A DNA stretch of 64,000 nt from Nitrospinota bacterium. GTDB taxonomy: Bacteria > Nitrospinota > Nitrospinia > Nitrospinales > VA-1. The stretch spans positions 1-64,000 of the forward strand of contig JAQCGX010000013.1 in NCBI GenBank assembly GCA_027619975.1, in the 5' to 3' direction. Under the pieces are notes generated by a model. The model worked only from the letters and a program-made list of their open reading frames with translations. It was not told where the DNA came from and ran no database searches. Position 1 is the stretch's first letter; the number at the start of each line of letters is the position of its first letter. Positions 1 through 64,000 of the stretch are shown in pieces. Made by a program: the position numbers and the translations under genes.

Positions 1-68
1 GCCACCAATATAAGAAATCCTTGTACAGTGTTCGATTTCCTGTAATAAACTAATTTTTAGAGATGCCC
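1..68 (-). repeat. MITE-like repeat, family A, cut by window edge
   Basis: The reverse complement of this stretch begins with GGGCATCTCTAAAAATTAG and matches the first 68 bases of the element at 34126 with only a few mismatches. The outer end of the element is at 68, directly beside the stop codon of the gene remnant to its right. The rest lies outside the window. Confidence 0.75.
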
Positions 69-553
69 TTAATCTCCCATTCCGCCTAAACAAGCTGGGA
101 TAGTCATTAACGATTTGAGCCTTTGCTTCTCGTCCAAGGTTAGATGTCTAGCGACATGCGGATAGACTTCAAGTAAAAACTGTTTTAGTTTCTCAAATGC
201 AGTATCAGAGTAAGTTACTCCTGCCCTCAACTCGTTGATTGTCCCGATGATCCACCTCACATAAACCGTAGGGATAATTACATCGGGGATGTCTTCCCAT
301 TGATCTATTAAGCGTTGTTCTTTTAATGGGGCTTTGAGTTTCTGATCGCACTGTCCTTTGCAGCACCAATGCCTACCCCGGCGCGTTTTTCCTCCAAAAG
401 AATATCGCGCCCTCCGTCAGCTCCACGGTCAGGCCCTTGCAACACTGTGTAGCCAAGATATTCAAAAAAATCTCTTGCAAACATTTCAAACGTGTCTTGA
501 GTACCGTTTCCTCCATGTGCTTCCGGTATTTCTTTAAAGTTGAGAATTGGCAT
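69..553 (-). pseudogene. Remnant of Mrr-like restriction endonuclease, frameshifted
   Basis: The first 76 codons read from 553 resemble the N-terminus of a restriction-endonuclease (PD-(D/E)XK, Mrr-like) domain. A short helical start is followed by a GADGGRD motif and then EEKRAG, matching the D...E-x-K core. The frame then hits a stop at about 323. A second open frame, which can be read from about 340 down to 69 without a good start, encodes a helical segment (DQWEDIP...RWIIGTINE...) ending with GGMGD. I read the pair as one gene broken by a frameshift or small deletion. Alternatively the lower part belonged to a different gene. It abuts a MITE end. Any product would lack most of the nuclease fold, so no activity is expected. 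Confidence 0.5.
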
Positions 554-652
554 TTTTTATCCGGTCCGTATTGGCTTTTGGTCTAACAATATTTAAATTG
601 GCCCGCGATACTTTCCTCTGGCCCAAGCAATTGCCGGGCTAGGTATATTGTG

Positions 653-922
653 CTACGGGGCCCTCAACTCTTCTCGTATCCTCTCAGAGAGGAATATTTT
701 CAATAGCGACTGATAGGGAACATCCCGCTTGTTGGCGAGAAGTTTCAGTTCCTCGAGCATCGATTCGGGCAGTCTCAGGGAAATGGTCTTGACCGATGGC
801 TTGAGATTTGGAAGCACGGTCTTTTTCGCTCTTTTCCAATCCACGAATTCAGTGGAGTCGTGGGTTGCCCAGAACTTTCTTTCCGCGTCCTCGTTTTGGA
901 ACTCAGGAACTTTTTTCTTCAT
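653..922 (-). CDS. brnA: BrnA-type antitoxin
   Basis: This 89-residue protein is a BrnA-family antitoxin. The N-terminal half is charged and disordered-looking (FWATHDSTEFVDW, typical of BrnA). The C-terminal half is a ribbon-helix-helix-like DNA-binding region (ISLRLPESMLEELKLLANKRDVPYQSLLKIFL). The known role is to bind and neutralise BrnT and to repress the shared promoter. It lies directly downstream of brnT and its start overlaps the end of brnT by 20 bases, so the two are probably translationally coupled. Its length fits the family. Family assignment is from motif and context; confidence is high for a toxin-antitoxin partner. Confidence 0.85.
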   Translation of the reverse strand: MKKKVPEFQNEDAERKFWATHDSTEFVDWKRAKKTVLPNLKPSVKTISLRLPESMLEELKLLANKRDVPYQSLLKIFLSERIREELRAP

Positions 923-1223
923 GCGATTGAGACTCCTTCTTTTCCTTGCGGCTCATATCTCTTGCCGAAATCACCCGAATCTTGTCCTTGCGGATGGCAA
1001 AGACAACGAACAGAAGTCTTCCAAACTCTGTTCGTCCCAGGGAGTAAAAACGACGTTCGTTCTTTGAATGTTTGGTATCGTCTTGAACAATCAGGGGACG
1101 GTTGAAAAACATCTCCTCGCATTCCGAAGGTGTGACGCCGTGCTTTATCCAATTCTTTTCAGAATTGTGATCGTCCCACTCAAATCCGGTGCATCTCAAT
1201 AAGATTTCAAAATTTTCCGTCAC
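903..1223 (-). CDS. brnT: BrnT-type ribonuclease toxin
   Basis: This 106-residue protein matches the BrnT toxin family, a RelE-like-fold ribonuclease. It has the early FEWDDHNSEKNWIKHGVT signature (W-D-x-x-K/N-x-x-K-H-G-V), ERRFYSLGRT in the middle and RVISARDMSRKE at the end, where the R...S/A-R residues are typical of the active region. The likely start is a GTG at 1221-1223; an inverted repeat lies just upstream. It is the first gene of a two-gene module with brnA and ends with a basic tail (KEKKESQSHEEKSS). The family is known to cleave RNA and halt growth when unneutralised. No degradation of the pair is visible. Confidence 0.87.
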   Translation of the reverse strand: MTENFEILLRCTGFEWDDHNSEKNWIKHGVTPSECEEMFFNRPLIVQDDTKHSKNERRFYSLGRTEFGRLLFVVFAIRKDKIRVISARDMSRKEKKESQSHEEKSS

Positions 1224-1230
1224 AAAATAA

Positions 1231-1249
1231 GTATATTACTGCAATATAC
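1231..1249 (-). promoter_or_regulatory. Probable autoregulatory operator of brnTA
   Basis: A perfect inverted repeat with seven-base arms (GTATATT and AATATAC around a five-base centre) lies eight bases upstream of the brnT start. Position and symmetry fit an operator bound by the ribbon-helix-helix antitoxin. The function is inferred. Confidence 0.55.
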
Positions 1250-1310
1250 ATTTGTCGAGTGGAAAGAGTAAAGGAGGGGAGTGGAAAGCGCCGGGAAAAG
1301 CTGAAATGAA

Positions 1311-1385
1311 GGAACCCTCCGCTTCCCCGTCATCTGGAAGTATCCAGACGCTAAGGAAAAGGAGGGGGTCGGAGGGGGAGGTTCC
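1311..1385. repeat. GC-rich intergenic inverted repeat
   Basis: GGAACCCTCCG at the left pairs with CGGAGGGGGAGGTTCC at the right, with a second short palindrome (TCTGGAAGTATCCAGA) in between. It fills the space between brnT and the His-rich gene and reads as a non-coding palindromic repeat of the C/G-run type seen again near 26.1, 28.6 and 45.9 kb. Confidence 0.45.
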
Positions 1386-1432
1386 CTCGGTCGATCTTCC
1401 GGTACCTGAGCAGGAAGGAGGGGTCTGCTCAA

Positions 1433-1996
1433 CTACCAGATCAATCCGCGTCCCAAAATGCCACGGCTGATTCCACCGAAACCGCCAATGACGGCTCCGA
1501 TTTGCGCACCTTTTGCCGGGCTTCCTGTAACGGCTCCAATGGCCGCGCCTGCCGCCGCGCCTAATGCTCCACCGATCAAGGTGTCGCCCACGACGTTCCC
1601 GTTATTATAAGAAGAATATTGATTCACAGGCGCCGGTTGGTAGTAGGTCGGTTGCGGCTGTTGATACACCACCTGCGGAGACTCATGTCTGTACACATGC
1701 TTTTCTATATAGACATGGCTGGTCCCGTGGTTATGCCCGTACCCGTGTCTTGAATAGTGGCGCTTATAGTGAGGACGGTGATGTCCTTTGTAATGCCGCC
1801 GCTCTTGTTGATGCCGATAAGATCCATGATGCTCTTCAGGGTAATAATCGTGGGACTCAATCACGACCGAATGGCTACTGTGGTCGGAATACCCATGCTG
1901 GCTTCCTGAGTATCTGTGGTCGGCCTGTGCGAACGTGCTGGTCGCCAGAAGGAAGAGAACGCTTGAAATCAGAATTGTCGATTTTCTTAAACTCAT
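1433..1996 (-). CDS. His-rich secreted protein with glycine-zipper domain
   Basis: This 187-residue protein has a clear signal peptide (residues 1-26, ending FAQA). A segment to about residue 105 is extremely rich in His, Tyr and Ser, followed by a Gln/Pro/Tyr linker. The last 50 residues have the GGALGAAAGAAIGAVTG and GAQIGAVIGG pattern of a glycine zipper, which usually inserts in or associates with the outer membrane. Such proteins are found in envelopes and may bind metal through the His segment, but no enzyme motif is present and the exact function is unknown. The Shine-Dalgarno GGAGG is nine bases before the ATG. A consensus sigma-70 promoter lies upstream. It stands alone, divergent from the regulator at 2539. 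Confidence 0.7.
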   Translation of the reverse strand: MSLRKSTILISSVLFLLATSTFAQADHRYSGSQHGYSDHSSHSVVIESHDYYPEEHHGSYRHQQERRHYKGHHRPHYKRHYSRHGYGHNHGTSHVYIEKHVYRHESPQVVYQQPQPTYYQPAPVNQYSSYNNGNVVGDTLIGGALGAAAGAAIGAVTGSPAKGAQIGAVIGGFGGISRGILGRGLIW

Positions 1997-2058
1997 GACC
2001 CACCTCCAAATTTAGTATCACTGCAACAGGAACTAAAAAATAATAGCTAACTTTTATA

Positions 2059-2087
2059 AGTATATTTATATGTATTTTTGTTGTCAA
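2059..2087 (-). promoter_or_regulatory. Sigma-70 promoter of the His-rich gene
   Basis: On the minus strand TTGACA is followed after exactly 17 bases by TATACT, a near-perfect -35/-10 pair. It lies about 60 bases upstream of the His-rich gene start. The -35 box and the first part of the spacer recur at 30648-30664. Confidence 0.75.
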
Positions 2088-2538
2088 TAGTTTTTTTAAT
2101 AAAATAGGCATTATTATTTATTCTTTTTTGAGAAGCGATGAGTTGCCTCATCTATGTAGTTGCAACAGCCGGTTTTGAAGGGAGTGGAGCATAGGCTCAA
2201 AGAATGGGTTGGAGAGGCAAATATCGGTAATAAAGCAACGGGGAAGGGACCGGGAAAAAAGCGGAAAAAATAAAATAAATGCTTAACTAATAAAGGTTTA
2301 CTAAATTTAGTTAAAGTAATCTATTAAGATCCCGATAGAGTAGGTATAAACGGGTAGTTACTATAGTTATAAACTCAGGATGTTCCGCAAACGCCCCATT
2401 TAGAGCGCAAGCCAGTCCGTAAAATTAAGGGTTGGTGGTTGGCAAATCCGGTTTAAAAAGTTTCCTGAGTACGATATATATAAATTAATTTTCAGGTAGT
2501 TATAATCACCCTCAGCCGTTTTTTGGAGAACTATTGTA
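2088..2538. other. AT-rich intergenic region
   Basis: About 450 bases without a convincing ORF. It is AT-rich with several runs of TAAAT/TTTAAT and presumably holds the promoter of the gene at 2539. I see no RNA gene or clear terminator. Confidence 0.5.
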
Positions 2539-3591
2539 ATGAGTCGAGCGCAGGAAATTCGATCTTTCCTTGTGGAAAACATTCCCGGTCATGCCAAGGA
2601 CATTGTGGCCGTGACCGCAGAATCTTTTGGCGTGACCCGGATGACGGTCCACCGCCATTTGAATCGGCTGTTGCGCGACAAAAGAATCGTTAAAACCGGG
2701 ACCACCAAAGGGGCGGCTTATTACCTAAAAACGTCATTGGACAAAACCCTCATCTTTCAGATCGAACCGAACGCTCACGCGGGTCAGGTGTGGACGGAAT
2801 ATTTGAGTGAGGATTTTGCCCGGCTCCCGGAGGCTGTAGAGGAAATCTGCAAGTATGCGTTTGTGCAGATGTTCAACAACGCGCTCACGCATTCCGGGGG
2901 CAAAGGCGTGGTGGTGAAAACCATCTGGAAGAAAGATTCTCTGGAGCTTAATATCATTGACGATGGTGCCGGTATTTTCCAAAGCATTCAAAAAGTTCTT
3001 GGAGTTCTGGATATTCGCGAAAGCATCCTGCAATTATCGAAAGGAAAATTCACCACCGTTCCCGAGAGTCATCAGGGCCAGGGGATTTTTATTGTCTCGC
3101 GTTTGTTCGATGTGTTCGGGATATTTTCCGATGGTCTGTTTTATTGCAAGGACAATGTCAGGGACGACTGGTTCCTGGAAAAAAGAAAAATTTCCAAGTC
3201 CAAAGGCACCCGGATTTCGATGGCCATCAGCTTCGATGCGGAACGGACATTAAAGCAGGTGGTCAGTCGATATACGGTGTCCGGCGCTCCTGTTTTCGAC
3301 ACCACAGAAATTCTGATTAAGCTGAGTCAGATGGAGGATGATCCGTATATTTCCAGAACCCAGGCGAAACGCGTGCTTCTGGGGGTGGAAAAATTTCAGC
3401 GGGTGGTCCTGGATTTCAAAAATATTCCCACGGTCGGGCAGGCGTTTGTGGATGAAGTGTTCCATGTGTTCCCGTCTGTACATCCGGCCATCGCTATCGA
3501 AAGCATTCATGCCAGCCCCGACGTACAGTTCATGATAGATAAAAGTCTGCCGGTTTTTGAAAACCAGGACTTATCAAGTGAATCCTCTTAA
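2539..3591 (+). CDS. HTH-GHKL ATPase-STAS-like (DUF4325) regulator
   Basis: This 350-residue protein has three parts. Residues 1-60 form a winged-helix/HTH (VTRMTVHRHLNRLLRDKRIV). Residues 75-235 are a GHKL ATPase with the N-box asparagines N114/N115, the G1-like DDGAG at 141-145 and the G2-like QGQG around 179-182. Residues about 255-335 match the STAS-like DUF4325 domain (VVLDFKNIPTVGQAFVDEVF). No phospho-acceptor His domain is present, so it resembles an anti-sigma-factor-type kinase joined to its own STAS-like partner and a DNA-binding domain. A role as one-protein transcriptional switch is inferred; the signal is unknown. The thermonuclease gene follows after 10 bases and may be co-transcribed. 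Confidence 0.75.
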   Translation: MSRAQEIRSFLVENIPGHAKDIVAVTAESFGVTRMTVHRHLNRLLRDKRIVKTGTTKGAAYYLKTSLDKTLIFQIEPNAHAGQVWTEYLSEDFARLPEAVEEICKYAFVQMFNNALTHSGGKGVVVKTIWKKDSLELNIIDDGAGIFQSIQKVLGVLDIRESILQLSKGKFTTVPESHQGQGIFIVSRLFDVFGIFSDGLFYCKDNVRDDWFLEKRKISKSKGTRISMAISFDAERTLKQVVSRYTVSGAPVFDTTEILIKLSQMEDDPYISRTQAKRVLLGVEKFQRVVLDFKNIPTVGQAFVDEVFHVFPSVHPAIAIESIHASPDVQFMIDKSLPVFENQDLSSESS

Positions 3592-3601
3592 AAATTAACT
3601 G

Positions 3602-4354
3602 ATGAAAACGCCATTGGCCCCTCCCCTGCTTTCAGCCAGAGAAAGTGTGAAGGGGAAAATTGTCTGGATCAGGATTTTGATAAAAACCATCGTCGGGTTG
3701 GGAGCCCTGCTGTTTGCTATGGAGAGTTTTGCCAACAATGTAAACGGCAAAGTGGTTGATGTCTCCAGTGGAGATACCTTCACAATACAAATCGGCGATG
3801 GAAAAACTTTCAAAGTTCGCCTGATGGAGGTGGACGCCCCCGAACCTTCCCAGGCGTTTGGCAGACAGGCGCGTCTGTTCAGCGAAAGTCTGCTGATGGA
3901 AAATTTGGTCAACGTCGAGTTCGATACGGTAGATAAGTACGGCCGCCTGATTGGCCAGGTGACTCTTCCCGATGGCCGGGTTTTGAATCAGGAGTTGTTG
4001 CGTCAGGGGTTGGCCTGGCACTATCGTGTGCATGCTCCTGTGAATGAGTTTCTCAGCGAGCTGGAATATCGGGCCTGGAAAAGCAAAGCCGGTTTATGGA
4101 TCGACCCGTCTGCGTCTCCCCCCTGGAAATACCGGCGGGAACCGGGGTCCATCGAGCCGCCGGGAAACGGCTTGAGAATGGATTACGATCTTATTTTAAG
4201 TTACGGGCTGATCGGCGACCCGAAAACGAAATTATACCAGTGGCCTGCCTGCCAGAATTACCCCAGGGACAGTAAAGAGTTTACCGTCTTTGGAAATTTC
4301 ATGGAGGCGCTGAAATCCGGCTTCAGGGCGTCGCCCGATTGTAAAGGCAAATGA
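3602..4354 (+). CDS. Thermonuclease-family (SNase-like) secreted nuclease
   Basis: This 250-residue protein has an N-terminal membrane or signal segment (about residues 21-44) and a staphylococcal-nuclease-like fold. All catalytic signatures are present: GDT at 57-59, VRL with R73, DAPE at 78-81 (catalytic Glu 81) and YGR with R115. The family cleaves DNA and RNA in a calcium-dependent way outside the cytoplasm. After the nuclease core (about residue 175) comes an 80-residue tail of unknown role with two cysteines. The ATG at 3602 overlaps nothing and lies 10 bases after the regulator's stop; ATGs further in would cut the signal segment. A periplasmic or extracellular nuclease is the best reading. 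Confidence 0.8.
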   Translation: MKTPLAPPLLSARESVKGKIVWIRILIKTIVGLGALLFAMESFANNVNGKVVDVSSGDTFTIQIGDGKTFKVRLMEVDAPEPSQAFGRQARLFSESLLMENLVNVEFDTVDKYGRLIGQVTLPDGRVLNQELLRQGLAWHYRVHAPVNEFLSELEYRAWKSKAGLWIDPSASPPWKYRREPGSIEPPGNGLRMDYDLILSYGLIGDPKTKLYQWPACQNYPRDSKEFTVFGNFMEALKSGFRASPDCKGK

Positions 4355-4538
4355 ATGCTAACTAGAATACAATGGCCTCTGAATTCATGGCTTTTAAAAA
4401 CCTTTATAAAACCGTGTCTTGCATCTAAATATTTGATTTATAAGCAGTAATGCTGTAAATTCAATACAGGCGATAAGATGTTTTTTCTCCATATAGGGTT
4501 TGATTCTGATACTCAGACCTTTTTCTCTGTGAAAAAAA

Positions 4539-4931
4539 ATGAAAACCCTGTTTTTCAAAAAAGGTGACGAAATTATCCACGAAGGCATGGCCAGCGATTG
4601 TGCCTTTATTATCGAGTCCGGCACGGTTGAGGTTTCAAAATCGGACCCCGAGGGTCAGCGCAAAATTCTGGCCGTTCTCAAAGAGAATGATATTTTCGGC
4701 GAAATGGGGCTCATTGACGGGCTCTCCCGCTCCTGCTCGGTCGTTGCTCTGGAACCTTGTAATATCACCAAGCTGACCCAGGAAGCCTTTGATTCCCTGG
4801 CCGACCACAACCCCCAGGCGCTGATGCCCATCCTGAAAATTTTAGCCCAGCGCCTGCGCGCCACCCTGAAGGTGGTCGAGAAACTGGAGTCCAAGGAAAA
4901 ACCAAGGGAACAACCTGTTGTCGCTACGTAA
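4539..4931 (+). CDS. Stand-alone cyclic-nucleotide-binding domain protein
   Basis: This 130-residue protein consists of one cNMP-binding (CAP_ED) domain with the glycine turns (KKGDEIIHEG), the phosphate-binding cassette FGEMGLIDGLSRS and a C-terminal helix. There is no HTH or enzyme domain. The cassette has R-S-C where R-S/T-A is usual, which may alter ligand preference. Such single-domain proteins probably act by binding a partner. A paralogue of similar length sits in the pilus operon at 16691. No operon neighbour is evident; the gene is flanked by gaps of about 190 bases on both sides. Confidence 0.75.
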   Translation: MKTLFFKKGDEIIHEGMASDCAFIIESGTVEVSKSDPEGQRKILAVLKENDIFGEMGLIDGLSRSCSVVALEPCNITKLTQEAFDSLADHNPQALMPILKILAQRLRATLKVVEKLESKEKPREQPVVAT

Positions 4932-5124
4932 TCAGGGTTGATATCACGCCATTTTATTTTCCATACCGAACAATCCGCTGCAAATATAAATAGCGCTGTT
5001 TTTTCAGCTCCTTTCTACCTGGAATTGTATTGCAGAAAGGTGTTTTTGTGTTATACAGTGCAGGCTGTTCCCAAAGTCTCTAAAGCAATCTAACTTAAAC
5101 CATCACGAATGAACGGGTTATCCT

Positions 5125-5586
5125 ATGGCGATGCAGATGGCCAGTAAGGCCTTTCAGGATGGAGGCGAAATTCCGCAAAAGTACACCTGTGACGGAGAAG
5201 ACCTCTCTCCTGCCCTGGAATGGTCATCGGTTCCAGACGAGGCGATGACCCTGGCATTGATCTTAGACGACCCGGACGCTGGCGATGGAACCTGGGTGCA
5301 CTGGATATTATATAATGTCCCGGCTCATATTTTAGAGATTCCAGATAATTTGCCGCGTGAAGGCCAGTTGGAAAGTGGTATCATGCAGGGGCTGAACGAT
5401 TTCCAAAATATTGGTTACGGCGGCCCCTGTCCCCCGAGCGGAATCCATCGCTATGTATTCAAACTCTATGCTTTGGATAAGGAGCTGGAGTTACAGCCGG
5501 GTGCAACCAAAAGACAATTGTTGCAGGCGATGGAAGGCCATATTCTGGATCGAGCTCAGTTCATGAGCACCTACTCGAAAACATAA
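5125..5586 (+). CDS. YbhB/YbcL-family PEBP protein
   Basis: This 153-residue protein belongs to the phosphatidylethanolamine-binding/Raf-kinase-inhibitor-like family. The conserved ligand-site motifs DDPDAGDGTWVHW and GGPCPPSGIHRYVFKLYALD are both intact and the length is standard. Bacterial members are small soluble proteins of uncertain function, possibly lipid or nucleotide binders. No signal peptide is seen. A MITE-like element begins two bases after the stop codon. Confidence 0.88.
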   Translation: MAMQMASKAFQDGGEIPQKYTCDGEDLSPALEWSSVPDEAMTLALILDDPDAGDGTWVHWILYNVPAHILEIPDNLPREGQLESGIMQGLNDFQNIGYGGPCPPSGIHRYVFKLYALDKELELQPGATKRQLLQAMEGHILDRAQFMSTYSKT

Positions 5587-5587
5587 A

Positions 5588-5686
5588 GGGTATCTCTAAA
5601 AAATCTTCCGGTCTATGAGCAGGCCTTATAAAATAAAGGTCCGCGAGTTGCCTGATAGAAAAATATCGAATTATTAGAGACATCCT
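5588..5686. repeat. MITE-like repeat, family A, short degenerate copy
   Basis: It starts with GGGTATCTCTAAAAAATC and ends with AATTATTAGAGACATCCT, imperfect terminal inverted repeats of the same type as at 34126 and 50974. At 99 bases it is about half the length of the larger copies and lacks their shared core. Confidence 0.55.
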
Positions 5687-5736
5687 GAAGTCCAGGAATG
5701 GGCCAGCGGCCCCTGGCGAACTTTTCTTATTATATT

Positions 5737-7068
5737 ATGATTCCTGAACTACTGGCCCCTGCGGGCAGTCCCGAAAAATTACGTTATGCCTTTGCTTATG
5801 GAGCGGATGCGGTTTATGCCGGCATCCCCAAGTTTTCCCTCAGGGCGCGGGAAAATGGCTTCAAAGACGCTTCATTGAAAGAGGCGATCGAAACCACCCA
5901 TAAGCTGGGAAAAAAAATCTATATCACCGCCAATATTCTGCCTCAGAACCGGAAGGTGGAGTCGTTCAAAAAATCTCTGGCCTTTTATGCGGAAGCCGAG
6001 CCGGACGGGTTCATCATGTCCGACCCGGGCTTGATCCGATTTGCTCTCAAAGAATTTCCCAAGGTACCGGTTCACCTGTCCGTGCAGACGAACACCATGA
6101 ACTGGCCGTCGGTCGAGTTCTGGTACGATGAAGGCGTCAAGCGCGTCATCCTCTCCAGGGAACTTTCCATGGAGGAGGTTCACGAGATCCATGAAAAAGT
6201 TCCCGGTATGGAGCTGGAGTCTTTTGTGCATGGATCGATTTGTATCGCCTATTCGGGCCGATGCCTGCTTTCGAATTATTTCAATCACCGGGACGCCAAC
6301 CAGGGGACCTGCACCAACAGTTGCCGCTGGGAATACGATGTCCATAAAGAGGGGGAGATTCCCCCACCCTCTTGCGGTAGCTCGAAGGAGACGGACTCCT
6401 CCCACAATAGCAGCCTGCTTGAAGGCAATTATTTTATCGAAGAGGCCAAGCGACCGGGAGAAATGATGCCGATCGACGAGGACGAACACGGCACGTACAT
6501 CATGAACTCCAAGGATCTCCGAGCGGTGGAGTTTCTCAAGGAATTGCGAGATTCAGGGGTGATGTCTTTTAAAATCGAAGGGCGTTCCAAATCCATTTAT
6601 TACCTTGCGCTGGTCACCAAAGTTTACCGGACGGCGATTGACAGCCTGGCTCAAAGCCGACCTTTTGATCCTCAACTTTTGGAAGAAATCAACAAAACCG
6701 CCAACCGGGGGTTCACCTCCGCTTTTTTTATTTCCAAATCCAACCACGACACCGAGCGTTTTGATTCTCCGCAGGATGTCGATCCGCCGCAGGTGTTTGG
6801 CGGCCAGGTGCTGGACTTGCGATCGGACGGGATGATGGAAGTGGAGATCAAAAACCGCATGGAAGTGGGCGATGAGGTCGAATACATTTCTCCAGCAGGT
6901 CAATACCGCTTCCGCATCAACGCCATGCAGGATAAAAAAGGCAGCGCGATTGACGTCGCTCATGGCGGCAACGGTGCGGTCTGGATTCAGTCCGAAGGGC
7001 CCGTGGAACCGAATTCCTTATTGAGCCTGGTGAAGCAGCCAATGGCAACTGCTGTGACCGGTGCGTAA
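5737..7068 (+). CDS. trhP: U32-family protein, TrhP/YegQ-like tRNA hydroxylation factor
   Basis: This U32 'peptidase' family protein has the hallmark N-terminus IPELLAPAGSPEKLRYAFAYGADAVYAG. It also has the Cys cluster region SGRCLLSNYFNHRDANQGTCTNSCRWEY and the block DEDEHGTYIMNSKDLRAV. In E. coli the closest relative, TrhP, takes part in prephenate-dependent 5-hydroxylation of wobble uridine and carries an Fe-S cluster on such cysteines. I chose the ATG at 5737 because family members start at that point; the ATG at 5698 would add 13 unconserved residues. A Pro/Ser-rich insertion after the Cys block (EIPPPSCGSSKETDSSHNSS) is unusual and encoded by a partly palindromic stretch. Total length is 443 residues. 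Confidence 0.82.
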   Translation: MIPELLAPAGSPEKLRYAFAYGADAVYAGIPKFSLRARENGFKDASLKEAIETTHKLGKKIYITANILPQNRKVESFKKSLAFYAEAEPDGFIMSDPGLIRFALKEFPKVPVHLSVQTNTMNWPSVEFWYDEGVKRVILSRELSMEEVHEIHEKVPGMELESFVHGSICIAYSGRCLLSNYFNHRDANQGTCTNSCRWEYDVHKEGEIPPPSCGSSKETDSSHNSSLLEGNYFIEEAKRPGEMMPIDEDEHGTYIMNSKDLRAVEFLKELRDSGVMSFKIEGRSKSIYYLALVTKVYRTAIDSLAQSRPFDPQLLEEINKTANRGFTSAFFISKSNHDTERFDSPQDVDPPQVFGGQVLDLRSDGMMEVEIKNRMEVGDEVEYISPAGQYRFRINAMQDKKGSAIDVAHGGNGAVWIQSEGPVEPNSLLSLVKQPMATAVTGA

Positions 7069-7092
7069 CAGCGCCTAACGGCACAGGTTCCT

Positions 7093-7290
7093 CTACCTGG
7101 GGTTGTTCTTCTTTTCGCTTTTTTGGGTGGATTCCGCCCAGGCGATGGTTCCGCACATGATAGCGACCAAAAGCAATGCCAGCCACCCTGCAGAGGAAAG
7201 CATTCTCAGATCAAAAATGTCATAGGAAAGCGTTCCGTCCAATAGCAGCGCCAGAACCACCAGGATGGAAAACAGGATTGCTTTTTTCAA
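7093..7290 (-). CDS. Small membrane protein
   Basis: This 65-residue protein has two predicted membrane helices (about residues 3-20 and 33-51) and a basic, hydrophilic C-terminus. It is convergent with the U32 gene and divergent from hpnH. No family is recognised. The membrane-helix pattern argues that it is a real small gene, though it could be spurious. Confidence 0.5.
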   Translation of the reverse strand: MKKAILFSILVVLALLLDGTLSYDIFDLRMLSSAGWLALLLVAIMCGTIAWAESTQKSEKKNNPR

Positions 7291-7479
7291 AACTTCTCCA
7301 CAGAGTCTGTTTGAAATTAACCAGATTTTGAGCGATTGGCCCGGTGTCTGGGTTTTCCGGATTCAAGGGTGGACCAACAAAAATTTGTTACCTGTAGGAA
7401 TTAAAATATAATACTTTTGCTTACATCCCGGCAAGTATTTGTCATAGATTCTATTTTTGCAATTTGGAGATGATCCTAA

Positions 7480-8487
7480 ATGGCGGTACCTCTCAGACAG
7501 GCTTTAAAAATTGGCTTCTATATATTCCAACAGAAGCTGAAAAGACGGAAAAAATATCCGCTGGTTTTAATGCTGGAACCCTTGTTCCGGTGCAATCTGG
7601 AATGTGTGGGCTGTGGGAAAATCCAAAAACCAAATGAAATTTTGAAGCAAAACCTCAGCCCGGAAAATTGCCTGAAGGCGGCGGATGAATGTGGCGCTCC
7701 CGTGGTTTCGATTGCCGGCGGCGAGCCTTTGATGCATCCCCAGATTTTAGAAATTGTCGAGGGTCTTATAGCGCAGGGACGTTATGTTTATTTGTGCACG
7801 AATGCGCTCCTGTTGGATAATTTTCTCGGCAAGCTCCCGGTTTCGCCTCTGCTCACGCTTTCCATTCATCTGGATGGCATGGAAGAAGACCACGACCGCA
7901 TTGTAGCTCAGGAGGGCACCTTCAAAACAGCCGTTGCCGCCATTCGTAAAGCCAAGTCAATGGGCTACAGGGTCAACAGCGCCAGCACGTTTTTCGATGA
8001 GATGACCGTGGCCAAGGCGGAGGAATTTCTTGATTTCGTCAAATCTTTAGGGGTGGACGGGGTGACCGTGGCGTCTGCATTTCAATACCCGGATGCGCCG
8101 GATCAGGAACATTTTTTTGGCAGAAAACGTACCTTCGAATTTTTTGCCGAACTGCTGAAAAAAAATAAAAACGGGCGATGGGACATCAATCATTCACCAT
8201 TTTATCAGGAATTTTTACAGGGCAAGCGCGATTACAATTGCACCCCGTGGGGGAATCCGAATTATTCGGTGCTGGGTTGGCAGGAACCTTGTTATCTTCT
8301 GGATGAGGGGTATACGGAAACCTTTGATCAGCTCATGGAAACCACCGAATGGGAAAAATACGGTCACCGCAATAACCCGAAATGTGCCGACTGCACAGCG
8401 CACTGCGGCTATGAAGCGACCTCCGTGGAAGATTCGACTTCCAGCTTTGGAAACATGGTTCACTCCGCCCGGATGATTTTTCAGTAA
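7480..8487 (+). CDS. hpnH: Adenosyl-hopene transferase HpnH (radical SAM)
   Basis: This 335-residue protein matches HpnH from its first residues (MAVPLRQALKIGFY) onward. The radical-SAM cluster motif is FRCNLECVGCGK (Cys-x3-Cys-x2-Cys). Further conserved blocks are SIAGGEPLMHP, LSIHLDGMEEDHD and a C-terminal Cys-rich patch (CADCTAHCGYEA). The enzyme joins the 5'-deoxyadenosyl group of SAM to diploptene, the first step to extended, functionalised hopanoids. It implies that the organism makes bacteriohopane lipids; the squalene-hopene cyclase is not in the window. It is a single gene here, with weak upstream promoter-like AT-rich DNA. Confidence 0.93.
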   Translation: MAVPLRQALKIGFYIFQQKLKRRKKYPLVLMLEPLFRCNLECVGCGKIQKPNEILKQNLSPENCLKAADECGAPVVSIAGGEPLMHPQILEIVEGLIAQGRYVYLCTNALLLDNFLGKLPVSPLLTLSIHLDGMEEDHDRIVAQEGTFKTAVAAIRKAKSMGYRVNSASTFFDEMTVAKAEEFLDFVKSLGVDGVTVASAFQYPDAPDQEHFFGRKRTFEFFAELLKKNKNGRWDINHSPFYQEFLQGKRDYNCTPWGNPNYSVLGWQEPCYLLDEGYTETFDQLMETTEWEKYGHRNNPKCADCTAHCGYEATSVEDSTSSFGNMVHSARMIFQ

Positions 8488-8556
8488 TTCCGGTCAACAG
8501 GATTTCAAACCCACCTCCGGTTTGTCTGCAGGCGAAATGTAACAGCTTCTGGACGA

Positions 8557-9036
8557 TTATTTTAGATAGTCTGGAAGCACCGTGCTTTTATCTAGCAGGG
8601 CTCCGTCAATTTGCTTCCGGGTCAAACCCTCCGCCATTTTCAAGTTGGCGCCCTGCAACCGGGTTTGTTCCAGGTCGGCTTCCCTGAGATCCGCCCGGAT
8701 CAGGTTGGCTCCTCTGAGGTCGGCATGTTTCAGATTGGCCCAGCGGAGATTGGCGCCGCGCAAATTAGCTCCTTCAAGAGATGCCCGTTCCAGGTCCGCT
8801 TTTTTCAGATACGCCCCATACAGGGTCGCTTCCTGGAAATTGGCTTCCCGCAAGTTGGCTCCCATGAGAACCACTCCCTTGAGATGCGCTTTCTTAAAAT
8901 CCGCGATTTCCCCTGTCGCTCCCTTAGAATTCAGCCAGTTCAGATGATTATCGAGAATGGATTTAATTTCCTCTTTGGAAATTTCCCGCGAGTCTCCCGT
9001 GGAAAGATCGCCTTGATTTTTTATTTCCTCGTTCAT
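8557..9036 (-). CDS. Pentapeptide-repeat protein
   Basis: The N-terminal 45 residues of this protein are hydrophilic. About 80 residues of A-(D/N)-L-x-x repeats follow (GANLREANFQEATLYGAYLKKADLERASLEGANLRGANL and onward), which form a right-handed quadrilateral beta helix. A short non-repeat tail ends at residue 159. Such folds mimic DNA in some topoisomerase-protecting proteins, but most members have no known function. I chose the ATG at 9036 (MNEEIKNQGD). A longer frame back to 9141 has no family support. Confidence 0.82.
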   Translation of the reverse strand: MNEEIKNQGDLSTGDSREISKEEIKSILDNHLNWLNSKGATGEIADFKKAHLKGVVLMGANLREANFQEATLYGAYLKKADLERASLEGANLRGANLRWANLKHADLRGANLIRADLREADLEQTRLQGANLKMAEGLTRKQIDGALLDKSTVLPDYLK

Positions 9037-9220
9037 TTTAATAAAGGAATGTCTAAAAAGTGATATTTTTTGGTTTTTGTAATCGCCATTTTGAGCCCCT
9101 GTTTGCAAGAGACGAAACTTATTTTGAGCTTGGGCCATCATAAACGAGTTGTTCTTTTTAGTGAACAGGTTTTCCGCCTGGAAGAGGGGGCGCCATAAAT
9201 CCCTGGTACGTTAGCACTGA

Positions 9221-9238
9221 GTCCAGCGTCATGCTGGT
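9221..9238. repeat. Small palindromic repeat (CCAGCGTCA-GCTGG type)
   Basis: The sequence GTCCAGCGTCATGCTGGTTT forms a short hairpin (CCAGC/GCTGG) and recurs in related forms at 49261, 57075 and 60589. It sits just past the 3' end of the TPR lipoprotein gene, a position typical for REP-like elements. Confidence 0.5.
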
Positions 9239-9239
9239 T

Positions 9240-10085
9240 TCAGGACGCTTCCATTTTGGAGAATAATTGTCGATACTTTGAATTGGAAGGCTCGGCTTTT
9301 AATGCCAGTTCGATGGACTCGAGAGCGGATTTTTTGTCTTTTCTGGCGATGTGGCTCAGAGCGATCTGGAAATAGGCTTCGGCGTAATAAGGATTGATTT
9401 TTAAAGAGTTCTGGAACGCTTCAACCGCTTTGTCGTAAGCCTTTTGGTCCTGGTAAAGCATGCCCAGGTTAAAATGGGTCAACATTCCCTTCGGGTCCGC
9501 CGCAAGCGACCCTTTAAAGGTTGCCTCCGCTTTTTCAAACTCGCCCTGAAGGCGAAAGCTGTCCCCAAGGTTATTGAGGTAGGTGGAGTTGTTGGGCTCC
9601 TGAGCAATGGCCTGCTGGTAATACTCGATGGCTTTATCGTAAATTTTTTCTTCCTTGTAGATATTGGCAATATTGTTGACAGCCTTGGAGTCGTTATCCC
9701 CCTCCTTAATGGCGATGGCCTGTTCCCATCGCTTTTGCGCCTCTTGCTTTTCTCCCTTGACGTAGAACACCATTCCCAGATTGATATGGACCTGAACGTT
9801 TTCAGGTTCCAGAGACAGGACTTTTTCAAATGCCGTCTGGGCCTGGTCGTGTTGCTTGAGTCCGAAGTGCACCAGGCCTTTTTTGCTGTACACCTTCAGG
9901 TTGTCGGGGTCGTGTTTGATGGCCAGGTCAAATTCTTCGAGGGCGTTTTTGTAAAGGGACAGCTTGGCAAACTCCATTCCTAGTTTGTAGTGGGACTCGG
10001 ATTGTGCGGTGTCAATGGTCGCGTTTTCGGAGGTGCAGGCGAAAAGGAATGTAAATAGAATTAAAGCGGGGAAAAGAAGTTTCAT
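9240..10085 (-). CDS. TPR lipoprotein
   Basis: This 281-residue protein has a lipoprotein signal peptide with lipobox LFAC (Cys 17), followed by about six tetratricopeptide repeats (AKLSLYKNALEEFDLAIKHDPDNL and onward). It should be anchored in the inner or outer membrane, with the TPR array facing the periplasm and acting as a protein-binding scaffold. No catalytic part is visible. It lies downstream of the two secreted paralogues on the same strand, separated from them by a terminator, so it is probably a separate transcription unit. The Shine-Dalgarno GAAGGA precedes the ATG. Confidence 0.82.
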   Translation of the reverse strand: MKLLFPALILFTFLFACTSENATIDTAQSESHYKLGMEFAKLSLYKNALEEFDLAIKHDPDNLKVYSKKGLVHFGLKQHDQAQTAFEKVLSLEPENVQVHINLGMVFYVKGEKQEAQKRWEQAIAIKEGDNDSKAVNNIANIYKEEKIYDKAIEYYQQAIAQEPNNSTYLNNLGDSFRLQGEFEKAEATFKGSLAADPKGMLTHFNLGMLYQDQKAYDKAVEAFQNSLKINPYYAEAYFQIALSHIARKDKKSALESIELALKAEPSNSKYRQLFSKMEAS

Positions 10086-10110
10086 GGTAAGCGTCCTTCA
10101 GGTAGGAATA

Positions 10111-10143
10111 AAAAAAGGGGCCAACCAAGGATGGTTGACCCCT
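10111..10143 (-). terminator. Rho-independent terminator after the secreted-protein gene
   Basis: On the minus strand GGGGTCAACC, a short loop and GGTTGGCCCC are followed by TTTTTT. It sits about 30 bases downstream of the stop codon of the gene at 10172-10825. Confidence 0.85.
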
Positions 10144-10171
10144 TGACTTAAAAGGATATTATCACAAACGA

Positions 10172-10825
10172 TCAGTTAACACCACGGCCTGCACCGGTAA
10201 AACTTCTGGTGCTTCCTACTGGAGCTATCCCGTTAGACACGGGCCCAATGGTGGAATCGTGCGCATCGCCGATGAACTCCATGGCGAACCCGGTGCCACT
10301 CGCAGGAATATAAACAACGCCCCACATATTGAGCTGGGAAACATTGTCATATTTTCGCGTCGATCCCACGGTGGTTGCGGTTCCCGGCGCTTCATTGATG
10401 CCGACCACTCTCACATTGCCAAATTGCGCGGTATTAACTGTGCTGATGAGGTGAGTCCTGGAGTCGGTGAAGGCCGCGTTCAGAGCATTAATGGAGGCGT
10501 TCCCCTGATCGACGATAAAGACTCGATGAGTTTCGCCGGCATCTACTGTGAAGGTCACAGATCTTCCGGCGGCGGTGTTCACCGTTGTGGTCATACCCAG
10601 AACCTCTAAAACCACTCCGATCTGGGTTAACGCCGAGTTCAATGAAGGGTGACTGATCCCAATAAAAGTATAACTGTCACTGGGAACCGTCTGAGCGTAG
10701 GGGGAAATGGCTACCCTGGCGCTATTGGTGGTGATTGGCGCCGATAATATTTGCGCCTGAGCGGTTGTGGCCACAGCCACAAACCCCGTCAGGATAAGCA
10801 TGCTTGCTATGAAAAATTTTTTCAT
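10172..10825 (-). CDS. Secreted protein of unknown function, paralogue 1
   Basis: This 217-residue protein has a strong signal peptide (residues 1-24, cleavage after AQA) and no membrane helix after it. The mature part is rich in Ser, Thr, Gly, Asn and Val, beta-strand-like. Its landmark is a C-terminal FAMEFIGDAHDS motif, which the upstream paralogue shares. Other shared blocks are ISPYxQ, SxxYxFIxxxHPSL and RVFIVxxxxxSINA. I do not recognise the family. A Shine-Dalgarno AAGGAG lies before the ATG, the paralogue ends 60 bases upstream, and a terminator follows. An extracellular or outer-membrane-associated structural role is possible but not shown. Confidence 0.75.
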   Translation of the reverse strand: MKKFFIASMLILTGFVAVATTAQAQILSAPITTNSARVAISPYAQTVPSDSYTFIGISHPSLNSALTQIGVVLEVLGMTTTVNTAAGRSVTFTVDAGETHRVFIVDQGNASINALNAAFTDSRTHLISTVNTAQFGNVRVVGINEAPGTATTVGSTRKYDNVSQLNMWGVVYIPASGTGFAMEFIGDAHDSTIGPVSNGIAPVGSTRSFTGAGRGVN

Positions 10826-10884
10826 CAGTCGTTCTCCTTGTATATGTCTATTTGGCTGATTCTTATTCGTGGATTCATTGTTTG

Positions 10885-11480
10885 CTACGGAGCGCCGACA
10901 CCACTCACAGCTATACTCCCGTGGTTGCTGCTTGTAGCGGCACTGTCATGCGCATCGCCGATGAACTCCATGGCGAACCCCGTGGTATTGGATTCGATGA
11001 CCACCGCGCCCCAGTAGGAGAGCATGGTCGCATCGCGAAAACCGGCCCCAACATTTTCACCTGTTCTGAATCCAGGGGTGGTTGCCACCGGATCGATGCG
11101 CACATGGCCATGCTGGAATGCTGCTGTCGATCCGACAATGAATTGCGCTGTGGGAATACTCGTCGCATTGATACTGGTCTGGTTGGTGCGGACGATGAAA
11201 ACCCTCGTCGTGCTGCCTGCGGTGAGGGTGAACGAAGTTGCCGTCCCGAATGCGGTCTTATCTTTCTGAATGGCATTGATGGTCACCCCGATTTGTGATC
11301 TCATGCCCGACAATGAAGGATGGGTTACAGCAATGAATGAATAAGAAGAACTGTCTGACTGCCAATAAGGAGAAATGACACGAGATTTATTTTCTATGGC
11401 AAAAGCATTTCCCGCGCAGCCGCAATTAAAACCAGAACAGCGGTTGCTTGGGAAAATCGCGTAATTAGCTTGATTTTCAT
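10885..11480 (-). pseudogene. Secreted protein, paralogue 2, with frameshift in signal peptide
   Basis: Reading from the ATG at 11478-11480 (Shine-Dalgarno GGAG) gives a signal-peptide core, MKIKLITRF...VLVLIAA, and then runs into a stop. The rest continues in another frame: NAFA, then IENKSRVISPYWQSDSSSYSF, HPSLSG, TRVFIV, SINATS and the FAMEFIGDAHDS motif, matching the downstream paralogue block for block. One base is missing near the GGG run at 11411-11416. Restoring it gives 198 residues plus stop with a normal cleavage site after AFA. This is either a real single-base lesion or an assembly error. The first in-frame ATG after the lesion (11311-11313) would make a leaderless protein, so function depends on which is true. 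Confidence 0.7.
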
Positions 11481-11968
11481 TATGGTTGGCTCCTATATAT
11501 GCAAATTGAATTTGGTTTCTTTTTTAAAGAATGAAACGCATGATCTTTATCCGCCGAACACCCCCTCACATAAAAAGTGTTATTATTGTGGGGACACCAG
11601 GGCCCCAACCGTTCTCTAACTCTAAATTTTTCAATAAACTTAAGAATTTTTCAGCAATTTATTCTTTATACTGAAAATGTAATTCGCTAATTTACGGTAT
11701 ATTACAACAAATCACTATGTATTTTGTTGAAAATTTCCATGGGTTCCAGAAACTCGGTATCGAGTGGTTGTTTTTGTGATCCAAAACACAGTTCGTCTCA
11801 AACAATATCGTCATAATTATTGTTTTCTTAAGTTTTATTTCGATAAAGTATTGGCAGGCAGTTTTTTCCGTAATAAAAATGATTCTGGGGCTGGTTGAGA
11901 AATGAAGGGCTTTTTGATATAATTTTAGGTTTGCAAAACTGGCCTAACTTTCAGAAAGACAAAAGGTT
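11481..11968. other. AT-rich intergenic region
   Basis: Nearly 490 bases without a supported gene. It separates the divergent secreted-protein genes and the pilus cluster and must contain promoters for both. A short hairpin-like stretch GTGTTATTATTGTGGGGACACC lies near 11580-11600; I could not assign it. Confidence 0.5.
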
Positions 11969-12758
11969 ATGAATAAATCAAAAGTAAACTCTCTTAATGG
12001 AACCCGTTGGTTGTCATTATTTGCGGGGTTATTGTTTCTGGGATATTTGGGAGGCTGTGCCAGTGATATGGCATCCGACGCTTCTAAAGCGCAGTTGAAA
12101 TTTCAGAAAGGGCTGGAGCAAGGTTCTATAAATGATCAAAAGGGGATGATCGCCAGTTTCAAGGAAGCGGTGGAGCTGAGCCCGCAAAGTGAACTGTTTC
12201 GCCTGCATTTGGGTATGGCCTATTTCCTTGCCGGGGACCTGGTGAATGCGGAAAAAACTTTCAATCAAACTTTGGAAATCAACAAGGAGTCCAAAGATGC
12301 CTATCGGCAGTTGGGCCGGTTGTATATGCGCACAGGGGAGTGGAGTCGCGCCGTAGAAAATTTTAAAGAAGATCTGATTCGGCCGGGGGACACCCGAGCC
12401 GCATCGGGTTTATAATTGGCTGGCACTGAGCTATTACAATCAGGGTCAGTTTGATGATGCCGAACGTGAATGGAAAAAGACGATCGAATTAAAGGATAAT
12501 GCCGCCATCCGGCTCAACCTGGCCCTGGCATACAAAGATCAGGAACGTTTTGATCAAGCGTTGGAGTCTTTACAGAAGGCGGTGGCCCTCAACCCTGAGT
12601 TTACTCAGGCCTATTATGAAATGTCCCAGCTGCTTATCATTAAAAAACAGATGGATCAAGCTGTAGAGCACTTCAAAAAAGTTATCAAACTGGCGCCCAA
12701 AAGTGAATGGGCCCGTGTTTCCAGAAAATATTTGGAACTCATCCAACAACCTAGATAG
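11969..12758 (+). pseudogene. PilF/PilW-like TPR lipoprotein, frameshifted
   Basis: The first 148 codons give a lipoprotein signal (LGGC lipobox, Cys 30) and TPR repeats, then stop at 12413. The protein continues in another frame, TPEPHRVYNWLALSYYNQGQFDDAEREW, through further TPRs to QQPR at 12758. Removing one G from the GGGGG run at about 12386-12390 restores a 262-residue lipoprotein. As the first gene of the pilus cluster, it resembles PilF/PilW, the outer-membrane pilotin needed for secretin assembly. The lesion is in a homopolymer and could be an assembly error; if real, the product stops after about four TPRs. Confidence 0.72.
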
Positions 12759-12777
12759 TCAATCCTGATAGTCAATT

Positions 12778-13713
12778 ATGGAAGAGAATTTTGGTTCGTA
12801 TTTGAAACATGAGCGGGAACTCCGGGGTGTCCCCCTTGAAGAAATCGCCGCAGTGACGAAGGTTCATATTCGCTTTCTCGAGGCGCTGGAAAACAGCGAG
12901 TTTGACCAGCTTCCAGGAGAAGTTTTCATCAAGGGTTATATTCGTTCTTACGCCAGAGTTATTGGCCTGGATTCTGAAGAAATGGTCACCGCCTACGAAG
13001 AAAATTTCGGCAAGGTTCGCAAACAAGAACTCGAGAACGCCCACCTCGCAAGTGAAAAAATCCACTCAAGAAAGAAAAATCTGGCTGGATATGTCATTGG
13101 CGGCATTGGTTTGGCGGGTATTTTAATGATGGGTTATTTGGGTGTGGGCTCTCTGGTTGAGGAGGGTAATAAACAGGGCGCCGAACAGTTGTCTGCGAAT
13201 GCTCCTGCCCTGAATGCCGTAGAGCCAGAGATTCCCAAAGACGTTGATGTCAGTAATGAAGAACAACCAGAGCAGGAACTTGCGGCGGGGTTATCACAAG
13301 AAGTCCCCCCGGCTCTCCCGGTTGACTCAAGGGCAGAATCGGAAGTCAACAAAAACAAACCCGTTGCCGCAGATTCCAAATTGAAAGAGAAACCCTCCCC
13401 CTATGTTGCGGAAGTGCCGATGGAAGCTGATTCAAACTCCGAAGCAGTGGAAGCCAATACCAAGCCTCTGCATTTAATGATTCAGGTTCAAGGTAATTCC
13501 TGGTTTAACGTAACTGTGGACGATGGTGGCGAGGATGATTTTATTCTCCCAGGCGGTTCCAGTAAAAATATTTATGGGAATGAGAAGTTTCGAGTGACCA
13601 TCGGTAACAGGCGGGGAACCCGGATTTTTTTAAACGGGCAATCCATAGACCTGCCTTTTGGCACCAGTGATGTCGTCCGGGACTTTGATATAACAGCTAA
13701 ACTGATCGAGTGA
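12778..13713 (+). CDS. RodZ-like HTH/transmembrane protein
   Basis: This 311-residue protein has an N-terminal Xre-type HTH of the HTH_25 class (LKHERELRGVPLEEIAAVTKVHIRFLEALE, residues 8-75). A membrane helix covers about residues 103-125, a Glu/Pro/Ala-rich linker follows, and the C-terminal DUF4115-type beta domain covers about 225-311. This is the architecture of RodZ, which links MreB to the cell-wall machinery; in many Deltaproteobacteria a RodZ-like gene also sits next to pilus genes. It starts 20 bases after the TPR gene and ends five bases before pilT, so it belongs to the same operon. Whether it acts on cell shape or on pili is open. Confidence 0.8.
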   Translation: MEENFGSYLKHERELRGVPLEEIAAVTKVHIRFLEALENSEFDQLPGEVFIKGYIRSYARVIGLDSEEMVTAYEENFGKVRKQELENAHLASEKIHSRKKNLAGYVIGGIGLAGILMMGYLGVGSLVEEGNKQGAEQLSANAPALNAVEPEIPKDVDVSNEEQPEQELAAGLSQEVPPALPVDSRAESEVNKNKPVAADSKLKEKPSPYVAEVPMEADSNSEAVEANTKPLHLMIQVQGNSWFNVTVDDGGEDDFILPGGSSKNIYGNEKFRVTIGNRRGTRIFLNGQSIDLPFGTSDVVRDFDITAKLIE

Positions 13714-13717
13714 AACC

Positions 13718-14791
13718 GTGGCCAGAATAGACGCTTTTTTCAAGTTGATGAATGAGCAGGGTGCCTCAGACCTGCATCTGGTGGCAGGGTCCCAGCCCGT
13801 TCTCAGGGTTCATGGAGACATGGAGCGGGTCAAGTACAAGGAGCTTGGCAATGATGAACTGAAAAGCATTCTGTATGAAATTGCTCCCGAGGACAAGATC
13901 AAGACTTTTGAAGAAACGGGTGACATCGATTTCGCTTATGAGATCCCCAATCTGGCTCGCTACCGGGCAAATTATTTTCAGCAGAAATGGGGGATCGGCG
14001 CCGTCTTTCGAGAAATTCCCAGTGAAATCATGACGGCTGAGCAACTGGGTCTGCCGTCGGTGATCAATAGACTCTCCATGTTGCACAAGGGCATGGTTTT
14101 GGTCACGGGTCCGACGGGAAGTGGGAAGTCCACCACTTTGGCGGCGATGATTGATTACATCAACACCCATAAAAAAAACCACATCATCACCATTGAAGAC
14201 CCTGTGGAGTTTGTTCACAAGAACAAGAACTGCATCATCAACCATCGAGAGGTGGGATTCCATACCCAGGGTTTTAAATCCGCTCTTCGAGGGGCGCTCA
14301 GAGAAGACCCGGATATCATACTGGTCGGCGAAATGCGCGACCTGGAAACCATTGAACTGGCTCTCGAAGCGGCCTCCACCGGACACCTCGTGTTTGGCAC
14401 TTTGCACACCCAAAGCGCCGCCAAAACGATTGACCGTGTCATCGATGTGTTCCCGGCTCACCAGCAAGCGCAAATCCGCACCACCCTTTCGGAAACCCTT
14501 AAAGGCGTGGTGGCTCAGAACCTGTTCAAACGCACCGATAAAAAAGGCCGGATGGCGGTTCTTGAAATACTGGTGGTCACGCCAGCCGTATCCAACCTGA
14601 TTCGCGAAGGAAAAACATTCCAGATTCCGTCAGCCATTCAAACCGGGAAAAAGTTTGGCATGCAGTCTTTGGATGACGCCATTCTGGAGGGGTTGAATGC
14701 CAAGAAAATCAGTCCCGAAGACGCGTATGACAAGGCCATCGTCAAAGACCGGTTCATCCAGTATTTGAAAAAGCCTCCCGAATTTATTTAA
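13718..14791 (+). CDS. pilT: Type IV pilus twitching ATPase PilT
   Basis: This 357-residue hexameric AAA-type ATPase powers pilus retraction. Walker A is GPTGSGKS at 131-138. The Asp box (TIEDPVEFVHKNKN), Walker B (DPDIILVGEMRD) and His box (GHLVFGTLHTQSAAKTIDRVID) are all intact, and the C-terminal helices fit PilT. The start is a GTG, five bases after the rodZ-like stop. Together with the second ATPase downstream and PilC it forms the motor part of a twitching-motility system. There is no PilB in the window. Confidence 0.92.
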   Translation: MARIDAFFKLMNEQGASDLHLVAGSQPVLRVHGDMERVKYKELGNDELKSILYEIAPEDKIKTFEETGDIDFAYEIPNLARYRANYFQQKWGIGAVFREIPSEIMTAEQLGLPSVINRLSMLHKGMVLVTGPTGSGKSTTLAAMIDYINTHKKNHIITIEDPVEFVHKNKNCIINHREVGFHTQGFKSALRGALREDPDIILVGEMRDLETIELALEAASTGHLVFGTLHTQSAAKTIDRVIDVFPAHQQAQIRTTLSETLKGVVAQNLFKRTDKKGRMAVLEILVVTPAVSNLIREGKTFQIPSAIQTGKKFGMQSLDDAILEGLNAKKISPEDAYDKAIVKDRFIQYLKKPPEFI

Positions 14792-14801
14792 TGAGAGCTG
14801 T

Positions 14802-15971
14802 ATGAGAAAAGCCGAAATTGACCATATCCTGACCACGATGCTGGAATCGCACGGAAATATTTCCGACCTCAACATCACGGCGGGAAAATCGTTTCAAGTC
14901 GAGTCTTCCGGTCAGTTGACCGAGGTGGCATTGGAATCCTCAATTTCTAAAATCACGCCATTTCAGGCGGAATTTTTTGCCTTGAACCTGATCAATTCCG
15001 ATCGGCGCTTGACGGAAACCCTCATCCGCGAAGGGTCCTGCGACTGTTCTTATTTTCTGGTCGGGAAAGTGCGATTCAGGGTCAATATTTTTTCTCAACG
15101 CGGCAATTACAGCACGGTCCTCAGAAAACTGGAAACCCGCATTCCTTCGATCGAAGAGTTGAAACTACCCCCGCAGTTTGGCAAAGTGGCGAACGAGAAG
15201 AATGGCTTGATTCTGGTGACGGGAGCTACCGGCAGCGGTAAGTCAACCACCCTCGCGGCGCTTTTAGACAATATCAATGAGGAAAAGTCGATCCATATCA
15301 TCACCCTTGAAGATCCGGTGGAGTTCGTGCACCCGCACAAGAAAGCGACGTTTAACCAGAGAGAACTGGGAAGTGACTTCGACGCCTTTTCCGGTGGTTT
15401 GCGCGCGGCCCTGAGGCAGGCGCCCAAAGTGATTCTCGTGGGTGAAATGCGCGACCGGGAAACCGTCGAGATTGGAATGAGCGCCGCAGAAACGGGTCAC
15501 CTGGTCATGAGTACCCTGCATACCGTCGATGCGGGTCAAACCATCAACCGCATCATCGGCATGTTTTCCAAAGAGGAAGAACAGCAGATTCGTATCCGCC
15601 TGGCAGAAACCGTTCGCTGGATCATCGCCCAAAGGCTGTTGCCAAAGGTGGGAGGCGGAAGAATCGCCTTGCTGGAAATTTTATCTACCAGTCTCAGGGT
15701 GAAAGACGCGATCCTCAACGGTGAATCCGAGGGAAAAACGTTTTACGAAATCATTGCCCACGGGGAACCTTATGGAATGTGGACGTTTGATCAGCATATC
15801 CTCAAACTGTTAAAAGAGGGGAAAATCACCGAGGAGACCGCCATGGCTTATGCTTCCCGCAAGACCATCGTGGCGCGGGGGATTGACACTCTTAAAGCTT
15901 CCAAGGGGGAAAAGACCACGGATATTGACACGCTGGCTATGGATGAAGAATATGACACCCAACTCAAGTGA
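14802..15971 (+). CDS. pilU: Second PilT/PilU-type retraction ATPase
   Basis: This 389-residue paralogue of PilT begins 10 bases after it. Walker A is GATGSGKS, the Asp box is TLEDPVEFVHPHKK, Walker B is APKVILVGEMRD and the His box is GHLVMSTLHTVDAGQTINRIIG. The N-terminal domain differs from PilT (SDLNITAGKSFQVESSGQL) and an acidic C-terminal tail (TTDIDTLAMDEEYDTQ) is added. In proteobacteria PilU works as an accessory to PilT; position and sequence suggest the same here. Assignment as PilU rather than a second PilT is by context only. Confidence 0.82.
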   Translation: MRKAEIDHILTTMLESHGNISDLNITAGKSFQVESSGQLTEVALESSISKITPFQAEFFALNLINSDRRLTETLIREGSCDCSYFLVGKVRFRVNIFSQRGNYSTVLRKLETRIPSIEELKLPPQFGKVANEKNGLILVTGATGSGKSTTLAALLDNINEEKSIHIITLEDPVEFVHPHKKATFNQRELGSDFDAFSGGLRAALRQAPKVILVGEMRDRETVEIGMSAAETGHLVMSTLHTVDAGQTINRIIGMFSKEEEQQIRIRLAETVRWIIAQRLLPKVGGGRIALLEILSTSLRVKDAILNGESEGKTFYEIIAHGEPYGMWTFDQHILKLLKEGKITEETAMAYASRKTIVARGIDTLKASKGEKTTDIDTLAMDEEYDTQLK

Positions 15972-15995
15972 TCCTTATTTTCCGAGGGAGACCGG

Positions 15996-16694
15996 ATGCA
16001 GATAGAATGCACAGCGTGTGAACAGGGGATAAATATTCCCGAAGATAAAATTCCCAAGGACCGGGCTTTCTCCATGACCTGCCCTGGGTGCCGCGCAAAG
16101 GTTCGGGTAGATCAGCATCTTTCCCGTCCTCAAGAGTCGTCGGCGCCAGCCCCTGAAGAACAACAGGGGACGCTCAATGAATTGGAAAGCTCATCGGAAA
16201 ACTCACTGGAAATTATCCTTTCCACCGATTTCGACGACGAAGAGGATGAACTACAGATCTATGAAGAAAATGACCGGCTGGCTCTGATATTGGATGATAA
16301 GAATAAGGACCTGTGGGTAGAAGCCTTGGAGGAAAGAGGGTTCAAACTGCAATTCGCCAAATCCTCCGAGCACGCCATCCACAAAATGAGGTTCACGCAT
16401 TTTCATTGTGTGGTCCTCAATGAAAACTATGGCGGTGTTGCGCTCGAAAAGAACCCGGTGTACCGACTCCTCGCAGAAATGCCGATGGCCACCCGGAGAA
16501 ATATTTTCTTTGCCATCCTGGGAGATAAGTTCAAAACCTTGAACAATATGGAAGCATTTTCTTACAGCGTCAATCTGGTCATTAATGAAAAAGACAAGGA
16601 TAAGTTTTCGCAGATTCTGAAGAAATCAATCGCCGATCATGAGACTTTTTACAAGGTGTTTAAAGAGTCCTTGCACGCCATGGGGAAAGTATGA
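15996..16694 (+). CDS. Zinc-ribbon protein with receiver-like domain
   Basis: This 232-residue protein starts with a zinc-ribbon of the MJ0042 type (CTACEQ...CPGC, two Cys pairs, residues 5-30). A Glu/Ser-rich linker follows, then a C-terminal domain of about 130 residues from about 90 onward that looks like a degenerate response-receiver fold (LALILDDKNKDLWVEALEERGFKLQFAKSSEHAI, then HFHCVVLNE in the strand that normally carries the phospho-acceptor Asp). No clear Asp is present at that strand end, so phosphorylation is unlikely. It lies between the second PilT and the cNMP protein, overlapping the latter by four bases (ATGA). A regulatory role in twitching is inferred from position. Confidence 0.6.
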   Translation: MQIECTACEQGINIPEDKIPKDRAFSMTCPGCRAKVRVDQHLSRPQESSAPAPEEQQGTLNELESSSENSLEIILSTDFDDEEDELQIYEENDRLALILDDKNKDLWVEALEERGFKLQFAKSSEHAIHKMRFTHFHCVVLNENYGGVALEKNPVYRLLAEMPMATRRNIFFAILGDKFKTLNNMEAFSYSVNLVINEKDKDKFSQILKKSIADHETFYKVFKESLHAMGKV

Positions 16695-17101
16695 ATTTGT
16701 TAAAAGAGACGTCTATTGTCCAGCGTTTTTCTGAAGGAGAGGTGATTATCTCTGAAGGAATCATCAGTAACAACGCCTATATCGTGTTGAAGGGTGAGGT
16801 GCGCATCACCAAGAAAATCGACAAGAAGACACTGGTGCTCGGAACCCTTAAGGAAGGCGACGTGTTTGGAGAGATGGGGTTGATTACAAAGAGCGTCAGA
16901 AGCGCCACTGTGTCTGCCCTGGGCGAAGTAGAAGTTGGATTTATCGATAAAAAGAAATTTGACGAACTCCTGAGCACATTGCCGGAGGATTTGCAGGCCA
17001 TCGTCAAAGGTTTGGTGGAGAAGCTTCGCAGGACCACGGACGTGTTGACCAAAATCGGTTCGGAACTGGAAAATACACGCAAAAGCATCAAACCGGTGTA
17101 A
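16691..17101 (+). CDS. Stand-alone cyclic-nucleotide-binding protein in pilus operon
   Basis: This 136-residue protein consists of one cNMP-binding domain (FSEGEVIISEGIISNNAYIVLKG, phosphate cassette FGEMGLITKSVRSATV with the ligand arginine) and a C-terminal helix (residues 100-136). No HTH or kinase domain follows. The start overlaps the previous stop by four bases, so translation is coupled. Single-domain cNMP sensors inside pilus operons are unusual; it may bring cyclic-nucleotide control to PilT/PilU, but this is inference. A paralogue lies at 4539. Confidence 0.78.
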   Translation: MNLLKETSIVQRFSEGEVIISEGIISNNAYIVLKGEVRITKKIDKKTLVLGTLKEGDVFGEMGLITKSVRSATVSALGEVEVGFIDKKKFDELLSTLPEDLQAIVKGLVEKLRRTTDVLTKIGSELENTRKSIKPV

Positions 17102-17126
17102 CGCAGGTTCAAAAAAGGAATATTCA

Positions 17127-18326
17127 GTGCCAACATTTACGTATAAAGCCAGGGTGAAGGGGCAGATCAAATCAGGCGAGGTGGATGCGGAAGACGAAAA
17201 GTCCGCAGTCGCCAAGTTGAAAGTCCAGAAAATCCGCATCAACTCCATCAAGAAAAAGGGCGGTTCGAGTGATTTTTTCGGTCCTAAAAAACAAAAAATC
17301 ACCGGTCGGGATATCGTTGTGTTTACCCGCCAGTTTTCCACCATGGTGGATGCCGGGCTTCCCCTCGTCCAGTGCCTGGATATTTTAGGCAGACAGTCCG
17401 AAAATAAAACCTTAGGAGGGATCACCCTGCAGGTCAAGTCCAATATTGAAAAGGGAAGCGATCTCTCCGATTCGATGCGCAAGCACCCCACAGCATTTGA
17501 CGGCCTGTATTGCAACCTCGTGGAAGCCGGAGAGGCGGGCGGTATTCTTGATATCATCCTGAAGCGCCTGGCCGATTATATTGAAAAATCCGAATCCCTC
17601 AAGCAGAAGGTAAAATCCGCCATGGTGTACCCTGGCGTCATCGTCACTGTTGCCGTGGGTGTGGTGGCTTTTCTGATGATTTTTGTCATTCCCGCTTTTG
17701 CCACTTTGTTTGAGAGCGGAGGGGCGGAATTACCCGGTCCCACCAAGATTGTCATGATGGTGAGTGATTTTTTCCGCACCAAATGGTATTACCTGTTTGG
17801 CGGCGTTGCGGCTTTTATTTTTATTGTCCGCAAGATGTACTCTACCGAGCGGGGTCGTTATGAAATCGACAAACTGGCACTGAAAGTTCCCGTGGTCGGA
17901 GAGCTGATCCGTAAGGTTTCCGTTGCCAAGTTCACCCGTACCCTGGGCACGCTGATCTCCAGCGGTGTCCCATTGATCGAAGGGCTGGAAATTTGTGCCC
18001 GTACTTCCGGCAACAAGATCGTTGAGAGGGCGGTATTCAGGACCATCGAGGCCATCAAAGGAGGGGAAAACATTGCCGGCCCCTTATCCAGGGAAAGTAT
18101 TTTTCCGCCGATGGTGATTCAGATGATCGACGTTGGCGAGAACTCCGGATCGCTGGACACCATGTGTCACAAAGTCGCTGATTTTTATGACGAGGAAGTC
18201 GATAACGCGGTTGCTGCCCTGACCTCTCTATTGGAACCGATGCTGATGGTTTTTCTTGGCCTCGTTGTAGGTTTCATTGTCGTGGCGATGTATCTGCCAA
18301 TATTCAAGATGGGCGACGCGATCTAG
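17127..18326 (+). CDS. pilC: Type IV pilus inner-membrane platform protein PilC
   Basis: This 399-residue protein has the two tandem T2SSF domains of PilC/GspF, each with its conserved block (FTRQFSTMVDAGLPLVQCL near residue 70 and FTRTLGTLISSGVPLIEGLEI near 270), and membrane helices near 170-195, 220-235 and 370-395. It forms the inner-membrane platform on which PilT/PilB ATPases act. The start is a GTG (MPTFTYKARVKGQIKSGEVDA matches the family start). The stop codon TAG at 18324-18326 lies within the left terminal repeat of a MITE, so the element inserted exactly at the end of the gene. Confidence 0.92.
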   Translation: MPTFTYKARVKGQIKSGEVDAEDEKSAVAKLKVQKIRINSIKKKGGSSDFFGPKKQKITGRDIVVFTRQFSTMVDAGLPLVQCLDILGRQSENKTLGGITLQVKSNIEKGSDLSDSMRKHPTAFDGLYCNLVEAGEAGGILDIILKRLADYIEKSESLKQKVKSAMVYPGVIVTVAVGVVAFLMIFVIPAFATLFESGGAELPGPTKIVMMVSDFFRTKWYYLFGGVAAFIFIVRKMYSTERGRYEIDKLALKVPVVGELIRKVSVAKFTRTLGTLISSGVPLIEGLEICARTSGNKIVERAVFRTIEAIKGGENIAGPLSRESIFPPMVIQMIDVGENSGSLDTMCHKVADFYDEEVDNAVAALTSLLEPMLMVFLGLVVGFIVVAMYLPIFKMGDAI

Positions 18327-18561
18327 CAGGCTGCTGAAAAAGAGAAAAATCCGTCAGCGAGTTAAGTTTTACAGGTTTTTGCTTTTAAGTAGCACAGCCT
18401 TTCCAGGCTGTGCGCACAGGCTGGAAAGGCGGAATTAAATTCCGCACTTCCGCATTGACTTTAAGGATAGGTCGCCTGTGTTACTTGGTTTTCTTAAATT
18501 AACAGTAAACTTGAAATTAACATTTTAAGGTCCCAAAAATAGTTTTTCAGCAACCTGCTAG
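18323..18561. mobile_element. MITE-like element, family B (239 bp)
   Basis: The ends form a 19-base inverted repeat with one mismatch, CTAGCAGGCTGCTGAAAAA at the left and its complement at 18543-18561, including CTAG at both outer edges. The element encodes no protein. Its centre contains a module (a GGCGGAATTAAATTCCGC palindrome followed by GGTCGCCTGT) that is nearly identical to the centre of the family A element at 50974, although the terminal repeats differ. Confidence 0.82.
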
Positions 18562-18634
18562 TCCTCAAAACCATTCAATTCGAGGACCGGTGAGGGCTGT
18601 TTTAAATCTCACCGGTTTCTTACCCGAACCCGCG

Positions 18635-20371
18635 ATGCCTCACGCCTTGGAAAACTCCGACCCTGAACTTCAGCAGCGGCTCAAAACCGTTATGGTCCTG
18701 CGCGTCGCGTTCCTGACGGGCTTTGTTATCCTGCTTCTTCTTATGGGGTCGCGCAACCAGTTTTCGGCTCCGCTTGCGCCGCTGACCGTTGTTATTTGCG
18801 GCGGTTACCTGCTGTCCATTGTTTACGCCCTGTTTTTTAAAATCTGGAAACTTTCCTCCACCGCGTCCATTCAGATTATTGGCGACCTTTTTCTGGTGGG
18901 CGGGATTATCTACACGACGGGGGGAACCGAAAGTCCGCTATCTTTTCTTTTCCTGTTTGTGATCATTGTCGCCAGTTTCGTTTTATCCCGCACCGCATGT
19001 TATTTTGCCGCTTCAGGAGCAAGCATTCTCTATGGCTTGTTGATGGATCTGGAATACTATCAATTTATCCAGCCCCATTATCTGTTTCACGAGCCTGAAA
19101 GGGTGGTTGAAGGCGGTTATGTTTTTTACCTGGTATTCCTGAATATCGGTTCTTATTATTGTGTCGCGTATCTGAGCGGTTTCCTGAGTTCCCGCCTGCG
19201 ACTGGCCAGGGAAGAGCTTGCCGTGGCCAGCAATGACCTTGAGGAGCTGCAGGCCTTTCATACCAATGTGGTTCGCGATATGGGGACCGGGCTGATCACA
19301 ACGGATGATGAAGGCAACATCACCTCCATGAATCGAGCCGCTGAAGTCATTACCGGATATCAGCTTGAGGAAAGCCGGGGCCTGCCTTCAGACACTTTGC
19401 TCTCTGAAACCATATTGCAGGATTTTTTGAAGTTGGCGTATGGGGTTTCTCACCCGGTGCAAACCGAAGGGGAATGCAAACGCAAAGATGGAAAAACGAT
19501 TTTCATCCGCATGAAGGTGAGCCGGTTTTCAAGTCCTGAAACCCCTCGCCAGGGTTTTATCTGTGTATTTGAAGATCTTACGGAGTACCAGGAAATGCAG
19601 GAAAATTTTTCACAGGCGGAACAGCTTGCCGCCGTGGGCCGGATTTCCGCCGGACTGGCGCATGAAATCAGAAACCCTCTGGCATCCCTGAGTGGGTCGA
19701 TCCAGGTGCTCAGCAAGGGCCTGGAGTTGAAAAACTCGCATAAGCGGTTGATGGAGATTGTGATCCGGGAAGCCGACCGGCTCAATGGCATCCTCACTGA
19801 TTTTCTGAACTATTCCCAACCCCGTAAAAATCGCAAAACTCTGGTGGATCTGACCCAGCTCATTCAGGATGTGACCCTGCTGATAAAAAATTCCGCTGAT
19901 TTTTCCTCCGCTCACCGCATCGATTTTGCCGCATCCGCAGACCACCTGGTAATCAATGCCGATGAAGAAGAGCTAAAACAAGTGGTATGGAATCTGTGCA
20001 TCAATGGATTGCAATCCATGGACAACGGCGGAAGCCTTAAAATAAAACTGGATAAAGTCACCTCGTTTCATACCCGGACGTTCCAGTCGGATAAAAGGGG
20101 TTATGTGTTTACCCTGGAAGATGAAGGCTGTGGCATTCCCGCCGATCAATTAAAAAAAATATTTGAACCGTTTCATACGACCAAGGACAATGGCGTAGGA
20201 CTGGGGCTGGCCACGGTCTATAGAATTGTTCAGCAAACGGGAGGAACGATCGATGTTGCCAGCCAAGCAGGAAAGGGAACGACGTTTTCCGTATTTCTTC
20301 CAAGAGGCGCTGCAGGTTCAAGACAGGATCCGGTGGATGCCGAGTTGGAAGCGCCTCTCTACACAAAATAA
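18635..20371 (+). CDS. PilS-like membrane sensor histidine kinase
   Basis: This protein (578 residues from the chosen ATG) has about six N-terminal membrane helices (to about residue 175). A coiled segment and a PAS domain follow (TNVVRDMGTGLITTDDEGNITSMNRAAEVITGYQ). Next come a HisKA domain with the phospho-acceptor in LAHEIRNPLASLSGS and a HATPase domain with N, G1 (DEGCGIP), F and G2 (GVGLGLATVYRIV) boxes. Architecture and position after pilC fit PilS, which controls pilin transcription. However, no pilR-type regulator follows, so the cognate regulator must lie elsewhere. A GTG at 18590 is a possible earlier start, but the ATG at 18635 gives the usual N-terminus. Confidence 0.82.
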   Translation: MPHALENSDPELQQRLKTVMVLRVAFLTGFVILLLLMGSRNQFSAPLAPLTVVICGGYLLSIVYALFFKIWKLSSTASIQIIGDLFLVGGIIYTTGGTESPLSFLFLFVIIVASFVLSRTACYFAASGASILYGLLMDLEYYQFIQPHYLFHEPERVVEGGYVFYLVFLNIGSYYCVAYLSGFLSSRLRLAREELAVASNDLEELQAFHTNVVRDMGTGLITTDDEGNITSMNRAAEVITGYQLEESRGLPSDTLLSETILQDFLKLAYGVSHPVQTEGECKRKDGKTIFIRMKVSRFSSPETPRQGFICVFEDLTEYQEMQENFSQAEQLAAVGRISAGLAHEIRNPLASLSGSIQVLSKGLELKNSHKRLMEIVIREADRLNGILTDFLNYSQPRKNRKTLVDLTQLIQDVTLLIKNSADFSSAHRIDFAASADHLVINADEEELKQVVWNLCINGLQSMDNGGSLKIKLDKVTSFHTRTFQSDKRGYVFTLEDEGCGIPADQLKKIFEPFHTTKDNGVGLGLATVYRIVQQTGGTIDVASQAGKGTTFSVFLPRGAAGSRQDPVDAELEAPLYTK

Positions 20372-20395
20372 TCCGTTACTCTATTTTATTTCTTT

Positions 20396-21247
20396 ATGAT
20401 CAAGCATTTCTTAGCACTTCCTGTTTTATTATTCTTTCTGGCAGCCTGCTTCTCGCATGTAAAGCCCTCTTCCTTTGCCGACATGGCCCAGGTTCCAGCA
20501 GGACCTTTCATGATGGGATTCGTCATCGACAACGACCAGAGTCTGGGCGATACCGATGAGGAGCCCGTGCATGAAGTTGTACTCGACGCATTCTGGATCG
20601 ACAAATATGAAGTGACCAGTTCCCAGTACTCGGAGTTTTTGAACGCCCATCCTGAAGACAGCTCGCGCTACATTGAGTTGGGGGAGGCCGTTACCATCGA
20701 AATGAAAAATGACCGCTACCAGCGGCGCCTCGGACTGGAACACCGCCCGGCCAATCGGGTTTCCTGGTTTGGCGCGGATGCCTTTTGCCGATGGAAGGGC
20801 AAACGTCTGCCCACCGAGGCGGAATGGGAAAAGGCCGCGCGCGGCACCGATGAGAGAATGTTTCCCTGGGGCAACCAATGGCCGACCAACGATCGTGTGA
20901 CCTTCCGGCGTAAATTCGACAAGCTGGGGTTCGATGTTATGGAGCCTGTGGATGGATTGCCTCAGGGCCGGTCTCCTTATGGCGTGCATCAAATGGCGGG
21001 CAATGTCTGGGAATGGGTGGCCGACTGGTACGCCGGTGATTATTACGAACAGTCTCCCGTGAATAATCCTCAAGGGCCGGAAACCGGCATCAGTAAGGTG
21101 ATTCGCGGCGGCAACTGGTATTACAAAGCATATTATATGCGCACGACCTACCGGTTCAACGAACGGCCCGAAGTCTTCAAGGTGTGGCAGGGTTTTCGCT
21201 GCGCCGCGTCCCCCGTCCCTCAGGGCGATGCCCCACAAGCCAAATAA
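20396..21247 (+). CDS. Formylglycine-generating-enzyme-like (SUMF1 domain) lipoprotein
   Basis: This 283-residue protein has a lipoprotein signal (LAACF lipobox, Cys 18) followed by one SUMF1/FGE-sulfatase-like domain. Landmarks are FMMG, WIDKYEVTSSQY, RPANRVSWFGADAFCRWKGKRLPTEAEWEKAARG, NVWEWVADWY and VIRGGNWYYKAYYMRTTYRF. Most bacterial SUMF1-domain lipoproteins are not true FGEs; they bind sugars or other ligands or act in pilus or effector contexts. The Cys pair of active FGE is not evident. It lies just after the kinase and before the flagellar cluster; its role is unknown. Confidence 0.75.
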   Translation: MIKHFLALPVLLFFLAACFSHVKPSSFADMAQVPAGPFMMGFVIDNDQSLGDTDEEPVHEVVLDAFWIDKYEVTSSQYSEFLNAHPEDSSRYIELGEAVTIEMKNDRYQRRLGLEHRPANRVSWFGADAFCRWKGKRLPTEAEWEKAARGTDERMFPWGNQWPTNDRVTFRRKFDKLGFDVMEPVDGLPQGRSPYGVHQMAGNVWEWVADWYAGDYYEQSPVNNPQGPETGISKVIRGGNWYYKAYYMRTTYRFNERPEVFKVWQGFRCAASPVPQGDAPQAK

Positions 21248-21386
21248 GGCATATCGGATCAAACACTTAAATCCGGATATTTTTTCCTCTACAGGGAAGT
21301 TATTGCCTTATTTGATCTTATTCGATCTAATTTAAAACAATCCGTAATCAGCCATTTTAAAACACCTTTCCAGGTTCAAACCTGAT

Positions 21387-21403
21387 TTGGCACACCTTTT
21401 GCT
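21387..21403 (+). promoter_or_regulatory. Sigma-54 promoter of the flagellar hook operon
   Basis: TTGGCACACCTTTTGCT has GG at 21389-21390 and GC at 21401-21402 separated by exactly ten bases, matching the -24/-12 consensus. It lies 50 bases upstream of the fliK start. Sigma-54 control of hook genes is well known in other flagellated bacteria. Confidence 0.82.
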
Positions 21404-21452
21404 TTTATTCGATGTGGAAATGATTGTTTCTTTTTACATTGGATAAAAACCT

Positions 21453-23021
21453 GTGATCAACCAGACAAATACACTTTCGACTTTACCCACTCCGACCATC
21501 GGCGGTGCGTCTCTCGGCGGAGACATTTTAAGCCTCGGTGACAGCACGTTTCAGAATTTTATGAAGGATGCCGTCCGGGAATCAGCCTATGCCAGGAAAG
21601 ATGCTTCGACCGCCAGAACGGAAAGAGCGGATTCGCCGCAAACGCCCGAGCAAAAAAAGATCGAACCAAATGAAAACAGCCCGGCAAAAGAAATCAACCC
21701 TGCCGGAGGGGAAGAGTTGGCCAGTCAAAAATCAAAAGAAATACCCGACGCCAACTATCAGGAATCCGCCACGGCTCAGGACAATGAACCCACAGGGCAA
21801 AATGTTGCTGCCCCGGAAAACCAAACCCCCATTGTTGAGCAATTAAAAGAATTGAATATCAGTCCTGAAAACATCGACGCGCTTCTGGAGCTTTTGAATC
21901 TAGAGGGAGACGCCGATGTCAATTCGTTGCTGCAGTCACTGGTTCAACAATTGAACCTGAACCCGGAAAAATTTGATCTGGGAGCTACTGCCGATCCCTC
22001 AGCCCAGCGCCAACAGCTTCTTTCCCTGCTGAAGGGCCGGGAAGGTCAGGCGGTCGATCTTTTAGCCAAAGCGGGGTTGACGGAACAGGAATCCAAAAAT
22101 CTTTTAAGCAAATTGCAATCCGGGCAGGCCAATCAGGCGACCCTTAAAGCCAGTGAAGATACGGCGAATGACATCCTGGTGAAATTGAATGGAGAAAGCT
22201 CTGCCGACGGGAAGACAAATTTCCTGTCCCAGTTTTCTGATAGCAGTAAACAGGAAGACAAACCGCAACGGCAGGCTTCGATCGAGAAGGTATTGAATCA
22301 AGCGGAACAGAAACCGGCCTCAGACCTTAATTTAAAGCCGCTGGAAAAAGCCCTGGCAACGCCTCCGAAACTGGAAGAGTCCATTCAGCCCAACCCCAGT
22401 CTAGGCACTCCCGTCCCTTCCCAGAATCTCGCCAACGCCAACCCTCCTCCTAAAGGGAACGACGGGTTGAAGGCGCCTTCTGAGGTCAAGGTGCAAAGCG
22501 TGGTTGGAGCGTCCGACTCCGCCGCCAAACCGGCGGAAGGGGCGAAAGCCGTCACCGCTGAAACCTTGAGCACCAGGGGAACGACGGAAGCAAAAGTTCT
22601 CAACCAGATCATGAACAAATTTTCTTTGCGCACCAGTGGATCGCAAAATGAAATTAAAATCAGGCTCGATCCTCCGTCCCTCGGAACCGTGCGGATGAAT
22701 ATTTCTACATCGGGAGATTCCGTGCGTACGGTGGTCATTGCGGAAAACCATGCGGTCAAACAGATCATAGAAAATAATTTGGCTCAGCTTCGCGACTCCA
22801 TGATCGGTCAGGGGTTGAAAGTAGACAGCTTCACCGTGCTCGTGGGTGGCGACGAAGGCCGGGCAGGGCAACAAAATACGCCGAATGAGGGCTTCTCACA
22901 TTATGCGGGCTCCCCGGATGCCGGAAAAAATTCCGGCCCTGAAACGCTAGCAGGCATTGCGGAGGTGGGAACGACGCGAACTTTCTTTGGGGATTCCCAG
23001 TCGATCAGCGTCATCGCTTAA
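21453..23021 (+). CDS. fliK: Flagellar hook-length control protein FliK
   Basis: This 522-residue protein has the long, low-complexity, Gln/Lys/Pro-rich N-terminal two-thirds typical of the molecular ruler that measures hook length. Its C-terminal substrate-switch domain is conserved (residues about 385-475: IKIRLDPPSLGTVRMNIS, VVIAENHAVKQIIENNLAQLRDSMIGQGLKVDSFTVLVGG). It acts in the cytoplasm and export channel to switch FlhB from hook to filament export. The GTG at 21453 is the start that best fits the upstream sigma-54 promoter. It is the first gene of fliK-flgD-flgE. Confidence 0.9.
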   Translation: MINQTNTLSTLPTPTIGGASLGGDILSLGDSTFQNFMKDAVRESAYARKDASTARTERADSPQTPEQKKIEPNENSPAKEINPAGGEELASQKSKEIPDANYQESATAQDNEPTGQNVAAPENQTPIVEQLKELNISPENIDALLELLNLEGDADVNSLLQSLVQQLNLNPEKFDLGATADPSAQRQQLLSLLKGREGQAVDLLAKAGLTEQESKNLLSKLQSGQANQATLKASEDTANDILVKLNGESSADGKTNFLSQFSDSSKQEDKPQRQASIEKVLNQAEQKPASDLNLKPLEKALATPPKLEESIQPNPSLGTPVPSQNLANANPPPKGNDGLKAPSEVKVQSVVGASDSAAKPAEGAKAVTAETLSTRGTTEAKVLNQIMNKFSLRTSGSQNEIKIRLDPPSLGTVRMNISTSGDSVRTVVIAENHAVKQIIENNLAQLRDSMIGQGLKVDSFTVLVGGDEGRAGQQNTPNEGFSHYAGSPDAGKNSGPETLAGIAEVGTTRTFFGDSQSISVIA

Positions 23022-23079
23022 AGAACGCAACACAACGAACAAAATTTAATTTAAATCAGAATTTCTGGAGATTTAAAAA

Positions 23080-23742
23080 ATGATGATAGGTCTGACACCC
23101 GTAGCCACAGCACCCACAGAGACAGCCGCCAATATTGCCGGTAAGCAATCGTTGGGCAAAGAGGATTTTCTCCAGCTCCTGGTGGCGCAGCTTCAGGCTC
23201 AGGACCCACTGGACCCGCAGAGCGCGGAAGATTTCAGCGCTCAGCTGGCGCAGTTCAGCGCCCTTGAGCAAATGACCAACGTCAACACCAACCTGGAACA
23301 GATTCAGAAATTCGAACAGGCGGTCAATAATTCGTCCCTGGTCAACCTGATCGGCAAAAATATCGATTCAGCGGGTAAACAGATTGATTTTAATTCCGGG
23401 GAAGTGAAGACGCTTAGTTTTTCTTTGGATGAAGATGCGGCGCAGGTGGAAGTGGATGTCTTGGACAGCGCCGGAAAAAATGTGACGACCTTGCGGCTCA
23501 ATGATCTGATCGCCGGGGCCAATCAGACGGTTTGGAATGGAACGGATGCAGAAGGCAAAGCGGTTCAACCCGGAGCCTATACCTTCGAGGTAAAAGCCAA
23601 AAATAGTAAGGGAGATGAAATCGCGTCTCAAACCTTCATATCCGGAAAAATCACCGATGTGGTTTTTGAAGAAAAAGGAAGCTTTGCCATAGTGAATGGT
23701 CAAAAAATACCTGTGACCGAAATCTCACGTGTCGGCATTTAA
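23080..23742 (+). CDS. flgD: Flagellar hook-capping scaffold FlgD
   Basis: This 220-residue protein has the conserved N-terminal export and capping block (GKEDFLQLLVAQLQAQDPLDPQSAEDFSAQLAQFSALEQM) and the C-terminal FlgD Ig/Tudor-like region (SAGKNVTTLRLNDLIAGANQTVWNGTDAEGKAVQPGAYTFEVKA). It caps the growing hook so that FlgE subunits fold. A Shine-Dalgarno GGAG lies 12 bases before the ATG. It is intact and of normal length, between fliK and flgE. Confidence 0.93.
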   Translation: MMIGLTPVATAPTETAANIAGKQSLGKEDFLQLLVAQLQAQDPLDPQSAEDFSAQLAQFSALEQMTNVNTNLEQIQKFEQAVNNSSLVNLIGKNIDSAGKQIDFNSGEVKTLSFSLDEDAAQVEVDVLDSAGKNVTTLRLNDLIAGANQTVWNGTDAEGKAVQPGAYTFEVKAKNSKGDEIASQTFISGKITDVVFEEKGSFAIVNGQKIPVTEISRVGI

Positions 23743-23766
23743 AATAATAGAAAAGGAGTTCGGCTC

Positions 23767-24981
23767 ATGGCGTTAATCAGTGCATTATTCACAGGCGTAT
23801 CAGGACTTTCCAGTAATTCCCAGGCCTTGAATGTAATAGGCGACAACATCGCCAATGTGAATACGGTTGGTTTCAAGGGAAGCAAGGCGGTCTTCAGCGC
23901 ACTTTTAGCCAACGGGGATACTACCAGCCAGATAGGCCGTGGATCGCAGTTGCAAGGCGTTCTGCAATCATTTTCCCAGGGAGCTTTCGAGGCCTCCACG
24001 AATGCCCTGGACCTGGCCGTGGATGGGTCGGGATTTTTTATGGTCAATAATGGCAACGGAAATTTTTATACCCGCAACGGGCAATTTCGTATGAACGACC
24101 AGGGAGTGGTGCAGGCCCCAACGGGAGAAGTTTTGCAGGGTTTTAAAATAACAAACGGGACCACTTCCTCCAGTTTGAGCAATATCGACCTGGCAGGAGT
24201 GCAGTCTGCGCCGACAGCGAGCACCCAATTCACGATGGGCGCCAATCTCAACGCCGCGTCCTCAGGCGGGACTACTTTCACCTCTCCGATCACCCTGTAC
24301 AACTCGGTGGGGTCGCAGGTTATCCTGAGCATGACCTTTACCAAGGCCACGACAGGAAATTCCTGGTCCTATGTGGCCAGCCCTTCACAGGGAAGCGTCA
24401 CTTCCGGGGCATCGGGGACCGTCACTTTTAACACCTCGGGACAAATCTCCTTGATCAACGGGGGAGCCATTGCCGATCAAACCCTTGTCATCGATTATTC
24501 CAGCGCCAATCCTCCAGCGACCGCTCAAACCCTGACCTGGGACCTGGTTGATTCCACAGGCGCCTCAAACGGTAAGTTGACCGGGTTTGCGGCGGAATCG
24601 AACAATAACTCACTGGTTCAGGACGGCTTTCCGACAGGCACGCTGATCGGCCTGTCCGTCAATTCCAAAGGCGTTATCTCCGGGCTGTTCAACAACGGTC
24701 AGTCCGATAATTTATTCCAGGTCGCCCTGGCAGATTTTCTGGCTCCCACCGGGTTGAGCCGCGTCGGGCAAAACTTGTTTGCCGAATCGGGCCAATCCGG
24801 CCAGCCGATAATCGGCGCGGCGGAATCCGGCGGGTTCGGGTCGGTGCTGGGCAGTTCGCTGGAGTTGTCGAACGTCGATCTGGCATCCGAATTTGTCACC
24901 ATGATCCAGACCCAACAGGCGTTTCAAGCCAGCGCCTTTTTATTTGGGAAAATACATTCTTTGTTTAAACCTGTTTTTTGA
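23767..24981 (+). CDS. flgE: Flagellar hook protein FlgE with altered C-terminus
   Basis: This 404-residue protein has the canonical hook N-terminus (MALISALFTGVSGLSSNSQALNVIGDNIANVNTVGFKGSK), FlgE D1/D2 domains and the late block FVTMIQTQQAFQASA. At this point family members continue with a conserved helix of about 15-20 residues (ARTITT...ML..LVNL...), part of the D0 coiled coil. Here it is replaced by an unrelated FLFGKIHSLFKPVF and a stop. D0 is needed for export and polymerisation, so the product may be non-functional. The next gene begins 12 bases later, which suggests a deletion or rearrangement that joined flgE to a Maf-like gene. Confidence 0.82.
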   Translation: MALISALFTGVSGLSSNSQALNVIGDNIANVNTVGFKGSKAVFSALLANGDTTSQIGRGSQLQGVLQSFSQGAFEASTNALDLAVDGSGFFMVNNGNGNFYTRNGQFRMNDQGVVQAPTGEVLQGFKITNGTTSSSLSNIDLAGVQSAPTASTQFTMGANLNAASSGGTTFTSPITLYNSVGSQVILSMTFTKATTGNSWSYVASPSQGSVTSGASGTVTFNTSGQISLINGGAIADQTLVIDYSSANPPATAQTLTWDLVDSTGASNGKLTGFAAESNNNSLVQDGFPTGTLIGLSVNSKGVISGLFNNGQSDNLFQVALADFLAPTGLSRVGQNLFAESGQSGQPIIGAAESGGFGSVLGSSLELSNVDLASEFVTMIQTQQAFQASAFLFGKIHSLFKPVF

Positions 24982-24993
24982 TAAAGTGTCCGC

Positions 24994-25910
24994 ATGAACA
25001 GAGACTCTCAAATACAGGAAGTCAAATCCGCCACCCTTCTGCGTTTCAACGAACTCTGGAAACAGAATTTTCAGGCCAATTTTAGAGCCATCCAGAGCAA
25101 CCCCGGCGTTGCCTCTTTGAAGAACAAGTTGCCGAACCTGCCCGGCATTGTGATCGGCGCAGGCCCCTCGCTGGATAAAAACATCCGCTTTCTCGTCCAG
25201 GCAAAAGATAAAGCTGTCCTCATCGCCAGTGACGCCGCGCTCAAGCCCCTGCTGGCCCACAACATCGTGCCGGCTTTCGTGGTTTGCCTCGACCCGCAGG
25301 AAGACATCACCAAATTTTTTAAAGGCGTGCCGTCACGCGGAATGACCCTGGTGGCGCCGTCGATCATCCATCCGCAAGTGCTCGACGTTTGGGAAGGGAA
25401 TGTTGTCTTTTACAGCAAATTCGCGCCGGACATTGCCACCCTCACCCAGATTCAACAGCAGGCCCCGCATCTTGGCCACCTCACACCGGGGGGGACCGTG
25501 CTGTCCGTGGCTTACGATCTGGCGTTTCAGAGCGGCACCAACCCGATAATGTTTGTGGGCCAGGACCTGTCCTATCCGCAGAAAAACCCCACAGCCGCGA
25601 AGGCGAAAACGCCGACGAACAACTGGCCGCCACCTACGAACGTCAGCAGGAAAATATTGTTCATGAAATAGACATCAACGGACGGACCCTGCCGACGCTT
25701 AAAGCCATGTCCGTGTCCAAGCAGTGGTTCGACTGGGCGTTCACCACCTGGAAGCGCGACGGCCCGATTGCAATCATCAATTGCAGTGAGGCGGGGATAT
25801 TGACGGACAATTGCCAGTTCATGCCGCTCAGCGAGGCCATCTATAAATATTGCCGGAAGAAAATTAACGTCGCCTGGATGTTGAAGAAAGCGCTGAATAA
25901 AAAACGGTGA
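24994..25910 (+). pseudogene. Maf-like (DUF115) motility-associated glycosyltransferase, frameshifted
   Basis: The first frame encodes LPGIVIGAGPSLDKN, a DUF115 signature, and runs to VGQDLSYPQKNP, then leaves the family. The second frame continues HSREGENADEQLAATYERQQENIVHEIDINGRTLPT and ends ALNKKR. Adding one C in the run at about 25587-25590 restores a 305-residue protein. DUF115 proteins near flagellar genes are the motility accessory factors that attach nonulosonic acids to flagellin. The location right after flgE supports this. It could be real decay of the flagellar locus or an assembly error. Confidence 0.65.
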
Positions 25911-25980
25911 CGGGCATTTTTACCGCCAAGAGCGTAGCAGAGGACGCAGAGAAAAAATCAAACACTTTGGCACGCCAAGC

Positions 25981-26050
25981 CGTCATTGCGAGAAGCCAAC
26001 GGCGACGAAGCAATCCAGAAATCTGGATCTACCCCTACGGGGCATGAAGG
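25981..26050. repeat. Dispersed palindromic repeat (GTCATTGCGAG...GAAGCAATCCAG type)
   Basis: It shares GTCATTGCGAG, GCGACGAAGCAATCCAG and ATCTGGAT with copies at 28635 and, more diverged, 57155. This class of intergenic repeat is widespread in many bacteria. No protein is encoded. Confidence 0.7.
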
Positions 26051-26085
26051 CAAGGTGAAATACCACAAAGGACGGGGGGATTTAG

Positions 26086-26123
26086 CTCCTTCTCCCCTAT
26101 GGGGAGAAGGCTGGGATGAGGGG
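26086..26123. repeat. Palindromic repeat (CTTCTCCCC/GGGGAGAAG type)
   Basis: CTCCTTCTCCCCTATGGGGAGAAGG forms a hairpin and is followed by CTGGGATGAGGGG. The complementary form occurs at 45829, in frame inside a TPR-protein gene. It ends just before the hydrolase-TPR gene and may overlap its promoter. Confidence 0.7.
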
Positions 26124-26134
26124 AGATTTATGGT

Positions 26135-28534
26135 ATGATCGCCAAAAACACTTTCTCTGCTATCGTTATGGCTTCCCAGAAAACTAAAATCACCCTGCCC
26201 GGCGACCCACCGTTTTTCCAAAACCCCAACGCTGAGAAACTGATCGTCTTCATCCACGGATTGACAGGGGATGCCACAGACACCTGGCGTTCGGATGGCG
26301 ACTCGCCGTTCTTCTGGCCGGAGGAACTGGCGAAGGATGCCGGTTTTCAAATCGCCGATGTCCTTTCCTTTGGTTATGCCAGTAAATGAGGCCCGACATT
26401 TAACATACGTGAAATCGCTCAGAGCCTGGAACTGACGTTGAACCAGTTGCTGGAAATGAAACCCTACCAGTCCCTGTCGTTCATTGCTCATAGTCTGGGA
26501 GGATTGGTGGTGCGTGAATTCATATTGAGCCGGCACAAGCACCTGATAACAGCCGTGCCGGTGATAAGCGTCATCACGCTGGGCACGCCAAATCTGGGAA
26601 GCGGTCTGGCAAAATTCGCCAGTTATTTTTGCGGCAACATTCAAATGGACGATCTCAAGCCCGGAAGAGAAGGGTTTCTGGATTCCCTGAACGAACGCTG
26701 GCGCGAGCGTTTCCTGCAACCTGAAAGCGAGCAGACCTTTCGTTTCTCCGCCGGATACGAAATTGCGCCAGTGAATAAATTAATGGGGCGGATCGTGGAA
26801 AAAGATTCTGCGGTGTATTTTGCCCAGCAAACCCAGGGCTTTCTTAAAGATCATGCCCATATCGCCAAACCCTATGGGGAAAGCGATCCTCTGTTTCTTT
26901 GGATGCGGCAGCAACTATTGAGGAAAGCTCCCGACCCCAGGGTACCGTTGTATGACGATGCGGAAGTCAAACGTTTTGAAGAAATCATCGACGAACTGCA
27001 AAATGAATTGAAAGGGACCGATCTCGAAGAAGCGTTGAACCTGATCTCGCAAGGCAAGCTGGACGCAGCCTTGACGCTCCTTTCCGAAAATGAAGGCAAT
27101 GAAGACGAACAGATTTTAAAGACCGCCAAAACCCGCTTCGCCAAGGCGCAGGTGTATGCACTGAAACTCGACTACAAAAACGCCCTCCAATACTTTGAGA
27201 AAGCCGTGCAACTGGCTCCCGAAAACCCCCTCTACCAGAACGAAGCGGGAGTCATGGCCAACACGTTAGAAAAATACGATAAAGCGATTGAGTATTACGA
27301 GAAAGCGCTGGCAAGCGATCTTAAAACCTTTGGCCCGGACCATGCGAATGTGGCTACTTATTGGAACAATTTGGGGATGGCCTGGAATGCCAAGGGGCAA
27401 CACGATAAGGCCATAAGCTATCATGAAAAAGGACTGGCAAGTGGTCTCCAAACCCTCGGCCCAGAACATCCGAAGGTGGCGATCCGTTGGAACAATCTGG
27501 GATTGGCCTGGAAGGACAAAGGAAAACTGGACAAGGCCATCGAGTATTATGAGAAGGCGCTGGAAAGCGATCTGAAAACCTTCGGCCCGGACCATCCGCA
27601 GGTAGCAGTTTATTGGAACAATCTGGGAGAAGTGTGTAGAGAGAAAGGGCAATACGATGTAGCCATTGAGTATTACGAAAAGGCGTTGGCGAGCGATCTA
27701 AAATCCTTCGGTGGGTCCCACCCGAACGTGGCTCGCGGTTGGAACAACCTTGGGGCGGCGTGGGATGCTAAGGGGGAGTTCGATAAAGCTATTGGGTATT
27801 ACGAGAAGGCGCAGGAAGTCAACCTGAAAACCTTCGGCCCGGAACACCCGTGTGTCGCGGCAACCTGGAACAATCTAGGGGCGGTATGGCATGCCAAGGG
27901 GCAACACGATCAAGCTATAGAATATTTTGAGCGAACGCTGGTAAGTGATCTAAAAACCTTTGGCCCGAACCACCCGAATGTGGCTCGCGTTTGGAACAAT
28001 CTGGGTTTGGCTTGGAAGGAAAAGGGAAAATACGACCAAGCCATCGAAAATTACGAGAAGGCGTTGGCAAGTGATTTAAAGTCCTTGGGTCCGGAGCACC
28101 CGCAGGTAGCGACCTATTGGAACAATCTGGGGTCGGCCTGGAAGGGAAAAGGAAAACACGATAAAGCCATCGAGTATTACGAGAAGGCGCTGGCGAGCGA
28201 CTTGAAAACATTCGGTCCAGAACACCCGAATGTGGCTACTTATTGGAACAATCTGGGGTCGGCCTGGAAGGGAAAAGGAAAACACGATAAATCCATCGAG
28301 TATTACGAGAAGGCGTTGGCAAGCGATCTAAAAACCTTCGGTCCCAAGCACCCGGATGTGGCCCGCGACTGGAACAATCTTGGGGTGGCGTGGGAAGCCA
28401 AGGGGGACTACGATAAAGCCATCGGGTATTTTGAGAAGGCGTTGGTCGTTGTTAAAAAGATGGGATTGGCCCACCGAGTTGCCTTAGTAGAAAATAATTT
28501 AGCTGAGGCGCGCAGGAAGAAGGGTGGGGGATAA
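26135..28534 (+). pseudogene. Alpha/beta hydrolase-TPR fusion with in-frame TGA
   Basis: The N-terminal part has an alpha/beta hydrolase fold: LIVFIHGLTG and, after the stop, FIAHSLGGLVVREF with the nucleophile Ser codon at 26492-26494. Residues from about 310 onward are ten kinesin-light-chain-type TPR starts at 42-residue spacing (AIEYYEKALASDLKTFGPxHPxVAxxWNNLGxAWxxKGxxD). A TGA at 26387-26389 interrupts the frame between FGYASK and GPTFNIREIAQ; reading frame and homology continue without shift. Without the stop the protein has about 799 residues. Either the N-terminus is lost (restart possible at 26438) or a single-base error or substitution is present. The start may be 26135 or 26168. 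Role unknown; hydrolase-TPR fusions resemble effector-sensor proteins. Confidence 0.7.
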
Positions 28535-28539
28535 AATCC

Positions 28540-28627
28540 CCCCGGCCCCCTTCATGGAAGGGGGAGTTACCGCCCCTCACCCAGCCGTCACCCTTTGGGT
28601 GCTCCCCTCCAAAGGGGAGAGGGAGTA
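28540..28627. repeat. C/G-run palindromic repeats
   Basis: Two adjacent hairpins, CCCCCTTCATGGAAGGGGG and CTCCCCTCCAAAGGGGAG, separated by TTACCGCCCCTCACCCAGCC. They resemble the repeats at 26086 and 45829. They might also help terminate the upstream gene. Confidence 0.55.
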
Positions 28628-28634
28628 ATAGTTT

Positions 28635-28704
28635 GTCATTGCGAGCGTTAGCGAAGCAATCCAGAAGATCTGGATCGCCGCGCCGCTTTGCGGCTCGCGA
28701 TGAC
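28635..28704. repeat. Dispersed palindromic repeat, complete copy (70 bp)
   Basis: The ends GTCATTGCGAGC and GCTCGCGATGAC form a 12-base inverted repeat with one mismatch. Inside are GAAGCAATCCAGA and TCTGGATC, which pair again, giving a long stem with side hairpins. It is the best preserved copy of this repeat in the window. Confidence 0.75.
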
Positions 28705-28743
28705 GTGAAGGAAGGTTCCCTTTAAGAAAAAGGGAGCGTATCT

Positions 28744-29733
28744 TTACGCATAAAGTTCGGCGACGAAATCCCCGTAGCCGTTGTATTTCTGCGTGGCGAA
28801 GACTTCTCCGGTGCCGATCATTTTTTCCCGCCGTTGCGACCAGCGCGGATGCGGGACATCCGGGTTGACGTTGGCCTCAAAATCATATTCCTTCGGAATC
28901 AGGGTGTTCCAGAAGGTTGCGGGTTTGGTATCGGTGAATTCGATCCTGACGATGGACTTGATACTCTTGAACCCGTATTTCCACGGCGTCACCAGACGGA
29001 TCGGCGCGCCGTGCTGGGCGGGCAGGGTGCGCCCGTATATTCCCGTGGCGAGGAAGGTCAATTCGTTCATCGCTTCTTTTATCGTCAGGGCTTCGGTGTA
29101 GGGCCAGGGCAGGTCGCGGAAACGTTGTTGTCCTGGTGCGACGTCGGGATCATCGAAACTGGTGAACTTGACAAAACGGGCGTTTGATTTCGGTTGCACT
29201 TTATCGATCAGATCCGACATCTGGAAGCCATTCCACGGGACGACCATCGCCCAGGTCTCCACACAGCGGTGGCGGTACACGCGCTCTTCCTGATTAAAGA
29301 TTTTTATAAAGTCATCGATGGCGTATTTGCCGGGTTTTTCCACCAGCCCGCCGATTTCGATTTCCCAGGGCCGCGGTTTGAAGGCGTTGATCATTTGCCA
29401 GACGCGATCTTTCTCGGCGGTGAATTCATAAAAATTATTGTATTTGAGAGCCACGCTTTCGTACGTCATCGGTCGACGAAGGGTGTAGTCGGGGTTGCGC
29501 TTTAAGTTGGGCACTTGGGGCAAGGGGCCGGTCTGATTTTCTGCGAACAATTTTTCCGCCAGTTTGGACTCTGCGCTTTTAGCGAACGCCGATGGCGCGA
29601 ACAAAGCGCCTGCGATGCCGGCGGTGGTGAAGCCCAGCAATTTCAAAAAATGCCGACGGTTGTTGAACACGGCTTCCGGGGTGATATCTTTTTCGGGGAT
29701 CTGCCAGGCTTTCGGGAGGATGAGTTGGCTCAT
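28744..29733 (-). CDS. msrP: Periplasmic methionine-sulfoxide reductase MsrP (YedY)
   Basis: This 329-residue molybdoenzyme has a twin-arginine signal (NNRRHFLKLLG, R26-R27). The molybdopterin-binding sulfite-oxidase fold has the Mo-ligand Cys 157 in YRHRCVETWAMVVPW. Further conserved blocks are FTSFDDP, PWPYTEALTIKEAMNELTFLATGIYG and GAPIRLVTPWKYGFKSIKSI. MsrP repairs oxidised Met in periplasmic proteins and is fed by the haem membrane protein MsrQ. No msrQ is next to it, so the electron donor must be encoded elsewhere or differ. It is divergent from endA. Confidence 0.93.
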   Translation of the reverse strand: MSQLILPKAWQIPEKDITPEAVFNNRRHFLKLLGFTTAGIAGALFAPSAFAKSAESKLAEKLFAENQTGPLPQVPNLKRNPDYTLRRPMTYESVALKYNNFYEFTAEKDRVWQMINAFKPRPWEIEIGGLVEKPGKYAIDDFIKIFNQEERVYRHRCVETWAMVVPWNGFQMSDLIDKVQPKSNARFVKFTSFDDPDVAPGQQRFRDLPWPYTEALTIKEAMNELTFLATGIYGRTLPAQHGAPIRLVTPWKYGFKSIKSIVRIEFTDTKPATFWNTLIPKEYDFEANVNPDVPHPRWSQRREKMIGTGEVFATQKYNGYGDFVAELYA

Positions 29734-29783
29734 GAAATTTATCCTTGTGGATGTTGCTGAGGAAGAATTGCTATAATTTCCGC

Positions 29784-30560
29784 ATGTACCCTCTACTGCG
29801 TTTATTGACCGTCCTTGCCACCATTTTATTATACCACCCGGTGCCGGCCATTTCGCAAGTGCTGGATGACGGGTTGTTCGCGCCTTCCCAGACGATCAGT
29901 GTTGAAATAGCGAAGAAACAATTGAAAAAAATCTATTTACAGGGAAACCACCCCAAGACTCTGCACTGCGGTTGTTTCTTCGACAAGATCCAGCAGGTGT
30001 ACCCTGAAATTTGCGATCATGGGCCGAAAGCGACTGAAGATAAGAGCCTGCGAAAAATTCTTCAATGGGTGCATGCGGTTCCCGTTGCCACTTTCGCCAA
30101 ACCTCTGAAATGCTGGGATGAGGCTCTTTGCCGTGGTGATGGAAAGGGAGAGGGCGTCGGTTCCCGTTGCTGTAATGTTCTTTCTCATAAATTCAAGACC
30201 CGGCAAGCGGACATGCACAACCTGTTTCCCGCCATCGCCGGAGAGGATGGGGAGCGGATGGAATCCCCCGATGAGTTCGGCGGTATGGGGGAATACCAAT
30301 TTTGCCAAGATAAAACCACGCCGACGTCAGGCCTGCGGTCGGGCGCTCGGGGCGACATCGCCCGCGCTTATTTTTATATGTCCCGTCAATACGGGTTGAA
30401 AATTGCGGAAGACATGGAAAACCAATTGCGGACCTGGCATTTTACGGACCCACCCGACCGTTGGGAAGAGGAGAGAAACTCCCTCATCGAACTGGAGCAG
30501 GGCAACCGCAACCCCTTCATCGACCACCCGGAAGGGGTCGAGTGGGTGAAGGATTTTTAA
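29784..30560 (+). CDS. Periplasmic endonuclease I (EndA-like)
   Basis: This 258-residue protein from the ATG at 29784 has a signal peptide ending near PAISQ. It matches the endonuclease I family with the His-Me finger region RQADMHNLFPAIAGEDGERM, then FGGMGEYQFC and RGDIARAYFYMSRQYGLKI. Several cysteine pairs (CGCF, CRGD, RCCN) suggest disulfides, as in the Vibrio enzyme. It probably degrades extracellular or periplasmic DNA. An ATG at 29745 would extend the N-terminus by 13 residues, but the chosen start gives a better signal peptide. Confidence 0.87.
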   Translation: MYPLLRLLTVLATILLYHPVPAISQVLDDGLFAPSQTISVEIAKKQLKKIYLQGNHPKTLHCGCFFDKIQQVYPEICDHGPKATEDKSLRKILQWVHAVPVATFAKPLKCWDEALCRGDGKGEGVGSRCCNVLSHKFKTRQADMHNLFPAIAGEDGERMESPDEFGGMGEYQFCQDKTTPTSGLRSGARGDIARAYFYMSRQYGLKIAEDMENQLRTWHFTDPPDRWEEERNSLIELEQGNRNPFIDHPEGVEWVKDF

Positions 30561-30598
30561 ATTAACGGTACCGGCTTTGCAAGGAATGCTTTTCTCAT
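30557..30598 (-). pseudogene. 13-codon ORF with strong RBS, probable gene remnant
   Basis: On the minus strand AGGAGGG lies at good distance before an ATG that opens a 13-codon frame (MRKAFLAKPVPLI) and stops inside the last codon of endA. Upstream there is a promoter-like sequence at about 30630-30664. An intact promoter and ribosome site with almost no gene suggests a 5' remnant of a deleted gene or a short peptide. I cannot decide which. Confidence 0.4.
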
Positions 30599-30634
30599 GG
30601 TATGCCCTCCTAAATTATTTTAAAATTACTGTTT

Positions 30635-30664
30635 GACTGTAGTTGAATGTATTTTTGTTGTCAA
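30635..30664 (-). promoter_or_regulatory. Orphan promoter resembling that of the His-rich gene
   Basis: On the minus strand TTGACA is followed after 17 bases by TACAGT. The first 17 bases (TTGACAACAAAAATACA) are identical to the promoter at 2059-2087. It drives only the 13-codon frame at 30557-30598. Confidence 0.45.
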
Positions 30665-30859
30665 ATTTAAATATAATTTTATATGTATTTTGTGAGAGCC
30701 GTTGCAAATCCGCCTTGGCGGGTTAGCTTTAATGGGCAATGCTGGCTGATAAATAATGATACAGGTAACATTATCCTTAATAATAAATACAACATTTATT
30801 GCAAAAATGTATTGAGTAGGTTACATTTAAGTGGTTTAAATTTTAAGTAAAGGCGGGGT
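30665..30859. other. AT-rich intergenic DNA
   Basis: Together with the preceding stretch this makes about 260 bases without a normal gene. It contains direct and inverted ATTTATAT-type sequence and presumably the promoter of the gene at 30860. No RNA gene is recognised. Confidence 0.45.
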
Positions 30860-31270
30860 ATGAAACTCAAATACACAGGTGAGCAGCGCAAAGAGTATCT
30901 GAATTTGATTGATCATGTGGGGCAGAACTGGCTCCAGGTATTCAAGGGCGATCCTGAATTTTATTCTTCTGCCTATTGGGATTTATTGACGCGGTTATGG
31001 AAGAGCGATCGACCGGTGCGCAAGACCGACGCGTTGAAATTCATGATTGGCATCAAAAGCGCCCAGACAGCGGGCAAGTATCTTGAAACCGCCATCGAAC
31101 ATGATTTTATCCGCGAAGAAGAGAACTCGAAAGACGCCCGCTCGAAGCTGGTATCGCTGTCGCCGGAAATGAGGGATCGGCTGGATGAGTTGTTTGACCG
31201 GGCGGTGGGTGAGGTTCGAGCCACGAATCAAGTTATTGAGAAATTAAGCCTGCCCCTGGAAACTTCCTGA
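30860..31270 (+). CDS. MarR-like winged-helix protein
   Basis: This 136-residue protein has helix-turn-helix/wing features (RPVRKTDALKFMIGIKSAQTAGKYLETAIEHDFIREEENSKDARSKLVSLSPEMRDRLDELFDRAV), which resemble MarR-type regulators. These include the D-x-R-x-K-x-V-x-L-(S/T) wing (DARSKLVSLSPE). A Shine-Dalgarno GGCGGGG lies before the ATG. It is probably a single-gene transcriptional regulator; effector and targets are unknown. Confidence 0.7.
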   Translation: MKLKYTGEQRKEYLNLIDHVGQNWLQVFKGDPEFYSSAYWDLLTRLWKSDRPVRKTDALKFMIGIKSAQTAGKYLETAIEHDFIREEENSKDARSKLVSLSPEMRDRLDELFDRAVGEVRATNQVIEKLSLPLETS

Positions 31271-31286
31271 TTCCAAGAGTTCTCCA

Positions 31287-31904
31287 TCAACATTTCTCTT
31301 CATGCGACTCAAATAATGAGCCGGTCCGCGTTTTCGTAAACAAATCAAAAGGAATATCTTCCTGTTTCAGAAAGCCCCGGGAGGGCAGAGCCCCCTTGGA
31401 AACCATTTCCAGCACCGCGCAGACGGATGCGGAAGTCGTCCACGATATTGCTTTCCACATCTTGCCCGCAATTTCTCTGGGAAAATAACTGCGCACGAAT
31501 TCGTCGCGGAAAAGTTTTTTGTTTTTCCAGCCCTCGACCGCCGCATGCACATAAACCACGTCGTCATTCACTGGCGGCTTGGCGTGCACGAGAATTTTTC
31601 CAGCCAGCTCGCGCTTTTCCCGCATAAAAAGTTCGTTGAAAAAAAATCGCATCAATTCGCAATGCCCAGGGTAGCGGATGGTTTTGTAGTTGAGGTGAGT
31701 GACTTTATTATTATACGTCTCGCACATGGTTCCCAGGCCGCCCGAGGTGGTGAAAGCCTCCAACTGCACGCCGTCGATGACGATGGTTTCAAGCCCTTCC
31801 ATGGAGGGAATTTTGGCCCGGTTCCCGTCCTTGATCACTTCGCAGTCTACCAGGTACTCGTTGACCACGCCCTCCGATGACCAGTTGAACGCATAGCCGA
31901 GCAT
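31287..31904 (-). pseudogene. Saccharopine-dehydrogenase-like gene, 5'-truncated
   Basis: The 205 residues match the C-terminal half of bacterial saccharopine dehydrogenase-type proteins (GMLGYAFNWSSEGVVNEYLVDCEVIKDG, TSGGLGTMCETY, NYKTIRYPGHCELMRFFFNEL). The N-terminal NAD-binding half (about 170 residues) is missing. The frame is open upstream for about 20 codons (NPPQHPRG) to a stop near 31950, so the first ATG at 31904 is only the first methionine after the breakpoint. Without a Rossmann domain it cannot work as a dehydrogenase. The truncation coincides with the start of another gene remnant on the plus strand. Confidence 0.72.
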
Positions 31905-31924
31905 GCCGCGAGGATGCTGGGGCG

Positions 31925-32080
31925 GGTTCGAAAGCGGTGGGTCAAATGGTTAAAAATTCTGGTTATCAGGCGGCTTTTTTATATGGGAATGGCATCTTTG
32001 AATTTCCGCTGACGGATCCATTCCGTTTGCCGCGCCTGGCGATGGGGCCAGACACGAATCTCCGTTCATTGCTGGGATAA
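31925..32080 (+). pseudogene. Possible polysaccharide-deacetylase C-terminus remnant
   Basis: A 51-codon open frame without a start reads VKNSGYQAAFLYGNGI, then DPFRLPRLAMGPDTNLRSLLG and stop. The pattern (K-x-x-G-Y-x-A-A-F, then D-P-F-x-L-P-R-L near the end) resembles the last part of NodB-type polysaccharide deacetylases. The remaining gene is absent. It begins at the same breakpoint as the truncated dehydrogenase. Confidence 0.35.
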
Positions 32081-32139
32081 AATGAAATCCTTTTTGAAAT
32101 TTGAGTTGGTAAGTTCAACCAGGTTGCGTCCCGCGTATC

Positions 32140-34113
32140 ATGCAAAAAATAAAAACTAATTCACCAAATCTATCACTGCTATGGCCTTCTGTCAGCCTGG
32201 CCATCGCTCTGGTCATCATCAAGGCGACGTATGTGAAACTTTCCAACTCCTGGAATATCTGGGATTTGGACGTGTCATGGGATGTGTATTTTGACTGGAT
32301 CTATCTCACCTGGGCGGCTTGTATTTCACAGTCGGATTTACTGTTTGCCCTCGGAGCGGGACTGTTGGGGGAACTGGCTCTGCGTTTCACTTCTGCGTAT
32401 CGATGGATTTCCAAAAACATATTTTATGGTTTCATTTTATTTGGGGCCTTTTGCGTTGCGTATGCTGTGATTGGCCGACAAATATACGCCTACTTTGGCG
32501 CTCAGATAACGGCAAATCTTTTCGCTTTAGGAGCGGGTGGCGATGTTTCAAAACTTCAGTCATCCGTTCTTCCATATGCGACTCCTTCGGTTCTGGTGGC
32601 TTTGATCGGAGCGCCCATTCTCTATTTGCTGAGCGTCTGGGGACTGTGCCGCGCCTCGCGTGACTGGTCTTTTAAACGCTTGTCCTACATATATGCCGTT
32701 GGTTTCGGGGGAACGGTGCTTTGGTTTTGCCTTGGGTTCCAAATTGTCGGTAGCAAGTGGTTCTCTGCTCAAGACAGGTATATCGTTGAAAATCCGCACT
32801 GGGTAATGCTCAAGTCAACGTTGCCGGAATTCATGGGGGCAAAGTCCAGCCTCCTGGCAATTGAATTTCCGCCTGATGACATGTTGGATTTCAACGGCCC
32901 CATATCATCTAAAGCCGCGACCCATTCCGATCCCCTGGTGAAAAAATTGCGAGCCCGCCCCATTAAGAATGTCATTCTAATCGTTCTTGAATCGGTGGGC
33001 GCCCATTACCTGACCGTCTATGATAAGGATTCCCCCGTCACCCCCCGTTTGGCGGCTGAGACAAAAAATGCGGTGGTATTTGACAGTTACTACACCCCCG
33101 TTGGTTGGACGGCTTTTGCGTTGACTTCGATTCTGCATGCGACGCCTCCTCCGTTGAAATCTTATGATAATCAACCAAGCTTTCGGCTTGCAAATATTCC
33201 GACCCCATCTGTTGCTACTGTTTTGCGTGAGCGCGGTTACCAGACTGTGTTTCTGGCATCGGGTGATCCACAATGGGCCAGTAAGGGCATGTTCGATAAC
33301 GGCGATTTTCAACTGGTCAAGACCGAGCTGGAACTGGCGCCTACAAAGCGCAATACCTCGTGGGGCGTGAGAGACAAGTATCTGTTTGACGAAATCCGTC
33401 AGTTTCTGGATGGCAAAGGCAATGACAGCCAGCCATTTTTTATGGTCGCGTGGACCGATCAGACGCATCATCCTTATTCATTGGGCAATGATGAAAAAAA
33501 CAAGACCAAAGATGATCTACAGCGGTATCTGTCGATCTTGAATGAGGTCGATGGATATATTGGCGGGCTTCTGGATTATCTTAAAAAGCAAAACCTGGCA
33601 GACGATACTCTGGTTGTCATAACTGGAGACCATGGAGAAGCTTTTCACCAGATTCATAACACCAAAGGACATGGTTTTTCTGTTTACGATGAGGAAGTTA
33701 AAGTGCCGCTCATATTATGGAATCCGCGTTTGATCCCTGATGGATATCGAATACCCACAGTCGGATCGCATGTGGATTTGGCGCCTACCCTGCTGGATAT
33801 GCTGGGAGAGCCTTCACCTGCTGAGTAACAGGGCAGCAGTCTTTTTTCTCCGAACCATTCGCCAAGAGCGTATTTTTTTGCCGCCGCCCGGGGCCAGTAC
33901 CTGCTGGGTGTGCGCGAAGCAGGATGGAAGTACATTGTCGACGCGCGTCGAGAAGAGGAGGAGTTATACGATTTGAAAGAGGATCCGCTAGAACAAATGA
34001 ACATTGTCACCGAACATCCAGAACGCGGAAGGCGGCTTCGCCAGCGATTGGCGGCCATGCTGCAAGCAAACAATGATAAATACGCATGGATGTCGAAGCC
34101 TGGGTCTGATTAG
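32140..34113 (+). pseudogene. Membrane sulfatase/phosphoglycerol-transferase-like enzyme with premature TAA
   Basis: The N-terminal part has five predicted membrane helices (to about residue 215). It is followed by a sulfatase/LTA-synthase-type alkaline-phosphatase-superfamily domain. Metal-site blocks are KNVILIVLESVGAH, WTDQTHHPY, VVITGDHGEAFHQIHNTKGHG and VKVPLILWNP. A TAA at 33826-33828 stops the frame after LLDMLGEPSPAE. The next codons continue in the same frame (QGSSLFSPNHSPRAYFFAAARGQYLLGVREAGWKYIVDARREEEELYDL) to a TAG at 34111. Most relatives have Tyr or Trp at that position. The truncated product keeps the catalytic core but loses about 94 residues. Real mutation or assembly error cannot be told apart. 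Confidence 0.72.
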
Positions 34114-34125
34114 ATTATATATGTA

Positions 34126-34302
34126 AGGCATCTCTAAAAATTAGTTTATTACAGGAAACCGAACATTGTACAAGGATTTCTTGTATCAGTGGCATGGGCT
34201 TTCTAGCCCGTGCGGACAGGCTGGAAAGCCTGTCCCACTAAAACAAAACCATCTCCTTAAATTGACGATTAGGAGCATTTAGTCAATTTTTAGAGGTGCC
34301 CT
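34126..34302. repeat. MITE-like element, family A (about 177 bp)
   Basis: It begins GGCATCTCTAAAAATTAG and ends TCAATTTTTAGAGGTGCCCT, near-perfect terminal inverted repeats. The centre has a hairpin GCTTTCTAGCCCGTGCGGACAGGCTGGAAAGC. The left 68 bases match the element at the window's left edge. Confidence 0.82.
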
Positions 34303-34382
34303 GTATTCTAAAAACTCAAGTTAAAGAGCGCGTTGTGGTAACAGGAGATCAGTTTTTTGGTTTTCTCTAAATTGATCGAACT

Positions 34383-34417
34383 AAAAAGGGCCTGCGGATT
34401 TTTCGCAGGCCCTTTTT
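34383..34417. terminator. Bidirectional rho-independent terminator after tRNA-Leu
   Basis: AAAAAGGGCCTGCG, a seven-base loop and CGCAGGCCCTTTTT make a strong hairpin with T-runs on both strands. It lies ten bases past the 3' end of the tRNA gene, which reads towards it. Confidence 0.9.
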
Positions 34418-34427
34418 GTATTAAGAG

Positions 34428-34511
34428 TGCCGAAGGTCGGAGTCGAACCGACACGGGGTTGCCCCCACAGGATTTTGAGTCCAGCGCGTCTACCAATTTC
34501 ACCACTTCGGC
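34428..34511 (-). tRNA. tRNA-Leu (CAA)
   Basis: On the minus strand GCCGAAG pairs with CTTCGGC plus discriminator A. The D-arm reads GAAATTGGTAGAC, the anticodon loop is CTCAAAA (anticodon CAA), a long variable arm has GGGG-CAA-CCCC, and the T-arm reads CGGTTCGACTCCG. The long variable arm is diagnostic for a class II tRNA. CCA is not encoded. One T-T mismatch appears in the anticodon stem. Confidence 0.93.
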
Positions 34512-34583
34512 ACTATGAAATTTTTTTATCAGAGCTGTTGCTGATATTATCTCAATTTAGATGTTTAATCTAGCGGTCTTCAA

Positions 34584-36470
34584 TTAATTTTTCCTGGAGG
34601 GTTCCGCCGCACTTTTTGAGGGTACCACAACGGTCGAGGCCGAATCTTCAATTTCGGACAGGAGGGCATTTTCCGCCAGCTTGAAGGCGTTTGGGTCATC
34701 CACGTCAATCCAGAACCGGTTGGCGATATCAACGGCCTTGGCCCGGTTATCCCGTGCAAGGATTTGAATGGCTCCGGACAAAGTGGTGTCGCCATTTTCC
34801 TTGGAACACTGCTCCAGGGCGTTGAATAAGGCTGGTTGGCAGTAGAAAATGCCGGTGTCAAACGCGTCAAAATCTTTGATCCCCTTGCCGATTGCCAGAA
34901 TATTGTCATCAGCTGTTTTTACGCGGGTGACATCCTGCAAATCAATCAGCGGGTTGCTGGTGTTGCGGTCGACGCCGAGGGCGATTTCTTTATCTCCCAG
35001 GGGGTAAGACATCAAATCTCTGGCGATGGCCGGGTCAAACAAGTGGTCCGCCATCAGCAGTAAAAAGGGCTCCTGGAAATAAGGTTGTCCTTTGAGAACC
35101 GAAAGGCCGTTTTCTTTTTCCCAGTCCTCATTGGCAATCGGGGTGATGCGGATTCCCAGACGATGCGAAAGATCCTGCAGAAAAGCCTGAAGCGCATCGG
35201 CCTGATATCCGGTGACCACAAAAAACTCATTGGCTCCGGCTTCCATCGCGGTCATTACGACCCGTTCGATCAGCGGGATGCCAAAAATGGGGGTCAACGG
35301 TTTACTGGCACCCCTGGAGCGCAATCGCATGCCCTTGCCGGCGGCGATGATCAGGCATTTTTTGGATCCTTTCTGAGTTTTTCCGGCAATGAAGTTTTCC
35401 GTCATGTGGTGGGCTTGATCGTCCGTGAATTGACGCGGCGGATGTTTGCAGAAATAAGCCGACGGTCCGTGCAGAACGCCGCCTTCTCCCCGGTCCAGAG
35501 CCAGTTTGGCACAGCGGATGGTGTCGATCGCGACGCCGGCGGAATTGGGCGAATCCTCTACCGAAAGACGCATTTCCAGATTGATGGGGACGTCACCAAA
35601 AATCCGGCCTTCCATGCGGATGAAACAAACCTTATTGTCCTTCTGCCAGGGAACGTAATCACTGGGGCCGACGTGGATGTTGTCGTCATCCAGCCGCTTC
35701 TCCGCCGCCGATTGTACGGCTTCGGTTTTGGATGTTTTCTTGGAAGCCAACCGTTTGCGATTCAACATGTTGAGAAAATCGGTGTTGCCTCCGGTATTGA
35801 GCTGGTAAGTGCGATCCAGCTTGATGCCGCGCTTTTTGAACAGGTCGGTCAGAACGCGGTGGGTGATGGTGGCCCCAAATTGCGATTTGATATCGTCGCC
35901 GATGATGGGGAGGTTTTTTTCCGCAAATCGTCGGGCCCATTCGGGATTGCTGGCGATGAACACGGGAATGTTGTTGATAAAAGCTGTTCCTGCTTCCAGT
36001 GCGCACTCAGCATAAAACCGGGTGGCTTCTTCCGAGCCGACGGGAAGATAATTCACCAGAATCTCCGCTCCCGACTCTTTTAGAACCTTCACAACTTCTG
36101 CTTTGTCGGGCTCAGATCCCGTGGCCGGGACGAAGGTATTTTTTTCGTTATAATCGGCCATGTGCTCGGAAACCCCATCGAGGATTTTCCCCATCCGCAC
36201 TTTTACACCGGCTTCCGGCAGTTCTGCCTGAAACACGGTGGTGCAATTGGGGGGAGCAAAAATGGCTTCGTTTACATCTTTGCCAACTTTTCTTTTGTCG
36301 ATATCGAAACAGGCCACAACGCGAATATCTTCAGGGCGATATCCCCCGATCTCGCCATGCATCAGGCCAATGGCGTCGTCGAGATTTTTGCCTTTATAAA
36401 AGTGGATTCCCTGTATCAGGGAACTGGCGCAATTTCCAATTCCGATGATGGCAATTTTAATTTTATTCAC
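34584..36470 (-). CDS. Inositol-3-phosphate synthase fused to sugar/inositol-phosphate nucleotidyltransferase
   Basis: This 628-residue protein has two domains. Residues 1-365 form a myo-inositol-1-phosphate synthase of the prokaryotic type ([20 protein letters not shown]-binding turn, [53 protein letters not shown]). From residue 371 onward a nucleotidyltransferase starts with [23 protein letters not shown] and has the metal site [10 protein letters not shown]. The second domain looks like CTP:inositol-1-phosphate cytidylyltransferase, so one polypeptide could convert glucose-6-phosphate to inositol phosphate and on to CDP-inositol. The gene faces a CDP-alcohol phosphotransferase at 36831, which would use such a product. 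Substrate assignment of the second domain is inferred from the fusion and neighbour. Confidence 0.85.
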
Positions 36471-36830
36471 GTTGGATTTGACCCCAGAATATTGATAAAG
36501 TTACAAGTTTCAGCCGGTGCAAAAATATTTGTCGCAAAAAAGGTCTTGAACAAATAAATGCAACTGATTATAGGTCGAAGAGCAACCTGAAAAGTTACAT
36601 GAAAAATTTAAAAAATCAAGATTTTCTGTGAATCAGAAAAATCGAGGATCTTACTGGTCGGTTGCCGGGAGGAACGGATTCGAGTCCGGCAGCAGATTTA
36701 CAGCCTTGCATAGGCAGTGTCAGGATTCACTACCCGAATCGACTCATATTCAATGAGTTTTTGCTCTTGCGTATATTTAACGTCTTGATATCCTCTACTC
36801 AAATTAGCCGAAGTTTGAATTATATACCAA
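36471..36830. other. Intergenic region between divergent inositol genes
   Basis: About 360 bases, AT-rich in both halves, holding the promoters of both divergent genes. A GGTCGGTTGCCGGG...CCGGCAGC region lies near 36655-36700. I see no riboswitch that I can name. Confidence 0.45.
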
Positions 36831-38117
36831 ATGTTGAAAAATTCAGAAAATTCTTTAGTCCTCACCCAAAATAAAAGTCCCCTGGCGGTTTTATTTTTGC
36901 CCCCCCCTCCCAAAAACGAAAACAGGGAGGATTGGTATTGGCGGCGAGTCGCGGGGGTTCCATTCTTGTTGAGAAATGTCTTCAATATTCAAAGAGGCGG
37001 TATTGCGCATCTGATTTTATTTGCGGGCAACGACCCCAAGTCCGCAGCCGAATTGTATAACCGTATCATCCAGGACCCCAGAGTGACGTTGCAACTGGAA
37101 TATATAGCGGATTCCCAGGAATTGAAGCAGGTCACGCAGGAAGCCGGGGAATTGCTTTTCCTGAATGGATCGGGGCTTTATGAAAAGACCCAAATCCGGT
37201 CAGCGATAACCCAAAAGCCGGGCGCCGGGAATAACGAAGAGCATGCCGCCCTTGTTCTCGATAACGGTTTCCTGACCTCCTTGCTGGAATTTAAGGACGG
37301 CTTTGACTTTGCCGGGCTGGAGCGGATGCGGGAACCGTCCGTAAACCCCACCGCGCAGAATCTGGCCGGCGAAAAAAAATCCCTGCGGTATTTCCCGGAA
37401 GCCAGTCATCCTAAAATCTCCACGGAAAGTGATTTCGAGCTGGAAGGCGAACGCATCCTTCAAAAATCGGGCGGATTGGCCAATGACAGTCTGGCCACCC
37501 GGCTGTTGTCGCGCCCGGTTTCCAAATTAATGACGCGGTTGCTGATCAATACCCGGTTCACACCGAACCAGATCACGGTGCTGAGTTTTATTCTGGGGCT
37601 TGCGTCGGCAGGGTATTTTTTCCTGGGCGGCTATCAGATGGGGGTGATGGGAGCCGGGTTATTGCTGGCATCCATCTGGGTGGATGGGGTGGACGGCGAA
37701 ATTGCGCGCATTAAATTCATGGAAACGGAGTTTGGCGGCAAGCTGGATATCCTGTGCGACAACATTGTTCATGTCGCGGTATTTTTCTCCATCGGCATGG
37801 GGCTGTTTCATGTGCAGGGCGGGATGATTTACATCGTGCTTGGCTCTCTGGCGGCTGTTGGCAGTCTGATTTCATTTTTAATGATAGGGGCGGCCGTTAC
37901 CGCAGGCAAGGCGAGTGCCAGTTCTGGGAAGAGCGGCAAGAAAAGCGATTTTGTCGATAAACTGGCCAACCGCGACTTCACCCATTTCCTGTTTGTGCTG
38001 GCCCTGCTGGACCGGCTGGATGTGTTTATCTGGCTGACCGCGGTCGGGGTGAATTTTTTATCGGTTTATCTTTTGTTTCTGCGCAGAAAATCGACACGGG
38101 TTAAAACCGGGGTTTGA
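36831..38117 (+). CDS. CDP-alcohol phosphotransferase, DIPP-synthase-like, with degenerate nucleotidyltransferase domain
   Basis: This is a 428-residue membrane protein. Residues about 215-428 are a CDP-alcohol phosphatidyltransferase domain with the motif D285-x2-D288-G-x2-A-R293, then G303, D306 and D310, plus several membrane helices. The N-terminal 200 residues resemble a nucleotidyltransferase fold (VPFLLRNVFNIQRGGIAHLILFAG, LLFLNGSGLYEKTQ) but lack the G-x-G-x-R/K substrate loop, so this part is probably inactive. In thermophiles IPCT and DIPP synthase are fused this way. Here the active IPCT sits on the divergent fusion. Expected product: di-inositol-phosphate-phosphate or an inositol lipid head group. 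The acceptor is unknown. Confidence 0.82.
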   Translation: MLKNSENSLVLTQNKSPLAVLFLPPPPKNENREDWYWRRVAGVPFLLRNVFNIQRGGIAHLILFAGNDPKSAAELYNRIIQDPRVTLQLEYIADSQELKQVTQEAGELLFLNGSGLYEKTQIRSAITQKPGAGNNEEHAALVLDNGFLTSLLEFKDGFDFAGLERMREPSVNPTAQNLAGEKKSLRYFPEASHPKISTESDFELEGERILQKSGGLANDSLATRLLSRPVSKLMTRLLINTRFTPNQITVLSFILGLASAGYFFLGGYQMGVMGAGLLLASIWVDGVDGEIARIKFMETEFGGKLDILCDNIVHVAVFFSIGMGLFHVQGGMIYIVLGSLAAVGSLISFLMIGAAVTAGKASASSGKSGKKSDFVDKLANRDFTHFLFVLALLDRLDVFIWLTAVGVNFLSVYLLFLRRKSTRVKTGV

Positions 38118-38207
38118 AAAATTTGCCCTTGTGGATAAGAGTAGAATGAGCTTTGACAATGATACGGAAAGAGCTTATGCACCAGAGCTTTAATTATCCA
38201 ACTTGCA

Positions 38208-38233
38208 CAATAGTAACACATAGGTTACTATTG
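38208..38233. promoter_or_regulatory. Palindromic operator of toxin-antitoxin operon
   Basis: A perfect inverted repeat with ten-base arms (CAATAGTAAC and GTTACTATTG around six bases) ends at the start codon of the toxin gene. It is most likely the autoregulatory site of the antitoxin. Confidence 0.7.
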
Positions 38234-38559
38234 TGATGGAGATAAAAGAATACCTTTATGCCGACGGTAGCAGTCCTTTTGCTGATTGGTTTGATGGGCT
38301 GGATGTTCAAGCCGCGCTGAAAGTGAATACCCATCTCACGCGACTAGGCAACGGAAATCTTTCCAGTGTAAAAAGCGTCGGAAGCGGTGTTCATGAATGC
38401 CGGGTTGACTGGGGACCGGGATACCGCGTCTATTTGGGTAAAGACGGTGAAAAGCTGGTTATCTTGCTTGGTGGCGGTACCAAGAAGCGTCAGCAAAAAG
38501 ATATTGATCAGGCAAAGGAACTTTGGCAGGAATATAAAAAGCGTAAAAAGGAGCCGTAG
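38233..38559 (+). CDS. RelE/HigB-type toxin (phage Gp49-like)
   Basis: This 108-residue protein is of the RelE/ParE superfamily, Gp49/HigB group: FADWFDGLD near the N-terminus, GVHECRVDWGPGYRVYLGKDGEKLVILLGGGTKKRQQKDIDQAKELWQEY to the end. The R-x-Y-(F/L) and LLGGGTKK-x-Q-x-x-DI pattern is typical of this toxin family, known to cleave mRNA at the ribosome. The start is GTG (38233) or ATG (38236). The antitoxin follows after two bases. Operator palindrome upstream. Confidence 0.87.
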   Translation: MMEIKEYLYADGSSPFADWFDGLDVQAALKVNTHLTRLGNGNLSSVKSVGSGVHECRVDWGPGYRVYLGKDGEKLVILLGGGTKKRQQKDIDQAKELWQEYKKRKKEP

Positions 38560-38561
38560 TC

Positions 38562-38879
38562 ATGGCGATCACACGACATTTTAAAGAAACCATTCAGGCA
38601 CGCGCCCTGCGTGACCCCGAGTTTCGCAGAGGCCTGCTCAAAGAAAGTATCGAAACCATGCTGGCCGGTGATATAGAGACCGGAAAAATTATCCTGCGTG
38701 ACTACATCAATTCCACCATTGGCTTTGAGAAGCTGGGAGCCGTGACACAAAAATCTCCGAAAAGCCTCATGCGCATGTTCAGCCCCAGCGGCAATCCCAC
38801 GGCCAAAAACCTGTTTAGCATCATCTATACCCTGCAGAAAAAAGAAGGCGTGCAACTGGAAGTGCAGACTTCTCGGTGA
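38562..38879 (+). CDS. HigA-like addiction-module antitoxin
   Basis: This 105-residue partner of the upstream toxin has a C-terminal Xre-like helix-turn-helix (KLGAVTQKSPKSLMRMFSPSGNPTAKNLFSIIYTLQKKEGVQLEV), matching the antitoxin group that pairs with Gp49-like toxins. The toxin-first order is typical of HigBA. It should neutralise the toxin and repress the operon through the palindrome at 38208. Confidence 0.85.
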   Translation: MAITRHFKETIQARALRDPEFRRGLLKESIETMLAGDIETGKIILRDYINSTIGFEKLGAVTQKSPKSLMRMFSPSGNPTAKNLFSIIYTLQKKEGVQLEVQTSR

Positions 38880-38965
38880 ATCTTCGTCTCTGGCGAAGAG
38901 TTTAGGTGCAAGTACAAGGAGGCTCCGCACGCGAGGGGCGAAGCTCGTAAAAGACTAAACTGCAG

Positions 38966-40312
38966 TTAATCAACTGCATGGTTTTCAGATATTTTATTAT
39001 TCTGTATGATGAACTTTATAGTGTAGCCTTGCATATGGTGACTAGGCCAAAGCTCTTTTAAGATTATTATTTCTTTCTCGTTTAAGTGAGTGGTCATCTC
39101 AGTTTCGTTTGAGAGATTTCTCTTAATGCCCTCGGGCATTTCATTGTCGAGAGCTTTAGCGAATAGTATTTGGGCAATATTACAAAATTTTTGATTAGCT
39201 TCGCGTGATATGTCTGGGATACTCACATTCATAATTAATTTTAGCATTGTCGCAACAGTCTCATTTCCTTCAATGAGATAAGCAATATTATTAGGTATAA
39301 TTTCGTCACCGATCTCTAAATAAGTTGAGCTTGCACACCAATCTTCACAGTTGCCACCGCTTCGATGGTAATCGTCTGGAACAAGCCCCTCCGTCGTTAA
39401 AAATTCTCGTGCAACATAGGGCGACCAACCTCGGTCAAGGTTTATTTCTTCAGGACTCAGCTCTCGTGCCCAGAGGACTTTAATCTCACAGATTGTATTT
39501 TTGACATCTTGCTTGTTTACAGGTTTTGTGAGCATTAAGTTACGAATCCATCTTTTCAATAATTCTATGCGGAAGTGAAAGGCAATTATTGCGCATCGTT
39601 TCGCATAGGTTCTAAGAGCAGGTTTTTTAATAGCAAACTGTAATCTAATAAAAGCAGTCTCATAATTAACATATAGTGCCACTACGAAAAGGAATGGAAG
39701 GTAAAACAGTGATAAGGTCGGAGGAAGATAAAAATCTGTGAGCGTTTGTGGCTTTGCAAATAATCCAAAGTCCGAAAACAACTTGAAAGCAGCATAAAAG
39801 ATTAATCCCATGCCAAACCACATTAGTAGGCCGTTAAGCAGTTTTTCAACATGTTCGTATTTCTTATCAGTTTGAGCGATTGCCAGCATACCCGCTACCA
39901 AAGTTGATAACGGCACTATCAAAAGTTCAATCCATAAAGAGAACGCATAAAATGCAACAATAAACTCAAGAACCGTTACAAGTTTTAGAATATCTTTTAT
40001 AGCAGTTCTGAAGTAGTGGGGTTCATCGGCGATATCACTGATCCTGAATAGTGACACTACCGCTACTGACCCACTCCAAATAATTGTGTTTTTGAGTTGG
40101 GCGGTTGTCCACAATTCAAGTTCATATAAGCAATATACAAGGAGGCCAACATATGTGGCCATCAGACCGAGAGATACTAGTATAACTCTCTTAGTAAGAG
40201 CCCTAAGGACATGAAATAATGATTTTCTAATAGATGGGTGAGTAAGGCTCCATATGATCAGAATGACAATCCATATCCCGACAGCAATTTCACGATTGTT
40301 TAAAATGTTCAT
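38966..40312 (-). CDS. AT-rich multi-pass membrane protein, unknown
   Basis: This 448-residue protein has about six membrane helices in the first 220 residues (REIAVGIWIVILIIWSL at the start, and so on). The cytoplasmic C-terminal half is helical with no known motif (WARELSPEEINLDRGWSPYVAREFL, CEDWCASS, ELWPSHHM). I have the impression of a family seen in genomic islands, but no function is known to me. Codon use and base composition are clearly more AT-rich than the neighbouring genes, and it sits between a toxin-antitoxin pair and the TPR operon. Recent transfer is likely. Confidence 0.65.
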   Translation of the reverse strand: MNILNNREIAVGIWIVILIIWSLTHPSIRKSLFHVLRALTKRVILVSLGLMATYVGLLVYCLYELELWTTAQLKNTIIWSGSVAVVSLFRISDIADEPHYFRTAIKDILKLVTVLEFIVAFYAFSLWIELLIVPLSTLVAGMLAIAQTDKKYEHVEKLLNGLLMWFGMGLIFYAAFKLFSDFGLFAKPQTLTDFYLPPTLSLFYLPFLFVVALYVNYETAFIRLQFAIKKPALRTYAKRCAIIAFHFRIELLKRWIRNLMLTKPVNKQDVKNTICEIKVLWARELSPEEINLDRGWSPYVAREFLTTEGLVPDDYHRSGGNCEDWCASSTYLEIGDEIIPNNIAYLIEGNETVATMLKLIMNVSIPDISREANQKFCNIAQILFAKALDNEMPEGIKRNLSNETEMTTHLNEKEIIILKELWPSHHMQGYTIKFIIQNNKISENHAVD

Positions 40313-40313
40313 T

Positions 40314-42083
40314 TTAAGGGGAAATCAATTGCCGAATTTCATCGGCTTCCGGTTGATCGGGGTCGAGAGTCAAAGACCGGGAAAAATAAACTTTTGCCTG
40401 TTCGGGCCGATGCAAATGAAAATAATTGAGGATGCCGAGATTGCGCAGTGCCACGGGGTATTTCGGGTTCAGCTCGATGGCGCGTTTAAAATAACGATCG
40501 GCAAGATCGTACTGTGCGGTTTTCATATATACCTCGCCCAGTTTTCCATGCACCTCGGGAACTTCGGGGGACAGCGCTTCCGCCATCTTGAATAATTTCA
40601 AGGCTTCTTCCACCCGGCCCTGGTCGAAATAAATTTCGCCCAGATTGTAATTGAGAGAAAAAACTCCGGGCGCTTGTTTCAGCGAGGCTTCGTAATAGAA
40701 AACGGCGCGGTCCGTTTGTCCGGCCAGGCTGTAGGCCCGTCCCAGATTGATCAACGGGCGGACGAGGTTCGGGGATTTGTTCCGAGTGTCCTCCCATAAA
40801 GTCAACTCACTCCTCCAGGTCAGATTTCGTTTGATCGTCATCACTCCTAAAGAACCCACCAGAACCACCAGCAGAAAAAACGCCGTCGCTTTTTTAGCGG
40901 CCTCTGAAAACTGCGGTCGACTGAAGATGACCTGCCACAACCCCAGAGACAGTAATAAATAAAATCCGTAAGAAGCGAGGTAGGTCCGGTGTTCCGCCGC
41001 CAGGTCATGCAGGGTGATGATCGACGACGAGGGAGACAGGATGATGAGAAACCAGCCGATGCCAAATAAATAAATCCGCGATTTGGTACTCAGGTAGAGC
41101 AAGGCTCCCAGTAAAGCTGCGGGGCCGAGAAACCGCCAGGACATGAAATGCGTCACCACCGGAATATCCGGGTCGATGTTGAGGCTGACGGGAAACAACA
41201 ACAGTTTCAGATAATAGAAGACCAGCACCGAGGGCTGGCTCAGCATGTATTTTTTTCTGCCGACCATTTCCTCCGGGTTCGACGGGCCGATGAGAAAGGT
41301 TTCATCGGCGAGAAGTTTTCTCAGAAGGAGTGAAAAGGCCACAAAAAAAATGCCCGCCAGCACCCACTTCCAGCGCATTAAAAACCGGATCGGGAGGGAG
41401 CCCCGGTCACACTGGCAAAGCGCATAGAGGAGTATTATCGCCGGCAGGGTGATGAGGGTCTGCTTGACGCTGAACCCCAGAGCAAAAATAATAAAAAGCA
41501 GTATGGGAAGCCAGAGGAATTTCAGCGTTCCCGATGCGGATCGTCTCTGTTCCCAAACGGATTGAAACAGGAAAAACCCTCCCAGATAAAACGTCGCCGC
41601 CAACACTTCGGAGCGGCTGATGATGTAGACCACCGATTCGGTTTGTAGCGGGTGACAGAGAAAGAGCAGGGCGGTGACCAGGGAAATACTGCGAATTTTA
41701 GCATCGTCCAGGTTTGCGGGGTCGCGCAAAAAACTTCGGCAAACTTTTCCGGTGATGAAAAACAGCAAAAGGGAGTTGAAAATATGAAAGGTGAGGTTGA
41801 AAAGATGATAACCGAAGGGATGATCCCCGCCCAAAAAGGCATTGACTGCCAGCGACATCTGCAAGAGACTTCGGGAACCCCACCCCGAGACCCAAAACTT
41901 AAGGGTCAGTATTTCTTCGGGGTGATCCAGGTTTGGGTTGTTGACGATGTAAGCGACGCTGTCGAACTGGAAGGCGTTGTGCAGGTGGTTGCCATAGATC
42001 ACGATTCCCAGAAGTGCGATAAGCAAACAACAATGCACCCGATATTTAAATTTTGCCATATCAGGCCTGCTGCCGCATTTCAT
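40314..42083 (-). CDS. Multi-TM plus TPR protein (DUF1736/TMTC-like), copy 3
   Basis: This 589-residue protein has an N-terminal part of about eleven membrane helices. It resembles the glycosyltransferase-like membrane domain of TMTC/DUF1736 proteins (GNHLHNAFQFDSVAYIVNNPNL, HPLQTESVVYIISRSEVLA, LHDLAAEHRTYLASYGFYLLLSLG). About five TPRs follow. The conserved D-x-A-x-x-x-x-x-N-P and A-E-H-R-x-Y motifs are present. Eukaryotic TMTCs are O-mannosyltransferases for secreted proteins; a similar lipid-sugar-dependent glycosyltransferase role is possible here. Its ATG overlaps the previous stop by four bases, and it is the last gene of the three-gene operon. Confidence 0.8.
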   Translation of the reverse strand: MKCGSRPDMAKFKYRVHCCLLIALLGIVIYGNHLHNAFQFDSVAYIVNNPNLDHPEEILTLKFWVSGWGSRSLLQMSLAVNAFLGGDHPFGYHLFNLTFHIFNSLLLFFITGKVCRSFLRDPANLDDAKIRSISLVTALLFLCHPLQTESVVYIISRSEVLAATFYLGGFFLFQSVWEQRRSASGTLKFLWLPILLFIIFALGFSVKQTLITLPAIILLYALCQCDRGSLPIRFLMRWKWVLAGIFFVAFSLLLRKLLADETFLIGPSNPEEMVGRKKYMLSQPSVLVFYYLKLLLFPVSLNIDPDIPVVTHFMSWRFLGPAALLGALLYLSTKSRIYLFGIGWFLIILSPSSSIITLHDLAAEHRTYLASYGFYLLLSLGLWQVIFSRPQFSEAAKKATAFFLLVVLVGSLGVMTIKRNLTWRSELTLWEDTRNKSPNLVRPLINLGRAYSLAGQTDRAVFYYEASLKQAPGVFSLNYNLGEIYFDQGRVEEALKLFKMAEALSPEVPEVHGKLGEVYMKTAQYDLADRYFKRAIELNPKYPVALRNLGILNYFHLHRPEQAKVYFSRSLTLDPDQPEADEIRQLISP

Positions 42084-44008
42084 GGATTCACTCCCGCAAG
42101 CGTCGTGGCGACCTTAAGAAGTTCTTTCGCCTTGGCGTTATCGGGTTGCAGAGCCAGTAACTGTTCCAGATGCGGGATGGCTTGCCCATGCCGTTTCTGA
42201 ATCATGTAGATGCTGGCCAGATTGTTTTGGATCTCGGAATTATTCGCTCCAAGCGTGAGAGCGTTTTGAAACGCCTGGGCCGCCAGATCATATTGTTTCA
42301 GGTTCCAGAACAGCACCCCGATATTGTTCTGGGCCTGGAAATGACCGGGTTCAGTGGAAAGGGTCAGCCGGTATTCAGCCAGCGCCTCATCCTGCCGGTT
42401 GAGAAAACGGTAGACGTTGCCCAACTCAAAATGATATTTGGCCCGGTGCGGTTTTATTTTAATGGCCTCTTTGAAAAACGAGATGCTCTCTTCTGGCTGG
42501 TTCAAATAAGTGCGTACCAGTGCGGCGTTGAAAAAGGCCTCGGCCTTGGGCGAACCGAGCAGGAGGCCCCGGTCAAACTCTATTCTTGCCGCTTGCCAGT
42601 TTTCCTGTCGGGAATAAATGTGCCCCCGATTGATGTGAGCGTACGTGTATAGCGGGTCGAGCTTGAGGGTGATCTCAATTTCCTTTAAGGCTTCATCAAA
42701 CCCTTTTTCGCCCAGATAGGCGGCGGCGAGGTTGTTGCGCACCAGGGCTTTTTGCGGCGATTTCAGCGCCGTATCCTGCCACAGGTGAACTTCCGTCCTG
42801 TAGTCGAGACTGCGATTGAGCGTCAATAACGCAATCAACAGCAAGAAGGTGAAGATCATGACGGACCGATTGGCCGGGTGACGGACTGCCGTCAAGCCGC
42901 CGACTCCCAAAGCCAGACAGATGCCCACGCCGGGAAGATACGCCCGGTGTTCGCTGACGATCTGCTTGAGGGGGATCAAACTGGAGGTGGGAAGGATGGT
43001 GACCAACGCCCAGAAAAAAGCGAACCGCGCCAGTCTGGAGTTTTGTAAATACAAACCCGCGCCCAAAAGGACCATGACTGCAAAGCCTGTCATCCATTCA
43101 GGATCGAGAACTCCTGAAACAAGAATTACATCCGGCTCAAAATTGAGATTCAAAGGCAGAAACAATTTCAGCAGATAATAAAACACCAGCGCCTTCATCT
43201 GCGTCAGAAAATACAGCCCGCGGTCGATCATGAGGGAGCCGGGGTCGGCTTTCAGAACGAGCAGATTGCCCATTTGCATGTAGCGAGCGCCCAGGTAAAC
43301 AAGCACCGGGAAAAGAATGAGCATGCCGACGATAACAAATTTGTTGGTTTCCATGCGCGGAGTTTTAAACCAGAGGTAGGCCATCGCCATCACCGGCAGG
43401 GTGACAATGGTCTCCTTGCTGCCAGCGCCCAGGAAAAAAAACAGGAGCGCGATGCCGGCGTGGGACAGACTGCGCATTTCATCGCCCGGCTTCCATCCGC
43501 GGACGCTTTGTATGAAAAAATAAAACCCGAGCAGAAAAAACAAGGTGACAAGGAGCGAGGACCGATTGGAAAGATACGCGACCGGTTGCACCGTCAGGGG
43601 ATGCAGCAGGTGGATGGATGCCGCAAACAGAGGCAGGGGCCTGAGCCGGGCTTGCAGTTGCCGGGTTTCGATTGCGAGCAGGGCCTGGGTTAAAAAATAA
43701 AGCACGATGCCGACACAAATGTGGATCAGGATATTGACGAGATGAAATCCAAAGACATCAAGATGTCCTGCATCCAGACGTCCGACTTCTCGATTGACGG
43801 CATAAGTCAGGAGAACCACCGAGCGGTTGAAAATATTTTCAATCCCGATCGTGTTCTGAAAATCCCACAGGTTGCGGATGTGAGGGTTCTCCACAATGGC
43901 GTGTGCGTCATCATATAAAAAAGGAGAACGTAAGGTGCCGAAAAAAGTCAGGATGCCCAGCAGACTCAAAACGGCAATAACTTTCAGCTGGGTAGTAATA
44001 TTTTTCAT
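42080..44008 (-). CDS. Multi-TM plus TPR protein (DUF1736/TMTC-like), copy 2
   Basis: This 642-residue paralogue has the same two-part architecture. Membrane motifs include GTLRSPFLYDDAHAIVENPHI, HPLTVQPVAYLSNRSSLLV and KQIVSEHRAYLPGVGICLALGVG; TPRs run from about residue 425 to the end. It overlaps the next gene by ATGA and follows the previous one after two bases, so all three are co-transcribed. The differences among the copies in the membrane loops suggest different substrates. Confidence 0.82.
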   Translation of the reverse strand: MKNITTQLKVIAVLSLLGILTFFGTLRSPFLYDDAHAIVENPHIRNLWDFQNTIGIENIFNRSVVLLTYAVNREVGRLDAGHLDVFGFHLVNILIHICVGIVLYFLTQALLAIETRQLQARLRPLPLFAASIHLLHPLTVQPVAYLSNRSSLLVTLFFLLGFYFFIQSVRGWKPGDEMRSLSHAGIALLFFFLGAGSKETIVTLPVMAMAYLWFKTPRMETNKFVIVGMLILFPVLVYLGARYMQMGNLLVLKADPGSLMIDRGLYFLTQMKALVFYYLLKLFLPLNLNFEPDVILVSGVLDPEWMTGFAVMVLLGAGLYLQNSRLARFAFFWALVTILPTSSLIPLKQIVSEHRAYLPGVGICLALGVGGLTAVRHPANRSVMIFTFLLLIALLTLNRSLDYRTEVHLWQDTALKSPQKALVRNNLAAAYLGEKGFDEALKEIEITLKLDPLYTYAHINRGHIYSRQENWQAARIEFDRGLLLGSPKAEAFFNAALVRTYLNQPEESISFFKEAIKIKPHRAKYHFELGNVYRFLNRQDEALAEYRLTLSTEPGHFQAQNNIGVLFWNLKQYDLAAQAFQNALTLGANNSEIQNNLASIYMIQKRHGQAIPHLEQLLALQPDNAKAKELLKVATTLAGVNP

Positions 44009-44010
44009 GC

Positions 44011-46302
44011 TCAGGACAGTTTCCGCAACAGTCGGGTAATTTCTTCCGCCAGTTTTGGCGGCGGATAGGACGCTAAAGCCCTCTCAAGATGTTTTACAGC
44101 AAGATCGTGTTGTCCGGCCTGATTATAATTCCATCCGATCTGATAATGAGCCCCGGCATCCTCGCCTTTGACCGCCAGGAATTCTTCAAACTGCCGGGTC
44201 GATCGTTGCCATTCGCCTTTGGCCTGAGTGACCCTGGCGCGAGTGAAAAGCGCAGGCTCGAAACGGGGGTCGAGAGCCAGACAGGTGGTGAGCGCCTGTT
44301 CGGCTTCGCTGAACTTTCCCGTCATCAAGTAGGCCAGCCCCAGATTGTAATGACCGAGAACCAGGGACGGATCGTGCTGGACTGCCAGAGCAAGTTCGCG
44401 GATGGCATCGTCAAACTTTCCGGTGCGGCCATAAATTTCCCCAAGGTTGAGCCGCGCCAGAGGATAGTCTTCTTTGCCCGTTGCCGATTTTCTTTTCTGA
44501 ATGGCGGTGTGGAAGGCATTGATGGCCTGATCTGATTGGCCCAAACGAGCATAAACGGAGCCGAGGCCAAAATACGCGCTGAAATAATTCGGGTTCAGGC
44601 GGATGGCGGTCTGGTATTCGCGTTCGGCTTGTTGCAGATGGCCTTTGTCCAGATACACGCTCGCCAGGTTGTAATGCGGTTCCGCAATATTAGCCGCGAT
44701 TGACATTGAGGGGGCATCTTCCTTGTTTTGAAAATTGTATTGTTTGGTTAGGTGATTTTGAATATTCTCGTTGCTTTTCTTAAAATGAAACAGCGCCTCG
44801 TCCAGCTGACCCTTTTCATAATAAGCTTTGCCCAGGTTATTGTGGGTCCGGGATGACAGCGGATTCTTTTTAACCGCATCCTGCCACAGTCGAACCTCAT
44901 CGGTCCACACCCCGTTTCTTGCGAGGGTCAATAAACTGAGTAAAGCGATTGTCACCACCAAGAATCCCGATCCCCATGCGGTCCGAAGGTTGGCGATGGC
45001 CCCGCCGATAATAAGACACAATCCCAGAGTCATTGGCAGGTACATCCTGTGTTCCACAGCCAGATCGCTCAAGGGCACGAGACTGGAGGTGGGCATCAAG
45101 GTGAGGATGAACCAGAGAGCGCCGGCCCGGAACCATGTGTTTTTGGATTTTAAGGCAACATAAAGGAGCGTGCCGATTCCCAAAATAGCCAGGGCAATTT
45201 GAGGATCGTAATGAAAAGCGGTGAAGGGAAACCCGATGTCTACATTGAGATTGATGGGGACGAAAAATAATTTCAGGTAATGAAAAATGATCACCTTGGC
45301 TTCGACCAGCAAATAAGGAATTCTGCCAAACAGCATCAGCCCCTGATCTTTGGGAGTGTAAAGAATGTCGGGGCCGATAAACAGAGCCGCCGCCAAAAGG
45401 ATGGCAAAAACGCCTGCATAACCTGCGATCATTTTTCTGGAAAACAGTGCGGTTGAAAGCCCCGGAAAGCGGGCGGGGCAGATGAAGATCAAAAACCAAA
45501 GGCCCAGCAGAACCGGAAGCGTCACGGCGATCAACTTGGATGCGATCGCAAGATACATGCCGACGGCGGTCAAGAGTCCCCAACCGACCTGAGCGGGTTT
45601 TTGCCAGCGGCGGGTAGCGGGAGTGAATACTCTCAGAAAAGCATACAGGCTGAGCAGATAAAAAAACGTCGCCAGAACGGCGGATCGTGAAGATATATAG
45701 GAAACGGAGTCGGTGTTCAGCGGGTGGACCGCGAACAACAGCGACGCAAACAAGGGCAGTTGCAACGAGAGATTTCCCGGTCGGTTCTCGAAGGCGCCGG
45801 GTGAGAGTTTTGTGTAAGAGGAAGAACCCCTCATCCCAGCCTTCTCCCCAGAGGGGCGAAGGAGTTTCTTCCTCTCCCCCCAAGGGGGAGAGGATAGAGG
45901 TGAGGGAGAATTGGGATTCTTTACCATGTTTTGCAAAGCTCTTCCGGCGGAGGGCGGATGGAATAACTTCTGCGTTTGCACAAGAATGACAAAAATCAGG
46001 ATGGAAACGAACGCATGCAACAGCAGGTTGAGCAGATGGAATCCGAAGACTTTATTTTTGTGCAGGGTGTTGTTGAGAGCAAAGGTCCACAGCAACACGG
46101 GGCGGTTTTCAAATTCCGGGATATGGACATTTTTATTGAAAGCATCCAGATCGGCAATCCACTCACGGTCGATCAAATTCCGGTCATCAAAATGAAACGA
46201 TCCCTGGAGCGAATTAAAATAGACCAGCAGTACAAGTAATATCAGGGCAAGGATACTCCCGACCTGTGTTTTTACGGAAGGAGCCACGGGGGTCATCGGC
46301 AT
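44011..46302 (-). CDS. Multi-TM plus TPR protein (DUF1736/TMTC-like), copy 1, with in-frame repeat insertion
   Basis: The first and largest of the three paralogues, 763 residues. Membrane motifs are FNSLQGSFHFDDRNLIDREWI, HPLNTDSVSYISSRSAVLA and SDLAVEHRMYLPMTLG. The TPR part from about residue 480 has eight or more repeats. In the loop after the second membrane helix (about residues 131-170) it has a Pro/Ser/Arg-rich segment (NPNSPSPLSSPPWGERKKLL...) that the other copies lack. This is translated from palindromic repeat DNA (45829-45910) inserted in frame. The loop position may explain why it is tolerated. Confidence 0.82.
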   Translation of the reverse strand: MPMTPVAPSVKTQVGSILALILLVLLVYFNSLQGSFHFDDRNLIDREWIADLDAFNKNVHIPEFENRPVLLWTFALNNTLHKNKVFGFHLLNLLLHAFVSILIFVILVQTQKLFHPPSAGRALQNMVKNPNSPSPLSSPPWGERKKLLRPSGEKAGMRGSSSYTKLSPGAFENRPGNLSLQLPLFASLLFAVHPLNTDSVSYISSRSAVLATFFYLLSLYAFLRVFTPATRRWQKPAQVGWGLLTAVGMYLAIASKLIAVTLPVLLGLWFLIFICPARFPGLSTALFSRKMIAGYAGVFAILLAAALFIGPDILYTPKDQGLMLFGRIPYLLVEAKVIIFHYLKLFFVPINLNVDIGFPFTAFHYDPQIALAILGIGTLLYVALKSKNTWFRAGALWFILTLMPTSSLVPLSDLAVEHRMYLPMTLGLCLIIGGAIANLRTAWGSGFLVVTIALLSLLTLARNGVWTDEVRLWQDAVKKNPLSSRTHNNLGKAYYEKGQLDEALFHFKKSNENIQNHLTKQYNFQNKEDAPSMSIAANIAEPHYNLASVYLDKGHLQQAEREYQTAIRLNPNYFSAYFGLGSVYARLGQSDQAINAFHTAIQKRKSATGKEDYPLARLNLGEIYGRTGKFDDAIRELALAVQHDPSLVLGHYNLGLAYLMTGKFSEAEQALTTCLALDPRFEPALFTRARVTQAKGEWQRSTRQFEEFLAVKGEDAGAHYQIGWNYNQAGQHDLAVKHLERALASYPPPKLAEEITRLLRKLS
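45829..45910. repeat. Palindromic repeat inserted in frame within a coding sequence
   Basis: CCCCTCATCCCAGCCTTCTCC followed by CCAGAGGGGCGAAGGAG matches the complement of the repeat at 26086-26123. A second hairpin CTCTCCCCCCAAGGGGGAGAGG follows. It is read without stop or frameshift by the membrane-TPR gene. Confidence 0.72.
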
Positions 46303-46692
46303 TTCAAAGCATCACAGCGTGAGGCAGAGATTGATTAGGGAACCAGGAAATAGAAGTGTCTTTGGGGCCGCAGAAATTGGCATTTGCGGCCCTTGCCAGC
46401 AAGGATATTCTGCCATGCATTATCAGGGAAAGGAGGGTTCAGCACAACCATGATCTTTGAAGTTAACTCATCAAAATTGTAAACTATTGTCCGCTTGTAT
46501 GATAATCTTGGCGAAAAATTATAAATTTACATAAAGCGTGCATTAATTAATGTTATAAACCATTGAATTTTTAGTACTTTTAATTTCAGTTTAAAAGGTG
46601 TATACTTTTATGCATACTTATGGTTTATTGATGTCCGAAATTACCCATATTTTCATCGCTAAACACTCGGCCCTTAATTTTTTAAGAAACCC
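46303..46692. other. Divergent promoter region
   Basis: About 390 bases between the TPR operon and the sigma-54 activator. The right half is AT-rich (ATTAATTAATGTTATAAACC and similar). No ORF, RNA gene or -24/-12 site is visible. It should contain promoters for both directions. Confidence 0.5.
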
Positions 46693-48207
46693 ATGAAACT
46701 AATTGATAACCAGGCCAATATTCAGGCGATCCGCAAGATATCTTCGCAGTTCAAAACCGTCTCCATGGAAATTGATGAGCTGCTTAGCATGGTCATCAAT
46801 TCCGCCACCGAGATTGTGGGCGCGAAGCATGCCTCGCTGCTCCTGGTGCAGGACGAAAAAACCAAAAAGCTGCAATACTATCAGTCGTCTGGGGACCATA
46901 TGGGGGAACTCAAGGATATTGAGATTCCTCCGGGAGTTGGAATTGCCGGGACGGTTTCCAAGATGGGAAAAGCCATCATCTCGAATGATGCGCAAAACGA
47001 CCCCCGATGGTACAAAAAAGTGAGCGAAGAGGGCAACGATCAGGTGCAATCCATTGCCTGTCTGCCGCTTTTTGTCGATAAAAAAGTCATCGGTGTCGTG
47101 CAATTCCGCGATAAAAAGTCGGGTGATGGGTTCTCGGATATGGATATCGAGATCCTCAAAAAGTTTGCCCGCATGATTCCGAAATTTTTTCAGGCCTCCC
47201 AAAACCGCATGGCCCTGGGAAAAGAATTCGACCGGCTCAAGGAAACTTCCATGCGCCGCTACACGATCGTGGGGGAAAGCCCGGCGATCCAGAAGTGTAT
47301 CAAGCTGGCCGAGCGCGTGGCCGATTCCAAGGCCTCCGTGTGGATCACCGGAGAAAGCGGTACGGGAAAAGAATTATTTGCGCATTTGATCCACGACCGC
47401 GGCCCGCGACAAAACAATCCTTTTATCTCCGTGAGTTGTGGCGCATTGCCGGCATCAATTCTGGAGCGCGAGCTTTTTGGTCACGAAAAGGGAGCCTTCA
47501 CCAGTGCCGACACCGCCAAAATAGGATTGTTCGAGGCGGCGCACACAGGGACCCTGTTTCTGGATGAAATCGGCGAAATGCCGCCGGACATGCAGGTGAA
47601 ACTGCTCCGGGTGATTCAGGAGGAATCTTTCATACGTCTTGGGGGAACGGAAACCATCCATGTGGACGTGAGGATCATTTCGGCCACCAATCGCGATCTG
47701 GAACAAATGGTGCAGGAAGGTAAATTCCGCCAGGATTTATTTTACCGGATCAATGTGATTGGCATTGAGCTTCCGCCCTTGCGCAACCGTTGGGAGGACA
47801 TTCCCGATCTGGTCACCTATTTTATTAAAAAACACACGCCCCAAAGGCGACGATCCGATGACGAGGAAGGCCAGAAGGTCAAAAAAATCAGCAAAGGTTT
47901 GCTGACGCATCTGATGGGTTATTCCTGGCCGGGGAACATCCGCGAACTGGAAAATACCCTGGAACGGGCGATCGTTCTCATTGATGGCGACGAACTGACT
48001 CCGGATGCCTTTCCTTTCAACTCGCAGGATGCGCCCATTGAAGTCAGCGTTGGCGCGACCCTGAAGGATGCGAATGATGCCTTTCGGCAAATCTTCATCA
48101 CCAATACTTTAAAATCCACCAATGGCAATCGCACCAAGGCCGCAAAAATTCTCGACGTCCAGCGTTCCTATCTTTCCCGGTTGATAAAGGAACTGCAAAT
48201 CGATTGA
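46693..48207 (+). CDS. Sigma-54-dependent activator with GAF domain and GAFTSA variant
   Basis: This 504-residue enhancer-binding protein has an N-terminal GAF sensor (about 20-170). The AAA+ domain has Walker A GESGTGKE at 220-227, Walker [11 protein letters not shown] and an arginine-finger region. The C-terminal Fis-type HTH reads [25 protein letters not shown]. The sigma-54 contact loop reads GAFTSA (267-272) instead of the near-invariant GAFTGA, with Ser 271 encoded by AGT at 47503. Changes at that Gly usually affect sigma-54 engagement. No kinase partner is adjacent; the GAF domain probably senses a small ligand. A possible target in the window is the hook operon. Confidence 0.88.
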
Positions 48208-48354
48208 CCAGGCTCCGGACTGGAGCGGTTTTGCTCACGCCGTACAACGTTTTCTGATTTATGTACGAATTTTTTTGAACCTTCCCACCTTTTATAGCAT
48301 CGCAATTGCTGTTCTGTTATCATGCCAGCCGTCTTAACCAGCCAAGAGTGAAAC

Positions 48355-49206
48355 ATGTCTCTCATCGATGGAAAAAAAGTAGCCGCAGAAATAAAGGACC
48401 GCATTGGCCGGGAAGTCGAACGACTCCGGGAGCAAACCGGCAGAGTTCCAGGTCTGGCCACGGTGCTTGTCGGGGAAGATCCGGCGTCAGCCGTGTATGT
48501 CCGCAATAAAAATAAAACCTGCAAGGACCTGGGTTTCGCTTCCTTTCAACACACCCTGCCGGAGGATACCAAAGAAGCGGATCTTCTGGCTCTGGTGGCT
48601 GAATTGAACGCCAACGACCAGGTCAGCGGAATCCTGGTGCAATTGCCGCTTCCCGCACACATCGACTCCGACAAGGTGCTGGAGGCCATCGACCCTGCGA
48701 AAGATGTGGACGGCTTTCATCCGGTCAGCATGGGCCGCCTGATGATGGGGTCCGCCGTGCTGGCTCCCTGCACGCCATCGGGGATCATCGAAATGCTGGA
48801 TCATTATGGCGTCGAAATAGAAGGCAAACATGCGGTGGTGCTGGGCAGGAGCAATATCGTCGGCAAACCGGTGGCGCTGTTACTTTTGCACAGGAACGCG
48901 ACGGTGACGATCTGTCATTCCCGTACCAAGGATCTGCCCGCAGTCACCCGGACAGCCGATCTGTTGATCGCCGCTGTAGGAAAACCCAATTTTGTGACTG
49001 GAGATATGGTCAAGGAAGGCGCCGTGGTCATCGATGTCGGCATCAACCGGGTGGATGGCAAACTGGTGGGCGATGTGGCTTTTGACGAAGTGGAACCCAA
49101 AGCCGCGCTCATCACTCCCGTTCCGGGCGGGGTGGGGCCGATGACCATCGCTCTGCTCATGCAGAATACGCTGAAAGCGTTTGAAGCGGGTCTTGAAACC
49201 TCCTGA
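48355..49206 (+). CDS. folD: Methylenetetrahydrofolate dehydrogenase/cyclohydrolase FolD
   Basis: This 283-residue bifunctional enzyme interconverts 5,10-methylene- and 10-formyl-tetrahydrofolate using NADP. Active-site residues Tyr 48 and Lys 52 lie in [36 protein letters not shown] and the dinucleotide-site block [15 protein letters not shown] are all intact. Normal length; single gene, followed by repeat DNA. Confidence 0.95.
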
Positions 49207-49260
49207 TGAAAATATCAGGATGAAATATTCGGAACTTATCAGGATTCAGTCAGCCATAAA

Positions 49261-49325
49261 GCCATCGCACGTCAATATTGGGGCCAGCCCCTTGGCTGGT
49301 TGGGGCCAGCGTCCCGCTGGCTATA
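49261..49325. repeat. Palindromic REP-like repeat
   Basis: GGCCAGCCCCTTGGCTGGTT and GGGGCCAGCGTCCCGCTGGC form two adjacent hairpins after the lead-in CCATCGCACGT, which also precedes the copy at 60589. Confidence 0.65.
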
Positions 49326-49464
49326 AATAACAATCGTTTATTCTTCATCTTCACTTTTTCCGTTCGGAATCATTTTTACTCCCCACCCTCTTCTGGCATA
49401 CTGTTTTGGCAAATCATCCCGATGGTTGATTTTAGTGCGAATAGTGAAATCCGGAGTTTGAAAT

Positions 49465-50967
49465 TTGAATCTATCCTTAAATTTTAATGAGGCGGAGGAA
49501 GACAAGCCGCGAGTGTATTCGGTCACCGAGCTGACCCGCACCGTCAAAGGCATCCTCGAGACGGAATTTGACGCGATCTGGGTGGAAGGGGAAATCTCCA
49601 ACCTCCGGGTGCCGGCTTCCAACCACGCGTATTTCGTCCTCAAGGATGAAAAATCCCAGGTCCGCTGTGTCATGTTCAAAGGTTCCAGGTCCAAACTGAA
49701 ATATCAGTCGGAAGACGGCGACCACGTCATATTGTTCGGCAGAGTGACGGTTTACGATGCCCGGGGCGAGTATCAGATCATCGTGGAAACGATGGAGCCG
49801 GTGGGCCTCGGCGCGTTGCAGAAAGCGTTTGACCAGTTAAAAGAAAAATTGGCGAAAGAAGGCTTGTTTGATGCCGACCGCAAAAAACCGATCCCTGAAT
49901 TTCCCTGGAAGGTGGGGGTGATCACCTCCTCCACAGGAGCCGCGGTCCGTGATATTCTCAATATCATCCGGCGGCGAAACCCCAAAGTTTCCGTATTGAT
50001 CTACCCGGTGAAGGTGCAGGGCGAGGGATCGGCGGAAGAAATTGCCCAGGCGATTCACGAGATGAACAGGGTCAAAGATGTCGATGTGTTGATCGTTGGC
50101 CGCGGAGGCGGATCGATCGAGGATTTGTGGGCCTTTAATGAAGAAGTCGTGGCCCGTGCCATCGCCGCATCTGAAATCCCCGTGGTCTCAGCCGTTGGCC
50201 ACGAAATTGATTTCACCATTGCGGACTTTGTCGCCGATCTGCGCGCGCCGACACCTTCCGCAGCGGCGGAACTGACGGTTCCTGTTTTGGATGATATCGT
50301 AGGACAACTGGCCACGATGACCCGTCAACTGCTGGTCGCTGTTAAAAGGCCGATTGAAAATCAACGCCTGCACTTGAACCGGCTCGTGGACCGGCGGTTT
50401 TTCCGCGACCCGCAGCACATTTTAGCACCCCTCCAACAGCGGGTGGACGACTTGAATCTCAGGCTGGTGCGTGGATTGAACCAGGGAGTGGGGTTGCAAA
50501 AACAGCATCTGGAAAACCGGGTGGCGCGGCTGTTTCAGGCCTCGCCCAAAAGGGCTATGCAACGGCTGGAAGAGCGCTTTCGAGATTTGCGCCCGCGACT
50601 GGTGCGCGGACTTCGGCAATCGGTGGTTCTCAAGAATCAGCAATTGCGAGACCGAATCGAGCGGTTGTTGCAAGCCTCGCCCCTTAGGGGAATTCTGCGC
50701 TTGCAGGAGAAAAAATTTTCCCTGCGCCATCGTTTGATCGAAAAAAACCGGTCCCTGCTGCAACTTGAAAAGAATCGTTTTAACGGGCTCGTGAAAAACC
50801 TGAATGCTCTCAGTCCGTTGACCATCCTCGACCGGGGCTACAGCATCACCACTGTTGCCGGGAAGGCCTTGAAATCGAGCCAGGAGGTGTCACCGGGGGA
50901 TTCGATCCAGGTGCGGCTATCCAAAGGCCGACTGGCCTGCACGGTGGATAAGGTAATAGATAATTAG
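49465..50967 (+). CDS. xseA: Exodeoxyribonuclease VII large subunit XseA
   Basis: This 500-residue protein has an N-terminal OB-fold (IWVEGEISNLRVPASNHAYFVLKDE), the catalytic core (VGVITSSTGAAVRDILNIIRRRNP, VDVLIVGRGGGSIEDLWAFNEE, SAVGHEIDFTIADFVADLRAPTPSAAAE), a long coiled-coil region and the C-terminal block ALSPLTILDRGYSI. It forms exonuclease VII with XseB. The likely start is TTG at 49465, preceded by GGAG. The coiled-coil contains two near-copies of a segment RLVRGLxQxVxLxxQxLxxRxxRLxQASPxR, an internal duplication. A MITE separates it from xseB. Confidence 0.92.
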   Translation: MNLSLNFNEAEEDKPRVYSVTELTRTVKGILETEFDAIWVEGEISNLRVPASNHAYFVLKDEKSQVRCVMFKGSRSKLKYQSEDGDHVILFGRVTVYDARGEYQIIVETMEPVGLGALQKAFDQLKEKLAKEGLFDADRKKPIPEFPWKVGVITSSTGAAVRDILNIIRRRNPKVSVLIYPVKVQGEGSAEEIAQAIHEMNRVKDVDVLIVGRGGGSIEDLWAFNEEVVARAIAASEIPVVSAVGHEIDFTIADFVADLRAPTPSAAAELTVPVLDDIVGQLATMTRQLLVAVKRPIENQRLHLNRLVDRRFFRDPQHILAPLQQRVDDLNLRLVRGLNQGVGLQKQHLENRVARLFQASPKRAMQRLEERFRDLRPRLVRGLRQSVVLKNQQLRDRIERLLQASPLRGILRLQEKKFSLRHRLIEKNRSLLQLEKNRFNGLVKNLNALSPLTILDRGYSITTVAGKALKSSQEVSPGDSIQVRLSKGRLACTVDKVIDN

Positions 50968-50973
50968 GCTAAT

Positions 50974-51194
50974 GGGCATCTCTGAAAATTAGTTTTTAAA
51001 AGGAAATCGAACGTTGAGCAAGGGTTTCTTAAATCGGTGGCACGGACTTTCCAGCCCGTGCGGACAGGCTGGAAAGGCGGAATTAAATTCCGCACTTCCG
51101 TATAACCTTTAAGGGTAGGTCGCCTGTTCTGCTAAAAAAGTCGCCTCTTTGAATTGACGATTAGGTGTGTTTAATCAATTTTTAGAGATGCTCT
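50974..51194. mobile_element. MITE-like element, family A (about 221 bp)
   Basis: It starts GGGCATCTCTGAAAATTAG and ends AATCAATTTTTAGAGATGCTCT. Its flanks match the element at 34126, but an extra centre (palindrome GGCGGAATTAAATTCCGC and the following 40 bases) matches the family B element at 18323. It is placed between xseA and xseB and encodes nothing. Confidence 0.82.
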
Positions 51195-51226
51195 AATAAT
51201 ATTTACAACATTTAATCAGGTGCGTC

Positions 51227-51469
51227 ATGGCGGAAATAAAACTGGAAAAAGCAATGAAACGGTTGGAAGATATCGTTGAAGAGTTGGAAAAAGGAGAACT
51301 CGATATCGACAAGTCCCTGGAAATTTTCGAGGAGGGAATCAAGATGTCCCGCCTCTGCACTAAAAAACTCAACGAAGCGGAAGCAAAAATAGAAAAACTG
51401 ACCACAGACCAAAAAGGCGAGTTGGTCACCGAATTGTTTCCGGTGGAAAAAGAGAAGGATGAACAATAA
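51227..51469 (+). CDS. xseB: Exodeoxyribonuclease VII small subunit XseB
   Basis: This 80-residue protein has the family signature LEKAMKRLEDIVEELEKGELDIDKSLEIFEEGIKMSRLCTKKLNEAEAKIEKL, a helical hairpin that coats the XseA coiled-coil. It is separated from xseA by the MITE and overlaps the tlyA start by 11 bases. Confidence 0.93.
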   Translation: MAEIKLEKAMKRLEDIVEELEKGELDIDKSLEIFEEGIKMSRLCTKKLNEAEAKIEKLTTDQKGELVTELFPVEKEKDEQ

Positions 51470-52255
51470 GACCCCGAAAATCAGGCTGGATCAGTTGCTG
51501 GTAAAAAAAAACTGGTTTTTTCGCGGGAACGCGCCCAGGGACTGATTCTCGCAGGTAAAGTTCGTTTGGGCGATGAGGTGGCCGACAAACCGGGCCGCAT
51601 GGTTTCTCAGGATATTTCGATCACCGTTCTGGAAGACCTCCATCCTTATGTGAGCCGTGGCGGGGTGAAGCTGGCGCACGCACTTCAGGTTTTTGCCGTT
51701 TCTCCGCAAGATAAAATAGCCGCCGACATCGGCGCATCCACCGGCGGCTTCACCGATTGCCTGCTGCAACAGGGCGCGAAAAAAGTTTTTGCGGTGGACG
51801 TGGGCTACGGTCAACTGGATTGGAAACTGCGCAAGGACGATCGTGTGATTTGTCTGGAGCGAAAAAACGTCCGCCACTTGACGCCGGAAGATTTCGGCGA
51901 ATCGGTTGACCTCGTGGTGATCGATGTTTCCTTCATCTCGCTCAAGCTTGTGATTCCTGCCGTTATAAAAGTGCTCAAATCCCATGGGGATTTGATTGCC
52001 TTGGTGAAGCCGCAATTTGAAGTGGGTAAGGATGAAGTCGAAAACAAGGGCATCATCAAGGACCCCGCCAAGCACCGGAACGTGTTGCTCACTTTGAAAA
52101 CATTTTTGGAAACTCAGGAATGGGTGATGCAGGCTCTCACGGTTTCGCCGATATTCGGCCAAAAGGGAAACAAGGAATTTCTGATTCATTGCGTTGCCAG
52201 CGACCGGGGAGAATCGGTCAGCGACGAAGAAATCCAAAAGCAGGTATTTTCATGA
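51459..52255 (+). pseudogene. tlyA: TlyA-like rRNA 2'-O-methyltransferase, frameshift at A9 tract
   Basis: From the ATG at 51459 the frame reads KIRLDQLLVKK and then, after a run of nine A, leaves the family and stops at about 51545. The other frame gives LVFSRERAQGLILAGKVRLGDEVADKPG and the whole FtsJ-type methyltransferase domain (ADIGASTGGFTDCLLQQGAKKVFAVDVGYGQL, LVKPQFEVGK). One additional A would join S4 domain and methyltransferase into 265 residues. Slippage of RNA polymerase on A9 could produce such transcripts, so the gene may still be expressed; an assembly error is equally possible. TlyA methylates 16S/23S rRNA cytidines. Confidence 0.8.
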
Positions 52256-52340
52256 GTCTGCGATGTGCACTTTTGCGGCGTGATGCCGGCCATCGGCTCC
52301 CATCATCTGTTCCGGGGCGGGTGTGTGGGGATGATCGCTT

Positions 52341-52739
52341 TTAAAACTCATCCTTGTAGACAATAAAGCTGTCGACGGGATAGACGAGGTGGGATTCCCC
52401 CCATTGGTTTGAAGACATCGCATCCCAGGGGGATTCGTCTTCGAAGGGTTTCATGCGGATGCCGCCCGATCCGCCGTAGATCAGGAGCGCTATGCCGTCG
52501 CCCGATTCTTCGACTTTGCAGGCATAGGCCGGGCAGGGGGTGTTGGTACCGGCATCCCATCCGGTGACCTGCACCGGCTGATCCTCCGTACCCACCTGGT
52601 ATTTGATGCAGAACACCTCCCGCGCCTCGGAGACATTCCGGTAAACCATATTGAAACTGATTTCGGTGTTTGGATTCGGTTCCACTTCGATAAACATTTC
52701 AAACCTATCAGAGAAAAGGATTTCCTTTAATCTTACCAT
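52341..52739 (-). CDS. Hypothetical protein in the TlpA operon
   Basis: This 132-residue soluble protein has no signal peptide and mixed beta-strand character (FEMFIEVEPNPNTEISFNMVYRNV, VQVTGWDAGTNTPCPAYACKVEESGDGIALLIYGGSGGI). No family is recognised. It starts nine bases after the stop of the thioredoxin gene and is the last gene of the operon. Confidence 0.55.
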   Translation of the reverse strand: MVRLKEILFSDRFEMFIEVEPNPNTEISFNMVYRNVSEAREVFCIKYQVGTEDQPVQVTGWDAGTNTPCPAYACKVEESGDGIALLIYGGSGGIRMKPFEDESPWDAMSSNQWGESHLVYPVDSFIVYKDEF

Positions 52740-52747
52740 ATCTCGAG

Positions 52748-53329
52748 TTATAGGCCAGGTCGTCCTGTTGAATGAGCTTCCAGGGACGAATCAGGAGAGG
52801 CCGTGTTGTCGTTAAAAGCGAAATTTTTTATTTGATTAATTTTGGCTTCAATTATTTCCTGGGTCAAACCGCCGCCCTGGATTTCTTCCCGTATGATACC
52901 GTCTGGTGAAATGATATAGGTCACGGGCAAGCTTCTAACTTTGTATTTTTCCGAAGTGTTGCCAAAACCATCCAATAAAACGGAAAAACTCAACTGATGA
53001 TCCTGAATGAATTTATCGACCCGTTTTTGGGATTCGCTAAGATTGATTGCTATTATTTTAATAGTGTCATTGCCTGAAGACAGATGAGTCTTTTGCAATT
53101 CAGGCATTTCCTGCATACAGGGAACACACCAGGTTGCCCAAAAATTAAGAACGACAAACTGACCTTTGAAGTCGGACAGTTTAATGGTTTGCTCATCGAC
53201 GGTCTGCAATTCAAATTGTGGCGCCGGCCCACCCACAAGGGGTGGGGCCTTGGCCATTGCTGATAAAAAAATGCTTAAAAATAAAATCAGAAGACTTCGC
53301 GAAAATAAGATGGATTTAATTAAACCCAT
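52748..53329 (-). CDS. TlpA/ResA-like thioredoxin
   Basis: This 193-residue protein has an N-terminal signal/anchor segment and an AhpC-TSA/Redoxin fold with active site WCVPC, plus FVVLNFWATW and LPVTYIISPDG. Such periplasmic thiol-disulfide oxidoreductases reduce or assemble cytochrome c or copper sites. The start chosen (53329, MGLIKS) overlaps the previous gene by 14 bases; an ATG at 53353 would add eight residues. It follows a porin-like gene and a His-rich gene, which suggests metal handling. Confidence 0.85.
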   Translation of the reverse strand: MGLIKSILFSRSLLILFLSIFLSAMAKAPPLVGGPAPQFELQTVDEQTIKLSDFKGQFVVLNFWATWCVPCMQEMPELQKTHLSSGNDTIKIIAINLSESQKRVDKFIQDHQLSFSVLLDGFGNTSEKYKVRSLPVTYIISPDGIIREEIQGGGLTQEIIEAKINQIKNFAFNDNTASPDSSLEAHSTGRPGL

Positions 53330-54326
53330 AGGACGCTCCAAATAATAATCCATAATTGGGGACCAGGTTCACTTCGTTGACTCTCTGGTATATCGGTATT
53401 TGCACATGGGTATATAGAGACAAATTTTCCGATGCGGCCAGAGTGACCCCCGGAGTCAAATTGACGAACTCTCCGCCCGTGCTGGGAACAGGCATACCAA
53501 TGAATTCATCGCGCCTTGCAATTCTTGCGTTTATTTGCGCGCTGAGACTGACACTGTCCGTCAACACATATATCATGCCCCCATCAACCAAGGTGGTGTC
53601 CCCCAATTCATAATCCAACGGATTTTCGGTGGTGAAGCGATGCGATACGGATGTAAACAGGTTCAGCCGGTTGGGTATGAGAGAGAAAATATAAAGCCCG
53701 GATAAGATCGCATCGTAAGACCCGGTGCCAGGCATTAATGTGGGTTCGTTGATTGTCCCATCGCTGTCTCTTAGCTGGTATTCTCCCGAAGCAAACTTCA
53801 CCCCGGCGCCCAGGATGAACTGGTGTTTGAGGGTCTGCAACAGCGCGTATTTTAGCAATAACGTGATATCGCCCATGCCGGTCGTGCCATCCGCATTGGT
53901 GAATTTTTCGTCAACTGTATTCACTTCATCGTAATGCTCATGACGACGATCGTTGCGAAAGGGCACGTTCAGGCTGGCCGTCAGTTTTTCGGTTATTCCA
54001 TAACTGACGTCCATTTGAGTGAGTTGGTTGATGGTTTGAACTTCTCGATGATGGTCCAGTTCTAACGTCCGGTTTTCGAAATCGACTTTGGGCGTCAACA
54101 CTTCAGAGGTGGAACTCGACCCTTTCTGCTTATCGTCCATAAGGATATAGCTGTGGGATAGATCAAAAATAAACCTGCCTTTATTGACGAGTCCTGACTG
54201 AGACCCCCTTATCAGAGAACAATTGGCGGACCCGCAAGTGGCTTCCGCAAATGCAATGAAAGTCAGAAGAAATAAAAAGGATGAGAAAACCACACAAATA
54301 TTTTTCAAGGATGTTACGTGTTTCAT
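53316..54326 (-). CDS. Outer-membrane beta-barrel protein
   Basis: This 336-residue protein has a signal peptide (to about residue 29) and alternating hydrophobic/polar strands ending in an aromatic residue (LLFGASYGFN). Strand features include GRFIFDLSHSYILMDD, MDVSYGITEKLTASLNVPF and LFTSVSHRFTTENPLDY. It resembles the 'MetA pathway/transporter' type of outer membrane barrels, but the exact family is unclear. The N-terminus of the mature form has two cysteines in CGSANCS. Operon with tlpA; it may move or sense a metal or small molecule. Confidence 0.72.
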   Translation of the reverse strand: MKHVTSLKNICVVFSSFLFLLTFIAFAEATCGSANCSLIRGSQSGLVNKGRFIFDLSHSYILMDDKQKGSSSTSEVLTPKVDFENRTLELDHHREVQTINQLTQMDVSYGITEKLTASLNVPFRNDRRHEHYDEVNTVDEKFTNADGTTGMGDITLLLKYALLQTLKHQFILGAGVKFASGEYQLRDSDGTINEPTLMPGTGSYDAILSGLYIFSLIPNRLNLFTSVSHRFTTENPLDYELGDTTLVDGGMIYVLTDSVSLSAQINARIARRDEFIGMPVPSTGGEFVNLTPGVTLAASENLSLYTHVQIPIYQRVNEVNLVPNYGLLFGASYGFN

Positions 54327-54455
54327 TACAAAATCTCCAAAAATAGCAATATAGATTCGTCCGTCTGCAAACAGATCTCACAGAAAGAGTCTGCGAAACA
54401 GCTACCAGTTGGCGGCGAATCGAAATAGTGTTGGGTTAAACGGATTGAATTGCTA

Positions 54456-54904
54456 TTACAGAGATTGAGGAGGGTGCCAGGGTAGATCGGGCTGGGGGGA
54501 GTTGTGCGTCAACCCTTGGGAAAAAGGAGCTTCGGTGATTGCAGGCGGATCAAGAGGAGTGACCGCGTCGTTCAGGCCCCGGTTGTGGTCCGTGGCTGAA
54601 TTGCCAGGGAGGGACTTTTGAGAACTTCCGCCACAGTCCGGACCGATTTTAAATTGTTTCGGATGCGCCATGTCTTCTTGCGTGTGCTTATGCGGACAGG
54701 GCATTAATGAATAATGCTTGTGCATGAGGCAATAAAATTTAGCTTCCCCTGAGTTTTCACCGCTTTGGTTGTGTTTTTCGTGGGAAGAAAAAATATGCTC
54801 GTGCGAATGACCGGATGGATGGGCCTCGGAAACTGCTACATTCCAGCCGAGCCCAAGCAAAAGGACACTGAAGATACTAAAAAAATGCGTTGCAAGTGAG
54901 CCAT
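54456..54904 (-). pseudogene. His-rich secreted protein with frameshift in signal peptide
   Basis: The ATG at 54902-54904 opens MAHLQRIF and then leaves the frame at a run of seven T (54879-54885 on the plus strand as A). With one more T it reads FFSIFSVLLLGLGWNVAVSEA, a good signal peptide, and then a His/Cys-rich mature part (HSHEHIFSSHEKHN, YCLMHKHYSLMPCPHKHTQ). In total it has 149 residues. The His and Cys suggest metal binding. Without the correction a leaderless TTG-start form at 54860 would be possible. It lies 130 bases upstream of the barrel gene, on the same strand. Confidence 0.6.
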
Positions 54905-55017
54905 CGGATCAATTGTAAAGAGATATTAACAATAGCCAGATGCTACGTCATACTTTTTAAGACTTCAAGGTTTTTCTAAGCGGGGGCTATTTGGCCCCAG
55001 GAGTGAATTCAGGAAAG

Positions 55018-56004
55018 TTATTGCTGGGGGCGGGCAAAGGCTTTGATAAAATTGACCAAAATCTGAGGGTCGAAATGGCCGGGCATGTTGTTTTTCATTT
55101 CTATGAGGGCTTCAAAAGCGGTGCGGGGTTCGTGGTAAAAGCGTTTGCAAACCAGGGCGTTGAAAACGTCGGAAATGGCGCACACCTGAGCCGAAAACGA
55201 AATCTGGTTCCCCTGGATTCCAAACGGATACCCGGACCCGTCGTACTTTTCATGATGTTCCGTCGCCATTTTTAATATGTTCTGGCTGTAGCATTTCATG
55301 TCGTTCAGCACTTTTTTACCGGCGCTGGGATGCTTTCGGATGGCCTGCCAATTCTGAGGGGAAAGTTCCTCCCCTTTTTCCAGGACGTTCAGAGGAATTC
55401 CCTTTTTGCCGATGTCATACAGCATTCCGCCGAGGCCCAGTTCCTGGATTTCAGCAGGGGACAATTTTAACTGCTCTCCAAAAAATATATTGTAGAGACC
55501 GGCGTTTGAACAATGCGCAGGATGGGTATTGTCTTTACTGGTGGTTTCAAAAACATCGACGGGCTCTAAATTGCCCTCGGCCATGCACAATGCCATGATT
55601 TGAACCACTTTATTCAGGCACCGGAGGATTCTTGAGGAGCCGATGTTTTCAAAATACTCTTCAAGAATGTTTCTGTTTATCTGGTAGGCATCCACCAGAA
55701 TTTTTTTAAAGGGTTCTTCTCTTCTCACATTTTTACGCAGATTTTCGATGAGGAATTCATCGTAGTACTTGATCAGGTCCGTTTCATGGATAAAAAGTGT
55801 ATGACTGTCCTTGGACGTCATCAATTGCTGGATTTTTTCTCGGGTGTTGGGATTGTAAGAGCAGAATTTAATAAACTGGGGACTCACTCCCTTTTTTTCA
55901 GCCTTGTAAAAGAGTTCAAAATCGAGAGTCGGGCTGTTGTGCCAGGCCCTGTTGAGGAAGGTTGGGTTGATTTCCCGGTAATAGTCCGCAATAGAATTTG
56001 CCAT
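55018..56004 (-). CDS. HD-GYP-type protein with substituted HD motif
   Basis: This 328-residue protein has an N-terminal helical sensor-like region (1-150) and a C-terminal HD-GYP domain with HHEKYDGSGYP at 250-260 and LGGMLYDIGKKGIP at 191-204. The canonical HD dyad is here Tyr 196-Asp 197: the metal-ligand His is replaced by Tyr (codon 55417-55419). The GYP site itself is intact. HD-GYP enzymes degrade cyclic-di-GMP; with the first His changed, activity may be lost or altered, so it may act as a c-di-GMP sensor. Single gene. Confidence 0.8.
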   Translation of the reverse strand: MANSIADYYREINPTFLNRAWHNSPTLDFELFYKAEKKGVSPQFIKFCSYNPNTREKIQQLMTSKDSHTLFIHETDLIKYYDEFLIENLRKNVRREEPFKKILVDAYQINRNILEEYFENIGSSRILRCLNKVVQIMALCMAEGNLEPVDVFETTSKDNTHPAHCSNAGLYNIFFGEQLKLSPAEIQELGLGGMLYDIGKKGIPLNVLEKGEELSPQNWQAIRKHPSAGKKVLNDMKCYSQNILKMATEHHEKYDGSGYPFGIQGNQISFSAQVCAISDVFNALVCKRFYHEPRTAFEALIEMKNNMPGHFDPQILVNFIKAFARPQQ

Positions 56005-56304
56005 AAATCACGTGATTCAAGTTTTCATTGAAATATCGGCAGTTGTAAAAGAATTTACCCCCATATTCCTAAGAAAAATGTTGAAATTTAGAATTAGGAT
56101 AATAGATAATCAATTATAAGTCAAATAGTTAGTGCGAAATTTGTTACAAATCATCTGGCTCTTTCGGTAGTTTCCAGTTTTTCTTTAATGAATTTAAACC
56201 CGACCAAAAAAATATGTTTAAATAGGGTTTTCGGGAAGAACAGGGAGGTTGAATCCTTCAGACCGACTTTAAGAAAAAACCTTCAATTCAGGAGACGCTT
56301 GAGG

Positions 56305-57057
56305 ATGTTGAAACTGGTTCTGCTTCGTCATGGTCAAAGTCAATGGAATCTGGACAATCGTTTCACCGGTTGGAAAGATGTGGACCTCACGGCCCAAGGG
56401 CAAGAGGAAGCGCGGGAAGCCGCCAAACTGTTGCAGGCGGAGGGTTATACCTTTGACGTCGCCTTCACCTCGGTGCTCAAACGGGCGATACGGACGCTTT
56501 GGATTGCTCTCGATGGTATGGATTTGATGTGGATTCCTGTGGTGCGGTCCTGGCGGTTGAACGAGCGGCATTATGGCGCCCTGCAGGGGCTCAATAAAGC
56601 CGAAACTGCCGCCAAGCACGGGGAAGACCAGGTCCTGATCTGGAGACGAAGCTACTCGATCCCGCCACCGGCCTTGGAAGAAGGCGATGAGCGATTACCG
56701 GACACAGATCCTCGCTACGCCGACCTTAGCAAAGAAGATCTGCCGCGGACCGAAGCCCTGAGTGATACGGTGGATCGGTTTTTACCTTATTGGTTTGAAA
56801 CGATCGTTCCAGCCTTGAAGGATAAGAAAAAAGTTTTGATCTGTGCGCACGGCAACAGCCTGCGAGCCCTGGTCAAGCACTTGGACGGCGTCAGCGAGGA
56901 GGACATCGTCAACCTGAATATTCCCACAGGGATTCCGCTGGTCTATGAGCTGGACGACGACTTGAAGCCGATCACCCATTATTATCTGGGTGACCCGGAA
57001 GCCGCTAAAAAAGCCGCAGAGAAAGTGGCCCAGCAGGCCAAAGGCGGCCCCGCCTAG
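56305..57057 (+). CDS. gpmA: 2,3-bisphosphoglycerate-dependent phosphoglycerate mutase
   Basis: This 250-residue histidine-phosphatase-fold enzyme has [26 protein letters not shown] (phospho-His), [16 protein letters not shown] and [17 protein letters not shown], all catalytic motifs of cofactor-dependent PGAM. It interconverts 3- and 2-phosphoglycerate in glycolysis and gluconeogenesis. The ATG at 56305 matches the family start; a longer frame from 56188 has no support. The C-terminal tail is Ala/Lys-rich. Confidence 0.93.
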
Positions 57058-57074
57058 GGCGGAGCAAATATTAC

Positions 57075-57103
57075 CGTGCGACCAGCGTGACGCTGGACCC
57101 GGG
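57075..57103. repeat. Small palindromic repeat (CCAGCGTGACGCTGG)
   Basis: CCAGCGTGACGCTGG is a perfect hairpin except for its centre base and belongs to the set at 9221, 49261 and 60589. It lies just after gpmA. Confidence 0.6.
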
Positions 57104-57154
57104 TTGGAATTTTAATGATTTTTGTCAGCATCGGTGTTTAACGTTTCTTCTGAT

Positions 57155-57300
57155 CGCCATTACGAGCCTGGCGAAGCAATCCAGAGACCTGGATCCACCC
57201 CTGCGGGGCACGAAAGCTTGGGAATATTATAACGGCCGCGCTGCTTTTAGCGGCGCGCGACGACTTCATGTACTCAGGGCATGAAAGCAATGGAAAGGAG
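57155..57300. repeat. Dispersed palindromic repeat, diverged copy
   Basis: GCCATTACGAGCCTGGCGAAGCAATCCAG and GACCTGGATCC recall the repeats at 25981 and 28635. A following GCCGCGCTGCTTTTAGCGGCGCG hairpin and ACGACTTCATG mark the right side. No gene lies here. Confidence 0.6.
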
Positions 57301-57342
57301 ATCGCAAGCGTCTGCCCCACGTTTCTTCCTGCATAGCGGGGG

Positions 57343-59037
57343 TTATTTTTTGATCATTTCCCTGGCGAATTTCAAGGTGGCCGCAGTGATTTTCTCGCCG
57401 CCGGACATACGGGCGATCTCTTCCACGCGCTGGTCATAGTTTAACTCTTCAATGCTGGAGTGGGTGCGGTTGCCTTTCACGGTTTTCTGCACCAGATAAT
57501 GCGCCGAGGCTAAGCCTGCGATTTGCGGCAGATGGGTGATGCAGAACACCTGCTTGCCCTGGGCGACCTTTTCGAGCTTGATGCCGACTTTTTCCGCCAC
57601 CTGCCCGCCGATTCCGGTATCCACTTCGTCGAAAACCATCACCGGCACAGGGTCCTGTTCGTGCAGAATGGATTTCAACGCCAGCATGACGCGGGACAGC
57701 TCTCCGCCCGAGGCGATTTTTACCAGGGGGCGCAATTCTTCTCCGGGATTCGGGGAAAAAAGAAATTCGGTGGTGCCGATTCCGGTTGGCAACAGTTTGA
57801 CTTGTTCGCCGCGAAACCGGACAAACCCTTCCGGGTCGGAAGGATACTCAAACCGCACGCCAAACTGCACCTGGGCCATATTTAAATCCCGCAGTTCTTT
57901 TTCTACATTTTTTTTAAAATCTTTTGCGGTCTTCTCGCGTTTCTCAGCCAAAGCAATGGCCTGGCTTTCGAGGGTTTTTTCCCGGCGGGCGATTTCATTT
58001 TGTACTAATTCCATCTTTTCCTGATTGGAACCCAGCGACTCAAGTTCCTGGGCGATTTGTTCCCGTTTCTGCAAAATATTGGGGATATCCATTCCATACT
58101 TGCGTTTGAGCCCGTTGATCTCGGCCAATCGGTCGTCAATTTCTTCCAGACGCGGCGGATTGAACTCAATGGTGCGCAGGTACGTTCTGAGTTCATCGAC
58201 CATCTCTTCCAGTTCGCAGTAGGCGGTCTGCGCCCGTTCGGCTTGTTTTGCAAGCGACGGGTCGATGTCGAGAAGCGATTCGAATTCTTTTTGCGCCCAG
58301 CCGATTTGTTCCAGGGCGGAGCCTTCGGTTTCGGTCAACTGGTTCAAAGTAGTTTCAAGCGATTGATGCAGTTTTTCAGCATGGCGTAATTTATTGCGCT
58401 CCTGCTTTATTTCTTCTTCTTCCTCCACGGAAAGCCCGGCCTGATCGATTTCCGCGAGTTGAAAGCTCAACAGCTCCTGCCGTTCCTTACGGCTCTGCTC
58501 CAAAGCACGCATGGCTTTGAGGTCTCTTAAGCAGGTTTGATATTCGAGGAATTCCTGGGCAAACTCCTCGCGTGTCGTCAAGGTTTTCCCGTAACGGTCG
58601 AGCAGGTCGACATGCGTTTCGGCACGCATCAGGGTCTGGTGATCGTGTTGACCGTGGATATCGACCAGGCGATTGCCAATTTTCGCAAGCGTAGCGACGG
58701 TGATGCTGGAGTCATTGATATAACAACGGCTTTTTCCGCCATGGGAAACGGTGCGCTTGATCAACAATTCCCCTTCCCCAACATCGATTCCGAGCGATTG
58801 TACGTCCTCGAAAATGGCGGGGTCGCTGGTTTCAAACAACGCCTCCACCGTGGCTGTCGATTCTCCGGAGCGGATAAAATCGGTGTCGGCCCGGCCTCCC
58901 AGTATGAGGTTGAGCGCGTTCATCAGGATGGATTTCCCGGCGCCGGTTTCGCCGGTCAGCACGTTGAGACCGGGTCTGAACTCCACCCGCAGATTCTCGA
59001 TGATGGCGAAATGGCTAATTTTTATTTCTTTGAGCAT
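57343..59037 (-). CDS. recN: DNA repair protein RecN
   Basis: This 564-residue SMC-like protein has Walker A TGETGAGKS at 28-36, a long coiled-coil middle, the ABC signature SGGELSRVMLALKSIL, Walker B MVFDEVDTGIGG and the D-loop/switch region (QVFCITHLPQIAGLASAHYLVQK). It binds DNA ends and promotes recombinational repair. All domains are intact and length is normal. The start overlaps the upstream TPR gene by 23 bases, so the two are probably co-transcribed. Confidence 0.94.
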   Translation of the reverse strand: MLKEIKISHFAIIENLRVEFRPGLNVLTGETGAGKSILMNALNLILGGRADTDFIRSGESTATVEALFETSDPAIFEDVQSLGIDVGEGELLIKRTVSHGGKSRCYINDSSITVATLAKIGNRLVDIHGQHDHQTLMRAETHVDLLDRYGKTLTTREEFAQEFLEYQTCLRDLKAMRALEQSRKERQELLSFQLAEIDQAGLSVEEEEEIKQERNKLRHAEKLHQSLETTLNQLTETEGSALEQIGWAQKEFESLLDIDPSLAKQAERAQTAYCELEEMVDELRTYLRTIEFNPPRLEEIDDRLAEINGLKRKYGMDIPNILQKREQIAQELESLGSNQEKMELVQNEIARREKTLESQAIALAEKREKTAKDFKKNVEKELRDLNMAQVQFGVRFEYPSDPEGFVRFRGEQVKLLPTGIGTTEFLFSPNPGEELRPLVKIASGGELSRVMLALKSILHEQDPVPVMVFDEVDTGIGGQVAEKVGIKLEKVAQGKQVFCITHLPQIAGLASAHYLVQKTVKGNRTHSSIEELNYDQRVEEIARMSGGEKITAATLKFAREMIKK

Positions 59038-59782
59038 TGGAGAGGGAGGATTCCAGCCAGGGATTGATTTTTTCCATCAGCTCCTGGGCCTGCTGACGGA
59101 TCGTTTGGAGATTTTGAGGATTGTCGGATTTTTTTGCAATCTCTAACAATTCAACCAGAGTATTTCGAGCGGCAGGGTAATCCCCCTTCTCGTAAAGCGC
59201 CTGGGCGAGGAAAAGATAGTTGTCCGCAAATTCGGGCCCCAGGGAGACGGCCTGTTTCAAATGGTCCACGGATTTATCGACACTGCCGCCAAGGAGTGCC
59301 GGCAACTCAAGATACAGTTTCCCCAGGGCGCGATCAGGTCCGCCCTGACTCACTGTGGGGTCAAATTTCAGCGCCGCCAGTAAGTCCTGTTTTACCGGTT
59401 TGATGATCGCCAGGCTTTTCCAGATTCCCTGAATTTCCCCGAGCTTCCCCCGGCAAAGACCACGGAAGAAATATCCCGTGGCAGACTGGTCATTGAGTTG
59501 TATCGTCTGGTCGGCCTGCTCGATACAGCGATGAAAATAGTTTTTATCCGTGCCATTGATCCCAAGCCAATAATAGGTTCTCGCCAACCGCCAGATTAAT
59601 GGTTCCGATGGGCCGGATTGCTTGAGAGCCTCAAGAATCATGGCCTCGGATTGCAGTAACTCTGCATCGGTCATTGGAATGGTTTGATAATGGCGATCGA
59701 TATCTGCTGTTGAAAGGGGTCCGGTTCCCCTGGCCGCGAGGCAAAACAGCAGAACCAGGCCTAAAGTCAAGATACGGTTCAT
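59015..59782 (-). CDS. TatT-like TPR protein
   Basis: This 255-residue protein has a signal peptide (LVLLFCLAARG, with a possible lipobox-like Cys) followed by helical TPR-type repeats. Landmarks are WRLARTYYWLGIN, GYFFRGLCRGKLGEIQGIWKSLAIIKPVKQDLLAALKFDP and GPDRALGKLYLELPALLGGSVDKSVDHLKQAV. This pattern matches TatT (TPR) lipoproteins, associated with TRAP-type substrate systems in spirochaetes. The TRAP transporter itself is not in the window. Overlaps recN; exact function unknown. Confidence 0.7.
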   Translation of the reverse strand: MNRILTLGLVLLFCLAARGTGPLSTADIDRHYQTIPMTDAELLQSEAMILEALKQSGPSEPLIWRLARTYYWLGINGTDKNYFHRCIEQADQTIQLNDQSATGYFFRGLCRGKLGEIQGIWKSLAIIKPVKQDLLAALKFDPTVSQGGPDRALGKLYLELPALLGGSVDKSVDHLKQAVSLGPEFADNYLFLAQALYEKGDYPAARNTLVELLEIAKKSDNPQNLQTIRQQAQELMEKINPWLESSLSNAQRNKN

Positions 59783-59944
59783 GATATAAAATTAATCCCT
59801 TCTCAATAGAGGGGGCCGAATGATAGTCTATTTTTGCCCTCTTTACTTTTTAATGTGGAAATGATCTGATACAAAAAGGTGATTAGAAGAGCGCGCCCAT
59901 TGTGTTTGCTATTGGGAACCCCTATTAAATAAATTAACATATAT

Positions 59945-60556
59945 ATGATACGAGATTCTAAAACGATTTGTCTGCTTGTTTTTTTAGTGCTGGTTTTCAG
60001 TTTCAGCCCCGTTTTTGCGTCCAATCAGTCTCCCAAGCAATGTGTCGCGGAATTGCTGGGGATGATCCAGAAAATTAAACCTGAAGATAAACTGCCTGCC
60101 GAACAGAAAAAAGCCAACCGGACTCTTTCGGAAAAAGCCCTGAGTCATTTAAATGTTTCGGCTATCAGTCAAAAGGCCTTAGGTAAATTCTGGTCAGAAA
60201 GAACGGATAAAGAAAAAGAACAGTTTTCCCAGCTATTGAGTGAGTTATTTATCTATGTTGCGTTTCCCAATTCGGGAAAATTTTTCGCTGACCTCGATTG
60301 GGTTTATGCAGAGCCGGAGATAGAAAAAGGTAAGGCTCTGGTGCCAATAAAACTGACCCATAAAGATGAAGGGGAAATTGAGATCGATTTTTTTCTCCAG
60401 CAGAACTCCAGTGACTGGAAAGTCGTGGATGTGCATCTGGACGGAGTGAGCATGGGCAACAACCTGAGAAACCAGTTTTACAAAATCATTGGTAAGGATA
60501 ATTTCGCCGAACTGGTCAGCCGAATGAAGAAAAAGCTGGATGAGTCCAAAGTATAA
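59945..60556 (+). CDS. MlaC-like phospholipid-binding protein
   Basis: This 203-residue periplasmic protein has a signal peptide (to about residue 26) and an MlaC fold with ERTDKEKEQFSQLLSELFIYVAF and WKVVDVHLDGVSMGNNLRNQFYKIIGKDNFAELVSRMKKKL. MlaC carries phospholipids between the inner- and outer-membrane Mla complexes. The companion mlaDEF genes are not here. A single-gene unit, divergent from the TatT-like gene. Confidence 0.85.
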   Translation: MIRDSKTICLLVFLVLVFSFSPVFASNQSPKQCVAELLGMIQKIKPEDKLPAEQKKANRTLSEKALSHLNVSAISQKALGKFWSERTDKEKEQFSQLLSELFIYVAFPNSGKFFADLDWVYAEPEIEKGKALVPIKLTHKDEGEIEIDFFLQQNSSDWKVVDVHLDGVSMGNNLRNQFYKIIGKDNFAELVSRMKKKLDESKV

Positions 60557-60588
60557 ATCCCGCAAGTGGATTTAGTTAGACATAACCC

Positions 60589-60625
60589 CATCGCACGTGA
60601 ACATCGGGTCCAGCGTCACGCTGGC
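60589..60625. repeat. Palindromic REP-like repeat
   Basis: After CATCGCACGTGAACATCGGG comes TCCAGCGTCACGCTGG, a hairpin related to those at 9221, 49261 and 57075. It sits just upstream of rimO. Confidence 0.65.
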
Positions 60626-60665
60626 CGTGTGTGGCGGGGTCGTTGATTTACGGAGTGAGACATTA

Positions 60666-62003
60666 ATGAAGAAAATAGGCATCGTCAGTCTGGGCTGCCC
60701 AAAAAATGCGGTGGATACCGAGTACCTGCTGGGCGACCTTACGAATAACGGCTATGAAATAACACCGGATCAGGAAGCCGCAGACGTTCTCGTAGTCAAT
60801 ACTTGCGGGTTTATCGAATCGGCCAAACGCGAATCCATCGATGCCATTCTGGCAATGGCCCGGTTGAAAACCGACGGCAAGTGCCAGAAATTGATCGTCA
60901 CCGGATGCCTTGCCGAGCGTTACAGCGAGGAACTTCTCAAGGAAATTCCTGAGATCGACCATATGATGGGGGTCAACGAATACCCGCGTTTGAAAACGCT
61001 GTTGAATGGGGATGCTTCGCAAAATGGAGCGATGGAGCGCAATCAGATGAATGGTCCGGCTGAATATTTTGAGCCCTACGCCAATCGCATTTTGACCACC
61101 CCGTTTTATTCCGCTTATTTGAAGATCGCCGAAGGCTGTTCCAACAAATGCGCCTTCTGCATCATCCCGAAGATGCGGGGCAATATCCGCAGTCAACCCT
61201 TGGTATCCCTGCTCACCGAAGCCGGGCAGCTGGCGGATCGGGGGGTCAAGGAGCTGAACCTGATTTCCCAGGACACCACGATGTACGGGTTTGACCTCCG
61301 AATGAAAGACGGTTTGATTCGCCTGCTGAAATCTCTGGCCAAAATACAGGGGATCGAATGGATTCGCCTGTTTTATTGTTATCCGACCTTTATCAATTCC
61401 GACCTGATCGAGTTCATCGCGGCGGAAGAAAAGGTGGTGCCTTATATCGATGTTCCTCTCCAGCACACGCATGACGAGATGCTGGCCAGGATGAAACGGC
61501 AGGAAAGGGAAAGCAAGGTGCGGGCCATGCTGGATGAAATTCGCAATAAAATTCCAGGCGTCGCTCTCAGGACGACGTTCATTACCGGTTTTCCCGGCGA
61601 AACCGAGGCCCACTTCCGGCACATGCTGGATTTTGTTCAGGAGATGGAGTTCGACCATGTCGGTGCGTTCACGTATTCGCATGAAGAAGGAACCACAGCT
61701 TATGATTACCCGGATGATGTTCCGGCAAAGGTCAAGGAAGAGAGAAAAGCCGAGTTGATGAGCGTCCAGAGAGCAATCAGCCTGCGGCGCAACCAGTCCC
61801 GCGTTGGCGAGGTGCATCCTGTTCTTGTGGAAGGTTTGGACGCAGAAGAAGGCTACCTGATGACGGGCCGCCTGCCCACACAGGCTCCGGAAATCGATGG
61901 TCAGGTGATCATCGAGGCCAGTGATGTGGAACCCGGTCAAATTGTTCCCATGCGCATCCTCTCCGCCACCGATTACGATGTGGTGGCCACGCGAGTCGAT
62001 TGA
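60666..62003 (+). CDS. rimO: Ribosomal protein S12 methylthiotransferase RimO
   Basis: This 445-residue radical-SAM enzyme has the N-terminal UPF0004 cysteines (SLGCPKNAVDTEYLL, VVNTCGFIESAKRES, VTGCLAERY), the radical-SAM cluster KIAEGCSNKCAFCIIPKMRG, and a C-terminal TRAM domain. It adds a methylthio group to Asp of S12. The ATG at 60666 (MKKIGIVSLGCP) matches family starts; an upstream frame from 60597 runs through repeat DNA. Confidence 0.95.
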   Translation: MKKIGIVSLGCPKNAVDTEYLLGDLTNNGYEITPDQEAADVLVVNTCGFIESAKRESIDAILAMARLKTDGKCQKLIVTGCLAERYSEELLKEIPEIDHMMGVNEYPRLKTLLNGDASQNGAMERNQMNGPAEYFEPYANRILTTPFYSAYLKIAEGCSNKCAFCIIPKMRGNIRSQPLVSLLTEAGQLADRGVKELNLISQDTTMYGFDLRMKDGLIRLLKSLAKIQGIEWIRLFYCYPTFINSDLIEFIAAEEKVVPYIDVPLQHTHDEMLARMKRQERESKVRAMLDEIRNKIPGVALRTTFITGFPGETEAHFRHMLDFVQEMEFDHVGAFTYSHEEGTTAYDYPDDVPAKVKEERKAELMSVQRAISLRRNQSRVGEVHPVLVEGLDAEEGYLMTGRLPTQAPEIDGQVIIEASDVEPGQIVPMRILSATDYDVVATRVD

Positions 62004-62051
62004 GATGAAATCAGCGGAATCCGCTTCCTCACTTCAGATAACCGATAATCA

Positions 62052-63146
62052 ATGACACTCAAACGCGTTGGCATATTGACCGGCGGCGGAGACTGCTCAG
62101 GGTTGAACGCAGTGATACGCAGCGTGACCCAGGCCGCGATCCTCCAGCATCAGGCACAAGTCATCGGCATCGAAAGGGGGTTCGATGGCTTGGTTTTTGA
62201 TTGGAACCAGGAACTGACCCTCGACGCCACCCGCGACATCCTCACCCTTGGTGGTACTATTTTAGGAACCACCAATAAAGGCAATCCGTTTTCATACCGG
62301 GAATATGATGAACATGGCGAGATTCAGGAGCAGGATCACTCGCAACAAGCCGTGGACAATTTCAAGCGGTTGGAACTGGACTGCCTGTTTGTGGTCGGGG
62401 GCGACGGCACCCTGCAAATGGCCTGCAAGCTATTTGCAATGGGGCTTCCTGTCATCGGAATCCCGAAGACCATAGACAACGACCTGGAAGGCACCGATTA
62501 CACTTTTGGGTTTCAAACCGCAGTTCAGGTGGCCTGCGATGCTCTGGATCGTCTGCAAACCACAGGCAAAAGCCATCAACGGGTGATGATTCTGGAAGTG
62601 ATGGGCCGGAGCGCCGGCTGGATTGCCCTGGAGTCTGGAATTGCCGGTGGCGCTCACATCATCCTCATTCCTGAAATTCCCTATAAACCCGGAAAAGTTT
62701 TAGAGAAGATCCGGCAGCGTGAGGCCGAGGGCAATCCTTTCAGCATCATCGTCGTGGCCGAAGGGGCGAAAGAAGTCGGGGGGCAGGAAATTATCCTGGA
62801 GAGCGCTTCCGACAGGTTGCAGGGCGTGGTGCATTATGGCGGCGTGGGCAACCATCTGGCCGAGAGACTCGGTCAGGAGATCGATCTCGAAGTCCGTTGC
62901 ACGGTTTTAGGGCATACCCAGAGAGGAGGAACTCCGAACAGCTTTGACCGGGTGCTTGGCACTCGCTTAGGCGCTTATGCGGTTCAGGCGGCGGCAGAGG
63001 GAAAACTCGGCAATATGGTGGCTCTGAAAACCCCGGAAATTTCTCTGGTCCCCTTGCAGTCACTGGCCGGGATCGTGCGCAAAGTCCCCCCCACTTCGCA
63101 ATTGATCCAGTGCGCAGAATCGATCGGCATCAATCTGGGCAGATAA
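62052..63146 (+). CDS. pfkA: 6-phosphofructokinase, group III type
   Basis: This 364-residue enzyme has the substrate-site blocks TGGGDCSGLNAVIR, VVGGDGTLQMA (GGDGT at 116-120), PKTIDNDL and MGRSAGWIALESG, plus GHTQRGGTPNSFDR. In the family the residue after GGD is Gly in ATP enzymes and Asp in PPi enzymes; here it is Gly 119. The residue before TIDND is Gly in ATP enzymes and Lys in PPi enzymes; here it is Lys 139. This mixed pattern is characteristic of group III enzymes. ATP is the most likely donor, but this is not certain. Confidence 0.92.
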   Translation: MTLKRVGILTGGGDCSGLNAVIRSVTQAAILQHQAQVIGIERGFDGLVFDWNQELTLDATRDILTLGGTILGTTNKGNPFSYREYDEHGEIQEQDHSQQAVDNFKRLELDCLFVVGGDGTLQMACKLFAMGLPVIGIPKTIDNDLEGTDYTFGFQTAVQVACDALDRLQTTGKSHQRVMILEVMGRSAGWIALESGIAGGAHIILIPEIPYKPGKVLEKIRQREAEGNPFSIIVVAEGAKEVGGQEIILESASDRLQGVVHYGGVGNHLAERLGQEIDLEVRCTVLGHTQRGGTPNSFDRVLGTRLGAYAVQAAAEGKLGNMVALKTPEISLVPLQSLAGIVRKVPPTSQLIQCAESIGINLGR

Positions 63147-63229
63147 GCCCGTCTGGTTTATTTCTTGTCACGTAAAAAACAGTGTGCTAACCTAGCCGAC
63201 CATAGGTAGATATTCCATTAAAACCTTGA

Positions 63230-63330
63230 GGGCGTCTCGAAAAAAATGGCTTGGACTATGAGCCAACCCTTTAATTAAGCGGGGTTGGTGATTGCAAACG
63301 CCAAAGAATATCAATTCTTAGAGATTCCCT
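63230..63330. repeat. MITE-like repeat, family A, short degenerate copy
   Basis: It starts GGGCGTCTCGAAAAA and ends TCAATTCTTAGAGATTCCCT, imperfect terminal repeats of family A. At 101 bases it is similar in size to the copy at 5588. It lies in the leader region of rpsB, about 100 bases before the gene. Confidence 0.5.
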
Positions 63331-63426
63331 TTATTTCGCACGTTGCCGGATCGAGCCAGAGGTGGCCTTTAGGTTCCTGGTTTGAAAAGATGGCGATGGT
63401 GGCCCAACCATGAAAAGGAGTTGTCA

Positions 63427-64000
63427 ATGTCAGAAGTAACAATGAAAAGTCTGTTGCAGGCGGGGGTGCATTTTGGTCATCAAACGACCCGATGGAACCC
63501 CAAGATGAAGAAATTCATTTATGGAACCCGAAACGGAATCCATATTGTCGATCTTCAGCAAACGCTGAAAAAATTTCAGGAAGCTGAACAGTATGTCCGG
63601 GAATTAGCTCGAGCGGGTAAAACGATTTTATTTGTAGCGACCAAAAAACAGGCGCAGGAACTCATCGCCGAGGAAGCTACCCGATGCGGGATGTTCTATA
63701 TCAACCAGCGATGGTTGGGCGGCACGATGACAAATTTCTTGACCATACGAAAAAGCGTCGAGCGGTTGCGTGAACTGGAACGGATGGAGGAAGAAAACGA
63801 ATTCGACCGGTTGCATAAGAAAGAAGCGTTGAATAAACACAAGGAAATTGAGAAGCTCAATAAATTTTTCCGTGGCATCAAAACCATGAAGCAACTTCCC
63901 GATGCTCTGTTTATTATCGATACGCGCAAGGAAAGAATTGCCTTGTCGGAAGCCAATAAGCTGGGAATTAAAACCATTGCTCTGGTGGACACCAATTGTG
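63427..64000 (+). CDS. rpsB: 30S ribosomal protein S2 (partial)
   Basis: It starts at an ATG with AAGGAG eight bases upstream and reads [43 protein letters not shown]-like, then [30 protein letters not shown] and [11 protein letters not shown], all signature S2 blocks. The 3' part lies beyond the window. It marks a translation gene cluster (usually rpsB-tsf-pyrH-frr) to the right. Confidence 0.96.

Follow-up and report, generated by a model that had tools for sequence, protein, structure and literature searches.

Bacterial REPs and MITEs are usually handled as separate classes of repeats that are served by separate enzymes. The IS5 family habitually leaves 4-bp YTAR-like target duplications. 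The MITE family analyzed here (family A) resembles the MITEs of the IS5 family in being short, in lacking a transposase, and in having terminal repeats, a 4-bp YTAR-like duplication and an IS5-type partner in a congener; it differs from them in that the same ends surround two unrelated cores, one of which is a REP doublet. This doublet corresponds to the REPIN/RAYT systems (PMC3116915, PMC2817692), as far as the accessible parts of these papers describe them, in the GT(A/G)G head, the short palindrome with compensatory changes, the inverted arrangement and the REP-flanked RAYT gene. In contrast to these systems, most of the placed REPs lie near MITE ends, the doublet is almost spacerless, and one of its loops may hold a 46-bp insert. 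The GTAG repeat families (PMC3733652) likewise possess a GTAG or GTGG tetranucleotide and alternative complementary stem residues, and their GTAG-1 units adjoin unrelated stem-loops in Pseudomonas; in the accessible part of the source, however, they are not described as MITE cores.

Two further systems are comparable. The TIME mosaic elements are non-autonomous and carry different cores between like ends but, according to the accessible part of their description, have Tn3 ends, larger cargo and duplications of 5 or 6 bp (PMC4133298). A MITE of Porphyromonas gingivalis also contains a repeat of another type, which in the accessible account is a minisatellite and not a REP (PMC4596501); the available text of a review of prokaryotic MITEs calls it BrickBuilt (PMC10969869). 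No description of a REP doublet as a MITE core was found in the literature covered, which comprised the accessible parts of PMC3116915, PMC3733652, PMC2817692, PMC8266576 and PMC10969869, among others, with subscription papers mostly outside this coverage. The elements described below are a new combination of known kinds.

The A element that served as the starting point lies in the window, i.e., the whole analyzed stretch of 64,000 nucleotides, at positions 18327–18557 (plus strand; subtype A1). The sequence-only reading had placed a MITE at 18323–18561 and given it terminal repeats of 19 bases with one mismatch. Positions 18323–18341 and 18543–18561 do pair in this way, but the outer four bases on either side (CTAG, 18323–18326 and 18558–18561) are the target-site duplication, which is itself palindromic, and the repeats proper are 15 bp long (CAGG(T/C)TGCTGAAAAA; left repeat 18327–18341, plus strand; right repeat 18543–18557, minus strand), the boundary being set by comparison of copies. 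Upstream of the element lies a T2SSF gene (PF00482, 17127–18326) and downstream a gene for a PilS-like sensor kinase. The T2SSF frame retains its stop, since the TAG codon is contained in the left CTAG. In the centre of the element, REP 1 (18389–18413, plus strand), with a GTAG head, an 8-bp stem and a 6-nt loop, is followed by the inverted REP 2 (18414–18484, minus strand), whose loop is split by a 46-bp insert, M (18428–18473, plus strand), with the palindrome GCGGAATTAAATTCCGC inside. At gathering scores Rfam gave no match in the elements, and its sole match in the window was a tRNA.

Genome-wide searches with both kinds of terminal repeat, as the sequence-only reading had proposed, revealed many further copies. 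In the host genome (2.93 Mb in 72 contigs), the A end was matched 84 times and the B end, which belongs to the second family, 197 times, against 1 and 0, respectively, for the reversed-pattern controls; the A ends are therefore not due to chance. The fetched loci yielded 92 end pairings, of which 28 belong to A and 64 to B; those longer than 300 bp (1 A, 3 B) were excluded. This left 27 A and 61 B pairings, the latter including one extra pairing of one right end in locus L137. Identical 4-bp flanks were found in 22 of the 27 A pairings (TTAG in 11, CTAG in five and others in six), and no match was obtained when both flanks were moved outward by 1, 2, 3, 5 or 8 bases. The flanks of the B pairings, which are AT-rich, were identical over 4 bp in 50 of 61 cases, compared with 0 to 2 for the outward-shifted control. 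Both families thus have terminal inverted repeats, many copies and a fixed 4-bp duplication, as is characteristic of MITEs. The site of the window A element was vacant in all four congeners, in which the T2SSF gene passes straight into the sensor gene; the window reads GATCTAG at this site, and the congeners read GATTTAG (one) or GATTTAA (three). Neither of the outcomes named by the sequence-only reading as refuting it was observed: further copies exist for both kinds of end, and the relatives examined show an unoccupied site for the A element.

Family B is represented in the window by the element at 50974–51193 (plus strand), located between the genes for the large and small subunits of exonuclease VII and flanked by TAAT duplications (50970–50973 and 51194–51197). 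Its ends mismatch each other at two places, and the repeat finder gave only the REP arms and missed them; across the family the B ends are about 17–19 bp long. The core of this copy consists of REP 1 (51037–51061, plus strand, GTGG head) and REP 2 (51062–51132, minus strand) with M at 51076–51121, a state that we designate REP2-M. That this element shares its core with the differently ended one at 18323 was confirmed by sequence comparison. What had been described as the common centre is the insert M, but the shared part is larger and comprises two inverted REPs, the second of them with M. Another B MITE, with a core without M (type i) and a TGTA duplication, is located at 34126–34301 (plus strand), and the left arm of one more B element, truncated where the contig begins, occupies positions 1–68 (minus strand). 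The tRNA gene of the window (34428–34511, minus strand) is located about 125 bases past the B MITE at 34126–34301.

The core is built of two inverted hairpins, each with a GT(A/G)G head, an 8-bp stem and the loop TTTCCA. Using a 25-mer of this REP with up to 3 mismatches, we found 118 matches in the host genome, 19 in congener G002, two in congener G003, one in G004 and five in G007, and none in 41 other genomes of the family; the reversed pattern gave no match in any of the 46 genomes. Among 20 distinct REPs, 98.1% of the stem cells were paired, and the covariation of the stems was 0.332 versus 0.135 in shuffled sets, none of 500 of which scored as high. The host genome contained one gene found for a Y1 transposase, which was identified as a REP-associated tyrosine transposase (RAYT; NCBIfam NF047646, 96.5 bits against a cut-off of 80) and which showed a weak match to E. 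coli TnpA_REP 4er8 (E 0.0098; single-domain E 0.21). This gene is located on contig C55 and is flanked by REPs at 96–120, 623–647 (inverted) and 692–716, all without mismatches; among the matches listed, they make up three of the eight mismatch-free copies in the host genome. The repeats therefore show the properties of GTAG-type REPs, namely a GT(A/G)G head beside a short palindrome whose stem changes compensate each other, and a RAYT gene that they flank. The RAYT search gave weak matches in six other genomes; no close relative of the host RAYT was found in G002, G003, G004 or G007, though all of them have REPs.

The two REPs of A1 and B elements are arranged as in REPINs, inverted and with the GTAG heads outward. 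Among the matches listed, at least 68 of 86 placed REPs of the host genome have a listed end of A or B no more than 230 bp away; the remaining 18 are not near a listed end, and at least one of them (C23:16449) belongs to a B copy. On contig C21, two loci each have a pair of REPs set apart by a spacer; the spacers are almost alike, and the flanks differ. Such a spacer is present between the REPs of solo pairs and is nearly absent inside the MITEs.

The proposed check for full transposons with the same ends revealed an IS5-family insertion sequence corresponding to A in congener G002 and none in the host genome among the genes with a DDE_Tnp_1 domain. The insertion sequence of G002 (locus L198) has the ends CAGGGTGCTGAAAAA, identical to the A end in 14 of 15 positions, and CTAG on both sides; it encodes a transposase of 379 aa that matches NCBIfam NF033581 (IS5 family) with 250 bits against a cut-off of 140. 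Another contig of G002 (L199) ends inside an element in which an exact A end is accompanied by a partial transposase, which, with 99 bits, falls under the NF033581 cut-off and lies above the Pfam cut-off for DDE_Tnp_1. By reading, the subterminal sequence of the A MITE is not shared with these two elements, and the ends alone agree. Family A is probably IS5-derived, as this congener has an autonomous IS5-family element whose ends are nearly those of A and which is bordered by duplicated CTAG. The search for DDE_Tnp_1 genes in the host genome revealed no autonomous element of either family. The sole such gene detected belongs to an IS5-family insertion sequence on contig C15 (L195, 1306–2489), which we rejected as the autonomous partner, its 34-bp inverted ends being unrelated to those of A and B. 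Likewise, no autonomous element with B ends was identified at the loci inspected, one per genome in four genomes.

The A ends enclose two different cores. Among the 27 A copies, 16 have the REP core (A1), a count that includes one copy with other stems (L071) and, by reading, one A1/A2 chimera (L026); the other 11 (A2) contain TTCGACAAGCTCAG-like repeats in a core that is unrelated to it. MITEs of the A2 type, with inverted TTCGACAAGCTCAG-like repeats as their core, were observed at L063, L064, L066, L067, L100, L104, L105 and L107 of the host genome and at L180–L193 of congeners. Among five genomes of the genus, A1 was found in the host genome only, and the A-ended elements printed from G002 and G003 all have the A2 core (9 of 9); judged by this distribution, A2 looks like the older form within the genus. 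The exact A2 core sequence, used as a word, was found in none of the published papers searched.

Outside the host genome, the REPs together with M gave no match at E 0.01 in 45 other genomes of the family. A search of named genomes for the exact core, in which own or near records were possibly excluded, gave one further stretch (L202). It contains, at 2000–2240, a part of a B element with a REP core on a contig labelled as an Alphaproteobacteria MAG, OFTM99; we suspect that this contig is misbinned. In a comparison of seven A1 arms from five loci with the arms of at most eight B loci, no similarity above that of shuffled sequences was revealed. Since the tested arms are alike only at the shuffle level, the sharing between A and B is, as far as tested, confined to the REP core.

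With up to 1 mismatch on the better strand, 45 sites of the insert M were found in the host genome. All of them belong to A or B copies, whether complete or partial; 43 were placed by arm seeds and two by reading. M is present in eight of the 16 A1 copies. The B copies of up to 240 bp (n = 60) were distributed among core states as follows: type ii in 18, REP2-M in 17, type i in 14, REP1-M in eight and others in three; none of the B pairings of 241–300 bp has the core. One B copy on contig C12 (L050, 1470–1632) has M and TTAT on both sides, with both of its arms shortened.

The M sequences fall into two kinds. At the first diagnostic place, CCGCAT is found in all eight A copies with M and in all eight REP1-M copies of B, and CCGTAT in all 17 REP2-M copies. 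At the second place, GGATAGG is found in 8/8 A copies and in 6/8 REP1-M copies (the other two have a one-base deletion), and GGG(T/C)AGG in 17/17 REP2-M copies. Moreover, two A copies (L002 and L006) and one B copy (L067) have identical M sequences. In type ii cores, the left half is of the REP1 type in 17 of 18 copies, the remaining one having a base deleted, and the right half is of the REP2 type in all 18. The allele pattern suggests that M was transferred between A and B, and that either an ancestor had M in both REPs, forming a near palindrome reckoned at 142 bp, or the two kinds recombined. No element with M in both REPs was found among the 45 M sites, no two of which lie within 400 bp of each other. 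A local flip of M within one element as the source of REP1-M was also considered and rejected, as the CCGCAT and CCGTAT alleles differ in 8/8 versus 17/17 copies.

The core state of B is almost unlinked to the arms. In a tree of the arms of 56 B copies (four of the 60 were dropped because their arm border was not recognized), the core states require 25 changes, with a minimum of four possible; shuffled states required 29.3 on average and as few as observed in six of 200 shuffles. Since so low a count was obtained in just these six, a slight linkage between core and arm persists. Pairs of B copies with identical arms differ in core state in 18 of 24 cases, compared with 75.5% of all 1540 pairs. 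Three states (types i and ii and REP1-M) occur in one set of seven B copies with identical arms, and a REP2-M copy is close to this set; in family A the A1 copies L002, L007 and L009 have identical arms and differing cores. In addition, the right arm of one B copy (L145, 421–597) seems, by eye, to be a chimera of two arm subfamilies. In two other B copies (L025, 247–378; L142, 557–689) the core is collapsed to the hairpin foot, GTGGCAC or GTGCCAC.

The sequence-only reading had attributed the exchangeable centre either to recombination between elements or to the core being a nested repeat in its own right, and the data provide evidence for both. On the one hand, the core is a pair of REPs that also stand alone and of which three perfect copies flank the RAYT gene. 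On the other hand, A ends enclose cores of two unrelated kinds, a single core is found between the ends of either family, A and REP1-M copies of B have the same M allele, and the B state varies almost independently of the arms. The REP/RAYT link, the mixing of core states and the insert alleles, taken together, identify the core as a nested repeat that has also been exchanged or remodelled.

We consider it probable that the window A element is a composite, in which an IS5-type MITE has a REP doublet as its centre with one loop enlarged by M, that the unrelated MITE family B acquired a centre of the same kind, and that doublets were captured, M was transferred and the palindrome was remodelled. 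A DDE transposase of the IS5 kind would act in trans on the A ends, copy the whole composite and leave the 4-bp duplication, and B would spread likewise through a putative enzyme. The centre would belong to the RAYT/REP system of the same genome. Each family would have captured a REP doublet before spreading; this step we infer, as no A1 or B copy was seen entirely free of a trace of the REP foot. The M of the doublet may then have passed between A and B. Long palindromes are unstable in bacteria, and from a putative ancestor with M in both REPs the long nested palindrome inside the copies could have repeatedly collapsed or recombined, giving rise to the four main core states.

It is possible, though we doubt it, that the REP doublet with M is the mobile unit itself and that the RAYT inserted it into a MITE of A type and, independently, into one of B type, with no exchange of DNA between the families. 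REPs and spaced REP pairs do exist outside MITEs, the two C21 pairs with their differing flanks being an example, and the RAYT gene lies among perfect REPs. Against this, every M site belongs to an A or B copy, and the REP stems of A and B differ while M is identical in some copies. In addition, M is situated inside the REP loop, whereas TnpA_REP, according to the accessible part of PMC8266576, cuts beside the REP. Descent of A and B from one ancestral element whose ends changed later, which would account for the like layout of their cores, appears improbable, given that the tested arms agree only as shuffled ones do, that A ends also occur with an unrelated core, in the host genome and in two congeners, and that the duplications are YTAR-like in A and other AT-rich 4-mers in B.

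That copies with identical arms differ in their core states would have a technical origin if short reads had joined the arms and cores of different copies. Many contigs begin or end within A or B elements, and the assembler may therefore have misjoined some cores. We nevertheless regard such an artefact as unlikely: the target duplications match across most copies, so that both sides of a copy belong together, and the mixed-allele make-up of type ii is fixed in 17 to 18 of 18 copies. If the assembly is a short-read one, these two observations argue against a purely technical cause of the mixing; the REP pairs, the RAYT and the sharing of the core are independent of it. There is equally little to recommend the view that the cores persist because they act in RNA, for instance in mRNA stability or in termination between genes, and not because they are mobile, with selection maintaining the hairpins. 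Folding is indeed strong (z −6.6 for the RNA of A; as DNA, −6.2 for A and −4.2 for B), and both compared copies are located between co-directional genes. But MITE ends and REPs fold regardless of use, covariation of the REP stems is expected from recognition by the RAYT, and the core states are dissimilar to each other.

The composite reading, with a captured and remodelled REP doublet, has consequences for both classes of repeats. The location of most placed REPs near MITE ends points to a second route of REP spreading, i.e., carriage by another transposon. The many sibling copies represent a natural experiment, in which palindrome remodelling can be followed in the sequences themselves; should long reads bear out the core states, the way in which palindromes are rebuilt during or after transposition would become testable. 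More tentatively, two transposition chemistries might share one miniature element, DDE working on the ends and HUH/RAYT on the REP core; the core would be an interchangeable module, passed from one MITE family to another and changing among discrete palindromic states at a higher rate than that at which point mutations accumulate in the arms.

It should be added that elements of the two families were also found inserted into one another. An A MITE sits in a B end at two loci (L066, 1337–1705, and L104, 249–747), and a B MITE sits in an A element at L195 (2577–2767). At the start of contig C28 (L097, 1–60), a B end runs directly into the middle of an M; here a B element seems to have been inserted into another core.
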